Below are positions 1-64,000 of a DNA stretch of 64,000 nucleotides, in pieces. Within the stretch, counting starts at the first letter, position 1; the number at the start of each line of letters is the position of its first letter. Position numbers and translations under genes: made by a program. Below the pieces are notes generated by a model that had not been told where the DNA came from, did not search any database, and saw only the letters and a program-made list of their open reading frames with translations. This stretch comes from Anaerolineae bacterium (GTDB lineage Bacteria; Chloroflexota; Anaerolineae; Aggregatilineales; Phototrophicaceae), in contig JALOOG010000019.1 of NCBI GenBank assembly GCA_025454525.1, positions 1 through 64,000 of the forward strand, given 5' to 3'.

Positions 1-33
1 GTTAAGGGATATGAGAACAGATGTTTTGATCTT

Positions 34-73
34 TATAGCATGGAAAGGGGAAAAAATCGTAACAAATGTGACG
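34..73 (+). repeat. Dispersed intergenic element, copy 1
   Basis: This 40-bp copy matches the elements at 6867-6906, 23495-23530 and 43803-43836. It starts with TATAGCA and ends with AAAAAATCGTAACAAATG plus TGACG. The terminal palindrome CGTAACA-AA-TGTTACG is present with one mismatch (TGTGACG). No gene overlaps it. A binding site for a regulator is an inference. Confidence 0.6.
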
Positions 74-269
74 AGTTTGGGGGTTGACTTTTTGAGAGAA
101 GTAAGTATCAGGAAAGTTTCCGTATTACTGATCTCCCTTAAGGCGTATCAGATAGATGGATGGATGTTTTGAGCTTGTTGGATCGCCCTCTAACCACGTT
201 GCCACCCTCTTGGACATCTTGTAAACGGGAGTGGTGAATCTCACGGATATACAAAATCAATCAAAGTGC

Positions 270-298
270 TTGCATTGTCCAAAAATCCGTGTTATCTT
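270..298 (+). promoter_or_regulatory. Sigma70-type promoter of the SAM riboswitch transcript
   Basis: A -35 box TTGCAT (270-275) is followed by a 17-bp spacer and a -10 box TATCTT (293-298). Transcription would begin near 305, about 25 bases before the riboswitch, which is the expected geometry. Confidence 0.6.
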
Positions 299-330
299 GT
301 TGTTTAGTGCTTTAACAACTCAATACCCAA

Positions 331-431
331 TCTTATCCAGAGCGACTGAGGGAACGGTCCAGTGATGTCGCGGCAACCCCCTATAATTGGGAAGGTGCCA
401 CTTCCGTCGGAATTTTATTCCGATAGATAAG
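331..431 (+). promoter_or_regulatory. SAM-I (S-box) riboswitch aptamer
   Basis: The closing P1 helix pairs CTTATC (332-337) with GATAAG (426-431). Between them are the family's hallmarks: AGAG followed by a GGAACGGTCC-type segment, GATGTCGCGGCAACC, and GGTGCCACTTCC. Known members bind S-adenosylmethionine and switch off methionine and cysteine genes. It precedes a cystathionine gamma-synthase gene, which fits. A further helix, CTTGTGTTGA (435-444) with TCAACACAAG (454-463), lies between the aptamer and the terminator. Confidence 0.93.
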
Positions 432-470
432 AAACTTGTGTTGAAGCTTTTAATCAACACAAGCATTCGG

Positions 471-515
471 AGGCTTCTGTGAATGTTACATCTTATTCAC
501 ACGAAGCCTTTTTTA
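471..515 (+). terminator. Expression-platform terminator of the SAM riboswitch
   Basis: AGGCTTCTGTGAAT (471-484) pairs with ATTCACACGAAGCCT (495-509) with one bulged base, followed by a T run (509-514). It ends about 60 bases before the start codon. The segment GAAGCTT (443-449) could pair with AGGCTTC (471-477) as an antiterminator, which suggests control at the level of transcription termination. Confidence 0.85.
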
Positions 516-575
516 TTCTTATCCCCGTCACACCCTCTTGCTCACGACCGAAGTTTAAAACAGGAGAGATGATCA

Positions 576-1817
576 ATGGTCGCGCAGCATGTAGACGAAC
601 GCATTTCTATTTCTAACTCTAACTCTAACTCTAACGGCAATAGCACTCGTGCCGTACATGGAGGGACACGCCGAGAGAAAGCGTATCATGCGCTGAATAC
701 ACCGATTGTACAAACCGCTACGTATACCTTTACCAACACTCAAGACCTAATCGATTACATGGAGTCGAAAACTTGGGGAGACGGTGAAGAGCGTGAAGAA
801 TATGGCCGTTATGGGAATCCTACCGTCGCTTCAGTTGAGCGTAAATTAGCCGCGTTGGACGGTGGCGAAGATGCCGTTTTATTTGCTTCCGGGATGTCCG
901 CGGTTACCTCGATCTTGTTGGCGGTATTGCCTAGCGGATCGCACATCGTAATGACCCATGATTGTTATCGTCGCACACGCCAATTCTGTCAGACCTTTCT
1001 CAAACGTTTTGGGATTGAAACATCGGTTGTTCCATGTGGTGATTATGAGGCATTAGAGGCCGCGATCATCCCCAAAAAGACTCGGTTTATCATCTCCGAA
1101 AGCCCAACTAATCCCTATTTACGGATTGCCGATGTCGCCCGTATTGCCGAATTAGGGCATCAACACAAAGTCCTCACCTTGATCGATAGCACTTTTGCCA
1201 CACCCATCAACCAACGTCCGTTAGAGTGGGGGATTGATTTTGTCGTCCATAGTGCCACCAAGTACCTGTCAGGTCATAATGACCTTTTGGCCGGGGTGGT
1301 GGTCGGGCGCGCCGATCGAATCCATGCTTTACGCGATGCCCGTGGTGTGTTAGGCGGTGTGGTCGATCCCCAAAATGCCTTTTTATTAGAACGCGGCATC
1401 AAAACTTTAGGGGTGCGCGTCCGTCAACAAAACACCAATGCCCAAGCGATCGCCGAATATCTAGAGGCGCATCCTAAAATTGAGCGCGTCTGGTATCCCG
1501 GTTTAGCCTCGCATCCCGAACATCATATCGCTAACGCACAAATGAGCGGATTCGGAGGCGTGATCAGTTTTGAGGTTGCAGGTGATCTCATGACGACCGG
1601 AAAATTTATCGACGCGATGCAGATCCCTTATATTGCGCCGAGCCTCGGTGGAGTCGAAAGCTTGATCGAACAACCGGCCTTGATGAGCTACTACGAAAAA
1701 ACCACCGAAGAGCGCTTGGCATTAGGTATCAAAGACAATTTAGTGCGTTTTGCTGTCGGTATTGAGGACACGGTAGATCTCTTAGAGGATCTTGAACAGG
1801 CCTTAGACGCGATCTAA
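576..1817 (+). CDS. metB: Cystathionine gamma-synthase (plant-like), PLP-dependent
   Basis: This enzyme joins an activated homoserine with cysteine to give cystathionine in methionine synthesis. The 413-residue protein has the Cys/Met-metabolism PLP fold: YGRYGNPT near residue 75, FASGMSAV, SESPTNP, and the PLP-lysine motif HSATKYLSGHND. The C-terminal segments FGGVISFE, IPYIAPSLGG and KDNLVRFAVG resemble plant cystathionine gamma-synthase most closely. The start is supported by AGGAGAG at 562-568. Residues 11-22 are a Ser-Asn repeat encoded by four TCTAAC units. Control is by the SAM riboswitch upstream. A sulfhydrylase or gamma-lyase role cannot be excluded from sequence alone. Confidence 0.85.
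   Translation: MVAQHVDERISISNSNSNSNGNSTRAVHGGTRREKAYHALNTPIVQTATYTFTNTQDLIDYMESKTWGDGEEREEYGRYGNPTVASVERKLAALDGGEDAVLFASGMSAVTSILLAVLPSGSHIVMTHDCYRRTRQFCQTFLKRFGIETSVVPCGDYEALEAAIIPKKTRFIISESPTNPYLRIADVARIAELGHQHKVLTLIDSTFATPINQRPLEWGIDFVVHSATKYLSGHNDLLAGVVVGRADRIHALRDARGVLGGVVDPQNAFLLERGIKTLGVRVRQQNTNAQAIAEYLEAHPKIERVWYPGLASHPEHHIANAQMSGFGGVISFEVAGDLMTTGKFIDAMQIPYIAPSLGGVESLIEQPALMSYYEKTTEERLALGIKDNLVRFAVGIEDTVDLLEDLEQALDAI
612..635 (+). repeat. TCTAAC hexanucleotide repeat inside metB
   Basis: Four perfect tandem TCTAAC units encode Ser-Asn four times near the N terminus. A related TCTATT unit precedes them at 606-611. The unit length is a multiple of three, so copy-number change would lengthen or shorten the tail without shifting the frame. 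Confidence 0.9.
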
Positions 1818-3616
1818 GGGCGACCCCGCACATAACCGATGATTTTAGAGTGTAGTTGATCTGTGCCGTCTAGGTAACCGGGTAAACCGTAGGTGGTAGT
1901 GAGGTCATACAATGTCACAAACAGCGGGTAATCGCGTTCGGTAATCGGTTCAGTGATCAGCACCTCAAATTCATCACAAAAAATCTTGCCGGGTTGCCAA
2001 AGTGTGTATTTACTCAATCCCGGCAAAGATTCTTTACGTCCAACAATCGGTTCATTCGGTTGAATCCGATCGAGATCGGCTGAACCGACGATATGAAACG
2101 CAAAGGCATACGGTACGGGGATCGGGCCCGTGCCTTGCGGTGCTTGCCAACACAATTTGACTGTGAGCCGATCCCCTTGTGCGATTGTGTCCTGACTCAC
2201 ACTGTATCCGATAAACCGCGCCACACCAAAATTGATCACCTCATGTTGAAGATCATCTGGTGGGTTATCCATCAGGATGGGTGGGCCAAAGGCCGGCCAT
2301 AAGACTAAAGGCACAAAGATAAGCGCGAGTCCGATATAAACGCTGGGTGTGATCGCCTGTATAAGTCGACTCAGAGGGAGTTTTATCAACCCACCGACAA
2401 TCAAAAAGGTGAGTGCGCCTGCATACGGAAGATACAACCGTCCCGTGATGAGATCGGACATTTGCATCCATCGGATCAAGGCCACAAGTCCCAAAATTAG
2501 CAACACGATTGCCAAGATCAACCGAATATCTAAGCGTAATCGCGCACGGATCAACCCGATCAGCGCCAATATCGCGATTCCACTCGGTATGAGATATGCC
2601 CATGCCCCCGGCCGCACCTCACCCCAACCAAAATTGACCCAGAGCGTTTGTGCGATCACATCAAACCGCCCGATTGCCGCGGTGATCGTTTGTAATTCCT
2701 GAAAGCCCCAATCCATAAGCTGATGCGGATTAGTCCCCAAGGGATCGTCAAATAACACCCATCCGCGCATATACCACCATCCCGCGATCAACGCCGCTGG
2801 AACGATCAATGCGATCCCAGAAACGATCATTTGTCGTAAGTGGAGGCGATACAATCCGCCCAGTAAAATCGCAAGGCAAGGGATCGCCCAAACGATGATC
2901 CCACTGGTTTTAGACAACGCCGCTAATCCCATCATCATCCCTGTGAAGATCAAGAGTCGCCGATTTTCAGGAGTCCTCCAAAGCTGAAATGAGGCAGCAA
3001 GAGTCACCATAGAAAACGCGATCACCGCGGCATCATTGGTCAAGATCGCGTAAGTCTGTAAGATTGACGGCGTGAATCCCCATAGCGTAGCGCCCAACGT
3101 CGCCCACATCCGATCATGCCATAATGCGAGTCCCCCCCAATACACACTGATCAATCCGATCAACCCGAACACCCATGAGATGGGACGAATTGCGAGTAAT
3201 GTATGGGATAAACGTGCTTGATCGGGATGTAACGCGCTGATGGCTGGATTCATCACTGCGTAATTGCGATTATCGCGGCTGGTGGGATCGGCGGGAGTGC
3301 CGATCCACGGATTCAAATTGACCTGTAACGGATTTAATCCATCTACTGAGTACGGCAAGCTATACAATGCGGCGATCAAGTAATATAGTGGGGCCTGTGA
3401 GACTTGTTGACGGATGGCCGTAGACTCAAAATCGATCGGTGGATAGGGTAGTTGGCCAGTTTGTCGCAATTTTAGCACATAGGCGAAGTGTTCGATCTCA
3501 TCCGGGCCTTCAAAGGGTGGTAGGGCGGCACTATAAATCTGGGTAGTGATCACAAACAACACTGCGATCACCACCATTGGCCAATGCAAAGTCATCTTAT
3601 GCAAATAGTGATTCAT
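1814..3616 (-). CDS. Multi-pass membrane protein, GT-C/DUF2142-like glycosyltransferase candidate
   Basis: The 600-residue protein has an N-terminal membrane helix followed by PPFEGPDEIEHFAYV. An acidic D-E motif in the first outside loop is typical of GT-C fold glycosyltransferases that use lipid-linked sugars. Around ten further hydrophobic segments follow, and the last 150 residues are soluble. Its start overlaps the end of thrC by 20 bases. A second ATG at 3595, just after the thrC stop, is an equally possible start; neither has a clear ribosome-binding site. The 3' end overlaps the metB stop by 4 bases on the other strand. The substrate is unknown. Confidence 0.6.
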   Translation of the reverse strand: MNHYLHKMTLHWPMVVIAVLFVITTQIYSAALPPFEGPDEIEHFAYVLKLRQTGQLPYPPIDFESTAIRQQVSQAPLYYLIAALYSLPYSVDGLNPLQVNLNPWIGTPADPTSRDNRNYAVMNPAISALHPDQARLSHTLLAIRPISWVFGLIGLISVYWGGLALWHDRMWATLGATLWGFTPSILQTYAILTNDAAVIAFSMVTLAASFQLWRTPENRRLLIFTGMMMGLAALSKTSGIIVWAIPCLAILLGGLYRLHLRQMIVSGIALIVPAALIAGWWYMRGWVLFDDPLGTNPHQLMDWGFQELQTITAAIGRFDVIAQTLWVNFGWGEVRPGAWAYLIPSGIAILALIGLIRARLRLDIRLILAIVLLILGLVALIRWMQMSDLITGRLYLPYAGALTFLIVGGLIKLPLSRLIQAITPSVYIGLALIFVPLVLWPAFGPPILMDNPPDDLQHEVINFGVARFIGYSVSQDTIAQGDRLTVKLCWQAPQGTGPIPVPYAFAFHIVGSADLDRIQPNEPIVGRKESLPGLSKYTLWQPGKIFCDEFEVLITEPITERDYPLFVTLYDLTTTYGLPGYLDGTDQLHSKIIGYVRGRP

Positions 3617-4895
3617 TTTCGGGGGTTAAAATCCGGCTTAACTGCTCAATACTTGCCTCGGCCGCATAAAGACGATTCGGATAATGCGCGGTAATATTCT
3701 CTAGATCGTTGTTGTGGTAATCAATGATCACTTCTGGGTCTTTTAAGACATGCCCTGTTAAGATGCCTACCACCACCTCATCTTGGCGGATCACCCCTTG
3801 ATCGACCAATTTTCGCACACCGGCCAATGAACAAGCGGAGGCCGGTTCACATCCGACCCCTGTCGCATCAATTAGCGCTTTTGCATCCATAATTTCTTGA
3901 TCGCTAACTTGCTCGACCACACCGTCGGTTGCATGTAATGCCCGTACCGCTTTAGGGTAATTGACCGGATTCCCGATCTTGATCGCGGTCGCGATCGTGT
4001 TAGCTTTCATCGGTTCAAGCCGATCAAGTCCGCGTTGATAGGCCTGATATAAGGGTGATGCCCCTTCCGCTTGGATGATGGCCAAACGTGGTAAGCGATC
4101 GATCAAACCCAGTGTATGAAGTTCAACCAAACCTTTTCCGAAGGCGGAGCTATTGCCAAGGTTGCCACCGGGGACGACGATCCAATCGGGGACTTGCCAA
4201 CGCAATTGTTGGATTGCCTCAAACATGATCGATTTTTGTCCCTCTAATCGGAACGGGTTCACAGAATTGAGGACGTAAATTCCTAATTTATTAGAGACTT
4301 CACGCACCAATTCAAGATTTTTATCAAAATCGGCATCGATTCGGATGGCTGTTGCGCCATACGCGATGGCTTGTGCCAATTTGCCCGCGGCGATCTGGGT
4401 GTTCTGAAAAAATACCACCCCTTCTAATCCGGCAAATGCGGCATAGGCTGCTAATGAGGCCGACGTATTCCCAGTAGATGCACAGGCAACGCGCTTCATC
4501 CCTAACACACGCGCTTGGGTGACACCGCCCGTCATGCCACGATCCTTAAATGATCCGGTTGGATTTTCGCCTTCGTGTTTGAAGTATAAGCGATCAACGC
4601 CAGCCCATTGAGCCAATTTTGGCAAACGATACAGGTTGGTATTGCCTTCTGGACGGGTGACGATCAACGCCTCATCAACATCGGGGTAGATCAATTCCTT
4701 GTAACGCCACACCCCGCTAAAATACGGTGAGTCCAAGCTCCCTAAACGCTGATCAAATGTCTCACGGGTGATCCGTCCACGCATATGATCAAGATCATGC
4801 ACCAGATCTAATAAACCACCGCAATCTGTGCAAGTGTAGATCACTTCAGTAATCGGGTATTGCCGCGCGCAATCCATACATTGTAGTATGCTCAT
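3597..4895 (-). CDS. thrC: Threonine synthase with N-terminal zinc ribbon
   Basis: Converts O-phosphohomoserine to threonine with PLP. The protein opens with CMDC...CTDC, a four-cysteine zinc-ribbon pattern found in one bacterial branch of ThrC. The PLP lysine sits in GENPTGSFKDRGM, and STGNTSASLAAYAAF and VPGGNLGNSSAFGKG follow. ATG at 4895 is preferred because AAGGAA (4901-4906) is correctly spaced; an in-frame GTG at 4937 would add 14 unlikely residues. It is transcribed away from thrB, the enzyme that makes its substrate. Confidence 0.92.
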   Translation of the reverse strand: MSILQCMDCARQYPITEVIYTCTDCGGLLDLVHDLDHMRGRITRETFDQRLGSLDSPYFSGVWRYKELIYPDVDEALIVTRPEGNTNLYRLPKLAQWAGVDRLYFKHEGENPTGSFKDRGMTGGVTQARVLGMKRVACASTGNTSASLAAYAAFAGLEGVVFFQNTQIAAGKLAQAIAYGATAIRIDADFDKNLELVREVSNKLGIYVLNSVNPFRLEGQKSIMFEAIQQLRWQVPDWIVVPGGNLGNSSAFGKGLVELHTLGLIDRLPRLAIIQAEGASPLYQAYQRGLDRLEPMKANTIATAIKIGNPVNYPKAVRALHATDGVVEQVSDQEIMDAKALIDATGVGCEPASACSLAGVRKLVDQGVIRQDEVVVGILTGHVLKDPEVIIDYHNNDLENITAHYPNRLYAAEASIEQLSRILTPENESLFA

Positions 4896-4964
4896 AGCAT
4901 TTCCTTTTCGCTTTCGTTGAGGTTCGGTATCGCGCACAATTGACCACTAAGGATAGCATTTTCA

Positions 4965-5897
4965 ATGCCAATTACCAGAGCAGAAGCCTTCGCCCCGGCC
5001 AGTATGGGCAATGTCGGAATCGGGTTTGACATTCTCGGACTCGCTTATCAAGAGCCGGGAGATCGGGTGATCGCCGAATACTGGGATCAACCCGGAATAC
5101 AGATCGCTAAAATTGAAGGAGATGGTGGACGTTTACCGCTTACAGCGTCCCAAAATACCGCGGGAGTCGCCGCTCAAAGTGTGTTAAGTCGGGTGGGTGC
5201 GGACTGTGGCATCAGCTTGACGATTTACAAGGGACTCTCGCTTGAAAGCGGCATGGGGAGCAGTGCTGCCAGCGCCGTAGCTGCTGCTATGGCCGTGAAT
5301 GCCTTGTTAGGATCACCTCTAACCAAGCGAGATCTTTTGCCCGCCTGTTTAGATGGAGAAGCGTTGGTCAGTGGCCGTCACGCTGATAATGTCGCACCGT
5401 GTTTATTAGGTGGGATCGTCTTGGTGACAGGTGTAGACGCGGATCATATTCTCACCTTGCCTTACCCCGCACAACTCCGTCTCGCTTTGGTGACACCAGA
5501 AGTTGCTGTCCCTACTGCCCAAGCGCGGGCCGTTTTACCACCGACCATCCCTTTAAAAGCGATGGTTTCACAGACGATGCACGTAGCGCGTATGATCGAT
5601 GCGTTATATCGCGGGGATCTAGAGGCGATCGCCATGGCGATGGAATCCGATCAAGTGATTGAACCCGCTCGCGCTCATCTGATGCCGTATCTTCAGGAAG
5701 TGCGTAGCGCTGCTAAGGCGGCCGGCGCATTAGGCGTGGTGATCAGCGGAGCGGGCCCGACCCTATGCGCTGTATGTGATTCGGATACTAGTGCTGAACG
5801 TGTTGCGTTTGTCATGGGATCGGTCTATCAGGCTGCGGGTATGGGAGCGACTGTGCGTGCTACACAGATCTGCGATCAAGGTGCGCGTGTGATCTAA
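4965..5897 (+). CDS. thrB: Homoserine kinase (GHMP family)
   Basis: Phosphorylates homoserine to O-phosphohomoserine, the ThrC substrate. The 310-residue protein has the GHMP signatures: the N-terminal APASMGNVGIGFDILGLA, the ATP-binding loop SLESGMGSSAASAVAAA, and the C-terminal GVVISGAGPTLCAVC. Length is normal for ThrB. It is divergent from thrC with 69 bases between the starts, so the pair can share control. AAGGA about 11 bases before the ATG is the likely ribosome-binding site. Confidence 0.95.
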   Translation: MPITRAEAFAPASMGNVGIGFDILGLAYQEPGDRVIAEYWDQPGIQIAKIEGDGGRLPLTASQNTAGVAAQSVLSRVGADCGISLTIYKGLSLESGMGSSAASAVAAAMAVNALLGSPLTKRDLLPACLDGEALVSGRHADNVAPCLLGGIVLVTGVDADHILTLPYPAQLRLALVTPEVAVPTAQARAVLPPTIPLKAMVSQTMHVARMIDALYRGDLEAIAMAMESDQVIEPARAHLMPYLQEVRSAAKAAGALGVVISGAGPTLCAVCDSDTSAERVAFVMGSVYQAAGMGATVRATQICDQGARVI

Positions 5898-5898
5898 T

Positions 5899-5932
5899 CA
5901 AAAACCGCAGAAATTGGATTCTGCGGTTTTTG
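5899..5932. terminator. Bidirectional intrinsic terminator
   Basis: CAAAAACCGCAGAA (5899-5912) pairs perfectly with TTCTGCGGTTTTTG (5919-5932), loop ATTGGA. A/T tracts on both sides serve thrB on the plus strand and the small minus-strand gene at 5953. Confidence 0.92.
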
Positions 5933-5952
5933 GCTGACTTGGTGATTATAAA

Positions 5953-6129
5953 CTAGTCGATGATCTGCTTGCCGACAAACAACCCTAGCAGCAAAGCACC
6001 GAAGAACAATACCAAGAACAGGACGAACAAGAATTGCGCGATCGAAGCAGCAGCCCCCGCAACCCCCGTGAAGCCGAATGCACCAGCAATCAACGCGATC
6101 ACGAAGAAGATCAAGGCCCAACGTAACAT
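5953..6129 (-). CDS. UPF0391 (DUF1328) small membrane protein
   Basis: This 58-residue protein begins [16 protein letters not shown] and continues with [16 protein letters not shown] and a second hydrophobic helix. That two-helix layout with the central [14 protein letters not shown] motif is the UPF0391/YtjA pattern. The function of the family is unknown; it is often stress-associated. It ends FVGKQIID and stops at 5953. A paralogue with the same motif lies just upstream at 6221-6385, so the two are a tandem duplication read on the minus strand. Confidence 0.88.
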
Positions 6130-6181
6130 GGTTTACAATCCCTTCAGTTCTTAAGACGAATGTGAAAGTGTGCGCGTATAA

Positions 6182-6201
6182 AGCGGATCATGTGATCCGC
6201 T
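6182..6201. repeat. Inverted repeat between the two UPF0391 genes
   Basis: AGCGGATCA (6182-6190) and TGATCCGCT (6193-6201) flank two bases. No T run follows in either direction, so it is more likely an operator or attenuator than a strong terminator. Confidence 0.5.
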
Positions 6202-6220
6202 CCATCTTAAGGAATGTCGC

Positions 6221-6385
6221 TTAGATCGTCGGACGACGGCCCAAGATCAACGACACCACAAACAACACCAAAAACAGGAAGAACAAGACTTGCGCGATTG
6301 ATGCAGCGCCACCCGCGATTCCGGTGAACCCAAACACAGCGGCGATGATCGCAACAATGAAAAAGACGGCCGCCCAGTACAACAT
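6221..6385 (-). CDS. UPF0391 (DUF1328) small membrane protein, second copy
   Basis: The 54-residue protein runs [17 protein letters not shown], then [15 protein letters not shown], then a second hydrophobic helix ending LILGRRPTI. It belongs to the same family as the gene at 5953. The start at 6385 is chosen because AAGGAG (6395-6400) lies nine bases upstream; a longer open frame reaching 6436 has no such site. The two genes are 91 bases apart and read in the same direction. Confidence 0.88.
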
Positions 6386-6497
6386 GATGAGATGCTCCTT
6401 AGATGTGTCATTACACTTGTTATCATGAACTGTCATCAGAATAGCCCCCTAACCTTGACCAGAACTGAGTTTAAATTTAATTTTTGATGAAATAAAG

Positions 6498-6609
6498 TTG
6501 GTGAATTGATGAATTGGTGAATTGATGAATTGGTGAATTGGTGAATTGGTGAATTGGTGAATTGATGAATTGGTGAATTGGTGAATTGATGAATTGATGA
6601 ATTGATGAA
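6498..6609. repeat. 8-bp tandem repeat array, 14 units of TTGRTGAA
   Basis: Fourteen consecutive 8-bp units read TTGGTGAA or TTGATGAA with no other variation. A stray fifteenth unit lies at 6484-6491. Because 8 is not a multiple of 3, all three minus-strand frames stay open and give spurious His-Gln-Phe-Thr-Asn-Ser frames. No direct evidence of coding was found. Confidence 0.97.
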
Positions 6610-6689
6610 AACGAAGGTGAGAAGCGGATCCAACGTTTGTGTTTGACCGCAAATATACATCCATAAAAATCACCCCTCACCTAAATATG

Positions 6690-6965
6690 GCGGTAGTGGC
6701 AGCGGCAAAGGGTAAAAATTTATTTGGCGACAGCGGCAGCGTGGTTAGGCGGATCGTAAGATTATGTCTCAAAGTCGAAAAGCGACCCTAAAACAAGCTA
6801 ACAAAAGCTGAAACCGCCCCTTCATTCGATCCTCCTTATAGGCGATGTTCGCCGTATTGAGTAGATTATAGCACAAATGAGCGAAAAAATCGTAACAAAT
6901 GTTACGTCTTTTCACCGATGTCTTTTGCTAAAGACTTGAGAGCGCTTATTGTCTAGTGGTGAGGG
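6690..6965 (+). repeat. Long dispersed intergenic module, copy A
   Basis: Blocks shared in the same order with 23345-23585 are: GGCGGCAAAG-type then AAAAATTTATT then GCGAC-GCGGCA; a CGTATTG block; the TAGCACA-ATGAGCG and AAAAATCGTAACAAATGT core; and a GAGCGCTTAT-like block then GTGGTGA. The spacing between blocks differs, so this is an old, diverged copy. No open frame spans it. The ALDH promoter lies at its downstream end. Confidence 0.6.
6867..6906 (+). repeat. Dispersed intergenic element, copy 2 (perfect palindrome)
   Basis: The 40-bp core begins TATAGCACAAATGAGCG and ends in the perfect palindrome CGTAACAAATGTTACG (6891-6906). It lies about 45 bp upstream of the aldehyde dehydrogenase promoter. 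Confidence 0.8.
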
Positions 6966-6977
6966 GTCGGTTATACT
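6949..6977 (+). promoter_or_regulatory. Sigma70-type promoter of the aldehyde dehydrogenase gene
   Basis: TTGTCT (6949-6954), a 17-bp spacer, then TATACT (6972-6977). Transcription would start near 6984. That is downstream of the first in-frame ATG at 6981, so translation must start at the next ATG, 7017. Confidence 0.7.
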
Positions 6978-7016
6978 CAGATGTATTCCTTTTTACACCG
7001 AGAAAAGAGTATTTTT

Positions 7017-8507
7017 ATGACGGAATTTTTAAATTATATCAATGGCGCGTGGGTACAAGCGAAATCGGGCAAGACTTTTGCCTCTAAAAACCCGGCCACA
7101 GGTGAAATTGTGGCCGAAGTCCCTTTGAGCGGACGTGAAGATATTGAGGCCGCGGTAGAAGCCGCTAAAAATGCTTACAAAGCATGGCGTTTAACCCCCG
7201 CTCCCCGTCGTGGTGAGATCTTGTTCCGCGTGGCCGAACTGCTCAAAGAACACAAAGAAGACATCGCCCGCCTCATGACGCAAGAGATGGGCAAGATCTT
7301 GATCGAAACCCGCGGCGATGTACAAGAAGCGATCGACATGGCCTATTACATGGGCGGGGAAGGTCGACGCTTATTAGGTTATACCGCTCCGGTCGAAATG
7401 CCCAATAAATTCGGTATGGCGATCCGCGACTCGGTTGGTGTGGTCGGTTTGATCACCCCATGGAATTTTCCGGTCGCAGTTCCCAGTTGGAAAATGTTAC
7501 CCGCTTTGATCGCTGGAAACTGTGTGGTGTTCAAACCCAGTGAGGACACACCTGCGGTAGCGGCTGCTTTTGTCAAAGTGTTTGAGTTAGCCGGTTTACC
7601 CGCCGGTGTGTTGAACTTGGTTTTAGGCGCAGGGGAAACCGGAGATGCCTTAGTAAGTCATCCCCATGTCCGTATTATTTCGTTTACCGGATCCACCGAT
7701 ACCGGACTCAAGATTTATACCAAGGCCGCCTCACTTGGTAAAAAAGTCACCTTAGAGATGGGCGGTAAAAACGCGATCATCGTGATGGATGACGCAAATT
7801 TAGACCTAGCCGCTGATGCGATCACTTGGAGCGCGTTCGGCACGACTGGGCAACGTTGTACTGCAACCAGTCGGTTGATCGTTCATAAAGCGATTAAACC
7901 GCGCTTGATTGAACGCCTTGTCGAAAAAGCAAAAACCTTACGCTTAGGCAATGGGCTTGAGGAGCAAGTCAACATGGGTCCTTTGGTGAACCAAAAGGCC
8001 TTAGATAAAGTGGCGAGTTATCTCCAAGTGGCGCGGGCCGAAGGCGCGCAAGTCTTGGCAGGCGGGAGTCGTTACGATGAATTGCCAAATGGTTATTTCT
8101 TCCAACCGACGCTTTTGGATGGGATCAAAGCGGGGATGCGTGTAGAGCAGGAGGAGATTTTTGGCCCCGTCTTATCGATCGTTGAAATTGGATCATTGGA
8201 CGAAGCGATCGAAGTCAACAACAATACCGCCTATGGCTTATCCAGCAGCATTTTTACCGAAAACGTCAATGCCGCTTTCCAAGCGATTCGCGATATTACG
8301 ACGGGTATCGTTTACATCAATCACGGTACGACTGGGGCGGAAATTCAATTTCCTTTCGGTGGCACTCGCGGCACTGGGAACGGAATGCGTGAGGCCGGAC
8401 AAGTAGGTCTTGATTCATTCACCGAATGGAAATCAGTCTATGTTGATTTTAGCGGCCGTTTACAGCGCGCCCAAATCGACACGGAACGCATTTTGGGTGA
8501 GGGTTAG
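7017..8507 (+). CDS. NAD(P)-dependent aldehyde dehydrogenase
   Basis: Oxidises an aldehyde to its acid. From the start at 7017 the protein is 496 residues, full length for the family. It shows TPWNFPVAVPSWK (cofactor binding), FTGSTDTG, the LEMGGKN glutamate and the GTTGQRCTATSR catalytic cysteine. The C terminus has HGTTGAEIQFPFGGTRGTGN, seen in several bacterial and archaeal ALDH groups of unsettled substrate. The start is set by the promoter at 6949-6977. It stands alone, so the context gives no substrate hint. Confidence 0.88.
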   Translation: MTEFLNYINGAWVQAKSGKTFASKNPATGEIVAEVPLSGREDIEAAVEAAKNAYKAWRLTPAPRRGEILFRVAELLKEHKEDIARLMTQEMGKILIETRGDVQEAIDMAYYMGGEGRRLLGYTAPVEMPNKFGMAIRDSVGVVGLITPWNFPVAVPSWKMLPALIAGNCVVFKPSEDTPAVAAAFVKVFELAGLPAGVLNLVLGAGETGDALVSHPHVRIISFTGSTDTGLKIYTKAASLGKKVTLEMGGKNAIIVMDDANLDLAADAITWSAFGTTGQRCTATSRLIVHKAIKPRLIERLVEKAKTLRLGNGLEEQVNMGPLVNQKALDKVASYLQVARAEGAQVLAGGSRYDELPNGYFFQPTLLDGIKAGMRVEQEEIFGPVLSIVEIGSLDEAIEVNNNTAYGLSSSIFTENVNAAFQAIRDITTGIVYINHGTTGAEIQFPFGGTRGTGNGMREAGQVGLDSFTEWKSVYVDFSGRLQRAQIDTERILGEG

Positions 8508-8545
8508 TATTTCTCATCCTAATCATCGAAATTTCTTGTGAATTA

Positions 8546-8554
8546 TGGTACAAT
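8546..8554 (+). promoter_or_regulatory. Extended -10 promoter giving a nearly leaderless iscX transcript
   Basis: TGG followed by TACAAT (8549-8554) forms an extended -10 element. The ATG of iscX is at 8562, only seven bases after the -10 box, so the transcript would start at or next to the start codon. No -35 box at normal spacing was seen. Confidence 0.5.
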
Positions 8555-8561
8555 GTCTACG

Positions 8562-8780
8562 ATGACACACTCACTAACATGGGAAGATTCATTTGAAATT
8601 GTGCTGACTTTAGAAGCCCACTATGGCGAGGTCGATCTCGACAGTGTGGGGCTACATCAGTTACAAACATGGATCTTGGCATTGCCAGATTTTATTGACG
8701 ACCCTTTACTGGTAAATGATGGTATACTCAACGACATTTTGCGAGAGTGGTATGAAGAAAGGTTTAATTTATGGCGTTGA
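8562..8780 (+). CDS. iscX: IscX (YfhJ) family Fe-S assembly protein
   Basis: IscX binds the cysteine desulfurase and iron and tunes Fe-S cluster assembly. This 72-residue protein carries LTWEDSFEIVLTLEAHYGEV, then LHQLQTWILALPDFIDDP and ILNDILREWYEE, matching IscX from start to end. In-frame GTG (8538) and ATG (8553) lie inside the predicted promoter, so ATG 8562 is preferred; no ribosome-binding site precedes any of them. Its last 10 bases overlap nuoB, so it is the first gene of the complex I cluster rather than part of an isc operon. Confidence 0.85.
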   Translation: MTHSLTWEDSFEIVLTLEAHYGEVDLDSVGLHQLQTWILALPDFIDDPLLVNDGILNDILREWYEERFNLWR

Positions 8781-9616
8781 CGACGCAAAAAGAACTTGAT
8801 TTGCGGCAAATTCATGACACCGAATTTCCGCTTCCGGATGAGATCCAAGGCACCTTGGCGGTGACTAGTCTTAGCCGGATCTACAATTGGAGTCGCCGTT
8901 CTTCCATGTGGCCGCTGTTGTTCGGTTTAGCGTGCTGTGCGATTGAGATGATCGGGATGGCTTCTTCACGCTTCGATTTTTCACGTTTTGGTATGGAAGT
9001 GATGCGTGCGAGTCCGCGTCAATCGGACTTGATCATCGTGTCTGGCACGGTGACAAAAAAGATGGTGGTGCCGATCGTCCGGATTTACAATCAAATGCCC
9101 GAACCCAAATATATCTTAGCGATGGGCGCTTGTGCCAGTGGTGGCGGCCCGTTCAAAGAAGGTTATAACGTGGTTTCTGGGATCGATAAATACCTTCCAG
9201 TGGATGTTTATGTCCCCGGTTGCCCGCCGACTCCTCAATCTTTATTGTATGGTTTAATCGCGCTCCAAAAGAAAATTGACGGACAATCGATCGCCAATGC
9301 CGACGATGTGCCGTGGTATGGTGCCGGCCCCTCTGAACCCACTCCAATCCCGATCTTGGGGCCAGACATCATTGATCCGCGTCAAATGGATATTATTCGT
9401 CGTCAAGCGGAATATGCCGCACAAGGGAAACCGTATGGCGTGCGTGAATTGCCCCCGCCTATGGAGATCAAGAAAAAAGTTTCAGCCAAAGCGGCCGCTT
9501 TAGCCGCAGCTACCGTCGCTGCCGCCCCCGAACCTTTGGATGAAAATCGCTTAAAACGACGCATGGAAGCGTTAGAACGCCGCCGTGCTTTTGCTACCAA
9601 AAACCCGGAGGTTTAG
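8771..9616 (+). CDS. nuoB: NADH-quinone oxidoreductase subunit B with basic C-terminal tail
   Basis: NuoB carries the N2 [4Fe-4S] cluster that hands electrons to quinone in complex I. The four ligands are visible: Cys55-Cys56 in FGLACCAIEM, Cys121 in MGACASGGG and Cys151 in YVPGCPPTP. The conserved core ends near residue 175. After that comes about 105 residues that include an Ala-rich stretch and a Lys/Arg-rich helix, unusual for NuoB. It overlaps iscX by 10 bases and is followed after 6 bases by nuoCD. AGAAAGG precedes the start. Confidence 0.96.
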   Translation: MALTTQKELDLRQIHDTEFPLPDEIQGTLAVTSLSRIYNWSRRSSMWPLLFGLACCAIEMIGMASSRFDFSRFGMEVMRASPRQSDLIIVSGTVTKKMVVPIVRIYNQMPEPKYILAMGACASGGGPFKEGYNVVSGIDKYLPVDVYVPGCPPTPQSLLYGLIALQKKIDGQSIANADDVPWYGAGPSEPTPIPILGPDIIDPRQMDIIRRQAEYAAQGKPYGVRELPPPMEIKKKVSAKAAALAAATVAAAPEPLDENRLKRRMEALERRRAFATKNPEV

Positions 9617-9622
9617 GACAAG

Positions 9623-11491
9623 ATGGTGGATCAAATCGCTCCCGAACAAACCCACACGATCGATGAAGCGATCGCGGTTCTCAAACAACGTTTCCCCAAC
9701 GTGGTCAGCGACGACAGCCGTCCCGGTTATCAAGGGGTGGTGATCGAAAAAAATCGCTTGGTGGAAGTGGCGACTTATATCCGTGATCAACTCGGTTTTG
9801 ATTATTTATCTAGTGCGACCGCCGTGGATTATCACGGACTTGAAGGCAGCACCGATCATTTAGAAATGGTCTATCACAGCTACCGTATTTCGGGTGGGAG
9901 CGCGTTAGTATTCAAAGCGCAAACCGAACGGGAACAGGCTGAAATCCCTTCCTTGATTGATGTCTGGCCCGGTGCAGATTTCCAAGAGCGTGAAGCATGG
10001 GATCTTTATGGGATTCGTTTTCCCGGTCATCCCAACTTGCGCCGCATTTTGCTGTGGGAAGGCTTTGGCGGTCATCCCATGCGGAAAGATTGGAAAGAAC
10101 CTTACTACGAACAAGAACACAAACCCTTTGAGAGCCGTTGGCCCGCAGGGTATGTGTTTCGCGCAGAGGAGAAAAACGCCTATGGTCATAACGTCCAATA
10201 TCCGGCCGATTTTGACCTTTCGCGCTTAAAAGACACGTCTGATGAAGATGTCTATAACAGCATGGGGTTAGGTGTCGATGTACAGTCCCTTGGGGGTGAT
10301 GACATCAGCACCGATCGGTTAGTTGTGAACATGGGGCCACATCATCCCAGTACACACGGCGTTTTCCGTATGGTGATGACGCTCAACGGTGAGACGATTG
10401 ATCAACTTGAACCTGTGATGGGTTACTTGCATCGCAACCATGAGCAGATCGGTGAACGCAACACCTATATCCAGAACATCCCCTTTACCGATCGCTTGGA
10501 TTACTTGTCAAGCATGGGGAACAATCATGGTTATGTCTTGACGATTGAGCAGTTGTTAGCCAAAGGCGCACGTTATCAACCGCCGACCTATCGCGCTGAA
10601 GTGATCCGGGTGTTAATGGTTGAGTTGCAACGGATTGTCAGCCACTTATGGTCAGTGGGTTTCTTGTTAAACGATCTGGGCGCGTTTTTCACGCCGATGT
10701 TGTATGCCAACAATGAACGCGAAAAGATCCTTGACTTCTTTGAAGCGACGGCTGGTAGCCGCTTGATGTGCAATTACATGCGCTTCGGGGGAGTCTTCAA
10801 AGATGTACCGGAACGAATCTACGGCGTAGCCAATTACGTCAATGATCGTGTGCGCGATGTGGATACGATGGAATTTTTGACCGCCATGATCAACGAACGT
10901 CTACCGCGCTTTTTGGATGAATACGAACACTACCTGTTAGATAATGAGATCATCAAGACTCGTTGTATCGGGGTAGGGGTTATTCCGGCGGATATGGCGA
11001 TCGCCTATAGTTGTGCTGGCCCGTTGTTACGTGCCAGTGGTGTCCCGTATGATGTGCGTCGTGCTGAACCCTATAGTATTTATCCCGAATTGGATTTTGA
11101 CATCCCGACGGGTGAAAATGGTGACATTTACGATCGTATGGTGGTGCGTCTAAAAGAGATGCGCGAAAGTCTACGGATTTTGCGTCAAATTTTACCGCGC
11201 CTTGAGTCGACCAAAGGCGAATCGATCTACGCGGGACGTAGAGATTACAATGTGCGTGCGCCCTTAGGGGAATCATACGCACGGGTTGAAAATTCTAAGG
11301 GTGAGTTGGGTTTTTATGTGGTGTCGGCGGGAGATCCCAAAGGGACGCAAAATCCATGGCGCTATCATATCCGCGCCCCCAGTTTTATCAATTTAACCGC
11401 CTTAGGCCCGATGAGCAAAGGGCATAAAGTGGCGGATGTGGTGACGATCTTAGGAAGTATCGATATTGTGTTGGGTGAGACGGATCGTTAG
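9623..11491 (+). CDS. nuoCD: NADH-quinone oxidoreductase fused subunits C and D
   Basis: Residues 1 to about 205 are NuoC (30-kDa subunit), with [19 protein letters not shown] and [13 protein letters not shown]. Residues about 225-622 are NuoD (49-kDa subunit), with [27 protein letters not shown] and the C-terminal [11 protein letters not shown]. The two build the peripheral arm and the quinone-binding pocket with NuoB. The fusion is known from several bacterial groups. The order nuoB-nuoCD-nuoI without A, E-H or J-N means the rest of complex I must be encoded elsewhere. Confidence 0.97.
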
Positions 11492-11499
11492 GAGCAACG

Positions 11500-12390
11500 A
11501 TGTACGGACGTGGGATTTTAAAAGGCTTAGGTGTTACCATCAAGCACTTCATCGATACCTATATTGATGATTTGCGCTATGGGTTGAATAAGTATAGCAA
11601 GTTTGAGGATAACTTTACCCAACGGCAAAGCCATGAAGCGCGGGGCGCGTTCACCATCCAATACCCCGATGAAAAGATGGCCATGCCCGAACGTTTCCGT
11701 TTTACCCCGTTTTTGGTGGTCAACGATGACGATCATCCGGATGCGCCGGGTCAAGATTGGTGTACCAGTTGCGGGATTTGTGCGAAAGTTTGTCCGCCAC
11801 AATGTATCTGGATTGTGCGTGGTCAAGATCCAGTGACGAAACGCCCGATTCCCGAACCAGAAGCGTTCTATATTGACATCGACATCTGCATGAACTGTGG
11901 TTTTTGCGCGGAGTTTTGCCCATTCGACGCGATCAAAATGGATCACGATTACGAAATGGCGAGTTATGATCGCACTACGACGCATATTCACGATAAGAAT
12001 CGCCTACAAAAGCCGTTTACCTACTGGCGCAGCATCGCCCCACAAATCACTGTTGAAGAGGCCGAGGCCCGCGGTGGTTGGGAGCATGTTGATGTGATCA
12101 AGGCGAAGGAAAAAGCGGCTAAAGAAGCGGCCAAGAAGGCGGCCGCGGCTGAACCTGCGAAACCAGCTACTGCGGATGTGATCCCGACGGGTGAACAAGC
12201 CGCGCAAGGTGAATCGTTGAAAACCGATACCGTAGACTCGGCTGCTAATGTCGCCGCGCTCAATCGGGCTGAAGCCAGCACACCCGATACGCCAGCCAGT
12301 GATCCGGATGCTGAAAAGGCGGCCCGCTTAGCGAAACGTGAGGCGGCGTTAGCCCGTAAACATGCCAAAAAAGAAGGCGGCGAAAGCTAG
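11500..12390 (+). CDS. nuoI: NADH-quinone oxidoreductase subunit I with Ala/Lys-rich extension
   Basis: NuoI holds the two [4Fe-4S] clusters N6a and N6b that feed the NuoB cluster. The ligands are Cys88, 91, 94 and 98 in CTSCGICAKVCP and Cys130, 133, 136 and 140 in CMNCGFCAEFCP. The ferredoxin core ends near residue 190. The last 100 residues are a low-complexity Ala/Lys/Glu tail ending in a basic helix, similar in style to the NuoB tail. It is 8 bases after nuoCD and is closed by the terminator at 12419-12447. Confidence 0.95.
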   Translation: MYGRGILKGLGVTIKHFIDTYIDDLRYGLNKYSKFEDNFTQRQSHEARGAFTIQYPDEKMAMPERFRFTPFLVVNDDDHPDAPGQDWCTSCGICAKVCPPQCIWIVRGQDPVTKRPIPEPEAFYIDIDICMNCGFCAEFCPFDAIKMDHDYEMASYDRTTTHIHDKNRLQKPFTYWRSIAPQITVEEAEARGGWEHVDVIKAKEKAAKEAAKKAAAAEPAKPATADVIPTGEQAAQGESLKTDTVDSAANVAALNRAEASTPDTPASDPDAEKAARLAKREAALARKHAKKEGGES

Positions 12391-12418
12391 TCGCTTTTCT
12401 CACAATGCCCAGTTATCC

Positions 12419-12447
12419 AAGACCCGTCACCAAGCACGGGTCTTTTT
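12419..12447 (+). terminator. Intrinsic terminator of the iscX-nuo cluster
   Basis: AAGACCCGT (12419-12427) pairs with ACGGGTCTT (12436-12444), loop CACCAAGC, followed by a T run to 12447. It lies inside the longest open frame of the next gene, which therefore must start further downstream. Confidence 0.92.
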
Positions 12448-12467
12448 ATCAATTAAAGATGATCCGC

Positions 12468-13118
12468 ATGGATGAAACCACACGTAATGCGATGCGTGCT
12501 ATCATGCACAGCTATCTTGAACGGGGAGATGAGACGGGTTGGTTCGAGGCGGTCTATGCTAACGCACAAGGCGATCCAACTCGTATTTCATGGGCAGATT
12601 TAAAGCCGAATCCGTTGATGATCGAATGGTTGGATCAAAAATCCGATCATCAAGGGCGCGTCTTAAAAATCGGTTGTGGTTTAGGGGATGATGCCGAAAT
12701 CCTCGCACAATATGGTTATGAAGTCGTTGCGTTTGACATCGCACCCACCGCGATCGCTTGGTGTCATCAACGTTTTCCCGATTCACAAGTGGTCTATCAA
12801 GTCGCCGATCTCTTAAATCCGCCTAGTGAATGGTTGGCTTCATTTGATCTGGTGATTGAGATCTACACCTTACAAGTTTTAACCCCTGCTTTGAAGTCGC
12901 AAGCGTTGCAAAATGTGGCCAAGTTCATCAAACCTTTGGGGGAATTATGGGTGATTTGTCGGGGGCGTGATCAAGCGGATGATCCCGGAAAAATGCCGTA
13001 TCCACTCACCAAAGAGGAATTAAACACTTTCGTCGCATTGGGGTTAACTGAAACCCGCTTTGATGATCTTGATGATCACGGGACGCGCCGTTTTCGCGTG
13101 GCTTACCATGCACCTTGA
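12468..13118 (+). CDS. Class I SAM-dependent methyltransferase (TPMT-like)
   Basis: A 216-residue protein with a Rossmann methyltransferase core: motif I KIGCGLGDDAEILAQYG, the acidic loop VVAFDIAP, and FDLVIEIYTLQVL. The pattern resembles thiopurine/TehB-type small-molecule methyltransferases. The frame is open from 12405, but that start lies before a strong terminator; ATG 12468 (MDETTRNAM) or 12459 is more likely. The stop overlaps the next gene by 11 bases, so the pair is probably co-translated. The substrate is unknown. Confidence 0.75.
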   Translation: MDETTRNAMRAIMHSYLERGDETGWFEAVYANAQGDPTRISWADLKPNPLMIEWLDQKSDHQGRVLKIGCGLGDDAEILAQYGYEVVAFDIAPTAIAWCHQRFPDSQVVYQVADLLNPPSEWLASFDLVIEIYTLQVLTPALKSQALQNVAKFIKPLGELWVICRGRDQADDPGKMPYPLTKEELNTFVALGLTETRFDDLDDHGTRRFRVAYHAP

Positions 13119-13890
13119 ATCGATCTTAGCGTTTTTAGGCGTTTCACAGACTGAACCTGATCTACGGTTATTAGATCGCTTGATCGCCGCCTATGCGCGA
13201 AAAATTCCTTGGGAAAGCGCCTCGCGGATCGTGCGAAAAGCACAAGTTGCACGCTTAGAAGATCGTCCACGGTGGCCGGATGAATTTTGGCAACAAGCAT
13301 TTCAATTTGGGACGGGTGGGACGTGTTTCGAGAGTAACTATGCCTTTTGGCATGTGCTAGACGCGCTGGGGTATCAAGGGTATTTGACGATCAATGATAT
13401 GGGCGCACAAGTGGGGTGTCATACTGCGATCATCGTTCAATTTGAGGATCACAAGCGCTTGGTGGATGTGGGTATTCCGATCTATGCTTCATTGCCTGTG
13501 GATCATGAAACTGAAACCAGCACCCAAAACCCATTACAAACCTATACCGTGCAACCTCTCGTTAACGATCATTATTTGATCAAACGCGCTCCTCATCCTA
13601 ATCCGATCATCTATACCCTGATCGATCGTCCCATTGAACATGCAGCTTATCGGGCTGCAACTATCGCCGATTATGATCAATACGGCTTGTTTTTAGACAA
13701 GGTGATCCTCACTAAAGTGATCCATGAACGCATCTGGCGTTTTAGCAGCCTTGAGCCGGATCATTTGCAGATGTTTGATCGGGGTGAACGGATCAACATC
13801 AGCATTGACGGGTCGTTAGGCACGGTGATTAGCAATCGATTCACCATTTCCTCATCGATCCTCATGCAAGCGCTGGCACTGGTGGTTTAA
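13108..13890 (+). CDS. Arylamine N-acetyltransferase-like protein
   Basis: NAT enzymes move acetyl or other acyl groups from CoA through a Cys-His-Asp triad. The triad is visible as FGTGGTCFESNYAF (Cys), VGCHTAIIV (His) and KRLVDVGIP (Asp). From ATG 13108 the protein is 260 residues, the usual length. An in-frame ATG at 13060 lies deep in the methyltransferase gene and is less likely. The acceptor could be an arylamine or a natural metabolite; the neighbouring methyltransferase suggests both modify small molecules. Confidence 0.72.
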   Translation: MHLESILAFLGVSQTEPDLRLLDRLIAAYARKIPWESASRIVRKAQVARLEDRPRWPDEFWQQAFQFGTGGTCFESNYAFWHVLDALGYQGYLTINDMGAQVGCHTAIIVQFEDHKRLVDVGIPIYASLPVDHETETSTQNPLQTYTVQPLVNDHYLIKRAPHPNPIIYTLIDRPIEHAAYRAATIADYDQYGLFLDKVILTKVIHERIWRFSSLEPDHLQMFDRGERINISIDGSLGTVISNRFTISSSILMQALALVV

Positions 13891-13965
13891 TTTACCCAAA
13901 GAATTTGTTACACTTCGCTCAACATTTTGAAGATACCCATCTTCTTTAATAGCTGATATGGAGAC

Positions 13966-15015
13966 ATGATGATAGCCTCACAAGTCATGGCGGCGCTTAG
14001 CACCGTTATTGAACCGGAATTACATCGGGATATTGTTTCACTGAATATGGTGCGCGATCTCACCATTCAAGGGGACACAGCGCGGTTTACGATCGTCTTG
14101 ACCACACCGGCTTGTCCGCTTAAAAATGTATTTTTGGAACGCTGTAACGCCGCGGTGATTGGCAAAGTGCCGGGCATCCAAAAGTTAGAGATTCAATGGG
14201 ACGCGCAAGTCCCCACCGATCGTCGAGTATCGGGCCGTTTGAATGTCGCGATGAAAAACATCATCGCTGTGTCGAGTGGCAAGGGTGGGGTAGGTAAAAG
14301 CACGGTCGCTTCTAACTTAGCCGTGGCATTAGCTGAAGCGGGTGCAAGCGTCGGATTGATCGATGCGGACATTTTGAACCCTAATATCCCGCAAATGATG
14401 GGGTTAGGTGCTGGCCGTCCTAAAGTCGTCAATAACAAAATGATCCCGATCCAAGCGCATGGGGTCAAATTGATGAGTACAGGGTTTCTCACTGAACCCG
14501 ACAAACCGATGATTATGCGTGGGCCGATGTTACATGGCGCGATCCGGCAATTTTTCACCGATGTTGAATGGGGACAAATTGATTACATGATCGTTGATTT
14601 ACCGCCCGGGACCGGCGATGCACCGTTGTCTTTAGCGCAATCGTTCCCATTGGCTGGCGCGATTATCGTCACCCAACCGCAAGAAGTCGCGGTCGCGGAT
14701 GCCCTCCGTAGTATGGCGATGTTTGAACAACTCAATGTCCCGATCATCGGCGTGATCGAAAACATGGCCGGCGATTTCTTTGGGACGGGCGGCGGTGAAA
14801 AACTCGCTCAACAACGCAACGTTAATTTCTTGGGACGTGTGCCGTTAAATGCTGAAGTGCGTAAGGGGGGGGATTATGGCCGCCCGATCATCGCGCACAT
14901 GCCAGAAACTGACGCGGGTCGGGCTTTCCAAGGCATCGCGCAAAATGTGGCAGCGCGTATCAGTGTGTTGATCATGCAAAGCCCAGATTTTATCCCCCTC
15001 AATATCATCGGTTAA
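13966..15015 (+). CDS. mrp: Mrp/NBP35-family Fe-S carrier ATPase
   Basis: A cytosolic P-loop protein that carries Fe-S clusters to target enzymes. Residues 1 to about 85 are a DUF59/MIP18 domain (STVIEPELHRDIVSLNMVR). The deviant Walker A follows in SSGKGGVGKSTVASNLA, then DADILNPNIP, and DYMIVDLPPGTGDAP. The usual C-terminal CxxC of dimer-bridging Mrp is not evident, which occurs in some bacterial members. GGAGAC precedes the ATG at 13966; a second ATG follows at once. Complex I genes upstream are plausible clients. Confidence 0.92.
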   Translation: MMIASQVMAALSTVIEPELHRDIVSLNMVRDLTIQGDTARFTIVLTTPACPLKNVFLERCNAAVIGKVPGIQKLEIQWDAQVPTDRRVSGRLNVAMKNIIAVSSGKGGVGKSTVASNLAVALAEAGASVGLIDADILNPNIPQMMGLGAGRPKVVNNKMIPIQAHGVKLMSTGFLTEPDKPMIMRGPMLHGAIRQFFTDVEWGQIDYMIVDLPPGTGDAPLSLAQSFPLAGAIIVTQPQEVAVADALRSMAMFEQLNVPIIGVIENMAGDFFGTGGGEKLAQQRNVNFLGRVPLNAEVRKGGDYGRPIIAHMPETDAGRAFQGIAQNVAARISVLIMQSPDFIPLNIIG

Positions 15016-15022
15016 GCTTGCA

Positions 15023-15050
15023 GGGACGATCACTGGGTGAGGATCGTCCC
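15023..15050. terminator. Hairpin between convergent genes, probable terminator
   Basis: GGGACGATC (15023-15031) pairs with GATCGTCCC (15042-15050). The T tract is poor on both strands. Its place between the mrp stop and the stop of the minus-strand gene at 15057 suggests it ends transcription from both sides. Confidence 0.6.
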
Positions 15051-15056
15051 ACTTCT

Positions 15057-15731
15057 TCAACTCGCGAGACGGCTCATCAGCTTAAATAGATCAAAGGTGA
15101 GATCAGGAGCCGTGATATATACTAGCGGGGCCAGCGATAAATCGCAGATCTCGGCCCATCGCAAATTATTCAGCGCGAACCATCCACCGGGGATCATATA
15201 TTCTTGTTGCTCAAAACGCCCATCATAACGGCGAACGGATTGATTTTGCAGGTGACGGCGATATAGACAGATATGATGCTTTTGATAAAATTTAAAGGAG
15301 GTCGGCGATGCTAGATCGATCACGGCATGGGCCAGATGACGTGTTTGCTCTAATCTAAAGAGTGTTTCGGCGAGGGGATGAAACTGTAAAATAGTGTGGT
15401 GAACGTGATCCGACAGTTGAACCTTGAACGGGCTGATAAAACGAGCATAGGCATTTGACCCGATGATCAGGTGGAGTGCGGTTAAATCCGCCGCGATCGC
15501 TGTTTCGCGATCTTGAAGCAGATAATACACTTGTCCAAGCGCGGTATAGGTTTCTGGATGATAAGGTTCAAAGTGTAATGCCTGTAGATAAGCGTGTTTA
15601 GCACCAGAAAGATCACCTTTCTTTTGGCGATCGGCGGCAAGTTGATGTAAACGCATCACCGGCCCTTGATCAAACGAGTCAATGGGAGTAAGGCACGCCT
15701 GTTCCACGGCATGGATCAATTGGATGTCCAT
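15057..15731 (-). CDS. TPR-containing protein of unknown function
   Basis: A 224-residue protein. Residues about 30-95 contain two tetratricopeptide-like helix pairs: QLAADRQKKGDLSGAKHAYL followed by ALHFEPYHPETYTALGQVYY. The rest shows no motif I recognise. ATG 15731 is used; the frame extends upstream only to a TTG at 15752. It stands alone between mrp and a VOC gene. TPR units normally bind other proteins, and nothing more can be said. Confidence 0.6.
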   Translation of the reverse strand: MDIQLIHAVEQACLTPIDSFDQGPVMRLHQLAADRQKKGDLSGAKHAYLQALHFEPYHPETYTALGQVYYLLQDRETAIAADLTALHLIIGSNAYARFISPFKVQLSDHVHHTILQFHPLAETLFRLEQTRHLAHAVIDLASPTSFKFYQKHHICLYRRHLQNQSVRRYDGRFEQQEYMIPGGWFALNNLRWAEICDLSLAPLVYITAPDLTFDLFKLMSRLAS

Positions 15732-15807
15732 TTTCTGCAAAATCCTGTACAACTAAGGGAAGTTTTGTAACATTAATTCAGATTAACACAATCGGGACAA
15801 TTTCACC

Positions 15808-16737
15808 ATGCCATTTAAGCTTGATCATGTGATCATTTCGGTAGCTGATTTACCACAAGCCATTGACGTTTACCGAGAGGTGGGTTTTACAGTTCTGCCT
15901 GGCGGGGTTCATGCCAACGGCGCGACTCAAAATGCCTTGATCTGTTTCCAAGATGGAAGTTATCTCGAACTGCTTGCGCCAACGGATCAAGCGGTGAATG
16001 GAGAAGCGGAGGGGATCGATTTCAGCAAATTGACGGTACGGGGTGAAGGATTCATGGGCTATGCGTTGATCACGGATGATCTAGAAAATGAGGTTGATCA
16101 GATTCGTCAAAGGGGTATCCTGATCGAATCCCCCGTAATAGGTGGGCGGACTCGGCCGGACGGGAGTGAAATCCGTTGGAAAACGGCATTTATGGGGAAG
16201 AGTTTTTCGCCTTTTTTTATCCAAGACTTGACAGATCGTACCTTACGAGTCCCCGATCATGCACGTATTCATCCCAACGGGGTCTTGGGCATTCAAGGAT
16301 TGTATTTTAGCGTGGTTGATATGCCCCGTTTTGAGCAGATCTACCGTGCGTTTGCCGATCGGGAAGATTTTGAGCGCGATGAGGATTATTTCTTGATAGG
16401 CGGCCTTTACTGTTGGTTTGAGAACTATTCCCAACAATTGTTAGAGCGTGTCTTACAACAACCAAGTTTCCTATCACCCAACCCGTTTGAGCAGGCCTTT
16501 GAAGAAAGTTTTCATAGCTTTTTAGAGGACTCACAATCCGAAAAGCGGTTGTTAGAAGAACAAGAGATGATGGTCGCAGAATTTGATCAGGTCTATCAAC
16601 AATATCAAGAATGTGGTGATGATAATGGTAGTGTGATGACCGAGATCTTGTTGTGGGGCGCTGCGGGGGTCAACGAAACTGAATTACAACCTTCTAAGAA
16701 CGTAAAGATCTCAATTTGCGGGGGATTAGGGGATTAA
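15808..16737 (+). CDS. VOC/glyoxalase-like protein
   Basis: A 309-residue protein starting KLDHVIISVADLPQAIDVYREVGFTVLPGG, the first beta-alpha-beta unit of a vicinal-oxygen-chelate fold. The metal residue His7 is in place, and YLELLAP with Glu follows near residue 56. A second half-repeat begins near GLYFSVVDMPRFEQIY (about 170). This resembles the glyoxalase-3-like lineage. Its stop codon touches the start of the next gene, so the two form an operon. The reaction is unknown. Confidence 0.65.
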   Translation: MPFKLDHVIISVADLPQAIDVYREVGFTVLPGGVHANGATQNALICFQDGSYLELLAPTDQAVNGEAEGIDFSKLTVRGEGFMGYALITDDLENEVDQIRQRGILIESPVIGGRTRPDGSEIRWKTAFMGKSFSPFFIQDLTDRTLRVPDHARIHPNGVLGIQGLYFSVVDMPRFEQIYRAFADREDFERDEDYFLIGGLYCWFENYSQQLLERVLQQPSFLSPNPFEQAFEESFHSFLEDSQSEKRLLEEQEMMVAEFDQVYQQYQECGDDNGSVMTEILLWGAAGVNETELQPSKNVKISICGGLGD

Positions 16738-17847
16738 ATGTTAGAGTGGTTGATCATTGGTGGTGGGATTCATGGGACGCATCTCTCATTGGTCTTAACC
16801 CAACGTATGAAAGTGCCAGCCGATCGAATACGGGTGTTAGATCCTTATCCATTGCCGTTAACCCGTTGGCATCAGGTCACGCACAACACGGGAATGCGCT
16901 ATTTACGTTCGCCTTTGGTGCATCATCTTCATCACGATCAAGGCGCGTTAGGGGTATTTGCGCGAATCCATCAACATCAACCTTATACAGAGTTCATACC
17001 GACTTATAGCCGCCCGTCGCTAGAATTGTTTAACCGTCATAGCCAACACTTGATCGAAAAATATCGTTTGATTGACCTGCGGATCCCCGGACGCGCTTCA
17101 GGGTTACAGGCTTTATCAGAGGGTTGGCGGGTCGAAACCGAAAATGGGGGGATTGAGTCGAAACGGGTGTTATTAGCGATTAGCCTCTCTGAACAACCGC
17201 ATATCCCAACATGGGCGCAACCATTTCCGCATATCCAACACATCTTTGATCCCAATTTTCAACGCGAAGCTGTCCTTCCTAATGAGCGGATCGCGATCAT
17301 CGGTGGGGGAATCACGGCCGCTCAAACAGCGCTCACCCTAGCACAAGCCTCTCATCACAGCGTCACTTTGATCACGCGCCATTCATCGCGGATCTTTGAT
17401 TTTGACAGTGATCCATGTTGGATGAATGCGCTTTGTTTAGGTGATTTTCATCAGATCCCTGATTACATCCAACGGCGCAAGATCATTCGATCGGTACGTC
17501 ATCGCGGATCGATGCCCTATGATGTCGCCCATGATTTACAACAAGCGATCCATGAAGGGCGCGTTCGACGGGTAGAAGGGGAGATCGGCGATCAAATCGA
17601 TCAATATGATCGAGTCTTGTTAGCGACCGGTTGGGAGCAGACCCGCCCTGGTGGAGTGTGGTTGGATCAAGCGATTGAAGCCTATGGATTACCGATCGCC
17701 CCTTGTGGTTTCCCGATCGTGGCGCGTGATTTATGCTGGCAAACGGGTTTATATGTGACTGGGGCCTTAGCCGAATTAGAGATCGGGCCCGCTGCGCGCA
17801 ATATCATCGGCGCGCGCATGGCGGGCGAACGCTTACGATCGGCTTAA
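16738..17847 (+). CDS. FAD/NAD(P)-binding oxidoreductase
   Basis: A 369-residue protein with an FAD Rossmann motif at the N terminus ([16 protein letters not shown]) and a second dinucleotide motif [17 protein letters not shown] near residue 185. The end [20 protein letters not shown] is typical of the final FAD-binding loop. The layout resembles lysine/ornithine monooxygenase-like and lycopene-cyclase-like FAD proteins, but the substrate is unclear. It starts directly after the VOC stop codon with no gap, which points to translational coupling. Its end overlaps upp by 4 bases on the opposite strand. Confidence 0.7.
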
Positions 17848-18464
17848 GTTCCAAATTGACGATCACCCGCATCACCAAGACCGGGGACAATAAAGCCTAC
17901 CTCGTTTAGATGACTATCGACGGTAGCGACATGGATCGGGACATCTGGATGCGCCTCACTTAGCCGTTTGACCCCCTCTGGTGCGGCGATCAAGCCCATA
18001 TATTTGATCCGCTTGACTCCCCAGCGTTTGAGAATGTCGATCGTTGCAGTCGCTGATCCTCCGGTGGCTAACATCGGATCTAAGACTAAGCACATCTCAA
18101 TCGTCGGTGCCGAAGGCAATTTATTGTAATACTCCACCGGACGTAGGGTTTTTTCATCGCGATACAAGCCGATGTGCCAAACTTGTGTATTCGGTAACAA
18201 CTCTAACACGCCTTCAACCATGCCTAATCCTGCCCGTAGGATCGGGACGATGCCAATCTCTGGTGCTTTAAAACCAGAGGTTTCAGCGAGTGGCGTTTGC
18301 ACGGTATAAGGGGTAAGCGGGATGTCTTGGGTGGCCTCATAACAGAGGAGTAAGGCTAATTCGCGCACCAAGCCGCGAAAATCGCGATGACCCGTTTCTA
18401 TCGATCGTAACATGGTGAGTTTATGTTTGACCAAAGGGTGTTGAGACACAAATAACTTTGACAT
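17844..18464 (-). CDS. upp: Uracil phosphoribosyltransferase
   Basis: Salvages uracil to UMP with PRPP. The 206-residue protein has the PRPP loop [12 protein letters not shown], the N-terminal [15 protein letters not shown] and the C-terminal [14 protein letters not shown], all family signatures at full length. It is read from a TTGACA/TACAAT promoter that overlaps the ruvB promoter back to back. It complements the de novo pyr operon further on. Confidence 0.97.
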
Positions 18465-18499
18465 GAAAATTCCTTAGGGTGAGTGGCAAGGACAAGTTG

Positions 18500-18528
18500 A
18501 TTGTATTTAGCACAATTGCGCTTGTCAA
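18500..18528 (-). promoter_or_regulatory. upp promoter
   Basis: On the minus strand, TTGACA (18523-18528), a 17-bp spacer and TACAAT (18500-18505). The -35 box overlaps the -35 box of the ruvB promoter. Confidence 0.75.
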
Positions 18529-18549
18529 AGCCCGCGGGTAGGTTATACT
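18522..18549 (+). promoter_or_regulatory. ruvB promoter
   Basis: TTGTCA (18522-18527), a 16-bp spacer and TATACT (18544-18549). Transcription would start near 18556, giving a short leader to the ATG at 18584. Confidence 0.75.
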
Positions 18550-18583
18550 GAAAGTAGAACACCTATTCAAAAGGACAAAGCCC

Positions 18584-19630
18584 ATGACCGATGAAAATCG
18601 GTTAATCAGCAGTAATAAGCGTCAAAATGAACGCGAAAACATCGCGTTGCGTCCCCAACGGTTGAGTGACATCACGGGACAAGACAAAGTACGCGAAAAT
18701 TTACAGATCATGTTAGACGCGGCCCGCAACCGTAAAGAACCGATCAGCCATATCCTATTTTATGGCCCGCCAGGGTTGGGTAAGACCTCACTTGCCTTTG
18801 TGATCGCGAATGAAATGGGGGCGAATATCCGTATCACTGCCGGCCCATCGATCGAACGTGCTGGTGATTTAGCCGCGATCTTAACCCATCTCAAGCAAGG
18901 GGACATCCTGTTTATTGATGAGATCCATCGCTTGGGACGCGCTGTTGAAGAAATTTTATATCCCGCAATGGAAGATTTCGCATTAGACATTGTGATCGGC
19001 AAAGGGCCGGCGGCAAAAAATGTTCGCCTCAACTTACCGCGTTTTACCGTGATCGGTGCGACTACCCGCTTATCCCTGTTAGCTGGGCCACTCCGGGATC
19101 GCTTTGGAGCGCGCTTTCGCTTAGATTTTTACGATCAAAAGGCCATGGCGCAAATTATCACCCGTGCGGCCGGACTTTTGAAGATCGGGATCGAACCAGA
19201 AGGCACACTTGAGATCGCCCGGCGCGCCCGTGGGACTCCCCGTATCGCGATTCGCCTTTTGGAGCGCGTGCGCGATTATGCTCAAACCCGCGCTGATGGG
19301 GTGATCACGGGTGAGGTTGCGATCAAGGCGTTGGATTTGTTAGATATTGACCCCTTAGGCTTGGATGATGTGGATCGGCGTATTTTACGCACGATCATCG
19401 AAAAATTTAACGGAGGCCCGGTCGGACTTAGCACCATCGGCGCATCTATCAGCGAGGATAGCGCAACGATCATGGATGTCTATGAACCGTTTTTACTTCA
19501 GTTGGGCTTTTTGGCCCGTACCAATCGTGGTCGGATTGTGACCCGTCATGCTTATACCCATCTGGGTATTCCGATCCCTGATACGCCGCCCCAAGATGAA
19601 GAAATCAGCGATCAACCCCCTTTGTTTTAA
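18584..19630 (+). CDS. ruvB: Holliday junction branch migration ATPase RuvB
   Basis: Hexameric motor that drives branch migration with RuvA. The 348-residue protein has Walker [10 protein letters not shown] (61-69), Walker B DEIH (112-115), [18 protein letters not shown] and the C-terminal winged helix with [10 protein letters not shown] and [17 protein letters not shown] precedes the start. ruvA and ruvC are not in this window. The DUF488 gene begins 12 bases after the stop, so the next genes may be co-transcribed. Confidence 0.97.
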
Positions 19631-19642
19631 GAGGTAGATTTA

Positions 19643-20383
19643 ATGACCAAAGTGACCTCCATTGAACTTAAAATTTCCCAAGAGCTGCTTGATCGTGCTT
19701 TTCAGCTTTCAGGTCAATTGAATACAACCCCCGAAAATGTCTTGATCGCATGGTTAGAGCGCGGCGCGTTGATCGAAGAGATCCCGAATATCCCCGCTTC
19801 ACAGGAACATTTAACACTCTATACTATTGGCCATAGCAACCTATCGCTTGAAGATTTTATCGCTTCACTACACGCACATCAGATTCACACGCTGATCGAT
19901 GTCCGGAGTGTGCCGTCTAGCCAATACAACCCACACTTTAACCGGAACAACTTAGAGGGATCGCTCAAAGAAAACGGCTTTGAATATCGTTTTGCCGGGG
20001 AGTACCTAGGCGGACGACCCGATGATCCCAACCTCTACAAAGGCAGCCATGTCCCAGATAAAGGGACAAAGCGCGAAGACTTCTTAGAACTGGTACAGTA
20101 TGAAGAAGTCATGAAAAGCGAGAAATACCTTGCTGGATTACGGGGCTTGCTACAAATTATCCGCAATGCCGCGAAATATGATCAGCAGGTTGCGATTATG
20201 TGTAGCGAAGGCAACCCCTTAGACTGTCATCGACATCATTTGATCGCCCGCTCATTAATAGATCCAAAAGTAAAAGTTGTCAACACAGAAGTTCAGGTTT
20301 ATCATATCTTGCGCGATCGAAAATTAGAAAAAGTTGAGGGTAACGGGTTTGATGAATCGCCTTCGCAACCCTCACTTTTATAG
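19643..20383 (+). CDS. DUF488 family protein with N-terminal extension
   Basis: The DUF488 core runs from about residue 55: YTIGHSNLSLEDFIASL, then LIDVRSVPSSQYNPHFNR, FAGEYLGGRP, and IMCSEGNPLDCHRHHLIA. The conserved GHS, DVR and C-x(7)-CHR residues are all present and look like an active site. The first 50 residues have a ribbon-helix-helix-like start (SIELKISQELLDRAF), possibly DNA-binding. The biochemical role of DUF488 is unsettled. A second DUF488 gene follows after 12 bases. Confidence 0.8.
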   Translation: MTKVTSIELKISQELLDRAFQLSGQLNTTPENVLIAWLERGALIEEIPNIPASQEHLTLYTIGHSNLSLEDFIASLHAHQIHTLIDVRSVPSSQYNPHFNRNNLEGSLKENGFEYRFAGEYLGGRPDDPNLYKGSHVPDKGTKREDFLELVQYEEVMKSEKYLAGLRGLLQIIRNAAKYDQQVAIMCSEGNPLDCHRHHLIARSLIDPKVKVVNTEVQVYHILRDRKLEKVEGNGFDESPSQPSLL

Positions 20384-20395
20384 AAATGCGGGATC

Positions 20396-20836
20396 ATGGA
20401 TCTATTTACGATTGGTTTTACTCAAAAAACCGCTGAACAGTTCTTTGGTTTGTTACAACAGCATCAAGTCACCGTCTTGGTGGATACCCGTCTAAAGCCT
20501 GATTCACAATTGAGCGGTTTTGCCAAAGGGCGCGATCTGCCTTATTTTTTGCATCGTTTAATCGGATGCGATTACCGTGCGATGCCGCAAATGGCCCCCA
20601 CCGACGGTCTACTCAAACAATATCGCCAAGACTCACAATGGGATCTCTATGAGCTGGCGTTTAATGCGCTGTTACAGGAACGACAGTTGATCACACACCT
20701 TGATCGTGCTTGGTGGGGGAGTCAGCGTGCGTGTCTGCTGTGTAGTGAACATGAACCCGATCACTGTCATCGCCGCTTGGTGGCCGATTATCTCGCGTCA
20801 CACTGGGCTGATCTCACGATTCATCATCTGATGTAA
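20396..20836 (+). CDS. DUF488 family protein, short paralogue
   Basis: A 146-residue DUF488 core without extension: LFTIGFTQKTAEQFF, VLVDTRLKPDSQLSGFAKG, DLPYFL, and LLCSEHEPDHCHRRLVADYL. It differs from the gene upstream in having GFT for GHS and DTR for DVR, so the two are diverged rather than recent duplicates. It lies 12 bases after the first DUF488 gene and 10 bases before the dual-OB candidate. Confidence 0.8.
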   Translation: MDLFTIGFTQKTAEQFFGLLQQHQVTVLVDTRLKPDSQLSGFAKGRDLPYFLHRLIGCDYRAMPQMAPTDGLLKQYRQDSQWDLYELAFNALLQERQLITHLDRAWWGSQRACLLCSEHEPDHCHRRLVADYLASHWADLTIHHLM

Positions 20837-20846
20837 GGGTGCGCTG

Positions 20847-21617
20847 ATGTGGACTGAAATTTTGATCCTTGATGTCACCCAGATGAACCCAACCGATCAG
20901 CGCGTCTGTGTGGCTGGAGTCGATAAACATTGGAAATACATCCGTTTAGATCTCCCTGCCCCCGGCATTACGCGAAGCACCCTCCATCAATTGACTCATG
21001 ACGGGGCATCGATCTTAATCCGTCCACAAGCGGTTATTACCGTATCTGTCACCCCCAAGAAAAAACTCACTGCCCCTCACCTTGAAGATCACGATTGGTA
21101 CATTGAACGCGGGATCAAGTCGTATCGTTTAGCGACCCACGAGAAATTTTATAATGCGTTAAATCAGCTCACGTTTCCGACGGTAGAATCGATTTTTAAG
21201 GTCAAATTTCCCCGTAATCGCAATGTCCCTAAGGGGAATGGCGCTTGTTCTTTGGGGGTGATCAAACCTGTATCCGTGCAATCAGTAGAGTTCAAATTTT
21301 TGGAACTTTACCAAAAACAAGGATACAAAATCTCGTTTACCGATGGTCAAGGTGAGCGCTATCAAGACATCACGATCACCGACTTGTCCTTACAAACCTA
21401 TGTTAAAGCGCAACACGCTAACGGCAAGCCGTTTGATCAAATTGCCTTAGCGTTACAGCAAATTTTTTCAACCACGCCGATCTGGTTATGTCTGGGACTG
21501 ACGCGTGAATATCAAGGTCATCATTGGTTGCAAGTCAGCGGGATCTATACAGAACCAGATTACCTTGAAGGCCGCTGTTTTGCTGATTATGATCATCCCA
21601 CGATAGAGCAACCCTAG
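20847..21617 (+). CDS. Probable dual-OB-domain protein linked to DUF488
   Basis: A 256-residue protein without signal peptide or membrane helix. It begins with a beta-rich stretch (EILILDVTQMNPTDQRVCVAGVD) and ends with LCLGLTREYQGHHWLQVSGIYTEPDYLEG. That layout resembles the dual-OB proteins that often sit beside DUF488 genes, which is the main reason for the call. OB folds usually bind nucleic acid. The gene is tightly packed with the two DUF488 genes and 12 bases before queA. The assignment rests on recall, not a search. Confidence 0.5.
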   Translation: MWTEILILDVTQMNPTDQRVCVAGVDKHWKYIRLDLPAPGITRSTLHQLTHDGASILIRPQAVITVSVTPKKKLTAPHLEDHDWYIERGIKSYRLATHEKFYNALNQLTFPTVESIFKVKFPRNRNVPKGNGACSLGVIKPVSVQSVEFKFLELYQKQGYKISFTDGQGERYQDITITDLSLQTYVKAQHANGKPFDQIALALQQIFSTTPIWLCLGLTREYQGHHWLQVSGIYTEPDYLEGRCFADYDHPTIEQP

Positions 21618-21629
21618 GAATGAGATCCC

Positions 21630-22694
21630 TTGAAACTCAGTGACTTTGATTATGATTTACCCGAACAGTTCATCGCGCAAGCGCCGATTGAGCCGCGTGA
21701 TGCGTCTAAATTAATGGTGTTACACCGCGACTCGCAACAGCTTGAGCATCGGATTTTTCGAGACATTAGCGATTATTTACGCCCCGGCGATGTCTTGGTG
21801 ATGAATACGACCCGCGTGATCCCGGCGCGACTCCCAGCAACCAAAAGCACGGGCGGCGCAGCGGAGATCCTCTTGTTACGGATGCTTACTCCCACCCGTT
21901 GGCGTGCCTTGATCGGTGGGCGCAATATCCCGATCGGCGCAACCCTCACTTTAGCCAATGGTGTGATCGCCACGGTGATCGCGGATCTGGGAGAAGCAGA
22001 ACGCGAGATCGAATTTGATCAAGTGCTTACGGGAGAATTGCTTGACCAGATCGGCAAGATCCCGTTACCGCCGTATATTCAGATCGCGGAAATTGACCCG
22101 GAACGCTATCAAACTGTCTATAACCGTGAAGCCGGGTCGGCCGCTGCACCTACCGCCGGACTGCACTTTACACCGGAACTCCTCTTAAAATTGCGCGATC
22201 AAGGCGTGTTATTTGCCTATTGCGTGCTACATATCGGGCTTGATACCTTTGCACCCGTCAAAGTGGATGAGATCGAACAGCACAAGATCCACAGTGAACG
22301 TGCGATCCTCACGGCCGAAAATGCCAAGATCATCAATGACGCAAAATTGGCCGGTGGGCGGATCATCGCGATCGGCACGACCAGTACACGCACCCTTGAA
22401 ACGGCCGGTATCCTGAGTGCGGGGGGTGATCCGAGTCATCCGCACGAAAATCAAGATGTGTGTGCGTGGCGACCCGTGATCGCCTTTGAGCGTGATACCA
22501 ATCTGTTTATCTACCCCGGTTACAAATGGCGTACTGTGGATGCGATGATCACCAATTTTCATCTGCCAAAATCGACCTTGATGATGATGATCAGCAGTTT
22601 CGCCGGTCGTGAATTTGTCATGCGTGCTTATGAGACGGCTAAACAAGAGGCTTATCGCTTCTTCTCATTCGGAGATGCGATGTTAATCCTCTGA
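21630..22694 (+). CDS. queA: tRNA preQ1(34) S-adenosylmethionine ribosyltransferase-isomerase
   Basis: Transfers the ribosyl part of SAM to preQ1 in tRNA on the route to queuosine. The 354-residue protein has FDYDLPEQFIAQAP at the start, DVLVMNTTRVIPARL, TVYNREAGSAAAPTAGLHF and TNFHLPKSTLMMM near the end. The start codon is TTG (21630) with AGGAATGAG just upstream. Its last 12 bases overlap the GNAT gene on the other strand. Confidence 0.96.
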   Translation: MKLSDFDYDLPEQFIAQAPIEPRDASKLMVLHRDSQQLEHRIFRDISDYLRPGDVLVMNTTRVIPARLPATKSTGGAAEILLLRMLTPTRWRALIGGRNIPIGATLTLANGVIATVIADLGEAEREIEFDQVLTGELLDQIGKIPLPPYIQIAEIDPERYQTVYNREAGSAAAPTAGLHFTPELLLKLRDQGVLFAYCVLHIGLDTFAPVKVDEIEQHKIHSERAILTAENAKIINDAKLAGGRIIAIGTTSTRTLETAGILSAGGDPSHPHENQDVCAWRPVIAFERDTNLFIYPGYKWRTVDAMITNFHLPKSTLMMMISSFAGREFVMRAYETAKQEAYRFFSFGDAMLIL

Positions 22695-23282
22695 CAACCT
22701 GGCCGCAAAACCAGACGGATAACGGGTTTCCCATTCTTCACGCAAAATCCCATAACCAAGCCCGTCGTAGTATTGACCGTCCACGATCCGCGCCTTGCGG
22801 AAACAGGCTTCTTCTCGATAGCCGACTTTTTCTGCAAGGCGGATCATGCCACGATTGCCTGACCATGTTCGCAAGTCTAAACGCACGATCTGGGGCAGGG
22901 TATGGAACAAATACTCACTCCATAATCCCAACGCCTCATAACCGCGCCCTTTGCCCCATTCTGCTGGATCATGGATCACGATTCCGACCGCTAACCAAGC
23001 CGTCTCTTCGCTGATCCAATACCAGGACATGGTGCCGAGAAAGCGATCACTCGCTTGATCCGCGATTACTAAACGCAAGCGGGGAGTCGGAAAATCAGAC
23101 TCCGGTATTCGACGGCGCAAATTGTGGATAATCCCTTGAACCCCTTCTGAGGTGGGACGTGCGTAATAGGGGCCGTCTAACTGATGCCATTGGTGATGCG
23201 GTTGCATCCATTCGGCATAAACCTCCAGATCCGCTAAAATCCAATCGCGGAGTTTGGTTGTCTTACCCATGAGTTCAATCAT
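22683..23282 (-). CDS. GNAT-family N-acetyltransferase
   Basis: A 199-residue protein of the RimJ/RimL-like branch. It shows TTKLRDWILADLEVYAEWM at the start, RFLGTMSWYWIS, the acetyl-CoA loop EWGKGRGYEALGL, and RLDLRTWSGNRGMIRLAEKVGYREE. ATG 23282 is chosen because AGAGGT lies just upstream; the open frame continues to 23321 without a better site. It converges on queA with a 12-base overlap. The acceptor is unknown. Confidence 0.82.
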   Translation of the reverse strand: MIELMGKTTKLRDWILADLEVYAEWMQPHHQWHQLDGPYYARPTSEGVQGIIHNLRRRIPESDFPTPRLRLVIADQASDRFLGTMSWYWISEETAWLAVGIVIHDPAEWGKGRGYEALGLWSEYLFHTLPQIVRLDLRTWSGNRGMIRLAEKVGYREEACFRKARIVDGQYYDGLGYGILREEWETRYPSGFAARLSED

Positions 23283-23344
23283 ATTACCTCTTTTAAAAAA
23301 GTCTGATCGGACAATTAACAACCCCGTATTTTAAGATCCCCGTT

Positions 23345-23585
23345 TCCAGTGGCGGCAAAGAGGAAAAAATTTATTCAGCGACCGCGGCAAGGTAATCTTT
23401 AGGGCTACCTGATACACCTCAAAAACTCTGAGTCGCGCTGTTTATTCCATTTCATCGGGGACTCCCAAAGATGATCGTTGTCGTATTGTGTGATCATAGC
23501 ACAGATGAGCGGAAAAATCGTAACAAATGTCCATTTTTTAGCGCTTATCTAAATTTGTGGTGATTGGTGTAGTGCCTCATTGAGT
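23345..23585 (+). repeat. Long dispersed intergenic module, copy B
   Basis: This gene-free stretch shares ordered blocks with 6690-6965: GGCGGCAAAG, AAAATTTATT, GCGACCGCGGCA, TCGTATTG, ATAGCACAGATGAGCGG, AAAAATCGTAACAAATGT and TAGCGCTTAT. Spacing differs by tens of bases. It lies between the GNAT gene start and the DUF1003 leader promoter. Confidence 0.6.
23495..23530 (+). repeat. Dispersed intergenic element, copy 3
   Basis: CATAGCACAGATGAGCGG followed by AAAAATCGTAACAAATGT. The right arm of the palindrome is lost here (CCAT in place of TACG). Confidence 0.7.
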
Positions 23586-23662
23586 GGGTACGGCTTACTG
23601 CTTTGAACCAATCAGTAGCTATTACACCCACAAGCTTAGCCACTCCCTGTGTAAAAGTGTGC

Positions 23663-23690
23663 TTGACAGATCTCAAAAAGCGAGTATATT
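23663..23690 (+). promoter_or_regulatory. Strong sigma70-type promoter of the DUF1003 leader
   Basis: TTGACA (23663-23668), a 16-bp spacer and TATATT (23685-23690). Transcription would start near 23697. The start codon of the next gene is over 320 bases away, so the leader RNA is long. Confidence 0.8.
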
Positions 23691-23699
23691 TTTAAATGT

Positions 23700-23732
23700 C
23701 AGCGGGAAACAACATCTGCCCGCTGTCTTTTT
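23700..23732 (+). terminator. Hairpin with T run at the very 5' end of the DUF1003 leader
   Basis: CAGCGGG (23700-23706) pairs with CCCGCTG (23719-23725), then TCTTTTT (23726-23732). It looks like an intrinsic terminator but sits only a few bases after the predicted transcription start. Confidence 0.65.
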
Positions 23733-23742
23733 GTCCGTTATC

Positions 23743-23906
23743 TAGAGCGAGTTCACATGAACACCGACGATAGTCGAAATTCAACCGAACGTAAGCCGCC
23801 CCTAGCTGGCGGTGGTAACGCTCTCCGGTCAATTCCCCTGTAAAACGCTTCTAAGCGCGGGGAATAGGACCCGCGTTATCACCGGCTCTGCGTGGCAGCG
23901 TAGAGC
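23743..23906 (+). ncRNA. Structured leader RNA of unknown class before the DUF1003 gene
   Basis: Six helices can be drawn by eye. AGAGCG (744-749) pairs with CGCTCT (819-824) and encloses three hairpins: GTTCA/TGAAC (751-762), CGAC-GATA-GTCG (765-776) and CCGCC/GGCGG (796-812). An alternative helix, CGGTGGTAACG (810-820) with CGTTATCACCG (874-884), excludes the first and encloses ATTCCCC/GGGGAAT (832-865) and CGCT-TCTA-AGCG (846-857). A last hairpin is GCTCTGCG/CGTAGAGC (885-906). All positions are 23,xxx. Two exclusive folds suggest a riboswitch-like device. It does not match classes I know. Confidence 0.55.
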
Positions 23907-24024
23907 AATAATCCTAAAACTAGTGGCACTTCCGTTCACAACAACTTCACACATCTAATTTTTTGACCTGCTGTCGTAGCGTTTGGTCACGCTGGCGACG
24001 TGTTGTGACGAAAGGAAGACCTTC

Positions 24025-24642
24025 ATGTACAACGATTTGCTGTTGGATCGTCTGGTTGCTGTCCCGAACGATGATGAAGAAACCCGTATCCAAGAATTGA
24101 TCACCGAGATCGAAGAATTGGATAGCCTGCTGAGTCCAGAAGCGCAAAACTTGATTCGCGATCTGCGTCCTGTCACCGTTTCGGATGATGTCTATGATGA
24201 CATTGATGAACATGCGACTTTCGGTGAAAAAATGTCCGATCGGTTGTCGAATTTCGCGGGGAGTTGGAAATTTATCCTCGGTTTTGTATTTTTTATGGCG
24301 GTCTGGATGGGCCTCAATGTCTATCTTGGTGCAGAAGCGTTTGATCCATTTCCGTTTATCCTGTTGAATCTGACCCTTAGCACGTTGGCGGCGTTACAAG
24401 CTCCCGTGATCCTGATGTCACAAAATCGGCAAGGAAACAAAGATCGTGCGGTCGCCCAAAACGACTATCAGGTGAATTTGAAGAACGAATTGGAAATTGT
24501 GGATCTGCATCGCAAGATGGACACGCTGTATCAAACGATCGAAATGCAAAATCGTTTGATGAATGCCCTTGTCACGGCACGGCGACAAGAACTCACCGCG
24601 ACGGTGAAGGCGATGGCGGCGCGCAAAGAAGACCTCATCTGA
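24025..24642 (+). CDS. DUF1003 membrane protein
   Basis: A 205-residue protein: an acidic N-terminal third, then two membrane helices (SWKFILGFVFFMAVWMGLNV and FPFILLNLTLSTLAALQAPV) ending in ILMSQNRQ, then a coiled-coil segment (NLKNELEIVDLHRKMDTLYQ). This is the DUF1003 layout; the function of the family is not known. ATG 24025 has AAAGGAAG (24011-24018) upstream and is preferred over the open frame's earlier start at 23983. It is preceded by the structured leader and strong promoter described above. Confidence 0.85.
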   Translation: MYNDLLLDRLVAVPNDDEETRIQELITEIEELDSLLSPEAQNLIRDLRPVTVSDDVYDDIDEHATFGEKMSDRLSNFAGSWKFILGFVFFMAVWMGLNVYLGAEAFDPFPFILLNLTLSTLAALQAPVILMSQNRQGNKDRAVAQNDYQVNLKNELEIVDLHRKMDTLYQTIEMQNRLMNALVTARRQELTATVKAMAARKEDLI

Positions 24643-24676
24643 CTTACGGCAGGGCGATCGTTGTTTATTTTCACCG

Positions 24677-24705
24677 TTGACGATCGCTTCTCTAATCATT
24701 ATAAT
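24677..24705 (+). promoter_or_regulatory. Promoter of the rplU-rpmA operon
   Basis: TTGACG (24677-24682), a 17-bp spacer and a consensus TATAAT (24700-24705). Transcription would start near 24712. A hairpin, GCGATCGT (24654-24661) with ACGATCGC (24680-24687), that may end DUF1003 transcription overlaps the -35 box. Confidence 0.85.
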
Positions 24706-24717
24706 GCTTCACACTTT

Positions 24718-24740
24718 CCCCGCCTTGCGCGGGGTCTTTT
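24718..24740 (+). terminator. Terminator-like hairpin at the start of the rplU leader
   Basis: CCCCGC (24718-24723) pairs with GCGGGG (24729-24734), then TCTTTT. It lies a few bases after the predicted start site. A second CCCCGC at 24763-24768 could pair with the same GCGGGG and break the terminator, which would allow attenuation control of the L21/L27 operon. Confidence 0.7.
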
Positions 24741-24828
24741 ATGAGTATCCCATGCCAATTTTCCCCGCAAGCTAGGTTTTATGTGAAAGACCGCGCAGCA
24801 GTGGAAATAAGCGAAGATTGGAGACAGC

Positions 24829-25140
24829 ATGTACGCAGTAATCCGTAGTGGCGGCCGTCAATACCGCGTCGCCCAAGGCGATCTCGTGGATGTGGAACGC
24901 CTACCACATGAAGTAGACCAACAAATTCAAATCACAGAGGTCTTGTTGATCGGCAATGGCGAGACGACCGTGATCGGTCAACCCATGGTTGAAGGGGTGT
25001 CGGTTACGGCCACGGTGATTGATCAATATCGTGGTAAAAAGATAATTGTGTTTAAATACCGTCAACGGACGAATTTCCGGCGTAAACGTGGGCATCGGCA
25101 ATATTACACCCGCTTGCGCGTGGACAGTATCAACGTTTAA
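24829..25140 (+). CDS. rplU: 50S ribosomal protein L21
   Basis: Binds 23S rRNA in the large subunit. The 103-residue protein starts MYAVIRSGGRQYRVAQGD and has IIVFKYRQRTNFRRKRGHRQ near the end, full L21 length. It is followed by rpmA, the usual partner. The transcript has a leader of about 115 bases with a terminator-like hairpin. Confidence 0.98.
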   Translation: MYAVIRSGGRQYRVAQGDLVDVERLPHEVDQQIQITEVLLIGNGETTVIGQPMVEGVSVTATVIDQYRGKKIIVFKYRQRTNFRRKRGHRQYYTRLRVDSINV

Positions 25141-25197
25141 CAGGTAAAATAGTGACGGTGACGGGTGACTCGGTGAGTTTGAAAAGGACTTTAAGCC

Positions 25198-25488
25198 ATG
25201 GCACATAAGAAAGGCGGCGGTTCTAGCCGCAACGGTCGCGATAGTAATGCACAGCGACTCGGCGTGAAGGTGTTCGGGGGGCAATATGTGATTCCGGGTA
25301 ACATCATCGTGCGCCAACGGGGGACAAAATTCCACCCTGGTAACAATGTTGGGATGGGCAAGGATCACACCTTGTTTGCGACCATCGAAGGCACAGTCGT
25401 GTTTGAATACAAACCCGGCGGCAATGGTAAGAAACAGGTCAGTGTGAAGCCACTTCCGCCTGAACTCTTAGCCGAAGCGGGCGATTAG
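25198..25488 (+). CDS. rpmA: 50S ribosomal protein L27
   Basis: L27 sits near the peptidyl transferase centre. The 96-residue protein begins [16 protein letters not shown] and has [20 protein letters not shown]. No cleavable N-terminal prepeptide is present. Its stop codon lies inside the first unit of a 32-bp repeat array, so the array arose at or spread from the end of the gene. Confidence 0.98.
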
Positions 25489-25605
25489 TCGATCTTGATC
25501 GTGTCAAGCGGGGCGATTAGTCGATCTTGATCGTGTCAAGCGGGGCGATTGGTCGATCTGATCGTGCCAAGAGGGGCGATTAGTCGATCTTGATCGTGTC
25601 AAGCG
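25479..25605. repeat. Four-unit 32-bp tandem repeat overlapping the rpmA stop
   Basis: Units lie at 25479-25510, 25511-25542, 25543-25573 (31 bp) and 25574-25605. Units 1, 2 and 4 are identical, and unit 3 has three substitutions and a one-base loss. Each unit starts GGGCGATTAG and holds CGATCTTGATCG, plus a small hairpin CTTGA-TCGTG-TCAAG. The first unit encodes the last residues and stop of L27. Confidence 0.97.
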
Positions 25606-25611
25606 GGGTGG

Positions 25612-25648
25612 GGCGGGGAAACCGATCCTATACCCCGCCTCTTTTTTT
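25612..25648 (+). terminator. Intrinsic terminator after rplU-rpmA
   Basis: GGCGGGG (25612-25618) pairs with CCCCGCC (25633-25639), followed by a T tract of seven. It separates rpmA from the L31 gene. Confidence 0.9.
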
Positions 25649-25716
25649 CCATATATCTAGACCGCATCACGCTACTCAAACTCCAGAGCCGTGATGCACG
25701 CTGAGGAGCATAAGTC

Positions 25717-26190
25717 ATGCCGAAACAAAATATCCACCCCAAGTGGTATCCTGAGGCTAACGTGGTGTGTGCGTGTGGGAACACTTGGAAAACTGGGGCG
25801 ACTATCCCCGAAATCCGCACCGACATCTGCTCGGCCTGTCATCCGTTTTATACGGGTGAACAACGTATCGTGGACACCGAAGGGCAGGTCGATCGGTTCA
25901 TGAAACGCCTGCAACATCGTGATGATATGCGCGCTCAAGTGGAAGCCCGTGAAGCGGCTAAAACCCCGATGCATATGTCGTTGTCCGAATTTGGCCTTAA
26001 CAAACGTTTTGTATCCGTTTTGGCGGATAACAACGTCGCTACGGTGCAAGATTTTATCGACAAACTGAATGAAGGTGAAGACAGCTTGCTGGAATTGCCC
26101 GGCATCGGTCGTAAAGTCCTCACCGACATTAAACGGATGCTACGTTCACGCGGTTACGACGTTCCTGAAACCGAAGCCTCCGTCGAATAA
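25717..26190 (+). CDS. rpmE: Ribosomal protein L31 fused to an RNA polymerase alpha-CTD-like domain
   Basis: Residues 1-66 are a zinc-type L31: IHPKWYPEANVVCACGN, ICSACHPFYTGEQRIVDTEG, zinc ligands Cys18, 20, 38 and 41. A helical linker (67-87) leads to residues 88-147, which match the C-terminal domain of RNA polymerase alpha: LSEFGLNKRFVSVL, VATVQDFIDKL and LLELPGIGRKVLTDIKRML. Against E. coli alpha, Arg97 aligns with Arg265, Gly131 with Gly296 and Lys133 with Lys298, the DNA-backbone contacts. Asn268 and Ser299 are replaced by Ser100 and Val134. Ordinary L31 stops near residue 70. AGGAG precedes the ATG. A general helix-hairpin-helix origin is the main alternative. Confidence 0.85.
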   Translation: MPKQNIHPKWYPEANVVCACGNTWKTGATIPEIRTDICSACHPFYTGEQRIVDTEGQVDRFMKRLQHRDDMRAQVEAREAAKTPMHMSLSEFGLNKRFVSVLADNNVATVQDFIDKLNEGEDSLLELPGIGRKVLTDIKRMLRSRGYDVPETEASVE

Positions 26191-26209
26191 CCCTTCTGTA
26201 GACCATTCA

Positions 26210-26247
26210 AAAGGCGGGTATACATAGCGATGTGTACCTGCCTTTTT
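26210..26247 (+). terminator. Intrinsic terminator after the L31 gene
   Basis: AAAGGCGGGTATACAT (26210-26225) pairs with ATGTGTACCTGCCTTT (26230-26245), loop AGCG, followed by further T residues. Confidence 0.92.
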
Positions 26248-26300
26248 CATTACTAGCGCAGGTTTAAGAGATTAAACTCTTTGTAACAAGGAGTCCTGTT

Positions 26301-26924
26301 ATGATCCATCATTCTGGACGCATTGAAGTGATTTGCGGCAGTATGTTTTGTGGCAAAACGGAGGAGTTGATCCGACGGGTGCGACGTGCGATCATCGCCC
26401 GACAAAGCGTACAGGTGTTTAAACCAGAGATTGATGACCGCTATGCGACCGATTACGTTACCAGTCACAGCGGACAAAATATTGAAGCGTATCCAATCGA
26501 ATATTCACGCGAAATTTTAAAGTTGATCGCGCCTTCGACGACGGTCATTGCGGTGGATGAGGCACAATTTTTAGATCTAGAGATTGTCCCGATCGTAGAA
26601 CAATTAGCTGCTAAGGGGTTACGGGTGATCGTGGCTGGGTTAGATCTCGATTTTCGGGCTGAGCCGTTCGGGGCGATGCCGCATCTCATGGCGTTAGCGG
26701 AAGAAGTGACCAAGTTACGGGCGATCTGTACCATTTGTGGGGAATATGCGTGTCGTTCACAGCGTTTGGTGAACGGTCAACCTGCCCGTTATGATGATCC
26801 GATCATCGTTGTAGGGGCGCAAGAAACCTATGAAGCACGGTGTCGTAAACATCATAGTGTGCCGGGGTCGCCGATGCACACTTTAGTTTCGCATGTGACA
26901 AATGTCACATCTTCGGTAAAATAA
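26301..26924 (+). CDS. tdk: Thymidine kinase (type II)
   Basis: Phosphorylates thymidine to dTMP in salvage. The 207-residue protein has Walker A GSMFCGKT (13-20), the DEAQF Walker B-like motif, a lid with [12 protein letters not shown], and zinc-binding cysteines in [13 protein letters not shown] with a later CRKHH. AAGGAG lies before the ATG. An 18-bp palindrome covers its last codons and may belong to the regulation of the next gene. Confidence 0.96.
26893..26910. promoter_or_regulatory. 18-bp perfect palindrome at the end of tdk
   Basis: ATGTGACA-AA-TGTCACAT is a perfect inverted repeat with the same AA centre and ACAAATGT core as the dispersed element (CGTAACAAATGTTACG). It encodes Val-Thr-Asn-Val-Thr of tdk and lies about 95 bases before the next start codon. 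An operator role is inferred. Confidence 0.5.
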
Positions 26925-27005
26925 ACGCGACTTTTTCGATGATTGTGGGTTGTACCATGCGTAGAGTACACTCACACACGTTTAATGTTAAGCGAAGGAT
27001 GTTCT

Positions 27006-28211
27006 ATGGCAGTAGCCGCAACAAACCCGAGTACGAACCTTACTTATACGAATGAACCAGTGGATACAAAAGGCCTATGGCTGCGGAATCGCCGCTGGGA
27101 TCTGATGTATATCACATTCAGCGCGATTGTCGTGCCGCTTCCCTATATCGTGTATTTGATCGCGCATCATTTCGGCGGTATTGAAAGCGATGTGGCACGT
27201 AACGCGGTCAATGCGTTCGTGGCGATCGCGGTCGGCGGCCCGCACATGATGTCTACTTTCTTGCGGACGGGGTTAGACACAGATTTTAAACAACGGTATC
27301 CCATGCTGTTACGTTCATCGGTGATTATCCCGATCGTCGTGGTGTCGTTAGCCTTTTTAAACCTTACCTTGTTGCTCACCGTCTTTTTCTTTTGGGCGGC
27401 GCTGCATGTGTTGCATCAAGTGACCTATATCGTCGAATTGTATAACCACAAAGAACATCACCATGTTCGTAGGGGGAGTGCGGTCTCATTACCCGCCCGT
27501 TTGATCGATTACGGCGTGATCCTCACCTGTTTGTTTCCAATGGCTGCCTACAAGATCAGTCAAGGCTCATTTGACATCGGCGTAAATGACCTAACGCGGG
27601 TGATCCCGGTGTTCTTCCAACAAGCTTGGTTCTTCTACGTTATGGCGAGTGTATTCGCCGCGGCCTGTATTGCCTTTTTTGCTAAGAGTGTGTTGGAATA
27701 TCGTAACGGGCTGTTGAATATGCCCAAGACGGTGTTTATCTTGTTCACGATCGTGATCGCGTTCATCATGCCTGCGTTACCGAATCTGGATACCGCGTTC
27801 CAAGGGTTGAACACTTGGCACTCGTTCCAATATCTGGCGATCACCTTCTACATCATCAAGATCAAACAAGCCTATGGTCAGCTGGACGATAAAGCCCCGT
27901 TGGTCGCACGCTTCAGCAAATCCAGTAAAGACTCACGCGGGTTATACTTCTTAAGCGCGGTGATGTTGCTGGGATCGGCGTTTGTGTTCGCGATTGTGTA
28001 CTTTATCGCGCATTTTGTCACGCCGGGTTACTTAGATCTTAGCGCCCCGAATGCGCTCACGAATTGGCGTTTTGACGTGGCGTATTACACCTCGATCTTG
28101 TCGTTTTTGTGGATTCACTACTACCACGATCATTTCTTGTTCACCGACTTTGAGGCTTTAGAAGGCGCTTACTACGGGGATACGCCCGCGGTGGAAAAAA
28201 GCGCGGCTTAA
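27006..28211 (+). CDS. Multi-pass membrane protein with conserved histidines, unknown function
   Basis: A 401-residue protein with about nine hydrophobic segments. Histidine-rich motifs stand out: FWAALHVLHQVTYIVELYNH, KEHHHVRRG, NTWHSFQYLAITFY and LWIHYYHDHFLF. Such H-rich helices occur in membrane di-iron enzymes and carotenoid-cleaving Blh-type proteins, but I do not recognise a family with confidence. ATG 27006 with AAGGATG upstream is preferred to an in-frame start at 26943. A bidirectional terminator follows. Confidence 0.6.
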   Translation: MAVAATNPSTNLTYTNEPVDTKGLWLRNRRWDLMYITFSAIVVPLPYIVYLIAHHFGGIESDVARNAVNAFVAIAVGGPHMMSTFLRTGLDTDFKQRYPMLLRSSVIIPIVVVSLAFLNLTLLLTVFFFWAALHVLHQVTYIVELYNHKEHHHVRRGSAVSLPARLIDYGVILTCLFPMAAYKISQGSFDIGVNDLTRVIPVFFQQAWFFYVMASVFAAACIAFFAKSVLEYRNGLLNMPKTVFILFTIVIAFIMPALPNLDTAFQGLNTWHSFQYLAITFYIIKIKQAYGQLDDKAPLVARFSKSSKDSRGLYFLSAVMLLGSAFVFAIVYFIAHFVTPGYLDLSAPNALTNWRFDVAYYTSILSFLWIHYYHDHFLFTDFEALEGAYYGDTPAVEKSAA

Positions 28212-28228
28212 GCGTTAACACTTTCCGA

Positions 28229-28259
28229 AAAAACAGGGTAAAGATCTTACCCTGTTTTT
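28229..28259. terminator. Bidirectional intrinsic terminator
   Basis: AAAAACAGGGTAA (28229-28241) pairs perfectly with TTACCCTGTTTTT (28247-28259) around AGATC. It lies between convergent genes and has T tracts on both strands. Confidence 0.93.
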
Positions 28260-28268
28260 GATTCCAGA

Positions 28269-29723
28269 TCACGGAAATGCTTGATAAACCCATTGCATCG
28301 GATCAACGGGAACACCATTCACCCATAATTCCCAGTGAAGATGCGCCCCAGTCGCACGGCCGGAAGATCCCACCGTGCCGATCACTTGCCCGGTTTGCAC
28401 AAAATCGCCTAAATTGACGTAGCGCTCACTCAAATGCGAGTAATTGGTATACACGCCCCACCCGTGATCGATGATCACCGAGGTGCCACGGATATTGAGC
28501 GTATCGGTCATCACGATCCGCCCAGATGCGGCCGCCTTGACAGGGGAACCGGGTGCGCCCGCAAAATCTGCGCCTTGATGAGAGCGATCTGCCGGCCCGC
28601 CATTATATGAACGGCGTTGACCGAACGGGCTATTCATCGGTGCGGCGGCCGGTAGACTTAACGGGCCATCGAAATAGCGCTCTGGGTTAAAACGGCCCAT
28701 GATCCCGCGTAAAATCTCTAATTCCGCTTCATCAACGCTTTGGGTGATCAAAGCAGCGCGATCCGCCGGTAAGGTGATGTTCGCGATGCCATAATATCCC
28801 AACACCACCTGCAAATTGAGCGTATAACTGATCACCGCTCCGCTGGTCTCGGTGATCGTCAAGGTGAATGGGTAGATCGCTTCCGGCGTGTTGAGCGGGA
28901 TGGCGGCGAATATGAGGTAAGTATCGGGCCCGTTGGTAATCACCGGAAGATCGCGGTTTAAAAAATTCGCGGTAACGGCCGATGCTGAACGCGTGGTGAG
29001 CCGAATCCGTCCGGTTTTGCCTTCGGTCAAGATCAACGGTGTAACATCTAACGAGGCGATCGCTTCTGGCAATTGCACCGAGTCCACCACTGGCTGCACC
29101 CCCGGAATCACCAACACTTGGCCAAAATAGATCACCGACGGGTCGGTGATATTATTGGCGGTTTGCAGATCGGCCATGCTTACGCCGTAATTTTGTGCGA
29201 TCGTAAACAGCGTTTCACCGCGTTGGATCACATGCGTGAGGCCACTGGTGGTTAGGGTATCGGTGGTCGGTGGGGCAGGGGTAACGGTCGTTTCAATCGT
29301 GGCGGGTGTCACCGCTTCGGACGGCACGATCGTTAACACTTGACCGATGTAAAGCTGATTGGGATTGGTGATCCCGTTCTGTTGGATCAACCGCGCTTGA
29401 TCGATCTGATAAAACAGCGCGATCGTCTCGATCGTTTCGCCGGGTTGTACCGTGTGGGTGGTCGGTGGATTGAGGATCGGTTCAGCATTTAGCGGGATCA
29501 GGAGGCGTTGACCCACTTGGAGGTTATTGACGCTGATGATCCCATTCGCGCGGGCCAGTTGATCCACCGTCAAGCCATATTGTAAAGCGATGCGAAAGAG
29601 GTTTTCACCGCGTTGTACCACATGGATGGTAACGTTGGGATCGGTGGGGGCGGTGGGGGTAGATTGTGCGACAATGGGCATCATGCCCATCAGTACCATC
29701 AAAATTAGAAACCATCTGGACAA
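28269..29723 (-). CDS. Secreted LysM and M23-family peptidase
   Basis: A 484-residue exported cell-wall hydrolase. A signal peptide (RWFLILMVLMGMMPIVAQS) is followed by three LysM repeats at about 32-77, 87-132 and 163-208, each with the pattern HxVQRGE...IA..YG. The C-terminal M23 (LytM-like) domain carries the zinc motifs: HQGADFAGAPG (HxxxD) and GAHLHWELW (HxH), plus VIIDHGWGVYTNYSHLS. Both motifs are intact, so activity is expected. LysM units anchor it to peptidoglycan. It is the only gene of its transcription unit. Confidence 0.93.
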   Translation of the reverse strand: MSRWFLILMVLMGMMPIVAQSTPTAPTDPNVTIHVVQRGENLFRIALQYGLTVDQLARANGIISVNNLQVGQRLLIPLNAEPILNPPTTHTVQPGETIETIALFYQIDQARLIQQNGITNPNQLYIGQVLTIVPSEAVTPATIETTVTPAPPTTDTLTTSGLTHVIQRGETLFTIAQNYGVSMADLQTANNITDPSVIYFGQVLVIPGVQPVVDSVQLPEAIASLDVTPLILTEGKTGRIRLTTRSASAVTANFLNRDLPVITNGPDTYLIFAAIPLNTPEAIYPFTLTITETSGAVISYTLNLQVVLGYYGIANITLPADRAALITQSVDEAELEILRGIMGRFNPERYFDGPLSLPAAAPMNSPFGQRRSYNGGPADRSHQGADFAGAPGSPVKAAASGRIVMTDTLNIRGTSVIIDHGWGVYTNYSHLSERYVNLGDFVQTGQVIGTVGSSGRATGAHLHWELWVNGVPVDPMQWVYQAFP

Positions 29724-29793
29724 AGCGTGGCCTTCTCCCTACTGAAACGAACCTTTGTACATTATTACATCCTTAGCGAAGGGATGCCATAGC

Positions 29794-30423
29794 TTATTTT
29801 GTCGATAAAGACGGGATGATCACCTCTACGCGATCGCCGATCGCTTGCTTGAAGCTTTCGACATCTTGAGGAGTCGCGCTAATGGCTGCCGCACCGCCGA
29901 AATTAGACGGAATGGCGTAACGGGGGCGCATCTTTTTCACCACTTCGGCCGCCGCTAGGGGAGTGAGCGTGCCGTTGGAGTCGATCGGCAAGATCGCGAT
30001 GTCTGGATGTAAACGATCCATTTCTGGGATCATTTCGGTATCGCCCGCGTAGTAAATATCATAAAAATTGAGCGAGATCACAAAACCAAGGCCTTCGGAC
30101 TCTAGGGAATGGCGGAGATCATCGGGGGAATAAGCGGGGATCGCGGTGATCCGGGCGCGATCAACGGTGATACTTTGCCATGGGCGTAACACCGTGATCC
30201 CCTCTAATTGTGAGGCGACCTTTTCGTTTGCGATCACCAAAGTTTCCGGCCCGCGCAATTTTTCAATGTCCGCCGGGGAAAAATGTTCAAAATGATCATG
30301 CCCGATCAAGATCGCGTCTGCATGGAACACGCCACGCACCACCCGCCACGGGTTGATATAGATCAGCGGTGGGCCTTCGATCTTAAAACTGCCATGGCCA
30401 AGCCATTTAATTTGATCGATCAT
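29794..30423 (-). CDS. Metallo-beta-lactamase-fold hydrolase (UPF0173-like)
   Basis: A 209-residue metal-dependent hydrolase: WLGHGSFKIEG at the start, metal motif GHDHFEHFS, and DIYYAGDTEMIPEM. The ATG overlaps the pyrF stop as ATGA, so it is the last gene of the pyrimidine operon. A link with pyrimidine metabolism is possible but not shown by the sequence. The substrate is unknown. Confidence 0.82.
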   Translation of the reverse strand: MIDQIKWLGHGSFKIEGPPLIYINPWRVVRGVFHADAILIGHDHFEHFSPADIEKLRGPETLVIANEKVASQLEGITVLRPWQSITVDRARITAIPAYSPDDLRHSLESEGLGFVISLNFYDIYYAGDTEMIPEMDRLHPDIAILPIDSNGTLTPLAAAEVVKKMRPRYAIPSNFGGAAAISATPQDVESFKQAIGDRVEVIIPSLSTK

Positions 30424-31244
30424 CAGCGATACTCGTTGATCACATCGCGCAATTGTCGGGCGGACTCGCGTGGATCTTCGACAAAGATCACCCCACGCGA
30501 GGAGTTGATGATCAAACCGCGGCCTTTCTGATCCACACCAAAGCGCACTGTTTGTTCCACATTACCGCCTTGCGCCCCGATGCCGGGGATTAACAGTGGC
30601 ATCTCCCCGATGATCGCCCGCACTTGTTTGATCTCTTCTGGATAGGTTGCCCCCATCACCAGCATACAATTGTTATGTCGATTCCATCGATCGCGCACTT
30701 TTTCTGCGATGATCTCCCATAAAGGCTTGCCATCGACCACCAGATTTTGCAATTCACCAGAGCCGGGGTTAGAGGTGCGACACAAGATGATACACCCTTT
30801 ATCGGCGCGATCTAGAAATGGTTGTAAGGCCTCACCGCCTAGATACGGATGTAAGGTGACAGCATCGAATCCAAACCAATCAAATAATGCGGACACGTAT
30901 CCGGTGTTGGTTGAGCCAATATCGGCGCGTTTTGCATCGCCGATCGTCAAGATGTCCGGATAATTGGCACGCAAATAATCTAAGGTGAGTTTGAGGTCAT
31001 AAAGCCCTTGATCACCCCGCGCCTCATAAAAAGCCAGATTCGGCTTATAAGCACACACATATTGATGGGTTTGATCGATCACCCATTGATTAAACGCAAA
31101 TTGCGGATGTGGATCATCGGCAAATCGCACGGGCAAACGCTCAACATCGCTATCCAGCCCGATGCACAAGAGCGAATCGGCGTGATCCACCCGCTGATAA
31201 TATTTTTCGATGACGCTCAATTTAATGTCGCTCTGACCAGCCAC
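30423..31244 (-). CDS. pyrF: Orotidine 5'-phosphate decarboxylase
   Basis: Converts OMP to UMP, the last step of de novo synthesis. The 273-residue length and the motif ILTIGDAKRADIGSTNTGY, with the catalytic Lys/Asp set, mark the longer type 2 form. GVDQKGRGLIINSSRGV near the end binds phosphate. A GTG start at 31244 overlaps pyrE by 23 bases. Confidence 0.96.
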   Translation of the reverse strand: MAGQSDIKLSVIEKYYQRVDHADSLLCIGLDSDVERLPVRFADDPHPQFAFNQWVIDQTHQYVCAYKPNLAFYEARGDQGLYDLKLTLDYLRANYPDILTIGDAKRADIGSTNTGYVSALFDWFGFDAVTLHPYLGGEALQPFLDRADKGCIILCRTSNPGSGELQNLVVDGKPLWEIIAEKVRDRWNRHNNCMLVMGATYPEEIKQVRAIIGEMPLLIPGIGAQGGNVEQTVRFGVDQKGRGLIINSSRGVIFVEDPRESARQLRDVINEYR

Positions 31245-31863
31245 GCGGGTCTCCCAACCAATCGCGGATCATCTCGATCTGCGAACGCTCAAAATAGTTC
31301 ATTTGTTCGGCGACTTCTAAGATCACACTAAAATGGGTGAGGGTGTGTAGACGTACCCCCGCGTCGGTGAATGCGTCTAAGGCCTCACGAAAGCCGTAAC
31401 TGGTGATCGTGAGACAATCTTCTACAATCGCGCCATTTTCACGTAGGGCCGCCACTCCAGCAAGGCTGCTACCGCCGGTGGTGACTTGATCCTCAATTAA
31501 CAGCACCCGCTTTCCAACCACCGATCCGCCTTCAATCCGTTGGCTACGGCCGTGATCTTTGATCGCCTTACGAACAAACACCGATGGCCGACGCATTGTG
31601 TAGGATAGGGCCGCGCTATGCGGGATTCCGGCGGTTTCGATCCCCGCGATCACATCAAACGCATCTTGTTGTGTGTCTAATAACTCTTGCATCGCCACGA
31701 TCACCACGCGCCAATGTTCGGGATGAAAGGGCAAGATCCGATTATCGATATACACCGGAGATTTGATCCCAGATTTAAAGGTGATCAAGTTTTCCGTACT
31801 CACCCCGATCGCGCCAATTGAAAGAAGGGTATTTGCCACCCGTTCGGAGGTTTTTCGTATCAT
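31222..31863 (-). CDS. pyrE: Orotate phosphoribosyltransferase
   Basis: Joins orotate and PRPP to form OMP. The PRPP loop VLLIEDQVTTGGSSLAG is clear, with FKSGIKSPVYIDNR and IAGIETAGIPHSA. At 213 residues it is full length. It sits between pyrD (18 bases upstream) and pyrF (overlapping), so product flows directly from gene to gene in the operon. Confidence 0.97.
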   Translation of the reverse strand: MIRKTSERVANTLLSIGAIGVSTENLITFKSGIKSPVYIDNRILPFHPEHWRVVIVAMQELLDTQQDAFDVIAGIETAGIPHSAALSYTMRRPSVFVRKAIKDHGRSQRIEGGSVVGKRVLLIEDQVTTGGSSLAGVAALRENGAIVEDCLTITSYGFREALDAFTDAGVRLHTLTHFSVILEVAEQMNYFERSQIEMIRDWLGDPRGWSERH

Positions 31864-31881
31864 GCCTTATCCCGTTAGCCT

Positions 31882-32964
31882 TTACTTTATTTCAGCCAAA
31901 ATCAGCGCCGCGCCCAATAAACCTTCATAGACCAATAACGACCACACTTGTACCGCCGCCGCGCCATAAGCGCGAAAGGTATGAAAGGACGGTGCATGAT
32001 CCACCCCGCCGCATCCTACAATCGCGATAGTATACCCGTGACGGCGTTTTTCTTCCGTTAAGAAGCGGGTGACACGCAACGCATGGGCGGCTAAATTGCC
32101 GCCGCCGACTCCGGCCATCACCCGTGAGTCTTCTGGAGTGGGCATTGGGAGGGTGTTCGTCGCGATCACCGCGCTGACTCCCACCTCATGAAACACACGC
32201 ATCAATGTGCGATACTGTGATTCTGCCAAATTTGGCCCGATTTTAACCCATAATGGCGTGTTTTCTAATCGCGCTATCACTTTCGCGCATAAATCGCGGG
32301 TGCGACCTTCCGTTTGATGATCGCCGGGATCATCTTCTGTATTGGGGCAGCTTAGATTTAGGGTGAACCATGTCGGACGGACTCCTCGTTGCAGAAATGC
32401 CTCAAATGCCTCCACCGCTTCGGTGATCTCTTGTGCCGGATCGCTGAGACCGGGGCTAACCGCGATATTGATCCCGAATTGTGGCGGTAGCGGACGACTT
32501 CGGAGAAATTCCGCCGCCGCGATCGCCCCTGGATTTTTAAGGCCGATCCGATTTTGAGTCGATCGGGTGTGGACATCCCGCCAGATCACCCGCCCTTGAT
32601 TGCCGATGCGTGGATGACGGGTGAATGATCCAAATTCCACCGGTCCACATAACGCCGGAACACTTTGCCAACCCGGGATGATGTTTTCCCCACGCGCAAC
32701 GGCCTCTAATGCCAGTGCTTCCTGTCTAAATCCATGTCCCTTGACCAATCCGGCTGCAATGATGATCGGCGAGTCGAGGGTGATCGGCCCGATTGGAGTC
32801 GGGATCACTGGGAATAGCCGCGTGTGAAGTTGTCTTAAAAGCGTAGGATACGAGTCTAACCGGCCGATCAGATCGATCACCCGTTCATGGGCGGTTTGAG
32901 CGTCTAGGCGAAACAAAAGCGGCCGCATCAACTTACGATAGGCCAATTTGTAGAGGTTTAACAT
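31882..32964 (-). CDS. pyrD: Dihydroorotate dehydrogenase with mixed class features
   Basis: FMN enzyme that oxidises dihydroorotate. From ATG 32964 it is 360 residues. The N terminus (LYKLAYRKLMRPLLFRLD) has the amphipathic helix pair of membrane-bound class 2 enzymes, which pass electrons to quinone. Yet the catalytic motif reads LNLSCPNT, with Cys as in class 1, where class 2 has Ser. Other FMN contacts are also altered (AAGLVKGHGF, GINIAVSPG). The frame is open to 33108, inside pyrC, but the extension is not family-like. No pyrK partner is present, which favours quinone as acceptor. Confidence 0.85.
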   Translation of the reverse strand: MLNLYKLAYRKLMRPLLFRLDAQTAHERVIDLIGRLDSYPTLLRQLHTRLFPVIPTPIGPITLDSPIIIAAGLVKGHGFRQEALALEAVARGENIIPGWQSVPALCGPVEFGSFTRHPRIGNQGRVIWRDVHTRSTQNRIGLKNPGAIAAAEFLRSRPLPPQFGINIAVSPGLSDPAQEITEAVEAFEAFLQRGVRPTWFTLNLSCPNTEDDPGDHQTEGRTRDLCAKVIARLENTPLWVKIGPNLAESQYRTLMRVFHEVGVSAVIATNTLPMPTPEDSRVMAGVGGGNLAAHALRVTRFLTEEKRRHGYTIAIVGCGGVDHAPSFHTFRAYGAAAVQVWSLLVYEGLLGAALILAEIK

Positions 32965-32995
32965 GAGTAAATCTGTCACCGTTCGCGCTCCTTTT

Positions 32996-34060
32996 TTAGG
33001 GCAACCGTTGACCAAAACCGGGTTGAACGCGGATCGATTCCCCGTCATAGACCTGTACCCCCCGAATCCACGTTTCAAGCACACGGGCATGAAGTCGCAT
33101 CCCCTCAAACGGTGACCAAGCCGGATAGGTGTGAAGTTGACCGCGCTCTAACACGTAATCCGCGTTGAGATCGATCACGGTATAGGTATCAGGTGGGACT
33201 TGGAGTCCAAAAATTTCACAGGGACGGGTGGAGATCAACGGGATCGCTTGCTCTAAGGTCAAGCGGCCTTCATGTACCGCGCTAAACAACAAGGGTAGGG
33301 TGGTGTCTAGCCCCGGCACGCCAAAGGGCGGCTTAGCGCTCTCTTTTTCAGCGATCAAATGAGGCGCGTGATCCGACTCCACCACATCTACGACTCCTGC
33401 GGCTAAGGCTTGCCATAACGCATCCCGATCGGCGGGGGTCTCTAATTCCGGTTTCATCAAACCATAGGGGCCGAGTCGGGGCAGATCGTCTTGAGTTAGC
33501 CAAAGGTGATGCGGACATACCCCGATGCTGATCGGGAGGCCTTCTGCTTTTGCGGCGGTTAAATAAGCAATCTCACGCGCCGAACTGACATGACAGAAAT
33601 GTGTCCAATGTCGATATTGACGGACTAATGCGAGGATGTCTAAGACGGTTTCTTCTTCTGCATGAACCGCGATCGGCTTGGGGGAGTGCCAATGACGATA
33701 ATGTTGTTCGCGGATCGTTTGATCATCGATCAATAAAATTCCGGTGGTCTCGTTGTTGTAGATCTTTAAGCCACAGGTATCGCGATAGATCGATTCGTCA
33801 TAGTGCAACCAATTTTCATTGTTGGCCGCGCCATAATACACCCCCCAATCACAGATCGCTTGTTCCGAAAATTCACCCAACTTGCGATCTAACGCTGGGC
33901 GATCGATTGTGGAAGGGAAGGTATTCGGCATATCCAGTACCGCCCAATAACCTCCGGCCACAGCGGCCCCGGTTTCGGTGGCAAAGGTGCCTTTATGCGA
34001 CCATTCCATGCCGCGCAAATGGACATGAGGATCAACAACCCCGGTGACGGTCAACCTCAT
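32996..34060 (-). CDS. pyrC: Dihydroorotase
   Basis: Closes carbamoyl-aspartate to dihydroorotate. The 354-residue protein has the metal motif VVDPHVHLRG (His12, His14), CGLKIYN holding the probable carboxylated lysine, VHAEEE, CHVSSAREI and the catalytic aspartate in VESDHAPH. These residues place it with class I dihydroorotases although it is shorter than most. It overlaps pyrB by four bases (ATGA). Confidence 0.95.
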   Translation of the reverse strand: MRLTVTGVVDPHVHLRGMEWSHKGTFATETGAAVAGGYWAVLDMPNTFPSTIDRPALDRKLGEFSEQAICDWGVYYGAANNENWLHYDESIYRDTCGLKIYNNETTGILLIDDQTIREQHYRHWHSPKPIAVHAEEETVLDILALVRQYRHWTHFCHVSSAREIAYLTAAKAEGLPISIGVCPHHLWLTQDDLPRLGPYGLMKPELETPADRDALWQALAAGVVDVVESDHAPHLIAEKESAKPPFGVPGLDTTLPLLFSAVHEGRLTLEQAIPLISTRPCEIFGLQVPPDTYTVIDLNADYVLERGQLHTYPAWSPFEGMRLHARVLETWIRGVQVYDGESIRVQPGFGQRLP

Positions 34061-35130
34061 AACAGATCCGCGTCCGAAACCCCTAACACCTTTGCCAGTA
34101 ACGCCATCCGCACAAACATGCCATTTTCCATCTGTTGGAAATAGACGGCGCGGGGATTCGCGTCCAAAATGTCGTGATCCGCCGGAGTCCCCATCTCATT
34201 TTTGCGTGGGAGGGGGTGCATCAAGATCACATCACGTTTGGCTTGATTCAAAACTTCTGGGGTCATGATGAAGTTATCGCGCACCGCTTCATAATCCGCC
34301 CTACGCGCAAATCGTTCTTCTTGCACCCGTGTCCAGTAGATCACATCACTTTCGCCCAAGACCTCATACAAATCGGTGGTCTCGTAATGCGTGATGTTGT
34401 GTTTGGTGAGAAAATCGATGATCGTATCGGGCATTCGGAGCGAGGCGGGTGATACAAAACATAACTTGGTGTTAGTCACCCCATAAAGCGCCACCAATTT
34501 CGCTAAGGAATGCACCGTGCGGCCATATAACAGATCCCCGACAAGCGTAATCGTGAGGTTATCCGCGCCTTTTTTGAGATCTACCAGTGTGAATAGATCC
34601 AATAAGGCTTGGGAGGGGTGTTCACCAATCCCATCACCGCCACTGATCACCGCGCCATGGGTGACAATGCGCTCATTGAGGCGATCGATGTAATAGGCGG
34701 CCTGATATGATGAGCCGATGGCGGAATGACGCATCACGATCACATCCGCATAACACCCCGCGGCCCGCACGGTATCGGCAAGGTTTTCGCCCTTATAAAC
34801 CGATGAAAACTGCACACCATTGCTGGCTGTGACCACCGATCCCCCTAACCGACGCATGGCTGCTTGAAACGACATATCAGTACGGGTACTTGCTTCAAAA
34901 AAGAGCGAGGCCATTAATTTCCCGGCGCACAAATTGACCAGATCGCGATCATGGGCGGTGACACGATCCCGTAAACGGGCTGAAACATCAAAGATAGTTT
35001 GTAAATCACGATGATCAAACTGCTCAACGGTGATGATATGTTTTCCGGTGAATGAACCGTTGATTTTAGGTGGGGTATACAGGTGGCGAAACTGTTCAGA
35101 TGGGCGGGGATCGCTGCTGGAATCAACCAT
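34057..35130 (-). CDS. pyrB: Aspartate carbamoyltransferase catalytic chain
   Basis: Makes carbamoyl-aspartate from carbamoyl phosphate and aspartate. Signatures are FFEASTRTDMSF (carbamoyl-phosphate loop, normally STRTR), GDGIGEHPSQALLDLFTL and ILMHPLPRKNEM. The frame is open to 35181, but ATG 35130 (MVDSSSDP) lies just after the DUF971 stop and is preferred. No pyrI regulatory subunit gene is nearby. The STRTD variant for STRTR deserves attention because the last Arg normally contacts phosphate or subunits. Confidence 0.94.
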   Translation of the reverse strand: MVDSSSDPRPSEQFRHLYTPPKINGSFTGKHIITVEQFDHRDLQTIFDVSARLRDRVTAHDRDLVNLCAGKLMASLFFEASTRTDMSFQAAMRRLGGSVVTASNGVQFSSVYKGENLADTVRAAGCYADVIVMRHSAIGSSYQAAYYIDRLNERIVTHGAVISGGDGIGEHPSQALLDLFTLVDLKKGADNLTITLVGDLLYGRTVHSLAKLVALYGVTNTKLCFVSPASLRMPDTIIDFLTKHNITHYETTDLYEVLGESDVIYWTRVQEERFARRADYEAVRDNFIMTPEVLNQAKRDVILMHPLPRKNEMGTPADHDILDANPRAVYFQQMENGMFVRMALLAKVLGVSDADLL

Positions 35131-35138
35131 AAAAATCG

Positions 35139-35471
35139 TTACTTTCTGTGATCGGGACAAATACGAGAGAGATACTCCCATGAGTAGATGCCAGTGGAAT
35201 GGCCGTCATCCCAGAGGGGTTGAATCGCGTAATTACCCACCAATTGAAGGTCGGTAATCTGATAAGAGCGTTTGGGGACAAGTTTCAAAATATCATCGGG
35301 ATCGTATTCACGTCCCATGAACCCATGTCCGCCCCGACATTCCACACAGGGACACGCCTCGCGAAGATGACTTAACGGATATTGACAAACGCGCCCGTCG
35401 TTCCAAGTGATTTGTAAAAAATGTTCGGTTTTGTTGAGTGTGATTCCGGTTGGGATGATTTTTGCTTGCAT
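35139..35471 (-). CDS. DUF971 (GBBH-like N-terminal) protein
   Basis: A 110-residue protein with LQITWNDGRVCQYPLSHLREACPCVECRGG and a later GNYAIQPLWDDGHSTGIYSWEYL. This is the DUF971 domain, found alone in bacteria and fused to Mrp-type ATPases or to gamma-butyrobetaine hydroxylase elsewhere; it is thought to bind metal or Fe-S through its Cys/His residues. It is the first gene of the pyrimidine operon, 8 bases before pyrB. AGCC-rich DNA upstream shows no clear promoter. Confidence 0.9.
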   Translation of the reverse strand: MQAKIIPTGITLNKTEHFLQITWNDGRVCQYPLSHLREACPCVECRGGHGFMGREYDPDDILKLVPKRSYQITDLQLVGNYAIQPLWDDGHSTGIYSWEYLSRICPDHRK

Positions 35472-35526
35472 CGCTGATCTGGCTTTCGACTTGGTTTCGG
35501 GATCATTGTAACCCAGTCATCAGAGA

Positions 35527-35556
35527 CGAAAAAGGGCGCATCTGCGCCCTTCTTTT
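35527..35556 (-). terminator. Intrinsic terminator of the gene at 35560
   Basis: AAGGGCGCA (35531-35539) and TGCGCCCTT (35542-35550) form the stem. Read on the minus strand, it is followed by a T run. It separates the 35560 gene from the pyr operon. Confidence 0.88.
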
Positions 35557-35559
35557 CGT

Positions 35560-36042
35560 TTAGATCTCCCAGATCGGAAGTTTCGTGGAGTAGAGGTGTG
35601 TTAAGATCCGGTAGAGATCCTCGCGCTTGGGTGGGGTTAAAAACCCCTCGCAACGCCATAGAATGCCGCCTTCACGATCGACCAAAAAAAGCTGATTAGT
35701 GTTTTGGCTAGGGAGCGTTAACCATTCACAAAACAACGCTTTATCTAGAAACACTGTGATCGAAAGTTCGCGTAGTTCCGCTTCTGGTAAGAGATGACGC
35801 ATTCCCAAACCGAACAACATTTGTTGATCTTGTGTGAGCTGCGAACCAAGCGCTAAATGATAGTAATGAAAGCCGGGATAATGCGGTTTGATCTCTGGCA
35901 AGACCGCCAACCATGAGCGGATCGCCTTGAGATGTTTAGGATCAAAGCCGACAAGTAACAAATTTAATTCGCCGGCCAAGCCGAAAGGGACGGTAAACTC
36001 TTGTCCGGTGAGGGTTTCACCAGAAACGGTCGGGAAAAACAT
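35560..36042 (-). CDS. Thioredoxin-fold-like protein, possibly ATP10/AhpC-related
   Basis: A 160-residue cytosolic protein. FPTVSGETLTGQEFTVP at the start and NQLFLVDREGGILWRCEGFL near the end have the layout of thioredoxin-like proteins of the peroxiredoxin/ATP10 type. The active-site CxxC or peroxidatic Cys is absent: the only cysteines are in LFCEWL and WRCEG. A regulatory or chaperone role is possible. It is bounded by its own terminator and an AT-rich upstream region, so it is a single-gene unit. Confidence 0.45.
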   Translation of the reverse strand: MFFPTVSGETLTGQEFTVPFGLAGELNLLLVGFDPKHLKAIRSWLAVLPEIKPHYPGFHYYHLALGSQLTQDQQMLFGLGMRHLLPEAELRELSITVFLDKALFCEWLTLPSQNTNQLFLVDREGGILWRCEGFLTPPKREDLYRILTHLYSTKLPIWEI

Positions 36043-36252
36043 AATGAAAAACTCCTAAGCTTTCGATGAGACCTATTGTAACGCAATTGTTACGATGAGA
36101 ACCGTAAAATTACTAAAAAATTTACGCGCTCTAATATGAAAGGTGTTCGCCTATTATAAATACATGAATTAAGTTTTACGGTATTGATTTTTGTAAAACG
36201 AGGCTTGATTACACTGTATATTATAAATAAAAATCCATGCCAAGAATCAAAA
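36043..36252. other. AT-rich intergenic region with an inverted repeat
   Basis: No gene is seen. GTAAC-GCAATT-GTTAC (36078-36093) is an inverted repeat just upstream of the 35560 gene and may be its operator. From about 36100 to 36240 the DNA is much richer in A and T than the rest of the window, with several TATAAA/TATTATAA runs. Confidence 0.55.
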
Positions 36253-36270
36253 AGCGGCCCATGGGCCGCC
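36253..36270 (-). terminator. Intrinsic terminator of the CpXC gene
   Basis: The palindrome GCGGCCCATGGGCCGC (36254-36269) is followed on the minus strand by TTTTTGATT. Confidence 0.8.
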
Positions 36271-36300
36271 TTTGATCGCAACAAGTAAAGTGCAAAGCGT

Positions 36301-37641
36301 TTAATTCTGTAAGACCCGTTCCGCTTGATCTCGCAAGGCGCGCAACCGATCTAGGACTTGATCTTCACCTTGCGCTTGTAATACGTTGCTGACTGCATCC
36401 ATCACTTCTAACAGTTGATCGCCGAATTGTTTAGCGTATTGTTGTAACATTTGTTGCGCTTCTTGTTCAGTTTCGGCGGTCAACAATTGATTGACAAACA
36501 CCAATTCCGGCTGCATCTGTTCTTGTAAAATCTGCATGATTTGATCGTAAACCCCTTGCAAACGGGCGCTTGCGTTGATGTCTTTACGCCGTTGCGCTTC
36601 TTGTAGATTCGCAGTTAGGACGGCCATAAACGTATCATCGATTAAGCTAATGTTGGCCCGCACGATCTCTTCTAAGTTGGATGCGTTCAAAAACTCTTGT
36701 AACACGCGGGCGGCGGCCTCTAACCGCGCCCGTGCTTGTTGATCCACCAATTGGGTTAATTCTACCAATTTATCGCGTAAGGTCTCTAATTGCGTGCGTT
36801 GATCGGAAGGCGCTTGACCGATCGTTAACGTCAATTGTTGGAAAAATTCATAATCAAACACCGGACGAATCAACCCCACCACCGCTTGCAGGCGATCGTT
36901 GTCGTCTTGGTATTTGAGGGCTAATTGGAAGAAGTCCTCGCGAGTGGCCTCTTGTCCCAAGTTTTCGATCTCATGGGCGATCTCTTGAACCACACGCTCC
37001 CGATCCGATTGTTGAGCGATCAATTGTTGCCCAAAGGTTGAATTTTCGATCACGACTTGTTGTGTCACCATGATGCGTTGTGCCAGATCGGGTCGGCCCG
37101 ATTGCGCGGTGCGTTGGGCCATCAGCGTAAACGTCTGGAAGAAGGCGAGATCGATCTTGTCGTCGTTTTCTTGGATCAAGGTGAGCAGTTGTTGATCATC
37201 GCCTTCAACCATCTTTTGCATCAATTCGACCCGTTGACGTTGTGACTCCATCATTTCTGGGGTGACACCATCCGCCTGTAGGATCAGATCGGTGAGGCCT
37301 TGTAGGGTCAAGGTGCGTTTCGGATTGAACATATAGCCCTTGAAGTTGTCTTTTGGCAACGCCTTTAGCAGATCCCCGATCGCTTTTTCCTGTTGGTCTT
37401 TGTTCATGTTCAGTTCCATCGGGATGTAAGCGACCAACAACTCTTTCGTGGAGTCGTGGTACAGCAGCGGGGTAGCGACCGCGTTCATCGTGCTACAGTT
37501 GGGGCATTGGGCCATATTCAACTGACCGTTGAGTAAGGCCATTTTGGCTTGTGGTTCTTTAGCGACCTCAATCACCGTATGGATGGTGGTGGTGAATGGC
37601 TGTCCACACTTGGAACAGCGGATCGATAACTTTGTTTGCAT
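36301..37641 (-). CDS. CpXC-domain zinc-ribbon protein with long coiled coil
   Basis: A 446-residue protein. Residues 1-130 form a CpXC domain: IRCSKCGQPFTT and AQCPNCSTMNAVATPLLYHD supply two Cys pairs for zinc. The remaining 300 residues are Gln/Glu-rich helices, probably coiled coils (QDDNDRLQAVVGL, AQRRKDINASARLQGVYDQI). The function of CpXC is unknown. It ends 21 bases before the histidine kinase stop side, so kinase and CpXC genes are read together on the minus strand, kinase first. Confidence 0.78.
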   Translation of the reverse strand: MQTKLSIRCSKCGQPFTTTIHTVIEVAKEPQAKMALLNGQLNMAQCPNCSTMNAVATPLLYHDSTKELLVAYIPMELNMNKDQQEKAIGDLLKALPKDNFKGYMFNPKRTLTLQGLTDLILQADGVTPEMMESQRQRVELMQKMVEGDDQQLLTLIQENDDKIDLAFFQTFTLMAQRTAQSGRPDLAQRIMVTQQVVIENSTFGQQLIAQQSDRERVVQEIAHEIENLGQEATREDFFQLALKYQDDNDRLQAVVGLIRPVFDYEFFQQLTLTIGQAPSDQRTQLETLRDKLVELTQLVDQQARARLEAAARVLQEFLNASNLEEIVRANISLIDDTFMAVLTANLQEAQRRKDINASARLQGVYDQIMQILQEQMQPELVFVNQLLTAETEQEAQQMLQQYAKQFGDQLLEVMDAVSNVLQAQGEDQVLDRLRALRDQAERVLQN

Positions 37642-37662
37642 GAGAACTCCTTCATGATTGAA

Positions 37663-39246
37663 TTAAGGTGAGGCGGGTTGATACGGCAAGGTGAAATAGA
37701 ACATTGAACCTTTGCCTAAGTCGCTTTGAACGCCGATCACACCCCGATGCGCGGTAATAATCGCCTTTGCCAAATATAACCCAAGTCCCGTCCCTTGAGT
37801 ACGACGACTTAGTTTACTATCCACCCGGTAGAATCGATCAAAGATCTTGTCTTGATCGCGTTCGGCGATGCCAACGCCTTGATCTTCCACATAGACGCTG
37901 ACTCGTGCTTTATCCCATTCGCCCCAGATCCGGATTTGCCCGCCGTTGGGGGAATATTTGATCGCGTTGCCAATCAAATTATCAAATACTTGACGCAAGC
38001 GGACTTCATCGCCTTGGATCACGGGAAAGCCAGCTGGAAAATTGACGACAAACTGATGTTTGTCTGTTTGTGTGCGAAAACGCTCCACCACTTGATCTGC
38101 CAGCAGATCTAACCACACTTCACTAAGATCTAGTTTGAGTTCCCGTTGCGCTTGGATGCGACTCGCCGTCAACAGATCTTGGATCAAGGCGGTGAGCCGA
38201 TCTGCTTCTTCTTCGATCACGGCGAGATTATCTTGGATCACCTTCGGATCCCAGATCGCATCTTCTCGACGCAAGGTGGCGGCATAGCCTTTGATAATGG
38301 CCACTGGAGTCTTAAGTTCATGCGAGATCCCAGAGATAAAGATGTTTTGCATCTCTTGGGCTTGGCGAAAGTTGGTGATGTCACGCACATTCGCGATCAC
38401 ATTTGCGATGCGATTGTCTGAGGTGAGCATCGCCGCGTAAGTGATGCCTACGCTGATGCTAATCCCGTTGCGAGAGCGTAAATCGCCTTCGACATACAGC
38501 GTATTTCGGAAGGTGTCTGCGCCATTAAAGGGCCAACCGCGTTCGATCGCCGCTTGCAGGTCGTCGTTTTCAAGGCGTTGCCATTGGATCACTTCATGCT
38601 GATATTGTCCCAAGGCCTCTTCTACGGACCATTGAGTCATCGTGGCCAAGGCGTGATTAAAATGGAGAATTTGCAGATCTGGCGCAAGGATCATGATGCC
38701 GTCCGCGCTATGATCCAAGATCGCCGCTAATTGATTCCGTTCGCGATCAATGCGCTCATATAGTTGTGCATTATGGACAGCAATCGCGGCCTGATCGGTG
38801 AAGCTTTGTAAGATCTGGAGATCATTGGTGGTGACCGCGGTGCGATATGACCGGAAGACGATCAACAATCCCAGTGGTTCACCGGCAAAACTGAGGGGTA
38901 GGGCGATCGATTGTCGTAAATTGTGATCGATTGCGGCGGCCATCTCCCGAAAACGTTCATTTAGCGCGTCTACTTTGGGTTCTTTGCCCATGCTACTGAC
39001 TAGATCGCGCAATTGGAAGTTGATCTCTGGAATATGGACGCTTTCGATCCCCATAAAAGCGCGCACGTAGAAATGTTCGTCTTCGGCCCGCAATGCCACC
39101 AAGCCACATTGCCCGGCCATCATGGCGACCGATGCTTTTAAGACACGACGCAAGACCTCACTCAATTCTAATTGAGCGGTAATAGCACGCGAAATTTCTA
39201 ATAGAAAATCTCGCTGTCGGACGCGAAAATCAGGTAACATCAACAT
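37663..39246 (-). CDS. Soluble sensor histidine kinase (GAF-PAS-HisKA-HATPase)
   Basis: A 527-residue kinase without membrane helices. A GAF domain (about 20-165) is followed by a PAS domain (about 172-295), the dimerisation helix with His309 in ISGISHELKTP, and the ATPase domain with NAIKYSPNGG, DQGVGIAERD and GTGLGLYLAKAI. All boxes are intact, so it should be active on an internal signal. No response regulator is adjacent; the partner must be elsewhere. The CpXC gene follows 21 bases downstream. Confidence 0.93.
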   Translation of the reverse strand: MLMLPDFRVRQRDFLLEISRAITAQLELSEVLRRVLKASVAMMAGQCGLVALRAEDEHFYVRAFMGIESVHIPEINFQLRDLVSSMGKEPKVDALNERFREMAAAIDHNLRQSIALPLSFAGEPLGLLIVFRSYRTAVTTNDLQILQSFTDQAAIAVHNAQLYERIDRERNQLAAILDHSADGIMILAPDLQILHFNHALATMTQWSVEEALGQYQHEVIQWQRLENDDLQAAIERGWPFNGADTFRNTLYVEGDLRSRNGISISVGITYAAMLTSDNRIANVIANVRDITNFRQAQEMQNIFISGISHELKTPVAIIKGYAATLRREDAIWDPKVIQDNLAVIEEEADRLTALIQDLLTASRIQAQRELKLDLSEVWLDLLADQVVERFRTQTDKHQFVVNFPAGFPVIQGDEVRLRQVFDNLIGNAIKYSPNGGQIRIWGEWDKARVSVYVEDQGVGIAERDQDKIFDRFYRVDSKLSRRTQGTGLGLYLAKAIITAHRGVIGVQSDLGKGSMFYFTLPYQPASP

Positions 39247-39346
39247 AAGGGTGATTATATCATGGAACTAAAGGCAAGGTGTCGTGTATCTACGCCTGAC
39301 TCAGACTCTTATATAGATTTTTTACGTAACAGCAAAGGATGAAACG

Positions 39347-39766
39347 ATGGCTCACTCGCTTGTACAAAAGCTTCAACTTAAGGAAGGCTATCAAGCCGCG
39401 GTGATCAACGCACCAGAGCATTACCGCGTTTTATTAGGGGTCTTGCCGACTGGCGTGAAAATGAGCAATACGCTTGAGTCATCCTCATCTTTAGATTGGC
39501 TTCAGGTGTTTGTCCGGAGTATTGATGACTTAGAGCAGAATGCACCCACTACTTTAGCGGTGATCAAACCGAACACGGTGCTTTGGTTCACTTACCCTAA
39601 AAAGACGGGCAAGATCAAAACCGATATTACCCGTGACATCGGGTGGGAGATCTTGATTAACGCGGGGTGGGATGGTGTCACTCAGATTTCGGTGGATGAT
39701 ACTTGGTCAGCCTTACGGTTTCGTCCGATCGAACAAATTATCCGGCGCGGCACGCTGAAAGCGTAA
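39347..39766 (+). CDS. DUF3052-like protein
   Basis: A 139-residue protein with GYQAAVINAPEHYRVLLGVLP at the start, WLQVFVRSIDDLEQ in the middle and VLWFTYPKKTGK and SVDDTWSALRFRP at the end, matching what I recall of DUF3052. The function is unknown. It lies upstream of pckA with its own leader, 112 bases between them containing the pckA control region, so co-transcription is uncertain. Confidence 0.65.
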   Translation: MAHSLVQKLQLKEGYQAAVINAPEHYRVLLGVLPTGVKMSNTLESSSSLDWLQVFVRSIDDLEQNAPTTLAVIKPNTVLWFTYPKKTGKIKTDITRDIGWEILINAGWDGVTQISVDDTWSALRFRPIEQIIRRGTLKA

Positions 39767-39786
39767 ATGCGAATCTTAACACTCAA

Positions 39787-39862
39787 TTGACATTTGTGCA
39801 ATTTGTGCAAAAATAAAGGGATACCCTTTCGCTAAATAAAGACATTTTGCACAATTGTTACA
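39787..39862 (+). promoter_or_regulatory. pckA control region with repeated TTTGTGCAA motifs
   Basis: A consensus -35 box TTGACA (39787-39792) is followed by two tandem copies of ATTTGTGCA (39792-39800 and 39801-39809) filling the promoter spacer. A hairpin AAAGGG-ATA-CCCTTT follows at 39815-39829. TTTTGCACAATTG (39846 onward) carries the same motif in reverse. A repressor binding here would block RNA polymerase. Confidence 0.55.
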
Positions 39863-39878
39863 AGTTTGAGGAGAGAAG

Positions 39879-41435
39879 ATGACCGCACAACTCAGTTTAG
39901 AATCGCAGGGGATTACGACTCAAAAAACCATTTTTTGGAATTTAACTGCCGCCGCTTTGTATGAAGAATCTTTGAAACGTCAAGAAGGACAGATCGTACA
40001 AGGTGGTGCCTTGGCCGTTCGCACCGGCCAACATACCGGACGTTCACCCAAAGATAAATACATCGTGCGTGAACCGATCAGCGCCGATCGGATCGCATGG
40101 GGGGATGTGAATCGCCCGATGGAACAAGAAAAATTTGAACATTTAAAGCGCCGTATGTTGGCTTTTGCGGGCGAAAAAGAGTTATTTGTACAAGATGCGT
40201 TCGCGGGGGCCGATCCACGCTATCGACTCCCGATCCGCGTGATCACCCGTTTCGCATGGCATAGCTTATTCGCCCGTCATCTGTTTATCCCCGCCGAAAG
40301 ACCTCATACCCCTGAATTTACGGTGATCGATCTGCCGGATTTTCAAGCGATCCCCGAAGTAGATGGCACGCGATCCGAAGTCTTTATTGTGGTGAGTTTC
40401 GCCGAAAAATTAGTGTTGATCGGTGGGACGGAATATGCGGGGGAGATCAAAAAATCGATCTTCACCGTGTTAAATTATCTGTTACCGCTGCAAGGCGTGT
40501 TCCCGATGCACTGTTCTGCCAATATTGGACAAGCGGACGATACCGCGATCTTTTTTGGGCTTTCTGGGACAGGCAAAACCACGCTTTCAGCTGATCCGAA
40601 GCGTACTTTGATCGGTGACGATGAACACGGGTGGAGCGATCGCGGTGTGTTTAACTTTGAAGGTGGGTGTTATGCCAAAGTGATCAACCTCTCTCCGATC
40701 GCTGAACCGGAAATTTATCAAACCACGCGGATGTTCAGCACCGTGTTAGAAAATGTGGTTTTTGACCCGTCCACGCGGAAATTAAACCTTGCCGATGGAT
40801 CGTTGACGGAAAACACACGCGCCGCTTATCCGATCGCTTTTATCCCGAATGCGAAAGAGGATGGGTTAGGTCAGCACCCGCGTAACGTCATTATGTTAAC
40901 GGCGGATGCATTCGGAGTCTTGCCGCCTGTGGCAAAATTGACTCCTGAACAAGCGATGTATCATTTCTTATCCGGTTATACGGCCAAAGTGGCCGGCACA
41001 GAAAAAGGCGTGACCGAACCCCAAGCGACCTTTAGCGCTTGTTTTGGAGCGCCGTTTTTACCGTTACATCCTACGGTTTATGCGGATCTGTTGCGCGAAA
41101 AGATCACACAACATCAAGCCGATGTATGGCTAGTCAACACCGGATGGAGCGGGGGCGCATATGGTGTGGGGAGTCGGATGAAGATCGCTTATACCCGTGC
41201 GATCATCAGCGCGGTTTTAGATGGGTCATTAAGTCAAGCGACCTTTGAGAATGAGCCGTTCTTTGGGTTAGCGATCCCCGCCGAATGCCCCGGTGTGCCT
41301 TCGGAAATTCTCAACCCGCGCACGACGTGGGCAGATCAAAACGCCTATGATGCACAAGCGCAAAAATTAGCAAATATGTTCAGCGAAAACGCGAAAAAAT
41401 TTGCGGATCGGCTGGCCACCGCCGTAACCCGCTAA
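39879..41435 (+). CDS. pckA: Phosphoenolpyruvate carboxykinase (ATP)
   Basis: Converts oxaloacetate and ATP to PEP, the entry to gluconeogenesis. The 518-residue protein has [16 protein letters not shown], the P-loop GLSGTGKTT (227-235), the metal loop LIGDDEHGW and [21 protein letters not shown] precedes the ATG. Repeated motifs around the promoter suggest carbon-source control. Together with gapA, pgk and tpiA it completes the lower gluconeogenic route in this window. Confidence 0.97.
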
Positions 41436-41478
41436 ATCACCGTTGGGACATGAGCAGACGATCGCTTATGCCCCATCT

Positions 41479-41496
41479 TGTGATTTTTGTCACGAT
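41479..41496. promoter_or_regulatory. CRP/FNR-like inverted repeat
   Basis: TTGTGA-TTTTTG-TCACGA resembles the TGTGA-N6-TCACA site of the CRP/FNR family. It lies 43 bases after pckA and 100 bases before the thrE-type start. It could instead be a weak hairpin. Confidence 0.4.
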
Positions 41497-41595
41497 CTTC
41501 TCTTGCATTAAACACTAATTCCAACCCCTTCTCTAGACGAATCCCCCCCAACTGTAGTAATGTACAAGAGATTATCCTCTATTGGTGAGTTTGAT

Positions 41596-42390
41596 ATGGC
41601 AGTGATCCAAAAACCACCCCTCAGTCATGAAGAATTGCGTCACATCATCGATCTTTCGTTATGGGCGGGCCAGCTCTTATTACAACATGGTGCGGAGTCG
41701 GAACGTGTTGAAGAAACCGTACATCGTCTTGGTACTGGTCTCGGTTGCGATTGGATGGATATTCTCGTTAGCACCGACGGCCTCTTGATCACGGCGAATA
41801 GCAACGGTGAGTTTCGCACCAAAACTCGCCGCGTTGTGCGAATCGTGGTCAACATGAGTACCTTAGTTGAAGTCAATTCTTTGAGTCATCGTGTGGTGCA
41901 TGGAGAATTGACGCGCTATGAGGTCGAAAAAGAACTTCGGCGTATCACCGATGCTCATCATCATTACAACCGTTGGACGGTGGTTTTTATGGTGGGGTGT
42001 GGATGTGCGGCATTTTCGCGGTTATTCGGGGCTGATTTAAGTGTCGTTCTGGTGACGTTTTTCGCCGCGGCGATCGCGATGTTTGTGCGTCAAGAGATGA
42101 CCAAACGTTACTTTAACATTATGATCAACGTGATCATTACCGCCTTTGTCGCTGGGTTAGTGGCCAGTAGCGCTACTTTGTTTAACATCGGTGAGCGTCC
42201 GCAATTGGCCTTGGCCGCTTCGGTCTTGTTATTGGTGCCGGGAGTCCCATTGATTAACGCCGCGGAGGACTTGATCAAAGGTTATACCATGACCGGTTTA
42301 GCGCGTGGCTTTTTTGGTGCGTTGATCGCTTTGTGCATTGCTTTAGGACTTTTGTTAGCGATGGCCTTGACAGGAGTCAGCGGCTTATGA
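41596..42390 (+). CDS. Threonine/serine exporter, YjjP-type subunit
   Basis: A 264-residue protein. The cytosolic first half (LSLWAGQLLLQHGAESERVEETVHRLG, DILVSTDGLLITA) is the ThrE/YjjP domain, followed by five membrane helices (from AAFSRLFGADLSVVLVTF). Family members export threonine, serine or, in the YjjPB pair, succinate. ATG 41596 has GGTGAG upstream and is preferred to 41560. It overlaps the next gene as ATGA, so the two subunits are coupled. Confidence 0.88.
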   Translation: MAVIQKPPLSHEELRHIIDLSLWAGQLLLQHGAESERVEETVHRLGTGLGCDWMDILVSTDGLLITANSNGEFRTKTRRVVRIVVNMSTLVEVNSLSHRVVHGELTRYEVEKELRRITDAHHHYNRWTVVFMVGCGCAAFSRLFGADLSVVLVTFFAAAIAMFVRQEMTKRYFNIMINVIITAFVAGLVASSATLFNIGERPQLALAASVLLLVPGVPLINAAEDLIKGYTMTGLARGFFGALIALCIALGLLLAMALTGVSGL

Positions 42391-42866
42391 ACCCGATCGA
42401 GATGCTTAGTTTGTTGGTTCAAGATGCGTTTTGGGCGGGTTTGGCCGCGTTAGGCTTTGCGATCTTATTCAACACCCCGCCGAAATATCTTTTAGTGTGT
42501 ACGTCTGTAGGGGCGTTCTCTCATGCGCTGCGTTTTTTAATCCTGCAATTTGGAGTCCCGATCGAATTTGCCACTTTAGGCGCGGCCGTTGTGGTGGGTT
42601 TCATCGCCATGTATTTAGCGCGTCGCTTACATTCACCCGCTACGATTTTCGCGGTGGTTGGGGTGATCCCGATGATCCCCGGCTCATTTGCCTATCGCAC
42701 GATGCTTTCCGTGGTATCGATTGCCTCCGCCGCGCCGGATCAAACCGCTGCCTTATTGACCGAGGCCAGCACTAACGCGATTAAAACCGGATTGATCTTA
42801 GCCGCGTTAGGCATTGGCATCGCTGCACCGCCGCTGTTATTCCAACGGGAAAAACCGGTGGTTTAA
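42387..42866 (+). CDS. Threonine/serine exporter, YjjB-type subunit
   Basis: A 159-residue membrane protein with four or five helices and the family motif VVGVIPMIPGSFAYRTM; AGLAALGFAILFNTPPKYL opens it. It is the small partner of YjjP-type proteins. The ATG overlaps the stop of the first subunit. An upstream in-frame start at 42333 lies inside that gene and is unlikely. Confidence 0.88.
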   Translation: MNPIEMLSLLVQDAFWAGLAALGFAILFNTPPKYLLVCTSVGAFSHALRFLILQFGVPIEFATLGAAVVVGFIAMYLARRLHSPATIFAVVGVIPMIPGSFAYRTMLSVVSIASAAPDQTAALLTEASTNAIKTGLILAALGIGIAAPPLLFQREKPVV

Positions 42867-42868
42867 CG

Positions 42869-43252
42869 TCATTTCCAACCGATTCGGCCGGCCGCATCTT
42901 CTTGATCGGCCGCGTTGCGATCGACGTGGATCATCATCTGATTCACATAATAATTGATCTGATAGAGCGCATCAGCTGCCTTATCGCGGCGGCGCTCTTT
43001 CAGTCGTGAATCTTGAGCGGATTCTTGTAACATCTGCACACACGCCATATACAATTCGATCATGTGTGCGCCTAAAGTCGTGTCTTGATGATCTTCATAA
43101 TACTTGGCAAGGTCATACCACGAGAAGATAAAATCCCAAAATGTTTGATCTTCCAACCATGCCCGATCTTTTTGCTGTAAATTGACCTGCTGAAATTTGG
43201 CTACAATTGCGTCTTCGATCTTCCGCCGCTTCAATCCCAATTCAAACTGCAT
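42869..43252 (-). CDS. Hypothetical alpha-helical protein
   Basis: A 127-residue soluble protein, rich in charged and aromatic residues (FWDFIFSWYDLAKYYEDHQD, DALYQINYYVNQMM), predicted helical. No family is recognised. It converges on the exporter genes with two bases between stops and is divergent from the YgjP-like gene. Confidence 0.55.
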   Translation of the reverse strand: MQFELGLKRRKIEDAIVAKFQQVNLQQKDRAWLEDQTFWDFIFSWYDLAKYYEDHQDTTLGAHMIELYMACVQMLQESAQDSRLKERRRDKAADALYQINYYVNQMMIHVDRNAADQEDAAGRIGWK

Positions 43253-43321
43253 AGCACATCCTTGTTAACGGTAAAGTCTCGTTTTAGGATCATAACCGAT
43301 GTCACGGGATGAAATCAAAGT

Positions 43322-43807
43322 GTGGTGACTAAGATGAACATTAAAATTCGACGACAACAGCGAAAATCTTTGCTGATGAGGGTCGTCAGGGGGGGTGTAG
43401 AAGTTTATATCCCACGTTGGTTAAAACCCGACAGCGCCGAAGTCCAGATATTTATTCAGAAGGCATTGGTGCAATTAGAATCCAAGATCCCGCCCAAGCG
43501 CGAAGAGATCACCTCCCGCGCTACCTTGCGTGCCTTGACGACACGATGGGCCAAAAAGATGGGACTTCGCTTTAAGCGTGTCTCGTTTCGGGATATGCGT
43601 CGCAAATGGGGATCTTGTTCGTATAAGGGCAATATCACCCTGAATAGTGAGTTGTGTAGTGTGCCGATCGAACTTGCCGAATATGTGATCGTGCATGAAT
43701 TGGCGCATCTCAAAATCTTGGATCACAGTCCGGCGTTTTGGCAATTGGTGGAGCAGTATCTACCTGATTATGCGGATCGCAAAGAACGCTTAGAGGCTTA
43801 CTCGTAA
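43322..43807 (+). CDS. YgjP-like (DUF45/M48-type) metallopeptidase
   Basis: A 161-residue protein with the zinc motif VIVHELAHLKILDHSPAFW, a third ligand region in EQYLPDY, and FRDMRRKWGSCSYKGNITLN, all YgjP features. A GTG at 43322 is used; ATG 43334 is the alternative. The stop codon is embedded in the palindrome of dispersed element copy 4, so DNA element and gene end overlap. Confidence 0.88.
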   Translation: MVTKMNIKIRRQQRKSLLMRVVRGGVEVYIPRWLKPDSAEVQIFIQKALVQLESKIPPKREEITSRATLRALTTRWAKKMGLRFKRVSFRDMRRKWGSCSYKGNITLNSELCSVPIELAEYVIVHELAHLKILDHSPAFWQLVEQYLPDYADRKERLEAYS

Positions 43808-43836
43808 CATTTGTTACGATTTTTTCGCTCATTTGA
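43803..43836 (-). repeat. Dispersed intergenic element, copy 4 (reverse orientation)
   Basis: The perfect palindrome CGTAACATTTGTTACG (43803-43818), then ATTTTTTCGCTCATTTG, the reverse complement of CAAATGAGCGAAAAAAT in copy 2. The palindrome includes the stop codon of the YgjP-like gene. Confidence 0.8.
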
Positions 43837-44158
43837 GGATCGATCTCTTTTGATTGGAGCGTATGATGATCCGTTTGACTCTGGTGTCATTTTTTTCACT
43901 GATACCCGCTCTTCCGATCTTACAATCAGACTGAACTCACCGCCGCCTGTATTCTGCTCTTGGCTCTTGCTGCGATGATCAGACACATGGTGTCTATTCA
44001 TTCTGTCGTTTATCAAATTCTTTGTATGAATTTACTGCCGAAAAATTTTTCTTTTGACCGCCGCCCTCCGCCGCCGTTTAGTGTTACACTTGGATCAACT
44101 TGTGAATGTTGCCTTAACCAGAAGCAAATGTTTGCTTCTTTAAAACAGGAAAGAGGTT
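43837..44158. other. Gene-free stretch between the YgjP-like and ROK genes
   Basis: No credible gene is seen. The region holds a CCGCCGCCCTCCGCCGCCG tract (44058-44076) about 85 bases before the ROK start. AGGAAAGAGG just before 44159 is the ribosome-binding site. No confident promoter could be assigned. Confidence 0.6.
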
Positions 44159-45145
44159 ATGAACGATATTATTATCAGTATCGATCTCGGTGGGACACGT
44201 ATTCGTGCGGCACGTTTTAACACCCATTTACACATTCTAGAGCGTACCGAGACGCTCACGCTTGCCCATGAAGGGCAAGCGGCCGTGTTAGAACGGATCA
44301 AAGGCCTTGTACGGGAAGTTATGCCGGCCGATGGATCGAAAGTCTTAGGTATTGGCATTTCTGCACCGGGGCCTTTGAATCCACAAACAGGGGTGATCGT
44401 TGCGCCGCCTAACCTCAATGGTTGGCATAATGTCCCTTTGGGCGGAATTTTACGAGAAGCGTTTGATTTACCCGTGTATGTGGGGAATGATGCGAATGTG
44501 GCTGCTTTGGCGGAATACTTGCGTGGGGCAGCCAAAGGCAATTATCGTCATATCGTGTATGTCACCCATAGCACCGGCATTGGGAGCGGGATTATCACTG
44601 AAGGCAAGTTGTTACTAGGGCGTGATGGGTTAGCGGCTGAAGTTGGGCATATCCCGTTAGTGTTCGATCAGGGGCGGATCTCTACGCTTGAAAATGAAGC
44701 GGCGGGGCCGGATATGGCTGCACAAGCGGTTAAACGTATTCAAGCGGGAGAAACTTCCGCGATTGTCGATTTAGTGGACGGTGATCTAAGCCGTGTCACT
44801 GGGAGTATCGTCGGTCATGCGGCACAACAAGGGGATCCATTAGCCTTAGAGATTGTGCGCCGTAGTGGGATGTTATTGGGCTTAGGGATCGTGACCTTGT
44901 TGCATCTGTTTAATCCGGAGATCGTGATTGTCGGTGGTGGGGTGAGTACCTTGGGCGATCTGATCTTTACGCCGATGAAAGAGGCGATCGAACGTTACGC
45001 CCATGATCCGGCCTATTATCAAGACTTGGTGATCACGCACCCGACGTTAGGTGAAGATGTCAGTTTGGTTGGGGCAGCCGCGTTAGTCTTGACGCAAGGC
45101 GGCGGCATGGACATCACGGCCGCGGCGCAAAAATTAGCTTTGTAA
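44159..45145 (+). CDS. ROK-family sugar kinase (glucokinase-like)
   Basis: Probably phosphorylates glucose or a related sugar. The 328-residue protein has the ATP loop ISIDLGGTRIRAARF, GIGISAPGPLNPQTGV, VGNDANVAALAEY with the catalytic Asp, and HSTGIGSGIITEGKLLLG with LAAEVGHIP. The Cys-rich zinc motif of many ROK proteins is missing, as in other zinc-free members. No DNA-binding domain is attached, so it is a kinase rather than a repressor. Confidence 0.9.
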   Translation: MNDIIISIDLGGTRIRAARFNTHLHILERTETLTLAHEGQAAVLERIKGLVREVMPADGSKVLGIGISAPGPLNPQTGVIVAPPNLNGWHNVPLGGILREAFDLPVYVGNDANVAALAEYLRGAAKGNYRHIVYVTHSTGIGSGIITEGKLLLGRDGLAAEVGHIPLVFDQGRISTLENEAAGPDMAAQAVKRIQAGETSAIVDLVDGDLSRVTGSIVGHAAQQGDPLALEIVRRSGMLLGLGIVTLLHLFNPEIVIVGGGVSTLGDLIFTPMKEAIERYAHDPAYYQDLVITHPTLGEDVSLVGAAALVLTQGGGMDITAAAQKLAL

Positions 45146-45164
45146 GGTAAGGTTTTGATTGCTT

Positions 45165-45199
45165 TAAAGCGAGATCAAACGATCGATGATCTCGCTTTA
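45165..45199. terminator. Strong hairpin between convergent genes
   Basis: TAAAGCGAGATCA (45165-45177) pairs perfectly with TGATCTCGCTTTA (45187-45199). T tracts are short, but the place between two gene ends makes it a likely terminator. Confidence 0.7.
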
Positions 45200-45207
45200 G
45201 GTTCGCT

Positions 45208-45726
45208 TTAGACCGCAAAGTCTGTGCTGATCTGTTGCACCCATGCTCTGATCGCTTTCCAATCGCGGTAATCACCGCGTAAGTTTTCCGGCGTTTTTGC
45301 GCCGTCATATTGGAGGCCTAACGTCCAACGTTGCGACCAGTCGATCTCTTTAAGATCTAGGCGGCCAGCGAAAGCTGTTACCCCTTTAACGGGGATATTA
45401 CGCATCAATTCAGGTCGAAAATAATGGGTCAGCACATGATCATAGCCGTCTTCTTCCAAAACGCGAATACAGGTTAACCATACGTAGACAGATTTATGAT
45501 TTAAAGTATCACGATACCTTTGGACAAATGCGGTCATCTCACGCAACCACAGTCCATGATGAATGGCTGAACCCAAAATGACCTGATCGTATTGGTCGAT
45601 ATTTTGGATATTATTAACATTTTGAACACTGACTTGATAACCGTGTTCATCTAACACCCCGCCCATATATTGAGCGATTTCCGCAGTTGATCCATACATA
45701 CTTGCGTAAGCAACTAAAACACTCAT
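45208..45726 (-). CDS. Flavodoxin-domain protein (HemG-like)
   Basis: A 172-residue flavodoxin: FMN phosphate loop YASMYGSTAEIAQYMG, then VILGSAIHHGLWL and TAFAGRLDLKEIDW. This matches the menaquinone-dependent protoporphyrinogen oxidase-like group, but the heme role is not shown by neighbours. ATG 45726 with GAGGGGAAA is preferred; a TTG at 45792 would overlap the GNAT gene. It follows the GNAT gene on the same strand. Confidence 0.82.
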   Translation of the reverse strand: MSVLVAYASMYGSTAEIAQYMGGVLDEHGYQVSVQNVNNIQNIDQYDQVILGSAIHHGLWLREMTAFVQRYRDTLNHKSVYVWLTCIRVLEEDGYDHVLTHYFRPELMRNIPVKGVTAFAGRLDLKEIDWSQRWTLGLQYDGAKTPENLRGDYRDWKAIRAWVQQISTDFAV

Positions 45727-45788
45727 TTTCCCCTCAATTGTGTCATGATTCTCATCTTCACTTAATGATAGAGCCATTTTGAGGTTTT

Positions 45789-46445
45789 TCAATTGAGGGT
45801 TTTACACCAGAAACGGTAACGGCCGATCAAACGATAGCCTAGCTGATGTGCATCCTCTGATAAGGTGGTGTCTGCTTCAGGGATCAACACCCCCGCGATT
45901 TGAGGTGTTAACGCCCGTGCTGTGCTTAGCGCTTGGGCAGATAAGACCCCTTCGATCCATAACCCGCGATAGGTGAGGGTTTGAATCGGGATCAGATGTG
46001 CGTTTAGCGGGGGTTTTTGATCAGGATCGGGTTGCGACTCGGCGATCCAAAGCCTTTGAGGGGCGCTAGGGGCAAACCCAAAGCGTGCAAAGGCATTTTC
46101 CGCACCGAGATTGCCATGTGCGATTACGGCCCGTGCTAATTCACCTTGGGCCGATTTTAGGATCGCATCGATCAAGCCCGAACCGACTCCGATCCGCTGA
46201 CAATGGGGATGTACTGCCAGTAAATCGATCTCCCAACGCACGCTCCCGTTTTCGGCGATGGTTGTAAACGCATCCACATAACCAATCGACCGATGTGAGT
46301 CAACTGCTAACAGCGTGAGGCGTTCAGGTTGGGCTAAGGCGGATTCGATCGTCGTGATCGCTATTTGTTCAGAGGGCCAGACCGTATCATGTAAAGCGGC
46401 GATGATCGGTGCGTCGTCAAGTTGAGCAGGGCGAATTGTCCACAT
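45789..46445 (-). CDS. GNAT-family N-acetyltransferase
   Basis: A 218-residue protein: IRPAQLDDAPIIAALHDTVWP, then EIDLLAVHPHCQRIGVGSGL (acetyl-CoA loop, Q/RxxGxG), and FARFGFAPSAP. The last 60 residues are an extension without a recognised domain. It is divergent from the MFS fusion gene and heads the flavodoxin unit. The acceptor is unknown. Confidence 0.78.
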   Translation of the reverse strand: MWTIRPAQLDDAPIIAALHDTVWPSEQIAITTIESALAQPERLTLLAVDSHRSIGYVDAFTTIAENGSVRWEIDLLAVHPHCQRIGVGSGLIDAILKSAQGELARAVIAHGNLGAENAFARFGFAPSAPQRLWIAESQPDPDQKPPLNAHLIPIQTLTYRGLWIEGVLSAQALSTARALTPQIAGVLIPEADTTLSEDAHQLGYRLIGRYRFWCKTLN

Positions 46446-46523
46446 CAGTTTTATCCTTAGTGTATTTCAAGATCACCCTATGATAAACTTGCAGGGGCTT
46501 GATAGGTAGGTTAGGAGCATTCG

Positions 46524-48089
46524 TTGAAGAATCGGTATCTTTACCTGACGGTGTTTATCAGTGGCATGGTGACACTCGCGATTGAATTGGCAGCCTCACG
46601 CTTGTTAGGCAACGTGTTCGGGACGAGTAACATCGTGTGGGCCAATGTGATCGGGTTGATCTTGTTGTATTTAACCGTCGGTTATTTCTTAGGTGGACGT
46701 TGGGCGGATCGATCGCCATATCCACAAACGCTATATACGATCTTGGTGTGGGCGGCCTTTTTATGCGCGTTGATCCCGTTGATCGCTCGGCCGGTGATCC
46801 AAACTGCGGCCGTAGCTGTGGTTGAGGCTGAGGCCGCGCTTGCGCTTGGATCGTTTATCTCGATTTTGGTGTTGTTTTCGATTCCCGTTACTTTACTTGG
46901 CACGGTCTCACCCTTTGCGATCCGCTTAGCGCTCAACGAAACGGGGGATGCTGGTCGTATTTCCGGCACGATTTACGCCATTAGCACCCTAGGGAGCTTA
47001 TTAGGCACATTTTTACCGACCCTGTTTTTAATCCCAGAATTGGGTACGTTTCGCACGTTTTTGTTGTTTTCTGGCATTTTGTATTTGATCGGGTGGATCG
47101 GGTTATGGCAGATCGTTAAAACCCGTGCGTTGCGTTGGTTATGGATGCCCGTCGTGATCCTGATTTTAGCGATCGTGATGCTCAACGGGCCGTTGCGTGC
47201 GCCGCTGGCGGATGCGGCCTTATTGTATGAAGATGAATCCGCCTATAATTTTATCCAAGTGCAGGAAGACCGCGACGGTTATCGCTACTTGTATCTCAAT
47301 GAGGGGCAAGGCGTACACAGCATTTATCATCCGACGATCTACTATTATGGGGGGACGTGGGATTATTTTTTGGCCGCGCCTTTTTTTGCAGCGGATATCA
47401 CCCCCGATCAAGTCGATTCGCTCTTGGTGATCGGATTAGCGGCCGGCACGATCCCGCGTCAATATCAGCATGTTTACGGGGATATTCGGATGGTTGGAGT
47501 TGAAATTGACGGTGAGATCATCAATGCCGGTCAAACCTATTTCGGACTCGACCAATTGCCGACCTTGGCGTATCACGCGCAAGACGGCCGGTATGTTTTA
47601 AATCAATTAGATGAGCAGTTTGATGTGATCGCGATTGATGCGTATCGCCCTCCGTATATCCCATGGCATTTGACCACCGTCGAATTTTTTCGCGAAGTGC
47701 GCGATCATTTAGGGGAAAATGGGGTGGTTGCGATCAATGTGGGGCGGACTCCCACCGATCGGCGTTTGGTTGATGCGTTGTCAAATGTGTTGGGCATGGT
47801 CTATCCGAGTGTCTACGCGATCGATGTGCCGCGTTCCTTCAACACCATTTTGATCGCCACCCGACAATCGACCACGACAGAGGATTTTTTATTGAATGTA
47901 GCAACGATCAATCAGCGTGCCGATCTATCCCCGGTGTTACGGGAGGTGTTAGCTTCTAGCACGGCGGCGCTTGTCCCGGTCAACCGCGCTGATGTGGTTT
48001 TTACGGATGATCGTGCGCCTGTGGAAACCCTAGTGGATTCTTTGGTACTCAATTTTCTATTATTTGGAGACACAGCACAGCTGCGTTAG
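46524..48089 (+). CDS. Fused MFS-type membrane domain and spermidine synthase-like protein
   Basis: A 521-residue protein. About seven membrane helices in residues 1-220 (SGMVTLAIELAASRLLGNVF, PVTLLGTVSPFAIRLAL) are followed by a cytosolic spermidine synthase-like Rossmann domain (LLVIGLAAGTIPRQYQHVYG, MVGVEIDGEIINAGQTYF, FDVIAIDAYRPPYIPWHLTT). The usual GGGxG of true synthases is IGLAAGT here, so the reaction may differ. The start is TTG with TTAGGAGC upstream. It is followed after 13 bases by the globin gene. Confidence 0.83.
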   Translation: MKNRYLYLTVFISGMVTLAIELAASRLLGNVFGTSNIVWANVIGLILLYLTVGYFLGGRWADRSPYPQTLYTILVWAAFLCALIPLIARPVIQTAAVAVVEAEAALALGSFISILVLFSIPVTLLGTVSPFAIRLALNETGDAGRISGTIYAISTLGSLLGTFLPTLFLIPELGTFRTFLLFSGILYLIGWIGLWQIVKTRALRWLWMPVVILILAIVMLNGPLRAPLADAALLYEDESAYNFIQVQEDRDGYRYLYLNEGQGVHSIYHPTIYYYGGTWDYFLAAPFFAADITPDQVDSLLVIGLAAGTIPRQYQHVYGDIRMVGVEIDGEIINAGQTYFGLDQLPTLAYHAQDGRYVLNQLDEQFDVIAIDAYRPPYIPWHLTTVEFFREVRDHLGENGVVAINVGRTPTDRRLVDALSNVLGMVYPSVYAIDVPRSFNTILIATRQSTTTEDFLLNVATINQRADLSPVLREVLASSTAALVPVNRADVVFTDDRAPVETLVDSLVLNFLLFGDTAQLR

Positions 48090-48102
48090 CAAATGAGGTT
48101 TT

Positions 48103-48474
48103 ATGGATCATCGAACCATTTACGAGATTATCGGCGGGGATGAGACTTTACAGCACTTAGTGGATGAATTTTATGCACGGGTAGAAGCCGATCCGACCCT
48201 GCGCCCGATGTTCCCAGAGGATCTTGAAGAGGGCAAACGTTGGCAATTTTTGTTTCTCAAACAATATTTCGGAGGTGATCCCGATTATATGGCGATTCGT
48301 GGACATCCTCGCTTACGGATGCGTCATTCACCGTTTCCAATTGATCAACAGGCGCGGGACGCTTGGCTCTCACACATGATCGCGGCAATGGAAACGATCG
48401 GCATCAGCGATCCCGCCTATAGCATCATGCGTGAGTATTTTGAACGCGCCTCTGAATTTATGATCAACCGTTAA
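48103..48474 (+). CDS. Truncated hemoglobin, group II (trHbO-like)
   Basis: Binds heme and O2 or NO. The 123-residue protein starts TIYEIIGGDETLQHLVDEFY, has FPEDLEEGKRWQFLFLKQYFGG and the proximal histidine in HPRLRMRHSPFP. Length and the YFGGPxxYxxxRGHPxLRxRH pattern (here YFGGDPDYMAIRGHPRLRMRH) are typical of group II. It sits in a run of plus-strand genes with short gaps. Confidence 0.93.
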   Translation: MDHRTIYEIIGGDETLQHLVDEFYARVEADPTLRPMFPEDLEEGKRWQFLFLKQYFGGDPDYMAIRGHPRLRMRHSPFPIDQQARDAWLSHMIAAMETIGISDPAYSIMREYFERASEFMINR

Positions 48475-48494
48475 AACTTAAGGGAAAAAAGCCT

Positions 48495-48890
48495 ATGGCC
48501 CGTAAAAAATCCGCCCCGATCCCACCCGCTGATCCCCCGTATGATGCCATGGTGCGTCGCTTGTTACGTTTGCCACGTTTATTGCGGATCATCTTGATCT
48601 TTGTGCCTACTTTTGCGGTGACGTTGGTGATCGCACCGGTGATTGATGCGCTCTATTTACGCTATTTTTTCACACCAGAAACGCGCATATTGCCTTCACT
48701 GGTGATCGCCGGAGTCGCGTTAGTGATGTACATGATCGGTTGGGTGTTGATCGTAGGCACGAGTGGCGAACAACCTGAAGAACGTCAAGCGGCGGTGTGG
48801 TATACGATCGCTTCGATTTTAACCGTTTTACTAGCCTTTATGTGGTTAACCTACCTGTTTTTTACCAATTTGCGGATTGGGGATAGCTAA
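48495..48890 (+). CDS. Small membrane protein of unknown function
   Basis: A 131-residue protein with a basic, Pro-rich N terminus and three or four hydrophobic helices (IILIFVPTFAVTLVIAPVI, PSLVIAGVALVMYMIGWVLI, IASILTVLLAFMWLTYLFF). No family is recognised. Its stop is directly followed by the ATG of the next gene, so the two are probably co-translated. Confidence 0.65.
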   Translation: MARKKSAPIPPADPPYDAMVRRLLRLPRLLRIILIFVPTFAVTLVIAPVIDALYLRYFFTPETRILPSLVIAGVALVMYMIGWVLIVGTSGEQPEERQAAVWYTIASILTVLLAFMWLTYLFFTNLRIGDS

Positions 48891-49862
48891 ATGATCGAAG
48901 CTTTTGTGATCATCTTTTGTTTAGCGTTGAGTGTCTCGCTTGCGGTCATGCCGATCAGCATCGCTTTAGGACATCGGTGGGGGATTGTCGCAATCCCCGG
49001 CGGACGTAGGAAACACGAAGGCCAGATCTCTAAGTTAGGCGGGATCGCGGTCTTTGCAGGTTTTATGATCGCCGCTATGGCCGCGCAATTTTTGCCGATC
49101 CCACGTTTTGATCCTAACGAGTTGATCCGCTTCACGGGGTTGATGCTAGGCGCTGTGCTGATCTTCATCGTCGGTTTGATCGATGACAAGTATGAACTTA
49201 ACGCGCTGCAATTGGGAGTCGCGCAAATTTTTACGGCTGGGATCGCGGTTGGCTTTCAGATCTTTATCGAGACGGTCAATAACCCGCTTACGGCGCAACA
49301 AACCGATCGTTTTCCGTTTCTGGTGACAGTGACTTTAAGCATGTTTTGGTTCGGGGTGATGATCAACACGGTCAACTTTCTCGACGGACTCGACGGACTC
49401 GCGGGCGGAGTCGCCTTCATCTGTAGTTTGATGTTGTTCATTCACAGCGCCTTTATCCTGAATCAGACCAGCGTTAGCTTGTTGCCACTGGCCTTAATGG
49501 GCGCATCGCTTGGTTTTCTGCTCTATAACTTTAACCCGGCCAAGATATTTTTAGGTGGGGGGGCCTATCTCTTAGGTTATTTGATCGGCGCATTAAGCAT
49601 CATCGGCGGGGCAAAAATGGCTACGATCCTCATGGTGATGGGCTTGCCGTTAATGGATTTTGCGTGGCAAGTGATCAGCCGGCTTCGGCGCGGTAAAAAC
49701 CCGATGCAAGGCGATCGCGGTCATCTGCATTTTCGGCTATTGGATCTCGGTTACGGACAACGGTCAATTACCATGTTAGTGTTGATCTTGGCCGGTTTTG
49801 CCATGATCGCACGGCAAGAAACCCGTGATCTTGCCCCGATCAAAAGCATCAAAAGTGAATAA
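48891..49862 (+). CDS. WecA/TagO/MraY-family glycosyl-1-phosphate transferase
   Basis: Membrane enzyme that puts a sugar-phosphate on undecaprenyl phosphate to start a cell-surface glycan. The 323-residue, roughly ten-helix protein has RRKHEGQISKLGGIAVF, the Asp pair in GLIDDKYEL, NTVNFLDGLDGLAGG and the His motif GDRGHLHFRLLDLG. These fit WecA/TagO better than MraY. The GT-C-like protein at 1814 could act in a related pathway. Confidence 0.9.
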   Translation: MIEAFVIIFCLALSVSLAVMPISIALGHRWGIVAIPGGRRKHEGQISKLGGIAVFAGFMIAAMAAQFLPIPRFDPNELIRFTGLMLGAVLIFIVGLIDDKYELNALQLGVAQIFTAGIAVGFQIFIETVNNPLTAQQTDRFPFLVTVTLSMFWFGVMINTVNFLDGLDGLAGGVAFICSLMLFIHSAFILNQTSVSLLPLALMGASLGFLLYNFNPAKIFLGGGAYLLGYLIGALSIIGGAKMATILMVMGLPLMDFAWQVISRLRRGKNPMQGDRGHLHFRLLDLGYGQRSITMLVLILAGFAMIARQETRDLAPIKSIKSE

Positions 49863-49867
49863 ATCTA

Positions 49868-51013
49868 CTAGCCTTCATTTTCGCGGTAATCGTCGTAAAT
49901 TTCATCGTCGGGTGAAGGTGAGTCGTCCACATCTTCATAAACAGGTTCGTCGGAAGCGGTGATCGGGGCAGCGGTAGTTGTCACCACATCTGGCTCAATT
50001 CGGCGCGGACGTTCTGGCAATGGAAGGGGTTTTTGAACGGCGGGTAATACGGCGCTTGGGGTTTGTGTGACGATCTCATCGCCGGGCGCGCCGGGAAGTG
50101 GCAAGGGTAAGCGGTAAATTGACGGCGGTCCACCGGCGGATAAGGCCGGGCGTTCTTTGCGTTGTTGAAGGGCTTTTCGGGCCTTTTGACGTTCGGCCTC
50201 TCGTTGTGCGAGAATTTCTGAACGACGCATCGCGATCAACTTGCCATTTTTAAAGGTCGCGCTATCTCCGGTGATATATTCGATCGTGTTTTCGATGATC
50301 GCAAGGATGACGATCCCCGCGCCATTTAAGATCGCGATCACCGCAAATAAGGCTGAAAACGAATTGAGGATATTGAGGATTTGGGGTGCAATCGATCCGC
50401 CGATCTCATCCGCCAACCCCACCAACACCAATGCTACTACGATCACAAGCAAAACGATAAAAATCGGCTGAAATTCGCGAAATACCTTGGTGTTTGAGGG
50501 AATCATGGTATTGCTGATCGCCAAGACAAAATACATCCATAACCAAAAATCCGGCGCGCTCACAAAATGAGCGATCGCGGCGGAGAACGCATCTAATGTG
50601 CCGGGTTGTAACAAGGTGAAGGCGGTTTGAAAATCGAACACATTGACCGCAATCCAATAGATGATCACCAACGCGGCGATCGGCGGAAAAATGCTGATCA
50701 CCGCGACTTTAAAAGGGGGGGCTTTTTTGTGGAGTTTGATAAAGTTGAGGCGTAATTCCGCCACTTCTTGTTTTTCTGGAAACCCGATCGCACGATCGGC
50801 GCGGACATCAAACATCCCGGCCGCTAACCAGTAGACGATCTCATGTAAGATCACCCCCGGCAAGAAGAAGGTATAAAAAAAGATCGTGGTGGTTTGAAGG
50901 TTTTTGGTGACTAACCAGCCCACTTTAAAGATGTGTTGATGCAACCAGCTTTCCATACTCCGTAAGACGGAAAATAGGAATACCAGCAATAAGGCCGCGC
51001 CGATCACGTCCAA
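49868..51013 (-). CDS. Membrane protein resembling an M50 protease with a degenerate active site
   Basis: A 381-residue protein with about six membrane helices, then a 130-residue charged and Pro-rich cytosolic tail ending in an acidic stretch. The segment LPGVILHEIVYWLAAGMFDV has the shape of the M50 motif but the second zinc His is Tyr (HEIVY for HExxH). A second partial motif for the third zinc ligand is not evident. It may be a catalytically dead relative. It lies 8 bases downstream of tpiA on the same strand. Confidence 0.6.
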   Translation of the reverse strand: MDVIGAALLLVFLFSVLRSMESWLHQHIFKVGWLVTKNLQTTTIFFYTFFLPGVILHEIVYWLAAGMFDVRADRAIGFPEKQEVAELRLNFIKLHKKAPPFKVAVISIFPPIAALVIIYWIAVNVFDFQTAFTLLQPGTLDAFSAAIAHFVSAPDFWLWMYFVLAISNTMIPSNTKVFREFQPIFIVLLVIVVALVLVGLADEIGGSIAPQILNILNSFSALFAVIAILNGAGIVILAIIENTIEYITGDSATFKNGKLIAMRRSEILAQREAERQKARKALQQRKERPALSAGGPPSIYRLPLPLPGAPGDEIVTQTPSAVLPAVQKPLPLPERPRRIEPDVVTTTAAPITASDEPVYEDVDDSPSPDDEIYDDYRENEG

Positions 51014-51021
51014 GTCGTTAT

Positions 51022-51792
51022 TTACCCTTTGATTTGATCCGTAATTTCGACCAATCGCACAAACTCATCCACTTTTAGCGATGCTCCACCGACCAAGGCA
51101 CCGTCAATATCGGGGTATTGCATGTATTCTTCCATGTTGGAGGATTTGACACTGCCTCCATATTGAATACGTATGGTTTGCGCGATCGTTTCGCCATACA
51201 ATTCGGTGATTGTACCGCGTACTGTGTTTTTAACGATTTCGTTTGCAAATTCTCCTGTCGCATTACGTCCAGTGCCGATCGCCCAAATCGGTTCATAAGC
51301 GATCACGATCTGTTGCATTTGTTCACCGCTCACCCCTTGCAACGCGGCGCGCAATTGTCCGCTGACAAATTCATGCGTACTACCCGCTTGATTCAAGGCA
51401 TCACTTTCACCCACGGCAAGGATTGGTTTCAACCCATGCGCCAAGGCCGCTTTCACCTTGCGATTGATGATCTCATCAGTTTCATTCAAGTATTGACGGA
51501 CTTCAGAATGCCCGATGATCACGTATTCCGCGAGTCCTTGTAACATCGGGGGCGCGATCTGGGAAGTAAATGCGCCCGATGTTTCCCAATGCACATTTTG
51601 AGCGCCAACTTTCAGCGGGGTATCCTCTAAGCGATCCGCTACAAAGGGTAAGGCAATAAACGTCGGGCAGATCACGCGCTCCACATTATCAAACCGGATC
51701 AATTGTGGCACAAGATCGTTGATAAAGCGCCGCGATTCATCTAAGGTGAGGTTCATCTTCCAATTGGCCGCAACAATCGGGGTACGAGTCAT
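51022..51792 (-). CDS. tpiA: Triosephosphate isomerase
   Basis: Interconverts the two triose phosphates. From ATG 51792 the protein is 256 residues with VAANWKMNLT, YVIIGHSEVRQYL (catalytic His), VIAYEPIWAIGTGR (catalytic Glu) and RIQYGGSVKSSNM. GAGGAGAAAA precedes this ATG, so the open frame's extension to 51846 is rejected. It follows pgk after a terminator. Confidence 0.97.
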   Translation of the reverse strand: MTRTPIVAANWKMNLTLDESRRFINDLVPQLIRFDNVERVICPTFIALPFVADRLEDTPLKVGAQNVHWETSGAFTSQIAPPMLQGLAEYVIIGHSEVRQYLNETDEIINRKVKAALAHGLKPILAVGESDALNQAGSTHEFVSGQLRAALQGVSGEQMQQIVIAYEPIWAIGTGRNATGEFANEIVKNTVRGTITELYGETIAQTIRIQYGGSVKSSNMEEYMQYPDIDGALVGGASLKVDEFVRLVEITDQIKG

Positions 51793-51885
51793 ATTCTTTT
51801 CTCCTCTGGGTGTGCGATACAGACATCTCATTTTAACCAATAACACAGGGCCTTAGATGAGAGTCTGCGTTATTCTAATCTAAAC

Positions 51886-51912
51886 AAAAAGGGACACTTT
51901 GTCTGTGTCCCT
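51886..51912 (-). terminator. Intrinsic terminator between pgk and tpiA
   Basis: GGGACAC (51891-51897) and GTGTCCC (51905-51911) form the stem. The minus-strand reading is followed by TTTTTG. Confidence 0.85.
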
Positions 51913-51938
51913 CTAGCGAAATTATCAACCTGTTAACC

Positions 51939-53126
51939 TTAGCGATCGCGGATCGCGGCCACACCGGGTAATTCTTTGCCTTCTAACATCTCTAAACTCG
52001 CACCGCCACCCGTGGAAATATGGGTGATCTGGTCAGCAAGTCCCGATTGTTCTACCGCTGCCACTGAGTCACCGCCCCCGATGATGGTGGTCGCACCTTT
52101 AGCCGTTTCACCCGCTAAGGCCTGTGCGATCGCAAATGTGCCTTTAGCGAATGTGGGCATTTCAAATACACCCATCGGGCCGTTCCAAACCACCGTTTTT
52201 GCGCCGTTTAAATGTGCTTGGTAGGCTTGGATCGTCTCTGGCCCAATGTCATAGATCGCCCAACCTTCCGGCACACCCGCGCTCACCGCGATCGTTTGGG
52301 TGTTTGCACCTTCTTCAAATTTATCGCCTAGAACTGCATCAGAGGGGAGAATCAGCTTATCGCCGCCTTTTTGCAGAAGCATCTTAGCGGTTTCTAGCGC
52401 CTCATCTTCAACCAGTGATTTTCCCATCGCATGGCCTTGCGCCTTAAAGAACGTGTTGGCCATACCGCCGCCGATCAACAACTTATCGCATTTATCAAGC
52501 AGGGCTTCGATCACCGCGATCTTATCTGAGACTTTCGCGCCCCCAAGAATCGCCACAAATGGACGTTGCGGGTTTTCTAAGGCGGTCGCAAGATAATCGA
52601 TCTCTTTTTCCATCAACAAACCCGAATACGCCGGAAGATGTGTCGAAACACCGACATTTGACGCATGAGCGCGATGTGCCGTTCCGAACGCATCATTGAC
52701 AAAAATATCCCCTAACGCGGCCATTTTTTGGGCTAAATCAGGATCATTTTTCTCTTCACCTTTGTAGAAGCGGGTATTTTCGACCAACAACACGCCGCCT
52801 TGTGGCAATTGATCGATCGCGGCGCTCACTTGATCGCCAACCGTATCCTCAACAAAGGCAACTTCTTGACCTAATAAGGCCGCTAAGGCCGGCGCAATCG
52901 GACGTAACGAAAATTCGGGTGTCGGGCCGCCTTTAGGCCGCCCTAAATGTGACATCAAGATCACCGCCCGCGGTGATTGTTCTAAGATATATTGGAGCGT
53001 GGGAACGGCTGACCGAATCCGCGTATCATCGGTGATCGTATCACCTTCTAAGGGGACGTTAAAATCCACCCGCACGAGTACCCGCTTGCCATTGAAATCA
53101 GCATCACGTACTGTCATTTTGTTCAT
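51939..53126 (-). CDS. pgk: Phosphoglycerate kinase
   Basis: Transfers phosphate between 1,3-bisphosphoglycerate and ADP. The 395-residue protein has [64 protein letters not shown] and the nucleotide loop [17 protein letters not shown] 53126 or 53117 (MTVRDADF) could serve. A terminator lies between it and gapA, so the two are partly uncoupled. Confidence 0.98.
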
Positions 53127-53149
53127 ATTAGGGAAGTCCTTTGATAGAC

Positions 53150-53185
53150 AAAAAAGGGGGGAAAAGAGTTAAACCCCATCCCCCC
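53150..53185 (-). terminator. Intrinsic terminator in the gapA-pgk gap
   Basis: On the minus strand GGGGGGA pairs with TCCCCCC (plus positions 53179-53185 and 53156-53162), followed by TTTTTTG. It lies inside the 68-base gap, so pgk is expected to receive only read-through from gapA or to have its own promoter. Confidence 0.8.
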
Positions 53186-53194
53186 GATGTAGAT

Positions 53195-54202
53195 TTAGAG
53201 GCGATCGCCCATGTATTTCGTTAGGTCAGCCACACGCACCGAATAACCCCATTCGTTGTCATACCAGCTAATGACCTTGATGAAGTTACCGTTTGCATCA
53301 CTAGAGAGCGCGTCAATGATGCTAGAACGTGGATCACCCTTGTAATCCATCGACACCAACGGCTCATGCGATACACCCAATACACCCTTCATCCGACCAT
53401 TGGCCGCCGCTTCAAACGCCGCGATCATTTCTTCTTTGGTGGTTTCTTTTTCGGTCACGGCCACAAAATCGATCAACGAAACGGTCGGAGTCGGCACGCG
53501 GATCGCCAACCCGTCAAATTTACCCTTCAACGAGGGGATCACCAACGAAACGGCTTTGGCTGCGCCAGTGGTGGTCGGGATGATGTTTAAGGCGGCGGCA
53601 CGGGCGCGACGTAAGTCCTTATGCGGCAGATCGAGGATCTGTTGATCGTTGGTATAGCTGTGGACGGTGGTCACATAGGACTTGACGATACCAAAACTGT
53701 CGTTGATCACCTTGGCGGCCGGCGCAAGGCAATTGGTGGTACAAGAAGCGTTTGAGACGATGTGATGAGTCGCCGGATCATAATTTTCTTCGTTCACACC
53801 CAAGCAAACCGTGATGTCCTCATTTTTGGCCGGTGCCGAGATGATCACCTTTTTCGCGCCGCCTTGCAGATGTTTTGAGGCGCTTTCTTTGTCGGTGAAA
53901 ATTCCGGTGCTTTCGACCACTAGATCGACTCCCAAGTCACCCCACGGTAGTTTCGCAGGATCGCGTTCCGCTAAAGCGGTAATTTCATCACCATCAACCA
54001 CCAATTTGCCGTTACGCACTTCCACCGTGCCGTTGTACCGGCCATAATTGGAGTCGTAGCGGAACAGGTGAGCCATTGTTTCCAAATTACCGAGATCATT
54101 GAATGCAACCACATCGATCTCGTTGCCATAATTTTCGCGCATCGCTTTTAACACTTGACGACCGATACGCCCAAAACCGTTAATCCCTACGCGGATAGCC
54201 AT
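53195..54202 (-). CDS. gapA: Glyceraldehyde-3-phosphate dehydrogenase
   Basis: NAD-linked oxidation of glyceraldehyde 3-phosphate. The 335-residue protein has the Rossmann start [12 protein letters not shown], the cofactor-selecting FNDLGN, Cys154 in [12 protein letters not shown], and [22 protein letters not shown] precedes the ATG. It follows yvcK by 76 bases; a small CAACAG-CAGTTC-CTGTTG hairpin lies in that gap. Confidence 0.98.
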
Positions 54203-54278
54203 ATAGCACTTTCTCCTTGCTCAATATAGATAACCAACAGGAACTGCTGTTGAGACAACCCAAATAAATGTAGATCCG

Positions 54279-55547
54279 TTACGCGGACTCTACCTTTTCA
54301 ATAATTTTTCCTCTTAGTTGTAAGATAATTTGCGCGAGTTTATTCGGATCATGTCGCCATGGACGATCTTGATCGACTAAATCGGTATAGATGACCTCAT
54401 AGCGTTGCGCGATCTCGTGTTTGGGTGACACCGCTTGCACATAATGGGTATTTTCACCCGCATTTTCTTTTGGATAAACGTTATTGGCCAACACCGTCTG
54501 AAACACACCACGGCCGATGTGTCGTTCTAAGGCGATCACATGATCGGCGACGGTATAACCTTCCGTTTCGCCGGGTTGCGTGGCAACGTTGCAAATATAG
54601 ACTTTATAAGCGTGTGTGGCACGCAAAGCCTCCGCGATCCCGCGCACCATTAGGTTCGGAAGGATACTGGTATAGAGACTTCCGGGCCCCATAATGATCA
54701 CCTCCGCCTCTAAGATCGCTTGTACGCTAGGTTCAAACGCTTCTGCATCCTCTGGGGTGATGCTGACCGCCTCAATTTGCCCGCCTGATGCGCCGATTTG
54801 CGATTCGCCGATCACCTTAACGACACGATTTTTACCAAGGTATTGGATCGTAGCGGTTAATTTCACGTCTTGCATCGTGGACGGAAACACCCGCCCTTGT
54901 AAATTCAAGACCCTAGCGATCTCAATCAGTGCGCTCTCCAGATTCCCACTGATGCCGGATAGCGCCGCGATAAACAGATTTCCGAACGCATGGCCTTCTA
55001 GTTCACCTTGCGAAAACCGATATTGAAACAGTTGTGTCATGAGGCTTTCGTCATCGGCTAAAGCGGCGATGTTATTACGGAGATCGCCAGGGGGGAGTAC
55101 ACCTAAATCGCGCCGCAAACGCCCAGAGCTACCACCGTCATCGGCCATGGTCACGATTGCGGTGATATTTCCCGTGTAGGGTTTCATTGCGCGCAAGACT
55201 GACGGCAAACCCGTTCCTCCTCCGATCGCCACGACTTTCATCCCTTTGTTTTTACGACTGTGAGAATAGACCACATCGGCCACACTGCCACGCTGAAAAC
55301 GACGATAAGGGGCGAATAAATTGCGAAAGATCCGATATAGGGCGATCGGTAAGAGCGCCATACCGCCAACAATCGCCATGGACGGATAGATAAGAGGCAG
55401 ATCGGCAAATTCGACTCCTACTAGCTTGACGATCAGATAAGCAAGGCCACTCGCCATGGACACGATCCCGATCAATAACACCAACAGCCAACGTTTAACG
55501 CCAAGGCCGGGTAAAAACCATCGGGTGGACATGCGTCTTGTGTGCAT
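54279..55547 (-). CDS. yvcK: YvcK/gluconeogenesis factor (CofD-like) with N-terminal membrane helices
   Basis: YvcK-type proteins bind UDP-sugars and are needed for growth on gluconeogenic carbon and for cell shape. The 422-residue protein has two N-terminal hydrophobic helices (about 15-65), then VVAIGGGTGLPSVLRAMK, TMADDGGSSGRLRRD, LPPGDLRNNIAAL and NVATQPGETEGYTV. It lies directly upstream of gapA, pgk and tpiA on the same strand, which fits the proposed role. A second ATG at residue 6 is an alternative start. Confidence 0.94.
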   Translation of the reverse strand: MHTRRMSTRWFLPGLGVKRWLLVLLIGIVSMASGLAYLIVKLVGVEFADLPLIYPSMAIVGGMALLPIALYRIFRNLFAPYRRFQRGSVADVVYSHSRKNKGMKVVAIGGGTGLPSVLRAMKPYTGNITAIVTMADDGGSSGRLRRDLGVLPPGDLRNNIAALADDESLMTQLFQYRFSQGELEGHAFGNLFIAALSGISGNLESALIEIARVLNLQGRVFPSTMQDVKLTATIQYLGKNRVVKVIGESQIGASGGQIEAVSITPEDAEAFEPSVQAILEAEVIIMGPGSLYTSILPNLMVRGIAEALRATHAYKVYICNVATQPGETEGYTVADHVIALERHIGRGVFQTVLANNVYPKENAGENTHYVQAVSPKHEIAQRYEVIYTDLVDQDRPWRHDPNKLAQIILQLRGKIIEKVESA

Positions 55548-55563
55548 TGGATGAGATTATATC

Positions 55564-56256
55564 CTATCGCTGCCTGTTTTGAAACCGATAGGCCCCTTGT
55601 CGCCATGAGATAAGGATCAAGATCACCGCTCCGGTAGTGGTAAAGATCCCGATCGTGATCGCCGCGTCAAACCAGAGCTGCTCTGGAAACAAACGAATCA
55701 AGGTATCTGAATACGGAAATGACCATGTGCCGTCGGCAAAAAACAGTTGATGAAATGTGACAAAAAAGAAATCCCATGCCACCAACGCCGATACCACGAT
55801 CGTAATAATCAGGGTGATGGTCAATACCCCTCCATGGAACAGATTGCGCCATAAGATCGGACGCGCCCATCGCCATAACCCGATGCTTAGAGCGATCATG
55901 ATCAATACCCCCAAAAAGAGTACCTGAAAGGCGGCTTGTGTCAAAATTTTCACATCGTGCATATGATGTAGTTCGCGTTCGTTAAACAGCGCTTGACCGT
56001 TGGGAAACGTAAGATCGCCTAAAAACGAAATATCGGCATCATTTAACAGGTAGGTGACGGCATAGGTCCCATAGTAGAGACGCTCCTCTGTAGTAAAACC
56101 ATACCGATCGATTGGAAACCCCGGACGGGTGTATTCTACCTGAAGAAACAGCGGACTCATCACGATCCGAACACTGATCAACACCAGTAATACGGGAGTA
56201 GCGAGGGTGATAAAGCCGCCTATAACAAGCGAGAAAAGTTTGGGTGTGTTTGTCAT
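55564..56256 (-). CDS. DUF1461 (TIGR01906-type) integral membrane protein
   Basis: A 230-residue protein with four membrane helices. The outside loop has YGFTTEERLYYGTYAVTYLL and LFNERELHHMHDVKIL, which match the DUF1461 pattern. No function is established. It lies 16 bases before yvcK on the same strand and probably heads that gene cluster. Confidence 0.82.
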   Translation of the reverse strand: MTNTPKLFSLVIGGFITLATPVLLVLISVRIVMSPLFLQVEYTRPGFPIDRYGFTTEERLYYGTYAVTYLLNDADISFLGDLTFPNGQALFNERELHHMHDVKILTQAAFQVLFLGVLIMIALSIGLWRWARPILWRNLFHGGVLTITLIITIVVSALVAWDFFFVTFHQLFFADGTWSFPYSDTLIRLFPEQLWFDAAITIGIFTTTGAVILILISWRQGAYRFQNRQR

Positions 56257-56341
56257 AAAATTTTCAACTGGACAATTAGTTGGCTAAAGCTACAATCATG
56301 CGGTTGATTGTCGGAATAAACCACCGTTTAAGGAGCCAATT

Positions 56342-58324
56342 ATGCGATTTTTTCAGTCGCGAGTCATGCTAGCACTGGTGCTACTCGCGCTTGTGATGGT
56401 GCCATTAGCGGCACAAACCAATAATACCATTACTGTGTCCGGTTCAGGGATTGCCGCAGAAGCGTTTAACGCCCTGCTTGCCCAAAGCGGCCTTGATGCC
56501 GCTAATTTTACCGTAACAGTCAAGGGTTCTGAAGCGGGGATTTCGGATTTTTGCTTAGGAGCGGCCGATATTGCCCTCACGACGCAAGCGATGAATGTTG
56601 CTGAAGAACAAAACTGTCGTAACAATAACATCCAATTTTCCGAATTGCTGTTAGGGTACGACTCACTGGTGTTTGTCACCGGTACGGAAAACACCTATCT
56701 CACTTGTCTTACCACCGATAACCTAAATGCTTTGTTTGCCCCTAGCGCCACCGGTGAAACCACCACTTGGGACAAGATCAACGCGGAATATCCCGCTGAT
56801 GCGATCAGTGTGATTATCCCATCCCAAACCACACGCACCTTCGGCCGTCTGGATTTGTTGATCAATGGGGAAGGTGTGCGCCGTGACGCGCAAATCGTCG
56901 CCGATGAGACCACCGTCGTTAATGCGATCACCGCAAGCAGCATCGGCGTAGTACGACTTGCTACTTTACAAGCTTTGAATCCCACCGATGTTAAACCGAT
57001 CGAGATTCAAAATGACTTGTTAGGGACGTGTGTTGCGCCCAATATCGAAAACTTGGGCAATCGGTCTTATCCGTTTACCGATCGCTTGTTGATGTATGTG
57101 AAGATCGGCAGCTTAAATAAACCTGATCTCCGCCCGTTTTTAGAGTTTGCTGTGGGTGAAAGTGCCGCGAATGTGATTACGACCAGTGGTTTTAGCGCGC
57201 CAACCGCCGCCAATTATGCTCAAATGCAGGCCGCTGTCCAAGCGAATGATTTTGGGCGTATCTTTACACGCGATGTCACCTCATTCCAAATTCCCCCCGG
57301 CGTTTCTGGTGCGGTGAGTTTGAGCGGTGTCACCGGAACGTTCGATTTTTTCACCGGGCTTACGACCAACCTACAGACTGAGTATCCGTCCTTAACGTTG
57401 ACCACGACCTTTGCCGGTGAACCCGCCGGGATGCGTCGCTTCTGCAATGGGGAAGTAGAAATTTCGGTGATCTACGGCGATCCGACCGATGAACAACGCA
57501 CCAATTGTAATGCCAATAACATCGCTATTCAGACCATTGAATTAGGTAAACAAGCGGTTTTACTGGTCAGCAATAGCGCGAGTCCTTATGCCGCGTGCTT
57601 AAAAACCGATCAGGTCTTGAATATCTTCAAGGCGCAAGCCACGCTCCCCACCCATTGGAATCAGGTGGACACCGCTAACCCCGACGGGCAGATGTTCTTG
57701 TTCACCCCCTCATTAGGCAGTTGGTTAACGGATCTGCTCTTAACCGATCCCACTACTGGAATCCCATTGCCGCTCCGTAGCGACACAGAACAAAATGACG
57801 ATCCCTTGTATCGGGCCGCCGCCGTCGGTAATGTCCCTACCGGACTCACTTATCTGACTTGGCAAGAATATCAAGATGTTTTGGCGAACAACCAACAAAA
57901 CATTCAACTGGTCGGGATCGATAATGGGAGTGGGTGTATCACCCCTTCACTTGAGACAATCAACGACGGCACTTATCCGCTCATGCGGACGGTGAACCTT
58001 GTCACCTCGCGTCTAAATATCTCTAACCCGGCGGTGCAAGCTGTAGTATGGTCGATCTTTACCGATCGTAATCTTGATGCGTTACAAAACGCTGGGTTCG
58101 CGGGTTATACCTTAGAGGAACTAATTAACAAACGCGATCGGGTGCAATCTCTGTTTAACTCTGCCTCCGCTGCCGCGATTTTTGCCCCGCCGATTATCCC
58201 AGATCCAGCGGATGCTCCGGTGATCGTGCCGGACGGTCAAGCGACCCCTGAAGCAACTCCCGAAGCGACCCCGGAAATGACGCTTGAAGCGACTCCGGAG
58301 ACAACTCCGCAAGTGACCCCCTAA
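56342..58324 (+). CDS. Secreted protein with two PstS-like substrate-binding domains
   Basis: A 660-residue exported protein. A signal peptide (LALVLLALVMVPLAAQ) is followed by two periplasmic-binding-type domains, about 26-310 and 318-610. Both carry the ITVSG-type or G-T-F-D start, a FC-GAADIALT/FCNGEVEISV strand and a Cys pair, so one arose from the other by duplication. Such domains usually bind phosphate or similar oxyanions. The last 40 residues are a Pro-Glu-Ala-Thr repeat tail, common on surface proteins. No transporter genes follow, so a free or surface-bound scavenger is likely. Confidence 0.75.
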   Translation: MRFFQSRVMLALVLLALVMVPLAAQTNNTITVSGSGIAAEAFNALLAQSGLDAANFTVTVKGSEAGISDFCLGAADIALTTQAMNVAEEQNCRNNNIQFSELLLGYDSLVFVTGTENTYLTCLTTDNLNALFAPSATGETTTWDKINAEYPADAISVIIPSQTTRTFGRLDLLINGEGVRRDAQIVADETTVVNAITASSIGVVRLATLQALNPTDVKPIEIQNDLLGTCVAPNIENLGNRSYPFTDRLLMYVKIGSLNKPDLRPFLEFAVGESAANVITTSGFSAPTAANYAQMQAAVQANDFGRIFTRDVTSFQIPPGVSGAVSLSGVTGTFDFFTGLTTNLQTEYPSLTLTTTFAGEPAGMRRFCNGEVEISVIYGDPTDEQRTNCNANNIAIQTIELGKQAVLLVSNSASPYAACLKTDQVLNIFKAQATLPTHWNQVDTANPDGQMFLFTPSLGSWLTDLLLTDPTTGIPLPLRSDTEQNDDPLYRAAAVGNVPTGLTYLTWQEYQDVLANNQQNIQLVGIDNGSGCITPSLETINDGTYPLMRTVNLVTSRLNISNPAVQAVVWSIFTDRNLDALQNAGFAGYTLEELINKRDRVQSLFNSASAAAIFAPPIIPDPADAPVIVPDGQATPEATPEATPEMTLEATPETTPQVTP

Positions 58325-58355
58325 GTTCATTAGCGGGTTATCACCATTACCAGAC

Positions 58356-58391
58356 AAAAATGAGCCGATCAACCTTGATCGGCTCATTTTT
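58356..58391. terminator. Bidirectional intrinsic terminator
   Basis: AAAAATGAGCCGATCA (58356-58371) pairs perfectly over 16 bases with TGATCGGCTCATTTTT (58376-58391), loop ACCT, between two convergent genes. Confidence 0.95.
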
Positions 58392-58443
58392 ATGATACTT
58401 TTTGAGAGGGAATGATCCCTTCTCAAATCGTGTGTTTCTGGTT

Positions 58444-61400
58444 TTATGGCATCGGGATCAGCGGCAAACCACCCGACCATTCTAAGCTGATGTCATCAAA
58501 GTAAGCGCGTCCAGTGGTGTTCCGACTCCAGAACAACACGCGCACTTGCACTGCATTGTCTTCAGCTAGGGTGATCGTCAACGGTTGATTGGTCACTGGG
58601 TCAAGCAACTGCACGTAAGTCGCGCTGACGGTGTTGTAACGTGCTTGCACCCGTTGCACCGTACCATTGGCGTATGTCACGACGATACGAACGCGGAAGT
58701 TCGGTGCGCCAGTAGACCGCGCAAAACCACGCAAGGTTAACACGTCACCCGCGCTCAACGTCACCAAACTTAGATCGGCACGTTGTTGTAAGATGCTGTC
58801 TTCGGTTGCGCCGTCACCACGGAACATAAAGGCACAAGTGCCTGTACGTGCGATACTCGCATCACATAGGCGACGTTCACCGCTTGCGCCACGAATGCCC
58901 CAGAAGTCCGCGATTCCATCAACCGGATTGAGGTCGTCTTCAAAGCTACGATTGCGTAGCAATTCAATATTCCCACTTGGATCAGGGGTATTGGTCGCGG
59001 TCGCAGTCGGTGCTTCTGGTGTATTGGTTGCTGTTGGCGACACAGGGGTTTCAGTGGCCGTCGGTGGAATTGGCGTTTCAGTGGCTGTTGGCGGCACAGG
59101 GGTTTCAGTGGCGGTGGGAGGTACCGGTGTGTTGGTAGCCGTCGGCGGCACAGGGGTTTCAGTGGCCGTTGGTGGGACAGGTGTCTCAGTGGCGGTGGGA
59201 GGTACAGGTGTGTTGGTGGCCGTCGGCGGCACAGGGGTTTCAGTGGCGGTGGGGGGTACAGGTGTATTGGTGGCCGTTGGAATTTGAGTGGTTAAGTTCA
59301 AGCCAACAATCACCGGATCATGATCCGAGGTACGGAATTCATCTGGCGCATAGAAGATCGTCTGTTGATTGACCGTCTTAAAATTGGTGTTATAGTCCAA
59401 TACCGTCGGTTCATCAGCATTGATGTGATATTCCGCCGCACCCGTGACTTGGCTTAACAAACTTGGACTGGCCAACGCATGATCCAAATAACCGGATTGA
59501 CCGTCAAATACATACGAGTAAGCCACATTGCCGGCCCCGATAAATTGCGCGATCAGGTTGGTGTATCCGGCCGTGCCAGTCAAATAGGTGATCGGATCTT
59601 CCATCGCATAGGCATTTAGATCGCCTGCGATCAGAATATCCGTGTCACCTGTGCCAGTCGGATTCGTGGCTAACCAAGTGGCTAACTCGACCGCGGCACG
59701 TACACGATCCGCGTTCCAACACGATTGACCGTCACCCGTATCATAGTTTTCACCATAGAGCGGATCGGTGTAATTCGGGTTGCCAACACTGGGACAACTC
59801 CCTTTAGATTTAAAGTGGTTCGCCACGAAGATGAACACTTCGTTGTTAGAGATTTGACGGAATGCTTGTGCCACAGGCGGACGTGTATTCCGGTTAAATG
59901 GATCGATATTATCCAAGATCCCGGTTGTGCCGATCGGTGTGACAGCGGCGGTGCGATAGATAATCCCAACGCGGATCGCATCGGTGCCAACGCGGCCGGT
60001 ATTGATAAACGCATACGTCCCCGGCGCGGTTTCGGCATTCAAACCGTTAACCAAATCTTGTAACGCAATCGTGGGGCCATTGGCACCGCTATTATCGTTC
60101 GGGATGTCATTTTCGAGTTCATTGACCCCGATCACATCCGCATTCAGAGCCAACAACGCCGCGATTGTTTTATCACGTTGACGGGTGAACTCTGTCGCAT
60201 TTTCTGCGCCACGACAGTTGCTATTGGTGTAGGTACCCGATTGATAACAAGCGCTGAAGGTGTTGAAATAGTTCAACAAGTTCATGCTGGCTACCCGCAA
60301 CGTTGCGCCAGCACCTACGCTTGGGGCTTGTGTTGGACGGGTGTTCAGGTGATTCCAGGTTGGGGCACTGCTAAGATGCAAGCGATAACGGAACGGATTC
60401 GACGATGAGTCCGGGTTACGTGGGTTACTTTGGGTGTATACCCCGGTAACTGAACCCGTCGAGTCGCCATGCCGTAGGGTATTGCTTGCGGTCAAGCTTG
60501 GGAATAACGCGATCGGATCAGGATTTTGGAATTTGCTACCGTCATCCAACAGCACGCGACTCCGATTATTGAGGTCTTGTTGCGCTTGAGCAGGCGCACC
60601 GGGCATCAGGTAATTGGTTGGTTGGAATAACCGTCCACTCACCGAAACCGCAATATGTGAATAACGTCCCAATTCAAACATTTCAGTGACAAACAATGGC
60701 CCCGTGACCGTCACCAACATGCCTTCATAGTTTTCTTGGTCGTTGATATTGCTAAACGGCAAATTGATCACGGTTGGAGTCACGGTCGCAACGTTAGAAC
60801 ACGCTTGGACTGCGGTGGCCGAGAGTTGGGTTTCTGTCTGGCTGGTGATACCCGTTAAGAAAGTGGAGTTTGCCGCGGCAAATTCTGATACTGTCCCTGT
60901 GACGCGGACATATTGACCCACCGTTACATCTAACAACAAGGGCGCGGGGTCAAACACAAAAATCCCGTCCGAAGTGTTGGTATTGCTGTCACCTGTTGGA
61001 TCTTGGATGAAGAACCCGTTTAATTGATTGCTGTTTTGGAAATCAGCCGTTACGACACCATCAACGGTGAACGTCCCTGATAGACCGAATTTCGAGCCGT
61101 TATCTTGTAATTCGTAGATCCGATCGGTAGAGCTACCACACACCAACGGAGCGGCCGTGGTAAATGAGAACGTCGGGCTGCTGGCCATAGCTTCGGGCGT
61201 GCCGTCAAGATCCGTCACCAAGGTGCCATTAATTTCTAAAACACAGTTGACACCAGGATCAAGGTTAACGTTCGGGTTCAATGTGTAAATTCTTGGTCCA
61301 CCCGTCACCGTGATATTGGCAAATGGGATCAACACCGTATTACAAGTCAGGTTGAACCAAGACCCAGTTACGGTGACATCTTCGTTAAAAGTCACCACAA

Positions 61401-62235
61401 TGTTGCTGTCTACGGGGACATCAATCGCCCCATTGGTCGGACTCATGGTTTGAACAGAAGGCGGTACTCCGTTATCCCCATTGTTGTTACAATTGGTCAC
61501 AGTAATGTTAATGTCATCGATCCCGACCCATTCATCGTTACCAGAGGCGTTGGCGGTGATCACGCGGATCTGAATGGTTCCTACACCATCAACGGCAGCC
61601 GGAAGTGTGACATTAACCGGAGTCGTTTGTGTGGCGCTACCTCCTGTGGTCGCATCAGACACAAACGCGGCTGACACGTTTGTCCATGTACCGCTTGTGC
61701 CTAAGCGATATTGCAATGCGACTTGTTGAATCGCATTATCCGCTGAACCATCTATATCGCGTACCACATAAGCGACATTGACCGTATTCACATGCGTAGT
61801 GTTCAGATTGATCAGGATGTTGGGAGCATCTGCTGTACCAGAGCCTTGTAAAGCGACTACCGGATTCGCGATCCCGTCAAATTCAGCCACACCCCCATTA
61901 CTGATAACTGGGTTGTTTTGATTCGCGATCACATCGACCGCACTGGTCACATCACCTGTGATTGTTTGTGGATCAATTCCGGTAGGACTACCGGCATCAA
62001 TATCACCCAAATACCCAATAATACTGGGTACACCGTTCCAATTATCGTTGGCTGTGATCAACGAGGCATTAGACCAATTTTGCGTAAACGCTGCTGGGGT
62101 TGCCCCAAAGCCAGAACAAAATGAAAATGCGGTATTATCCGCACGCACCACCGGCAAGACCGAAGGCGAAAAGGTCACTGTTAACGCAAAAAGCGCCAAC
62201 AGCATTCCCAATAAACGAACTTGGGATTTTTGCAT
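58444..62235 (-). CDS. Very large secreted nuclease (ExeM/NucH-like) with Pro/Thr linker
   Basis: From ATG 62235 the protein is 1263 residues. In order (numbered from the longest frame, 17 residues earlier): signal peptide; a beta-rich region (about 60-270); an SbsA-type Ig-like domain (MSPTNGAIDVPVDSNIVVTF); an OB-like region (about 380-640); an endonuclease/exonuclease/phosphatase domain (about 660-998) with NLLNYFN, GVNELEND, HFKSKG, GDLNAYAMEDP and TSDHDPVIVGL; a Pro-Thr-rich linker (999-1099); and a carbohydrate-binding-like domain. Catalytic Asp/His/Asn motifs are intact, so it should cut extracellular DNA or RNA. An unusual spacing between AGGAG and the ATG (11 bases) leaves the start uncertain. 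Confidence 0.88.
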   Translation of the reverse strand: MQKSQVRLLGMLLALFALTVTFSPSVLPVVRADNTAFSFCSGFGATPAAFTQNWSNASLITANDNWNGVPSIIGYLGDIDAGSPTGIDPQTITGDVTSAVDVIANQNNPVISNGGVAEFDGIANPVVALQGSGTADAPNILINLNTTHVNTVNVAYVVRDIDGSADNAIQQVALQYRLGTSGTWTNVSAAFVSDATTGGSATQTTPVNVTLPAAVDGVGTIQIRVITANASGNDEWVGIDDINITVTNCNNNGDNGVPPSVQTMSPTNGAIDVPVDSNIVVTFNEDVTVTGSWFNLTCNTVLIPFANITVTGGPRIYTLNPNVNLDPGVNCVLEINGTLVTDLDGTPEAMASSPTFSFTTAAPLVCGSSTDRIYELQDNGSKFGLSGTFTVDGVVTADFQNSNQLNGFFIQDPTGDSNTNTSDGIFVFDPAPLLLDVTVGQYVRVTGTVSEFAAANSTFLTGITSQTETQLSATAVQACSNVATVTPTVINLPFSNINDQENYEGMLVTVTGPLFVTEMFELGRYSHIAVSVSGRLFQPTNYLMPGAPAQAQQDLNNRSRVLLDDGSKFQNPDPIALFPSLTASNTLRHGDSTGSVTGVYTQSNPRNPDSSSNPFRYRLHLSSAPTWNHLNTRPTQAPSVGAGATLRVASMNLLNYFNTFSACYQSGTYTNSNCRGAENATEFTRQRDKTIAALLALNADVIGVNELENDIPNDNSGANGPTIALQDLVNGLNAETAPGTYAFINTGRVGTDAIRVGIIYRTAAVTPIGTTGILDNIDPFNRNTRPPVAQAFRQISNNEVFIFVANHFKSKGSCPSVGNPNYTDPLYGENYDTGDGQSCWNADRVRAAVELATWLATNPTGTGDTDILIAGDLNAYAMEDPITYLTGTAGYTNLIAQFIGAGNVAYSYVFDGQSGYLDHALASPSLLSQVTGAAEYHINADEPTVLDYNTNFKTVNQQTIFYAPDEFRTSDHDPVIVGLNLTTQIPTATNTPVPPTATETPVPPTATNTPVPPTATETPVPPTATETPVPPTATNTPVPPTATETPVPPTATETPIPPTATETPVSPTATNTPEAPTATATNTPDPSGNIELLRNRSFEDDLNPVDGIADFWGIRGASGERRLCDASIARTGTCAFMFRGDGATEDSILQQRADLSLVTLSAGDVLTLRGFARSTGAPNFRVRIVVTYANGTVQRVQARYNTVSATYVQLLDPVTNQPLTITLAEDNAVQVRVLFWSRNTTGRAYFDDISLEWSGGLPLIPMP
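58989..59290 (-). repeat. Tandem repeat encoding the Pro-Thr-rich linker
   Basis: Repeated units of about 27-30 bases encode PTATETPVPPTATNTPVPP-type peptides. Copies alternate between ETPVPP and NTPVPP forms. The opposite strand stays open for about 200 codons only because of the repeat. Confidence 0.9.
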
Positions 62236-62712
62236 AAGGCAAAAGACTCCTAATGACTCATCTAAAGAACAAAGGGTACAGCGCAAGAAGTATTACATAA
62301 GCTGTTTAAGGAACGAATGCGCCTTGTTTAAATCACCTTAAACATCAAATGAGGCTTCCCATATCTAAATTATAATAGATGTAAGAGGACTTGCAATTGT
62401 CCTTATTTCATGACAGAGGTGATCGGCATCGATATTTTAACTACAGCACATCTGATTTCATCAAAAGCAAGAAAAAACCATCTTGGGTGAGGGCAATCGC
62501 TTAAAAAACAGAATATTTGTGCTATCCTTCATCTAACACCCTTCCACCTCAATTTTCGCCTTCTCATGAAGGGCGATTCCGTCGGGATTTTTGCATCCTC
62601 AAGTTTGATCTTACGTATGCGACCGCCGAAAAAGTTTTTCATGTTGAAGCGATGTCGCTAAGGATGGACGATCGCACGGTAAAAATTGTGCTATATTTAT
62701 CAACAGTATGGA
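62236..62712. other. Gene-free stretch upstream of the nuclease
   Basis: The region holds the nuclease leader and promoter (62369-62396). No gene, RNA or repeat could be supported in the remaining 300 bases (62397-62712). Short plus-strand frames here lack ribosome-binding sites. Confidence 0.6.
62369..62396 (-). promoter_or_regulatory. Promoter of the secreted nuclease
   Basis: On the minus strand TTGCAA (62391-62396), a 16-bp spacer and consensus TATAAT (62369-62374). The transcript would have a leader of about 125 bases. Confidence 0.75.
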
Positions 62713-62994
62713 TCAATCATCCATACCCAACACTTGGATTTCTTCGCTACTGCGAACTGGGTTATAACGCCCGATCACGATCCAAAAGAACAGATTGAGG
62801 ATGAAGGCGATCAATAGGGCATTCCAAAAGGCGCTTAGGAGTGTGAGATAACTCATATAGACAAAGATCAAAACACCGGGAAACAGTGCAAACAAGACCA
62901 ACACCCGGCGGCGATATTGAGTCTCGGTGCGCTGAACGGTGAAAAACATCAAACTAAAAAACACGGTTAGCAGTAATTGATAATTGTCACTCAT
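62713..62994 (-). CDS. Small membrane protein of unknown function
   Basis: A 93-residue protein with two or three hydrophobic helices (YQLLLTVFFSLMFFTV, VLVLFALFPGVLIFVYMSYL, NALLIAFILNLFFWIVIG) and a short charged tail. No family is recognised. A TATAAT box at 63029-63034 on the minus strand is placed for a short leader. It is divergent from the STAS gene. Confidence 0.65.
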   Translation of the reverse strand: MSDNYQLLLTVFFSLMFFTVQRTETQYRRRVLVLFALFPGVLIFVYMSYLTLLSAFWNALLIAFILNLFFWIVIGRYNPVRSSEEIQVLGMDD

Positions 62995-63125
62995 ATTTGT
63001 AACATACCGTAAGTGGATCGATAGTGCTATTATAACGCGGCGGTTTGCTGTAAAATATGATCGGTAGGGGTGATTTTCATCGGAATCTCACTTTAACTGT
63101 ACCGTAATGTACAGAGAGGAAACGT

Positions 63126-63461
63126 ATGGCAGATATTACGATCTCCAGTCATGAACAGGTCACATTGGTACAAGTTGATGGACGGATTGATAGCATGAAC
63201 GCCAATCAACTAGGGACTGCGCTTGAAGAACAAATCAAAAATGGAAATATTCACTTGGTCTTGGATCTTTCGCATGTCGATTTTATGAGCAGTGCGGGCT
63301 TGCGTGAATTGGTGAACACTCTGAAAAAAGTTAAAAAGGCTGCCGGGGATATGCGAATCGCACAGCCGTCACCGCGTGTACGCGAAGTGTTAGAGATGGC
63401 CGGCTTGGATACCATCTTCTTGATCTTTGATACACAGGGTGAGGCGGTCGCGAGTTATTAA
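63126..63461 (+). CDS. STAS-domain anti-sigma factor antagonist
   Basis: A 111-residue STAS protein. The phosphorylatable serine lies in DLSHVDFMSSAGLRELV, the usual SpoIIAA/RsbV motif. Unphosphorylated forms bind the anti-sigma kinase and free the sigma factor. The kinase-like gene follows within 30 bases and is presumably its partner. GAGAGGAAAC precedes the ATG. Confidence 0.93.
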   Translation: MADITISSHEQVTLVQVDGRIDSMNANQLGTALEEQIKNGNIHLVLDLSHVDFMSSAGLRELVNTLKKVKKAAGDMRIAQPSPRVREVLEMAGLDTIFLIFDTQGEAVASY

Positions 63462-63489
63462 CTCACGCCCGGATGGGGGTATCGTTGTT

Positions 63490-63921
63490 ATGACTAACAC
63501 CATCTACCGCTTGACGATCCCCGCCAGCCTTGATGCCATTGAGGAAGCGTGTCATTTCGTTGGGCAGGCCGCTGAACAAGAGGGCATGGGAGCAGATGGC
63601 GTGTATCATTGCGCGCTTTCAGTTGAGGAAGTTTGTACCAACATTATTGAGCATGGGTATGAAGGCGATCCCAATCATGATATTGAGATCGCATGTTATG
63701 TGATCATCAACGGTGGCGAACGTTTCTTTTCGATCACCATTAGCGATGATGCACCTGCATTCAACCCATTAAGTATCCCCGATCCAGACCCAGCTACCCC
63801 CCTTTGGGAACGCGAAGGTGGGGGATGGGGGATCTTCTTTGTGAAAAAATATATGGATCGGATCGCTTACGCACATCATCATCACCGCAATCATTTCACC
63901 TTTGATAAGGCGCTCCCCTAA
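63490..63921 (+). CDS. Anti-sigma regulatory serine kinase (RsbW/SpoIIAB-like)
   Basis: A 143-residue HATPase: ALSVEEVCTNIIEHGYEG (N box), FSITISDDAPAFNPL (G1 box) and GGGWGIFFVKKYMDRI (G2 box). ATG 63490 is used; an open frame from 63427 overlaps the STAS gene and lacks a family-like start. With the STAS protein it forms a partner-switch pair. No sigma factor or phosphatase gene is in view; the window ends soon after. Confidence 0.9.
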   Translation: MTNTIYRLTIPASLDAIEEACHFVGQAAEQEGMGADGVYHCALSVEEVCTNIIEHGYEGDPNHDIEIACYVIINGGERFFSITISDDAPAFNPLSIPDPDPATPLWEREGGGWGIFFVKKYMDRIAYAHHHHRNHFTFDKALP

Positions 63922-63926
63922 ATATG

Positions 63927-64000
63927 TCATGGCAACCCTTCCCGCCACGACCAGATGTCATCTAGATTGACTTGTCCGGCGGGGGGGAGATAATTCCCCT
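63927..64000 (-). CDS. Possible 3' end of a gene running off the window
   Basis: One minus-strand frame is open from the window edge to a TGA at 63927-63929 and ends QVNLDDIWSWREGLP. It is convergent with the anti-sigma kinase gene. Too little is visible to name a product, and the frame could be open by chance. Confidence 0.3.
   Translation of the reverse strand, partial: GNYLPPAGQVNLDDIWSWREGLP

Follow-up and report, generated by a model that had tools for sequence, protein, structure and literature searches.

Copies of a dispersed repeat in the window

The window, the whole 64,000-nucleotide stretch of DNA analysed here, starts at the first base of its contig and carries five copies of a repeat of about 230 bp, referred to here as element A. 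An earlier note had described four copies of a 40-bp unit, a palindrome with a left flank, at 34–73, 6867, 23495 and 43803. All four were located, together with a fifth, decayed copy at ~62491–62655; the 40-bp unit exists, but it is only the promoter end of element A, as became clear once 30 loci, and later 108 copies, had been aligned in one direction. The orientation adopted here for element A is the reverse of the one used in the note, and some copies are longer, with terminal-inverted-repeat-like (TIR-like) ends. The features of the window are:

23–81, minus strand: element A copy 1, represented by its promoter block alone (R2, 24.9 bits)
6684–6917, minus strand: element A copy 2, complete, with promoter block, leader and C-rich block (nhmmer 181 bits; promoter model 77.7 bits)
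6686–6762, minus strand: C-rich block of copy 2 (model R1, 74.1 bits, E 2.6e-20)
6867–6883, minus strand: operator 2 of copy 2, putatively LexA/SOS-type, CGCTCATTTGTGCTATA, overlapping the extended -10 (TGTGCTATAAT)
6891–6906, minus strand: operator 1 of copy 2, perfect palindrome CGTAACA(AA/TT)TGTTACG, centred near -41 of the inferred start
18508–18522, plus strand: possible native operator TAGCACAATTGCGCT, three mismatches to TAGCACARATGAGCG, upstream of ruvB and outside any element
23343–23540, minus strand: element A copy 3 (nhmmer 124 bits; promoter model 74 bits)
43801–44075, plus strand: element A copy 4 (nhmmer 53 bits at 43801–43947), palindrome intact, operator 2 and -10 decayed
44036–44075, plus strand: C-rich block remnant of copy 4 (R1, E 0.0024)
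about 62491–62655 (approximate), plus strand: element A copy 5, decayed (nhmmer 19.2 bits at 62515–62640)

The palindrome and its flank lie where they had been reported, and both exceed chance. The palindrome CGTAACAAATGTTACG is indeed perfect in two copies (6891–6906, plus strand, and 43803–43818, minus strand) and has one mismatch at 58–73; with up to three mismatches it occurs seven times in the window against 0.55 expected, a count reached in 0 of 100 shuffles. The flank TATAGCACAAATGAGCG is exact at 6867 and has two mismatches at 23495, with three matches in the window against 0.2 expected. At 34–73 the flank TATAGCACAAATGAGCG is replaced by TATAGCATGGAAAGGGG, with spacing unchanged. A palindrome at 36443–36458 and a flank match TAACGCACAAATGAGCG at 1532–1548, each with two mismatches and inside an open reading frame, were set aside as probably due to chance.

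The remainder of copy 1 is cut off by the contig start. In copy 2 the C-rich block reads CTTACGATCC..CTAACCACG.TGCCGCTGTCGCC..AATTTTT..GCCGC, and that of copy 3 ends ~50 bp before a GNAT acetyltransferase gene of the same direction (22683–23285, minus strand). Copy 4 is directed towards a ROK-family gene (44159–45145, plus strand); it retains CAAATGAGCG but has lost the TATAGCA part of the flank, so that its promoter is broken. As reported, its palindrome (43803–43818) covers a stop codon, the TAA of a YgjP-like metallopeptidase gene (43322–43807), and at a few other loci upstream genes likewise terminate inside the left edge of element A. Operator 1 of copy 5 is mostly deleted, and GGGCAATCGCTT and TTGAAGCGAT-like ends are discernible on reading the sequence.

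Anatomy and copy number of element A

The 5′ part of element A consists of an A-tract, ACAWWTGTTACG, YTTTTY, CGCTCATCTGTGCTATnnTC, ~25 nt, and AAGGAG followed by ATG. The 3′ part begins with a T-rich stretch of variable length and continues as CAATCTTACGATCC..CTAACCACGTTGCCGCTGTCGCCGAAwwAATTTTTT..GCCGCCGCC, a conserved C-rich block that is unstructured. This block was considered as a rho-utilisation site and rejected, its excess of C over G being an unremarkable one that 9% of intergenic windows reach.

The host genome (5.24 Mb in 230 contigs) holds many further copies, which the genome scan suggested in the note was to look for. The promoter-block pattern, allowing up to three mismatches, was found 141 times (77 copies with none, 42 with one and 22 with two or three) and its reversed control not at all, and the 16-mer palindrome is perfect 42 times. 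The C-rich block alone, used as a profile, matched 136 of the 150 candidates scored. A profile search for element A covered 1.61 Mb, the window among them, and gave 59 matches scoring over 30 bits; the 1.61 Mb are whole stretches of the largest contigs that were mostly known from earlier matches and are perhaps slightly enriched. At this density ~190 copies per genome would be expected. The copy number in the host is thus roughly 140–190, and many of the copies are located at the ends of contigs. Pairwise identity between copies averages 63% and reaches 91% at most; with no near-identical pair among them, any spread must be old. Some copies, as at L376:6843–7165 and L001, look head-to-head, with two divergent promoters and one common palindrome.

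With its own promoter, a conserved SD and ATG and a conserved 3′ block, element A could be taken for ~190 small RNA or micropeptide genes, each retained for its own product. This is very unlikely: the SD and ATG of the leader are conserved but the reading frame is not preserved between copies, and element A as a structured RNA was rejected on a mean z of +0.8, the mean being above 0 on both strands, and on the lack of an Rfam match; no terminator hairpin is evident.

A strongly conserved promoter block with two operator-like palindromes

The palindrome centred near -41 retains ACAWWTGTTACG, and its outer left arm varies (CGTA, CGGG, CGAG, ACAG or GTGG). Its distance to the -10 is constant in aligned copies. 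A second operator, CGCTCATYTGTGCTA, overlaps the extended -10 TGTGCTATnnT; the hexamer that follows TGTGC was tallied over about 59 copies found with the profile and is T(52) A(57) T(52) n n T(58). This is the common -10 pattern TATnnT, and its last T lies outside the operator. This operator 2 is the near-palindrome GCWCAWWTGWGC, a two-fold symmetric 12-mer, and the other palindrome (core AACAWWTGTT) sits 22 bp upstream of it. The suggestion that the unit is an operator with a second site is borne out to the extent that element A appears to bear two operator-like palindromes, 22 bp apart, on one promoter.

The promoter block is conserved more strongly than the leader. The two operators diverge from the consensus by 8–10%, the spacer by 14%, the surroundings of the SD and ATG by 26%, the core of the C-rich block by 15–22%, and the 5′UTR and middle by 40–44%. 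This contrast between operators and leader is an upper bound because the profile and patterns favour copies with an intact block. The mismatch counts of 77, 42 and 22 are unlike neutral decay, given the mean identity between copies.

The palindrome resembles the PrfA box (TTAACA-N2-TGTTAA) and the NtcA box (GTA-N8-TAC), and its place near -41, its fixed spacing, the AT-rich tract upstream and an extended -10 with a poor -35 would all suit a Crp/Fnr-type global activator bound at about -41.5 in class II activation. We regard such an activator as quite unlikely, since GTAACANNTGTTAC is no commoner than background in 40 relatives, many copies have a palindrome with a decayed left half, and the operator found at lexA throughout the class is the other one, operator 2. 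The 16-mer palindrome was present in no paper found in a literature search.

Operator 2 in lexA promoters of the class

The left flank TATAGCACAAATGAGCG, and not the palindrome, turned out to be the informative part, as it matches a class-wide operator of lexA promoters. Searches of ~300 class genomes with the promoter and C-rich-block profiles gave weak partial matches only, and these were the key lead to the identity of the operator: three promoter-profile matches covered little beyond CGCTCATYTGTGCTAT, and two of them lay directly before lexA. The C-rich-block matches, in 10 other genomes, scored 21–26 bits and were discarded, those read looking GC-rich and partly coding.

With up to two mismatches, TAGCACARATGAGCGAAAA occurs in 66 of 396 class genomes, usually once per genome, the reversed control giving scattered single matches. 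Sixteen of the 29 loci read outside the host genome are lexA promoters, most of which also hold a GAAC-N4-GTTC box and a -10 just upstream; others lie before genes for an AddB/UvrD-like helicase (n = 3), a PD-(D/E)XK nuclease (n = 1) and TcmP (n = 1). Location and comparative genomics thus point to a LexA/SOS-type identity for operator 2, and GCWCAWWTGWGC becomes a testable candidate SOS operator motif for the class. No LexA motif for this bacterial group was described in the papers found, which were few.

In the host, a LexA of 219 aa with an S24 peptidase is encoded at L268, and its recognition helix (STSVVNY) is identical in LexA of the relatives that have the motif. The host lexA promoter carries a canonical box, GAACGAGTGTTC, and not operator 2, and at recA a clear box is missing. 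That LexA binds operator 2 in the host is therefore something we infer, and a different damage regulator could be the one that uses this site. The canonical GAAC-N4-GTTC box is found in none of the element A copies, and operator 1 differs from it as well, so that what is proposed is a lineage-specific operator and not the canonical box.

That other regulator could be a WYL/PafBC-like activator or a LexA paralogue, an unlikely reading in our judgement, as is its corollary that operator 2 and GAAC-N4-GTTC stand together in lexA promoters as a dual control. The lexA promoters of relatives do hold both motifs side by side, and in L270 a 73-aa protein with the LexA DNA-binding domain only and no S24 peptidase (L270:1477–1698, minus strand) adjoins a block-1 promoter with a hybrid operator. 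Against a regulator other than LexA, operator 2 shares with LexA boxes the form of a 12-mer with two-fold symmetry, it overlaps -10 elements as repressor sites do, and one half of a hybrid site is canonical: this site, TAGCACAGATGTTCG followed by the second palindrome, lies in L270, where a 124-aa gene starts ~30 bp further on.

Outside the elements, operator 2 was matched 116 times in 1.61 Mb with up to three mismatches, a level at which the matches are mostly chance. Nineteen of these sites are in front of genes, two of which are ruvB in this window (RuvB identified by NCBIfam; match quality at 18508–18522 near chance) and an addA-like gene; as candidate native operators these two are suggestive only.

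Taken together, element A is probably a dispersed and non-autonomous repeat with a LexA/SOS-type operator-promoter. The note's alternative of a small non-autonomous element appears to hold alongside the operator reading, as a dispersed repeat of ~230 bp.

Position relative to genes and a possible mechanism

Element A is biased to the 5′ ends of genes, in sense, in keeping with the enrichment upstream of genes that the note had proposed to look for: copies lie mostly just 5′ of genes, with a median gap of 98 bp to the next gene start. In the 1.61-Mb set, edges excluded, 27 elements lie between divergent genes, where the share of intergenic bases predicts 17; in tandem regions 19 are sense and four antisense (p 0.003), and two lie between convergent pairs against 6.6 expected (p 0.06). 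By eye, a separate -10-like sequence follows the element in many copies. Judged from predicted first residues alone, the downstream genes look diverse and have no DNA-repair theme. At L101, about 3200–3330, an element copy is followed by what looks by eye like a cobalamin riboswitch.

A repressor on operator 2 would cover the extended -10 and, with the second palindrome 22 bp upstream, exclude RNA polymerase. DNA damage would lead to LexA cleavage and release of the element A promoter, whereupon the leader and, unless transcription terminates, the gene just downstream would be transcribed. LexA binding, damage induction and read-through, like spread by transposition, are what we infer from sequence. 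The genome seems to have DNA-damage-controlled promoters scattered before unrelated genes.

A genome usually has few LexA operators, and these belong natively to repair genes. The presumed SOS regulon of the class (lexA, AddB-like helicase, PD-(D/E)XK nuclease and TcmP) has the same operator, TAGCACARATGAGCG, likewise overlapping the promoter, mostly at one site per relative genome and at repair genes, whereas element A would place ~140–190 sites in a repeat, mostly at genes that have no obvious part in repair.

Restriction to the host genome

Within the collections searched, element A is restricted to the host genome. It is absent from 40 related genomes of the host's family and order and from viral contigs (IMG/VR), and its exact pattern from 84,980 GTDB genomes, a set that possibly does not include the host. 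The conservation in relatives that the note had envisaged was thus not observed, as would be expected if the element had expanded in this one lineage and not if it marked an inherited regulon. A scan with PEPCK gave best matches of 64%, several of them Chloroflexota among mixed phyla, and the host is probably a member of the Chloroflexota.

Mobility and relation to known repeats

Element A is likely to be mobile, judging from its copy number and the TIR-like ends of some copies. Left ends (GGGTAATCGCTTCAAAA) were found in 35 of 108 copies against 34 of 1210 random stretches (~3%), right ends (TTTTTGAAGCGATTGCCC) in 17 of 108 against 19 of 1210 (~2%), and both in 10 of the 108. By eye, no target-site duplication was seen in the flanks of copies with recognisable ends. 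The left-end pattern occurs in 19 places, and in the five read no transposase is flanked by these ends.

Like MITEs and promoter-bearing small repeats such as Correia, RUP, BOX and ERIC, element A is short, non-coding, intergenic and high-copy, with TIR-like ends in some copies, and some Correia/RUP/BOX/ERIC-type repeats also carry promoter or regulator sites. It has the MITE traits of a length of ~230 bp, absence of coding capacity, 141 or more copies and confinement to one lineage. Unlike these repeats, it forms no hairpin and has an operator-promoter block strongly conserved relative to the leader.

It is conceivable, though we hold the idea only tentatively, that a selfish or domesticated short repeat took up the SOS operator of its host and carried it to nearly 200 sites, and that the damage response of this one lineage was rewired as a result. 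Damage would then fire promoters before some 3–4% of genes simultaneously, and LexA would be titrated by the copies; close relatives, by contrast, have stayed at about one such site per genome. If an operator-promoter has spread to ~140–190 places, it offers a natural experiment on how a global repressor deals with multiplication of its operator, and on how mobile DNA rewires a stress regulon.

Other elements under LexA control are the ISCR transposase (PMC13393415) and phage GIL01 (PMC4551915), and in M. tuberculosis 13E12-family HNH genes fall within the LexA-controlled set (PMC4181829). As predicted for element A, each is a mobile or repeated element with a promoter held by the host SOS repressor; they differ in encoding transposase, phage or HNH proteins in few copies, whereas element A has no conserved open reading frame and ~140–190 copies.

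About 28 copies of element A have another left flank in common (ATACAGACA class). In these class-2 copies, for example L058 and L064, CTCTGTGTCCTCTGTGGTT stretches recur upstream of many of the 28 (ACAGACA/TAGACA left arm). At L031, L076 and L136, remnants of IS630-type transposase genes, recognised by eye, abut the element A palindrome at the same TA; they were rejected as an autonomous partner and read as insertions. A second repeat family, B (~130 bp, TIR-like ends AAGTnATCTCAGrAAAGTwTC), was not found in the window with the consensus used and has 58 matches in 1.61 Mb; it is inserted in several element A copies and flanks others (L022, L220, L139, L133).
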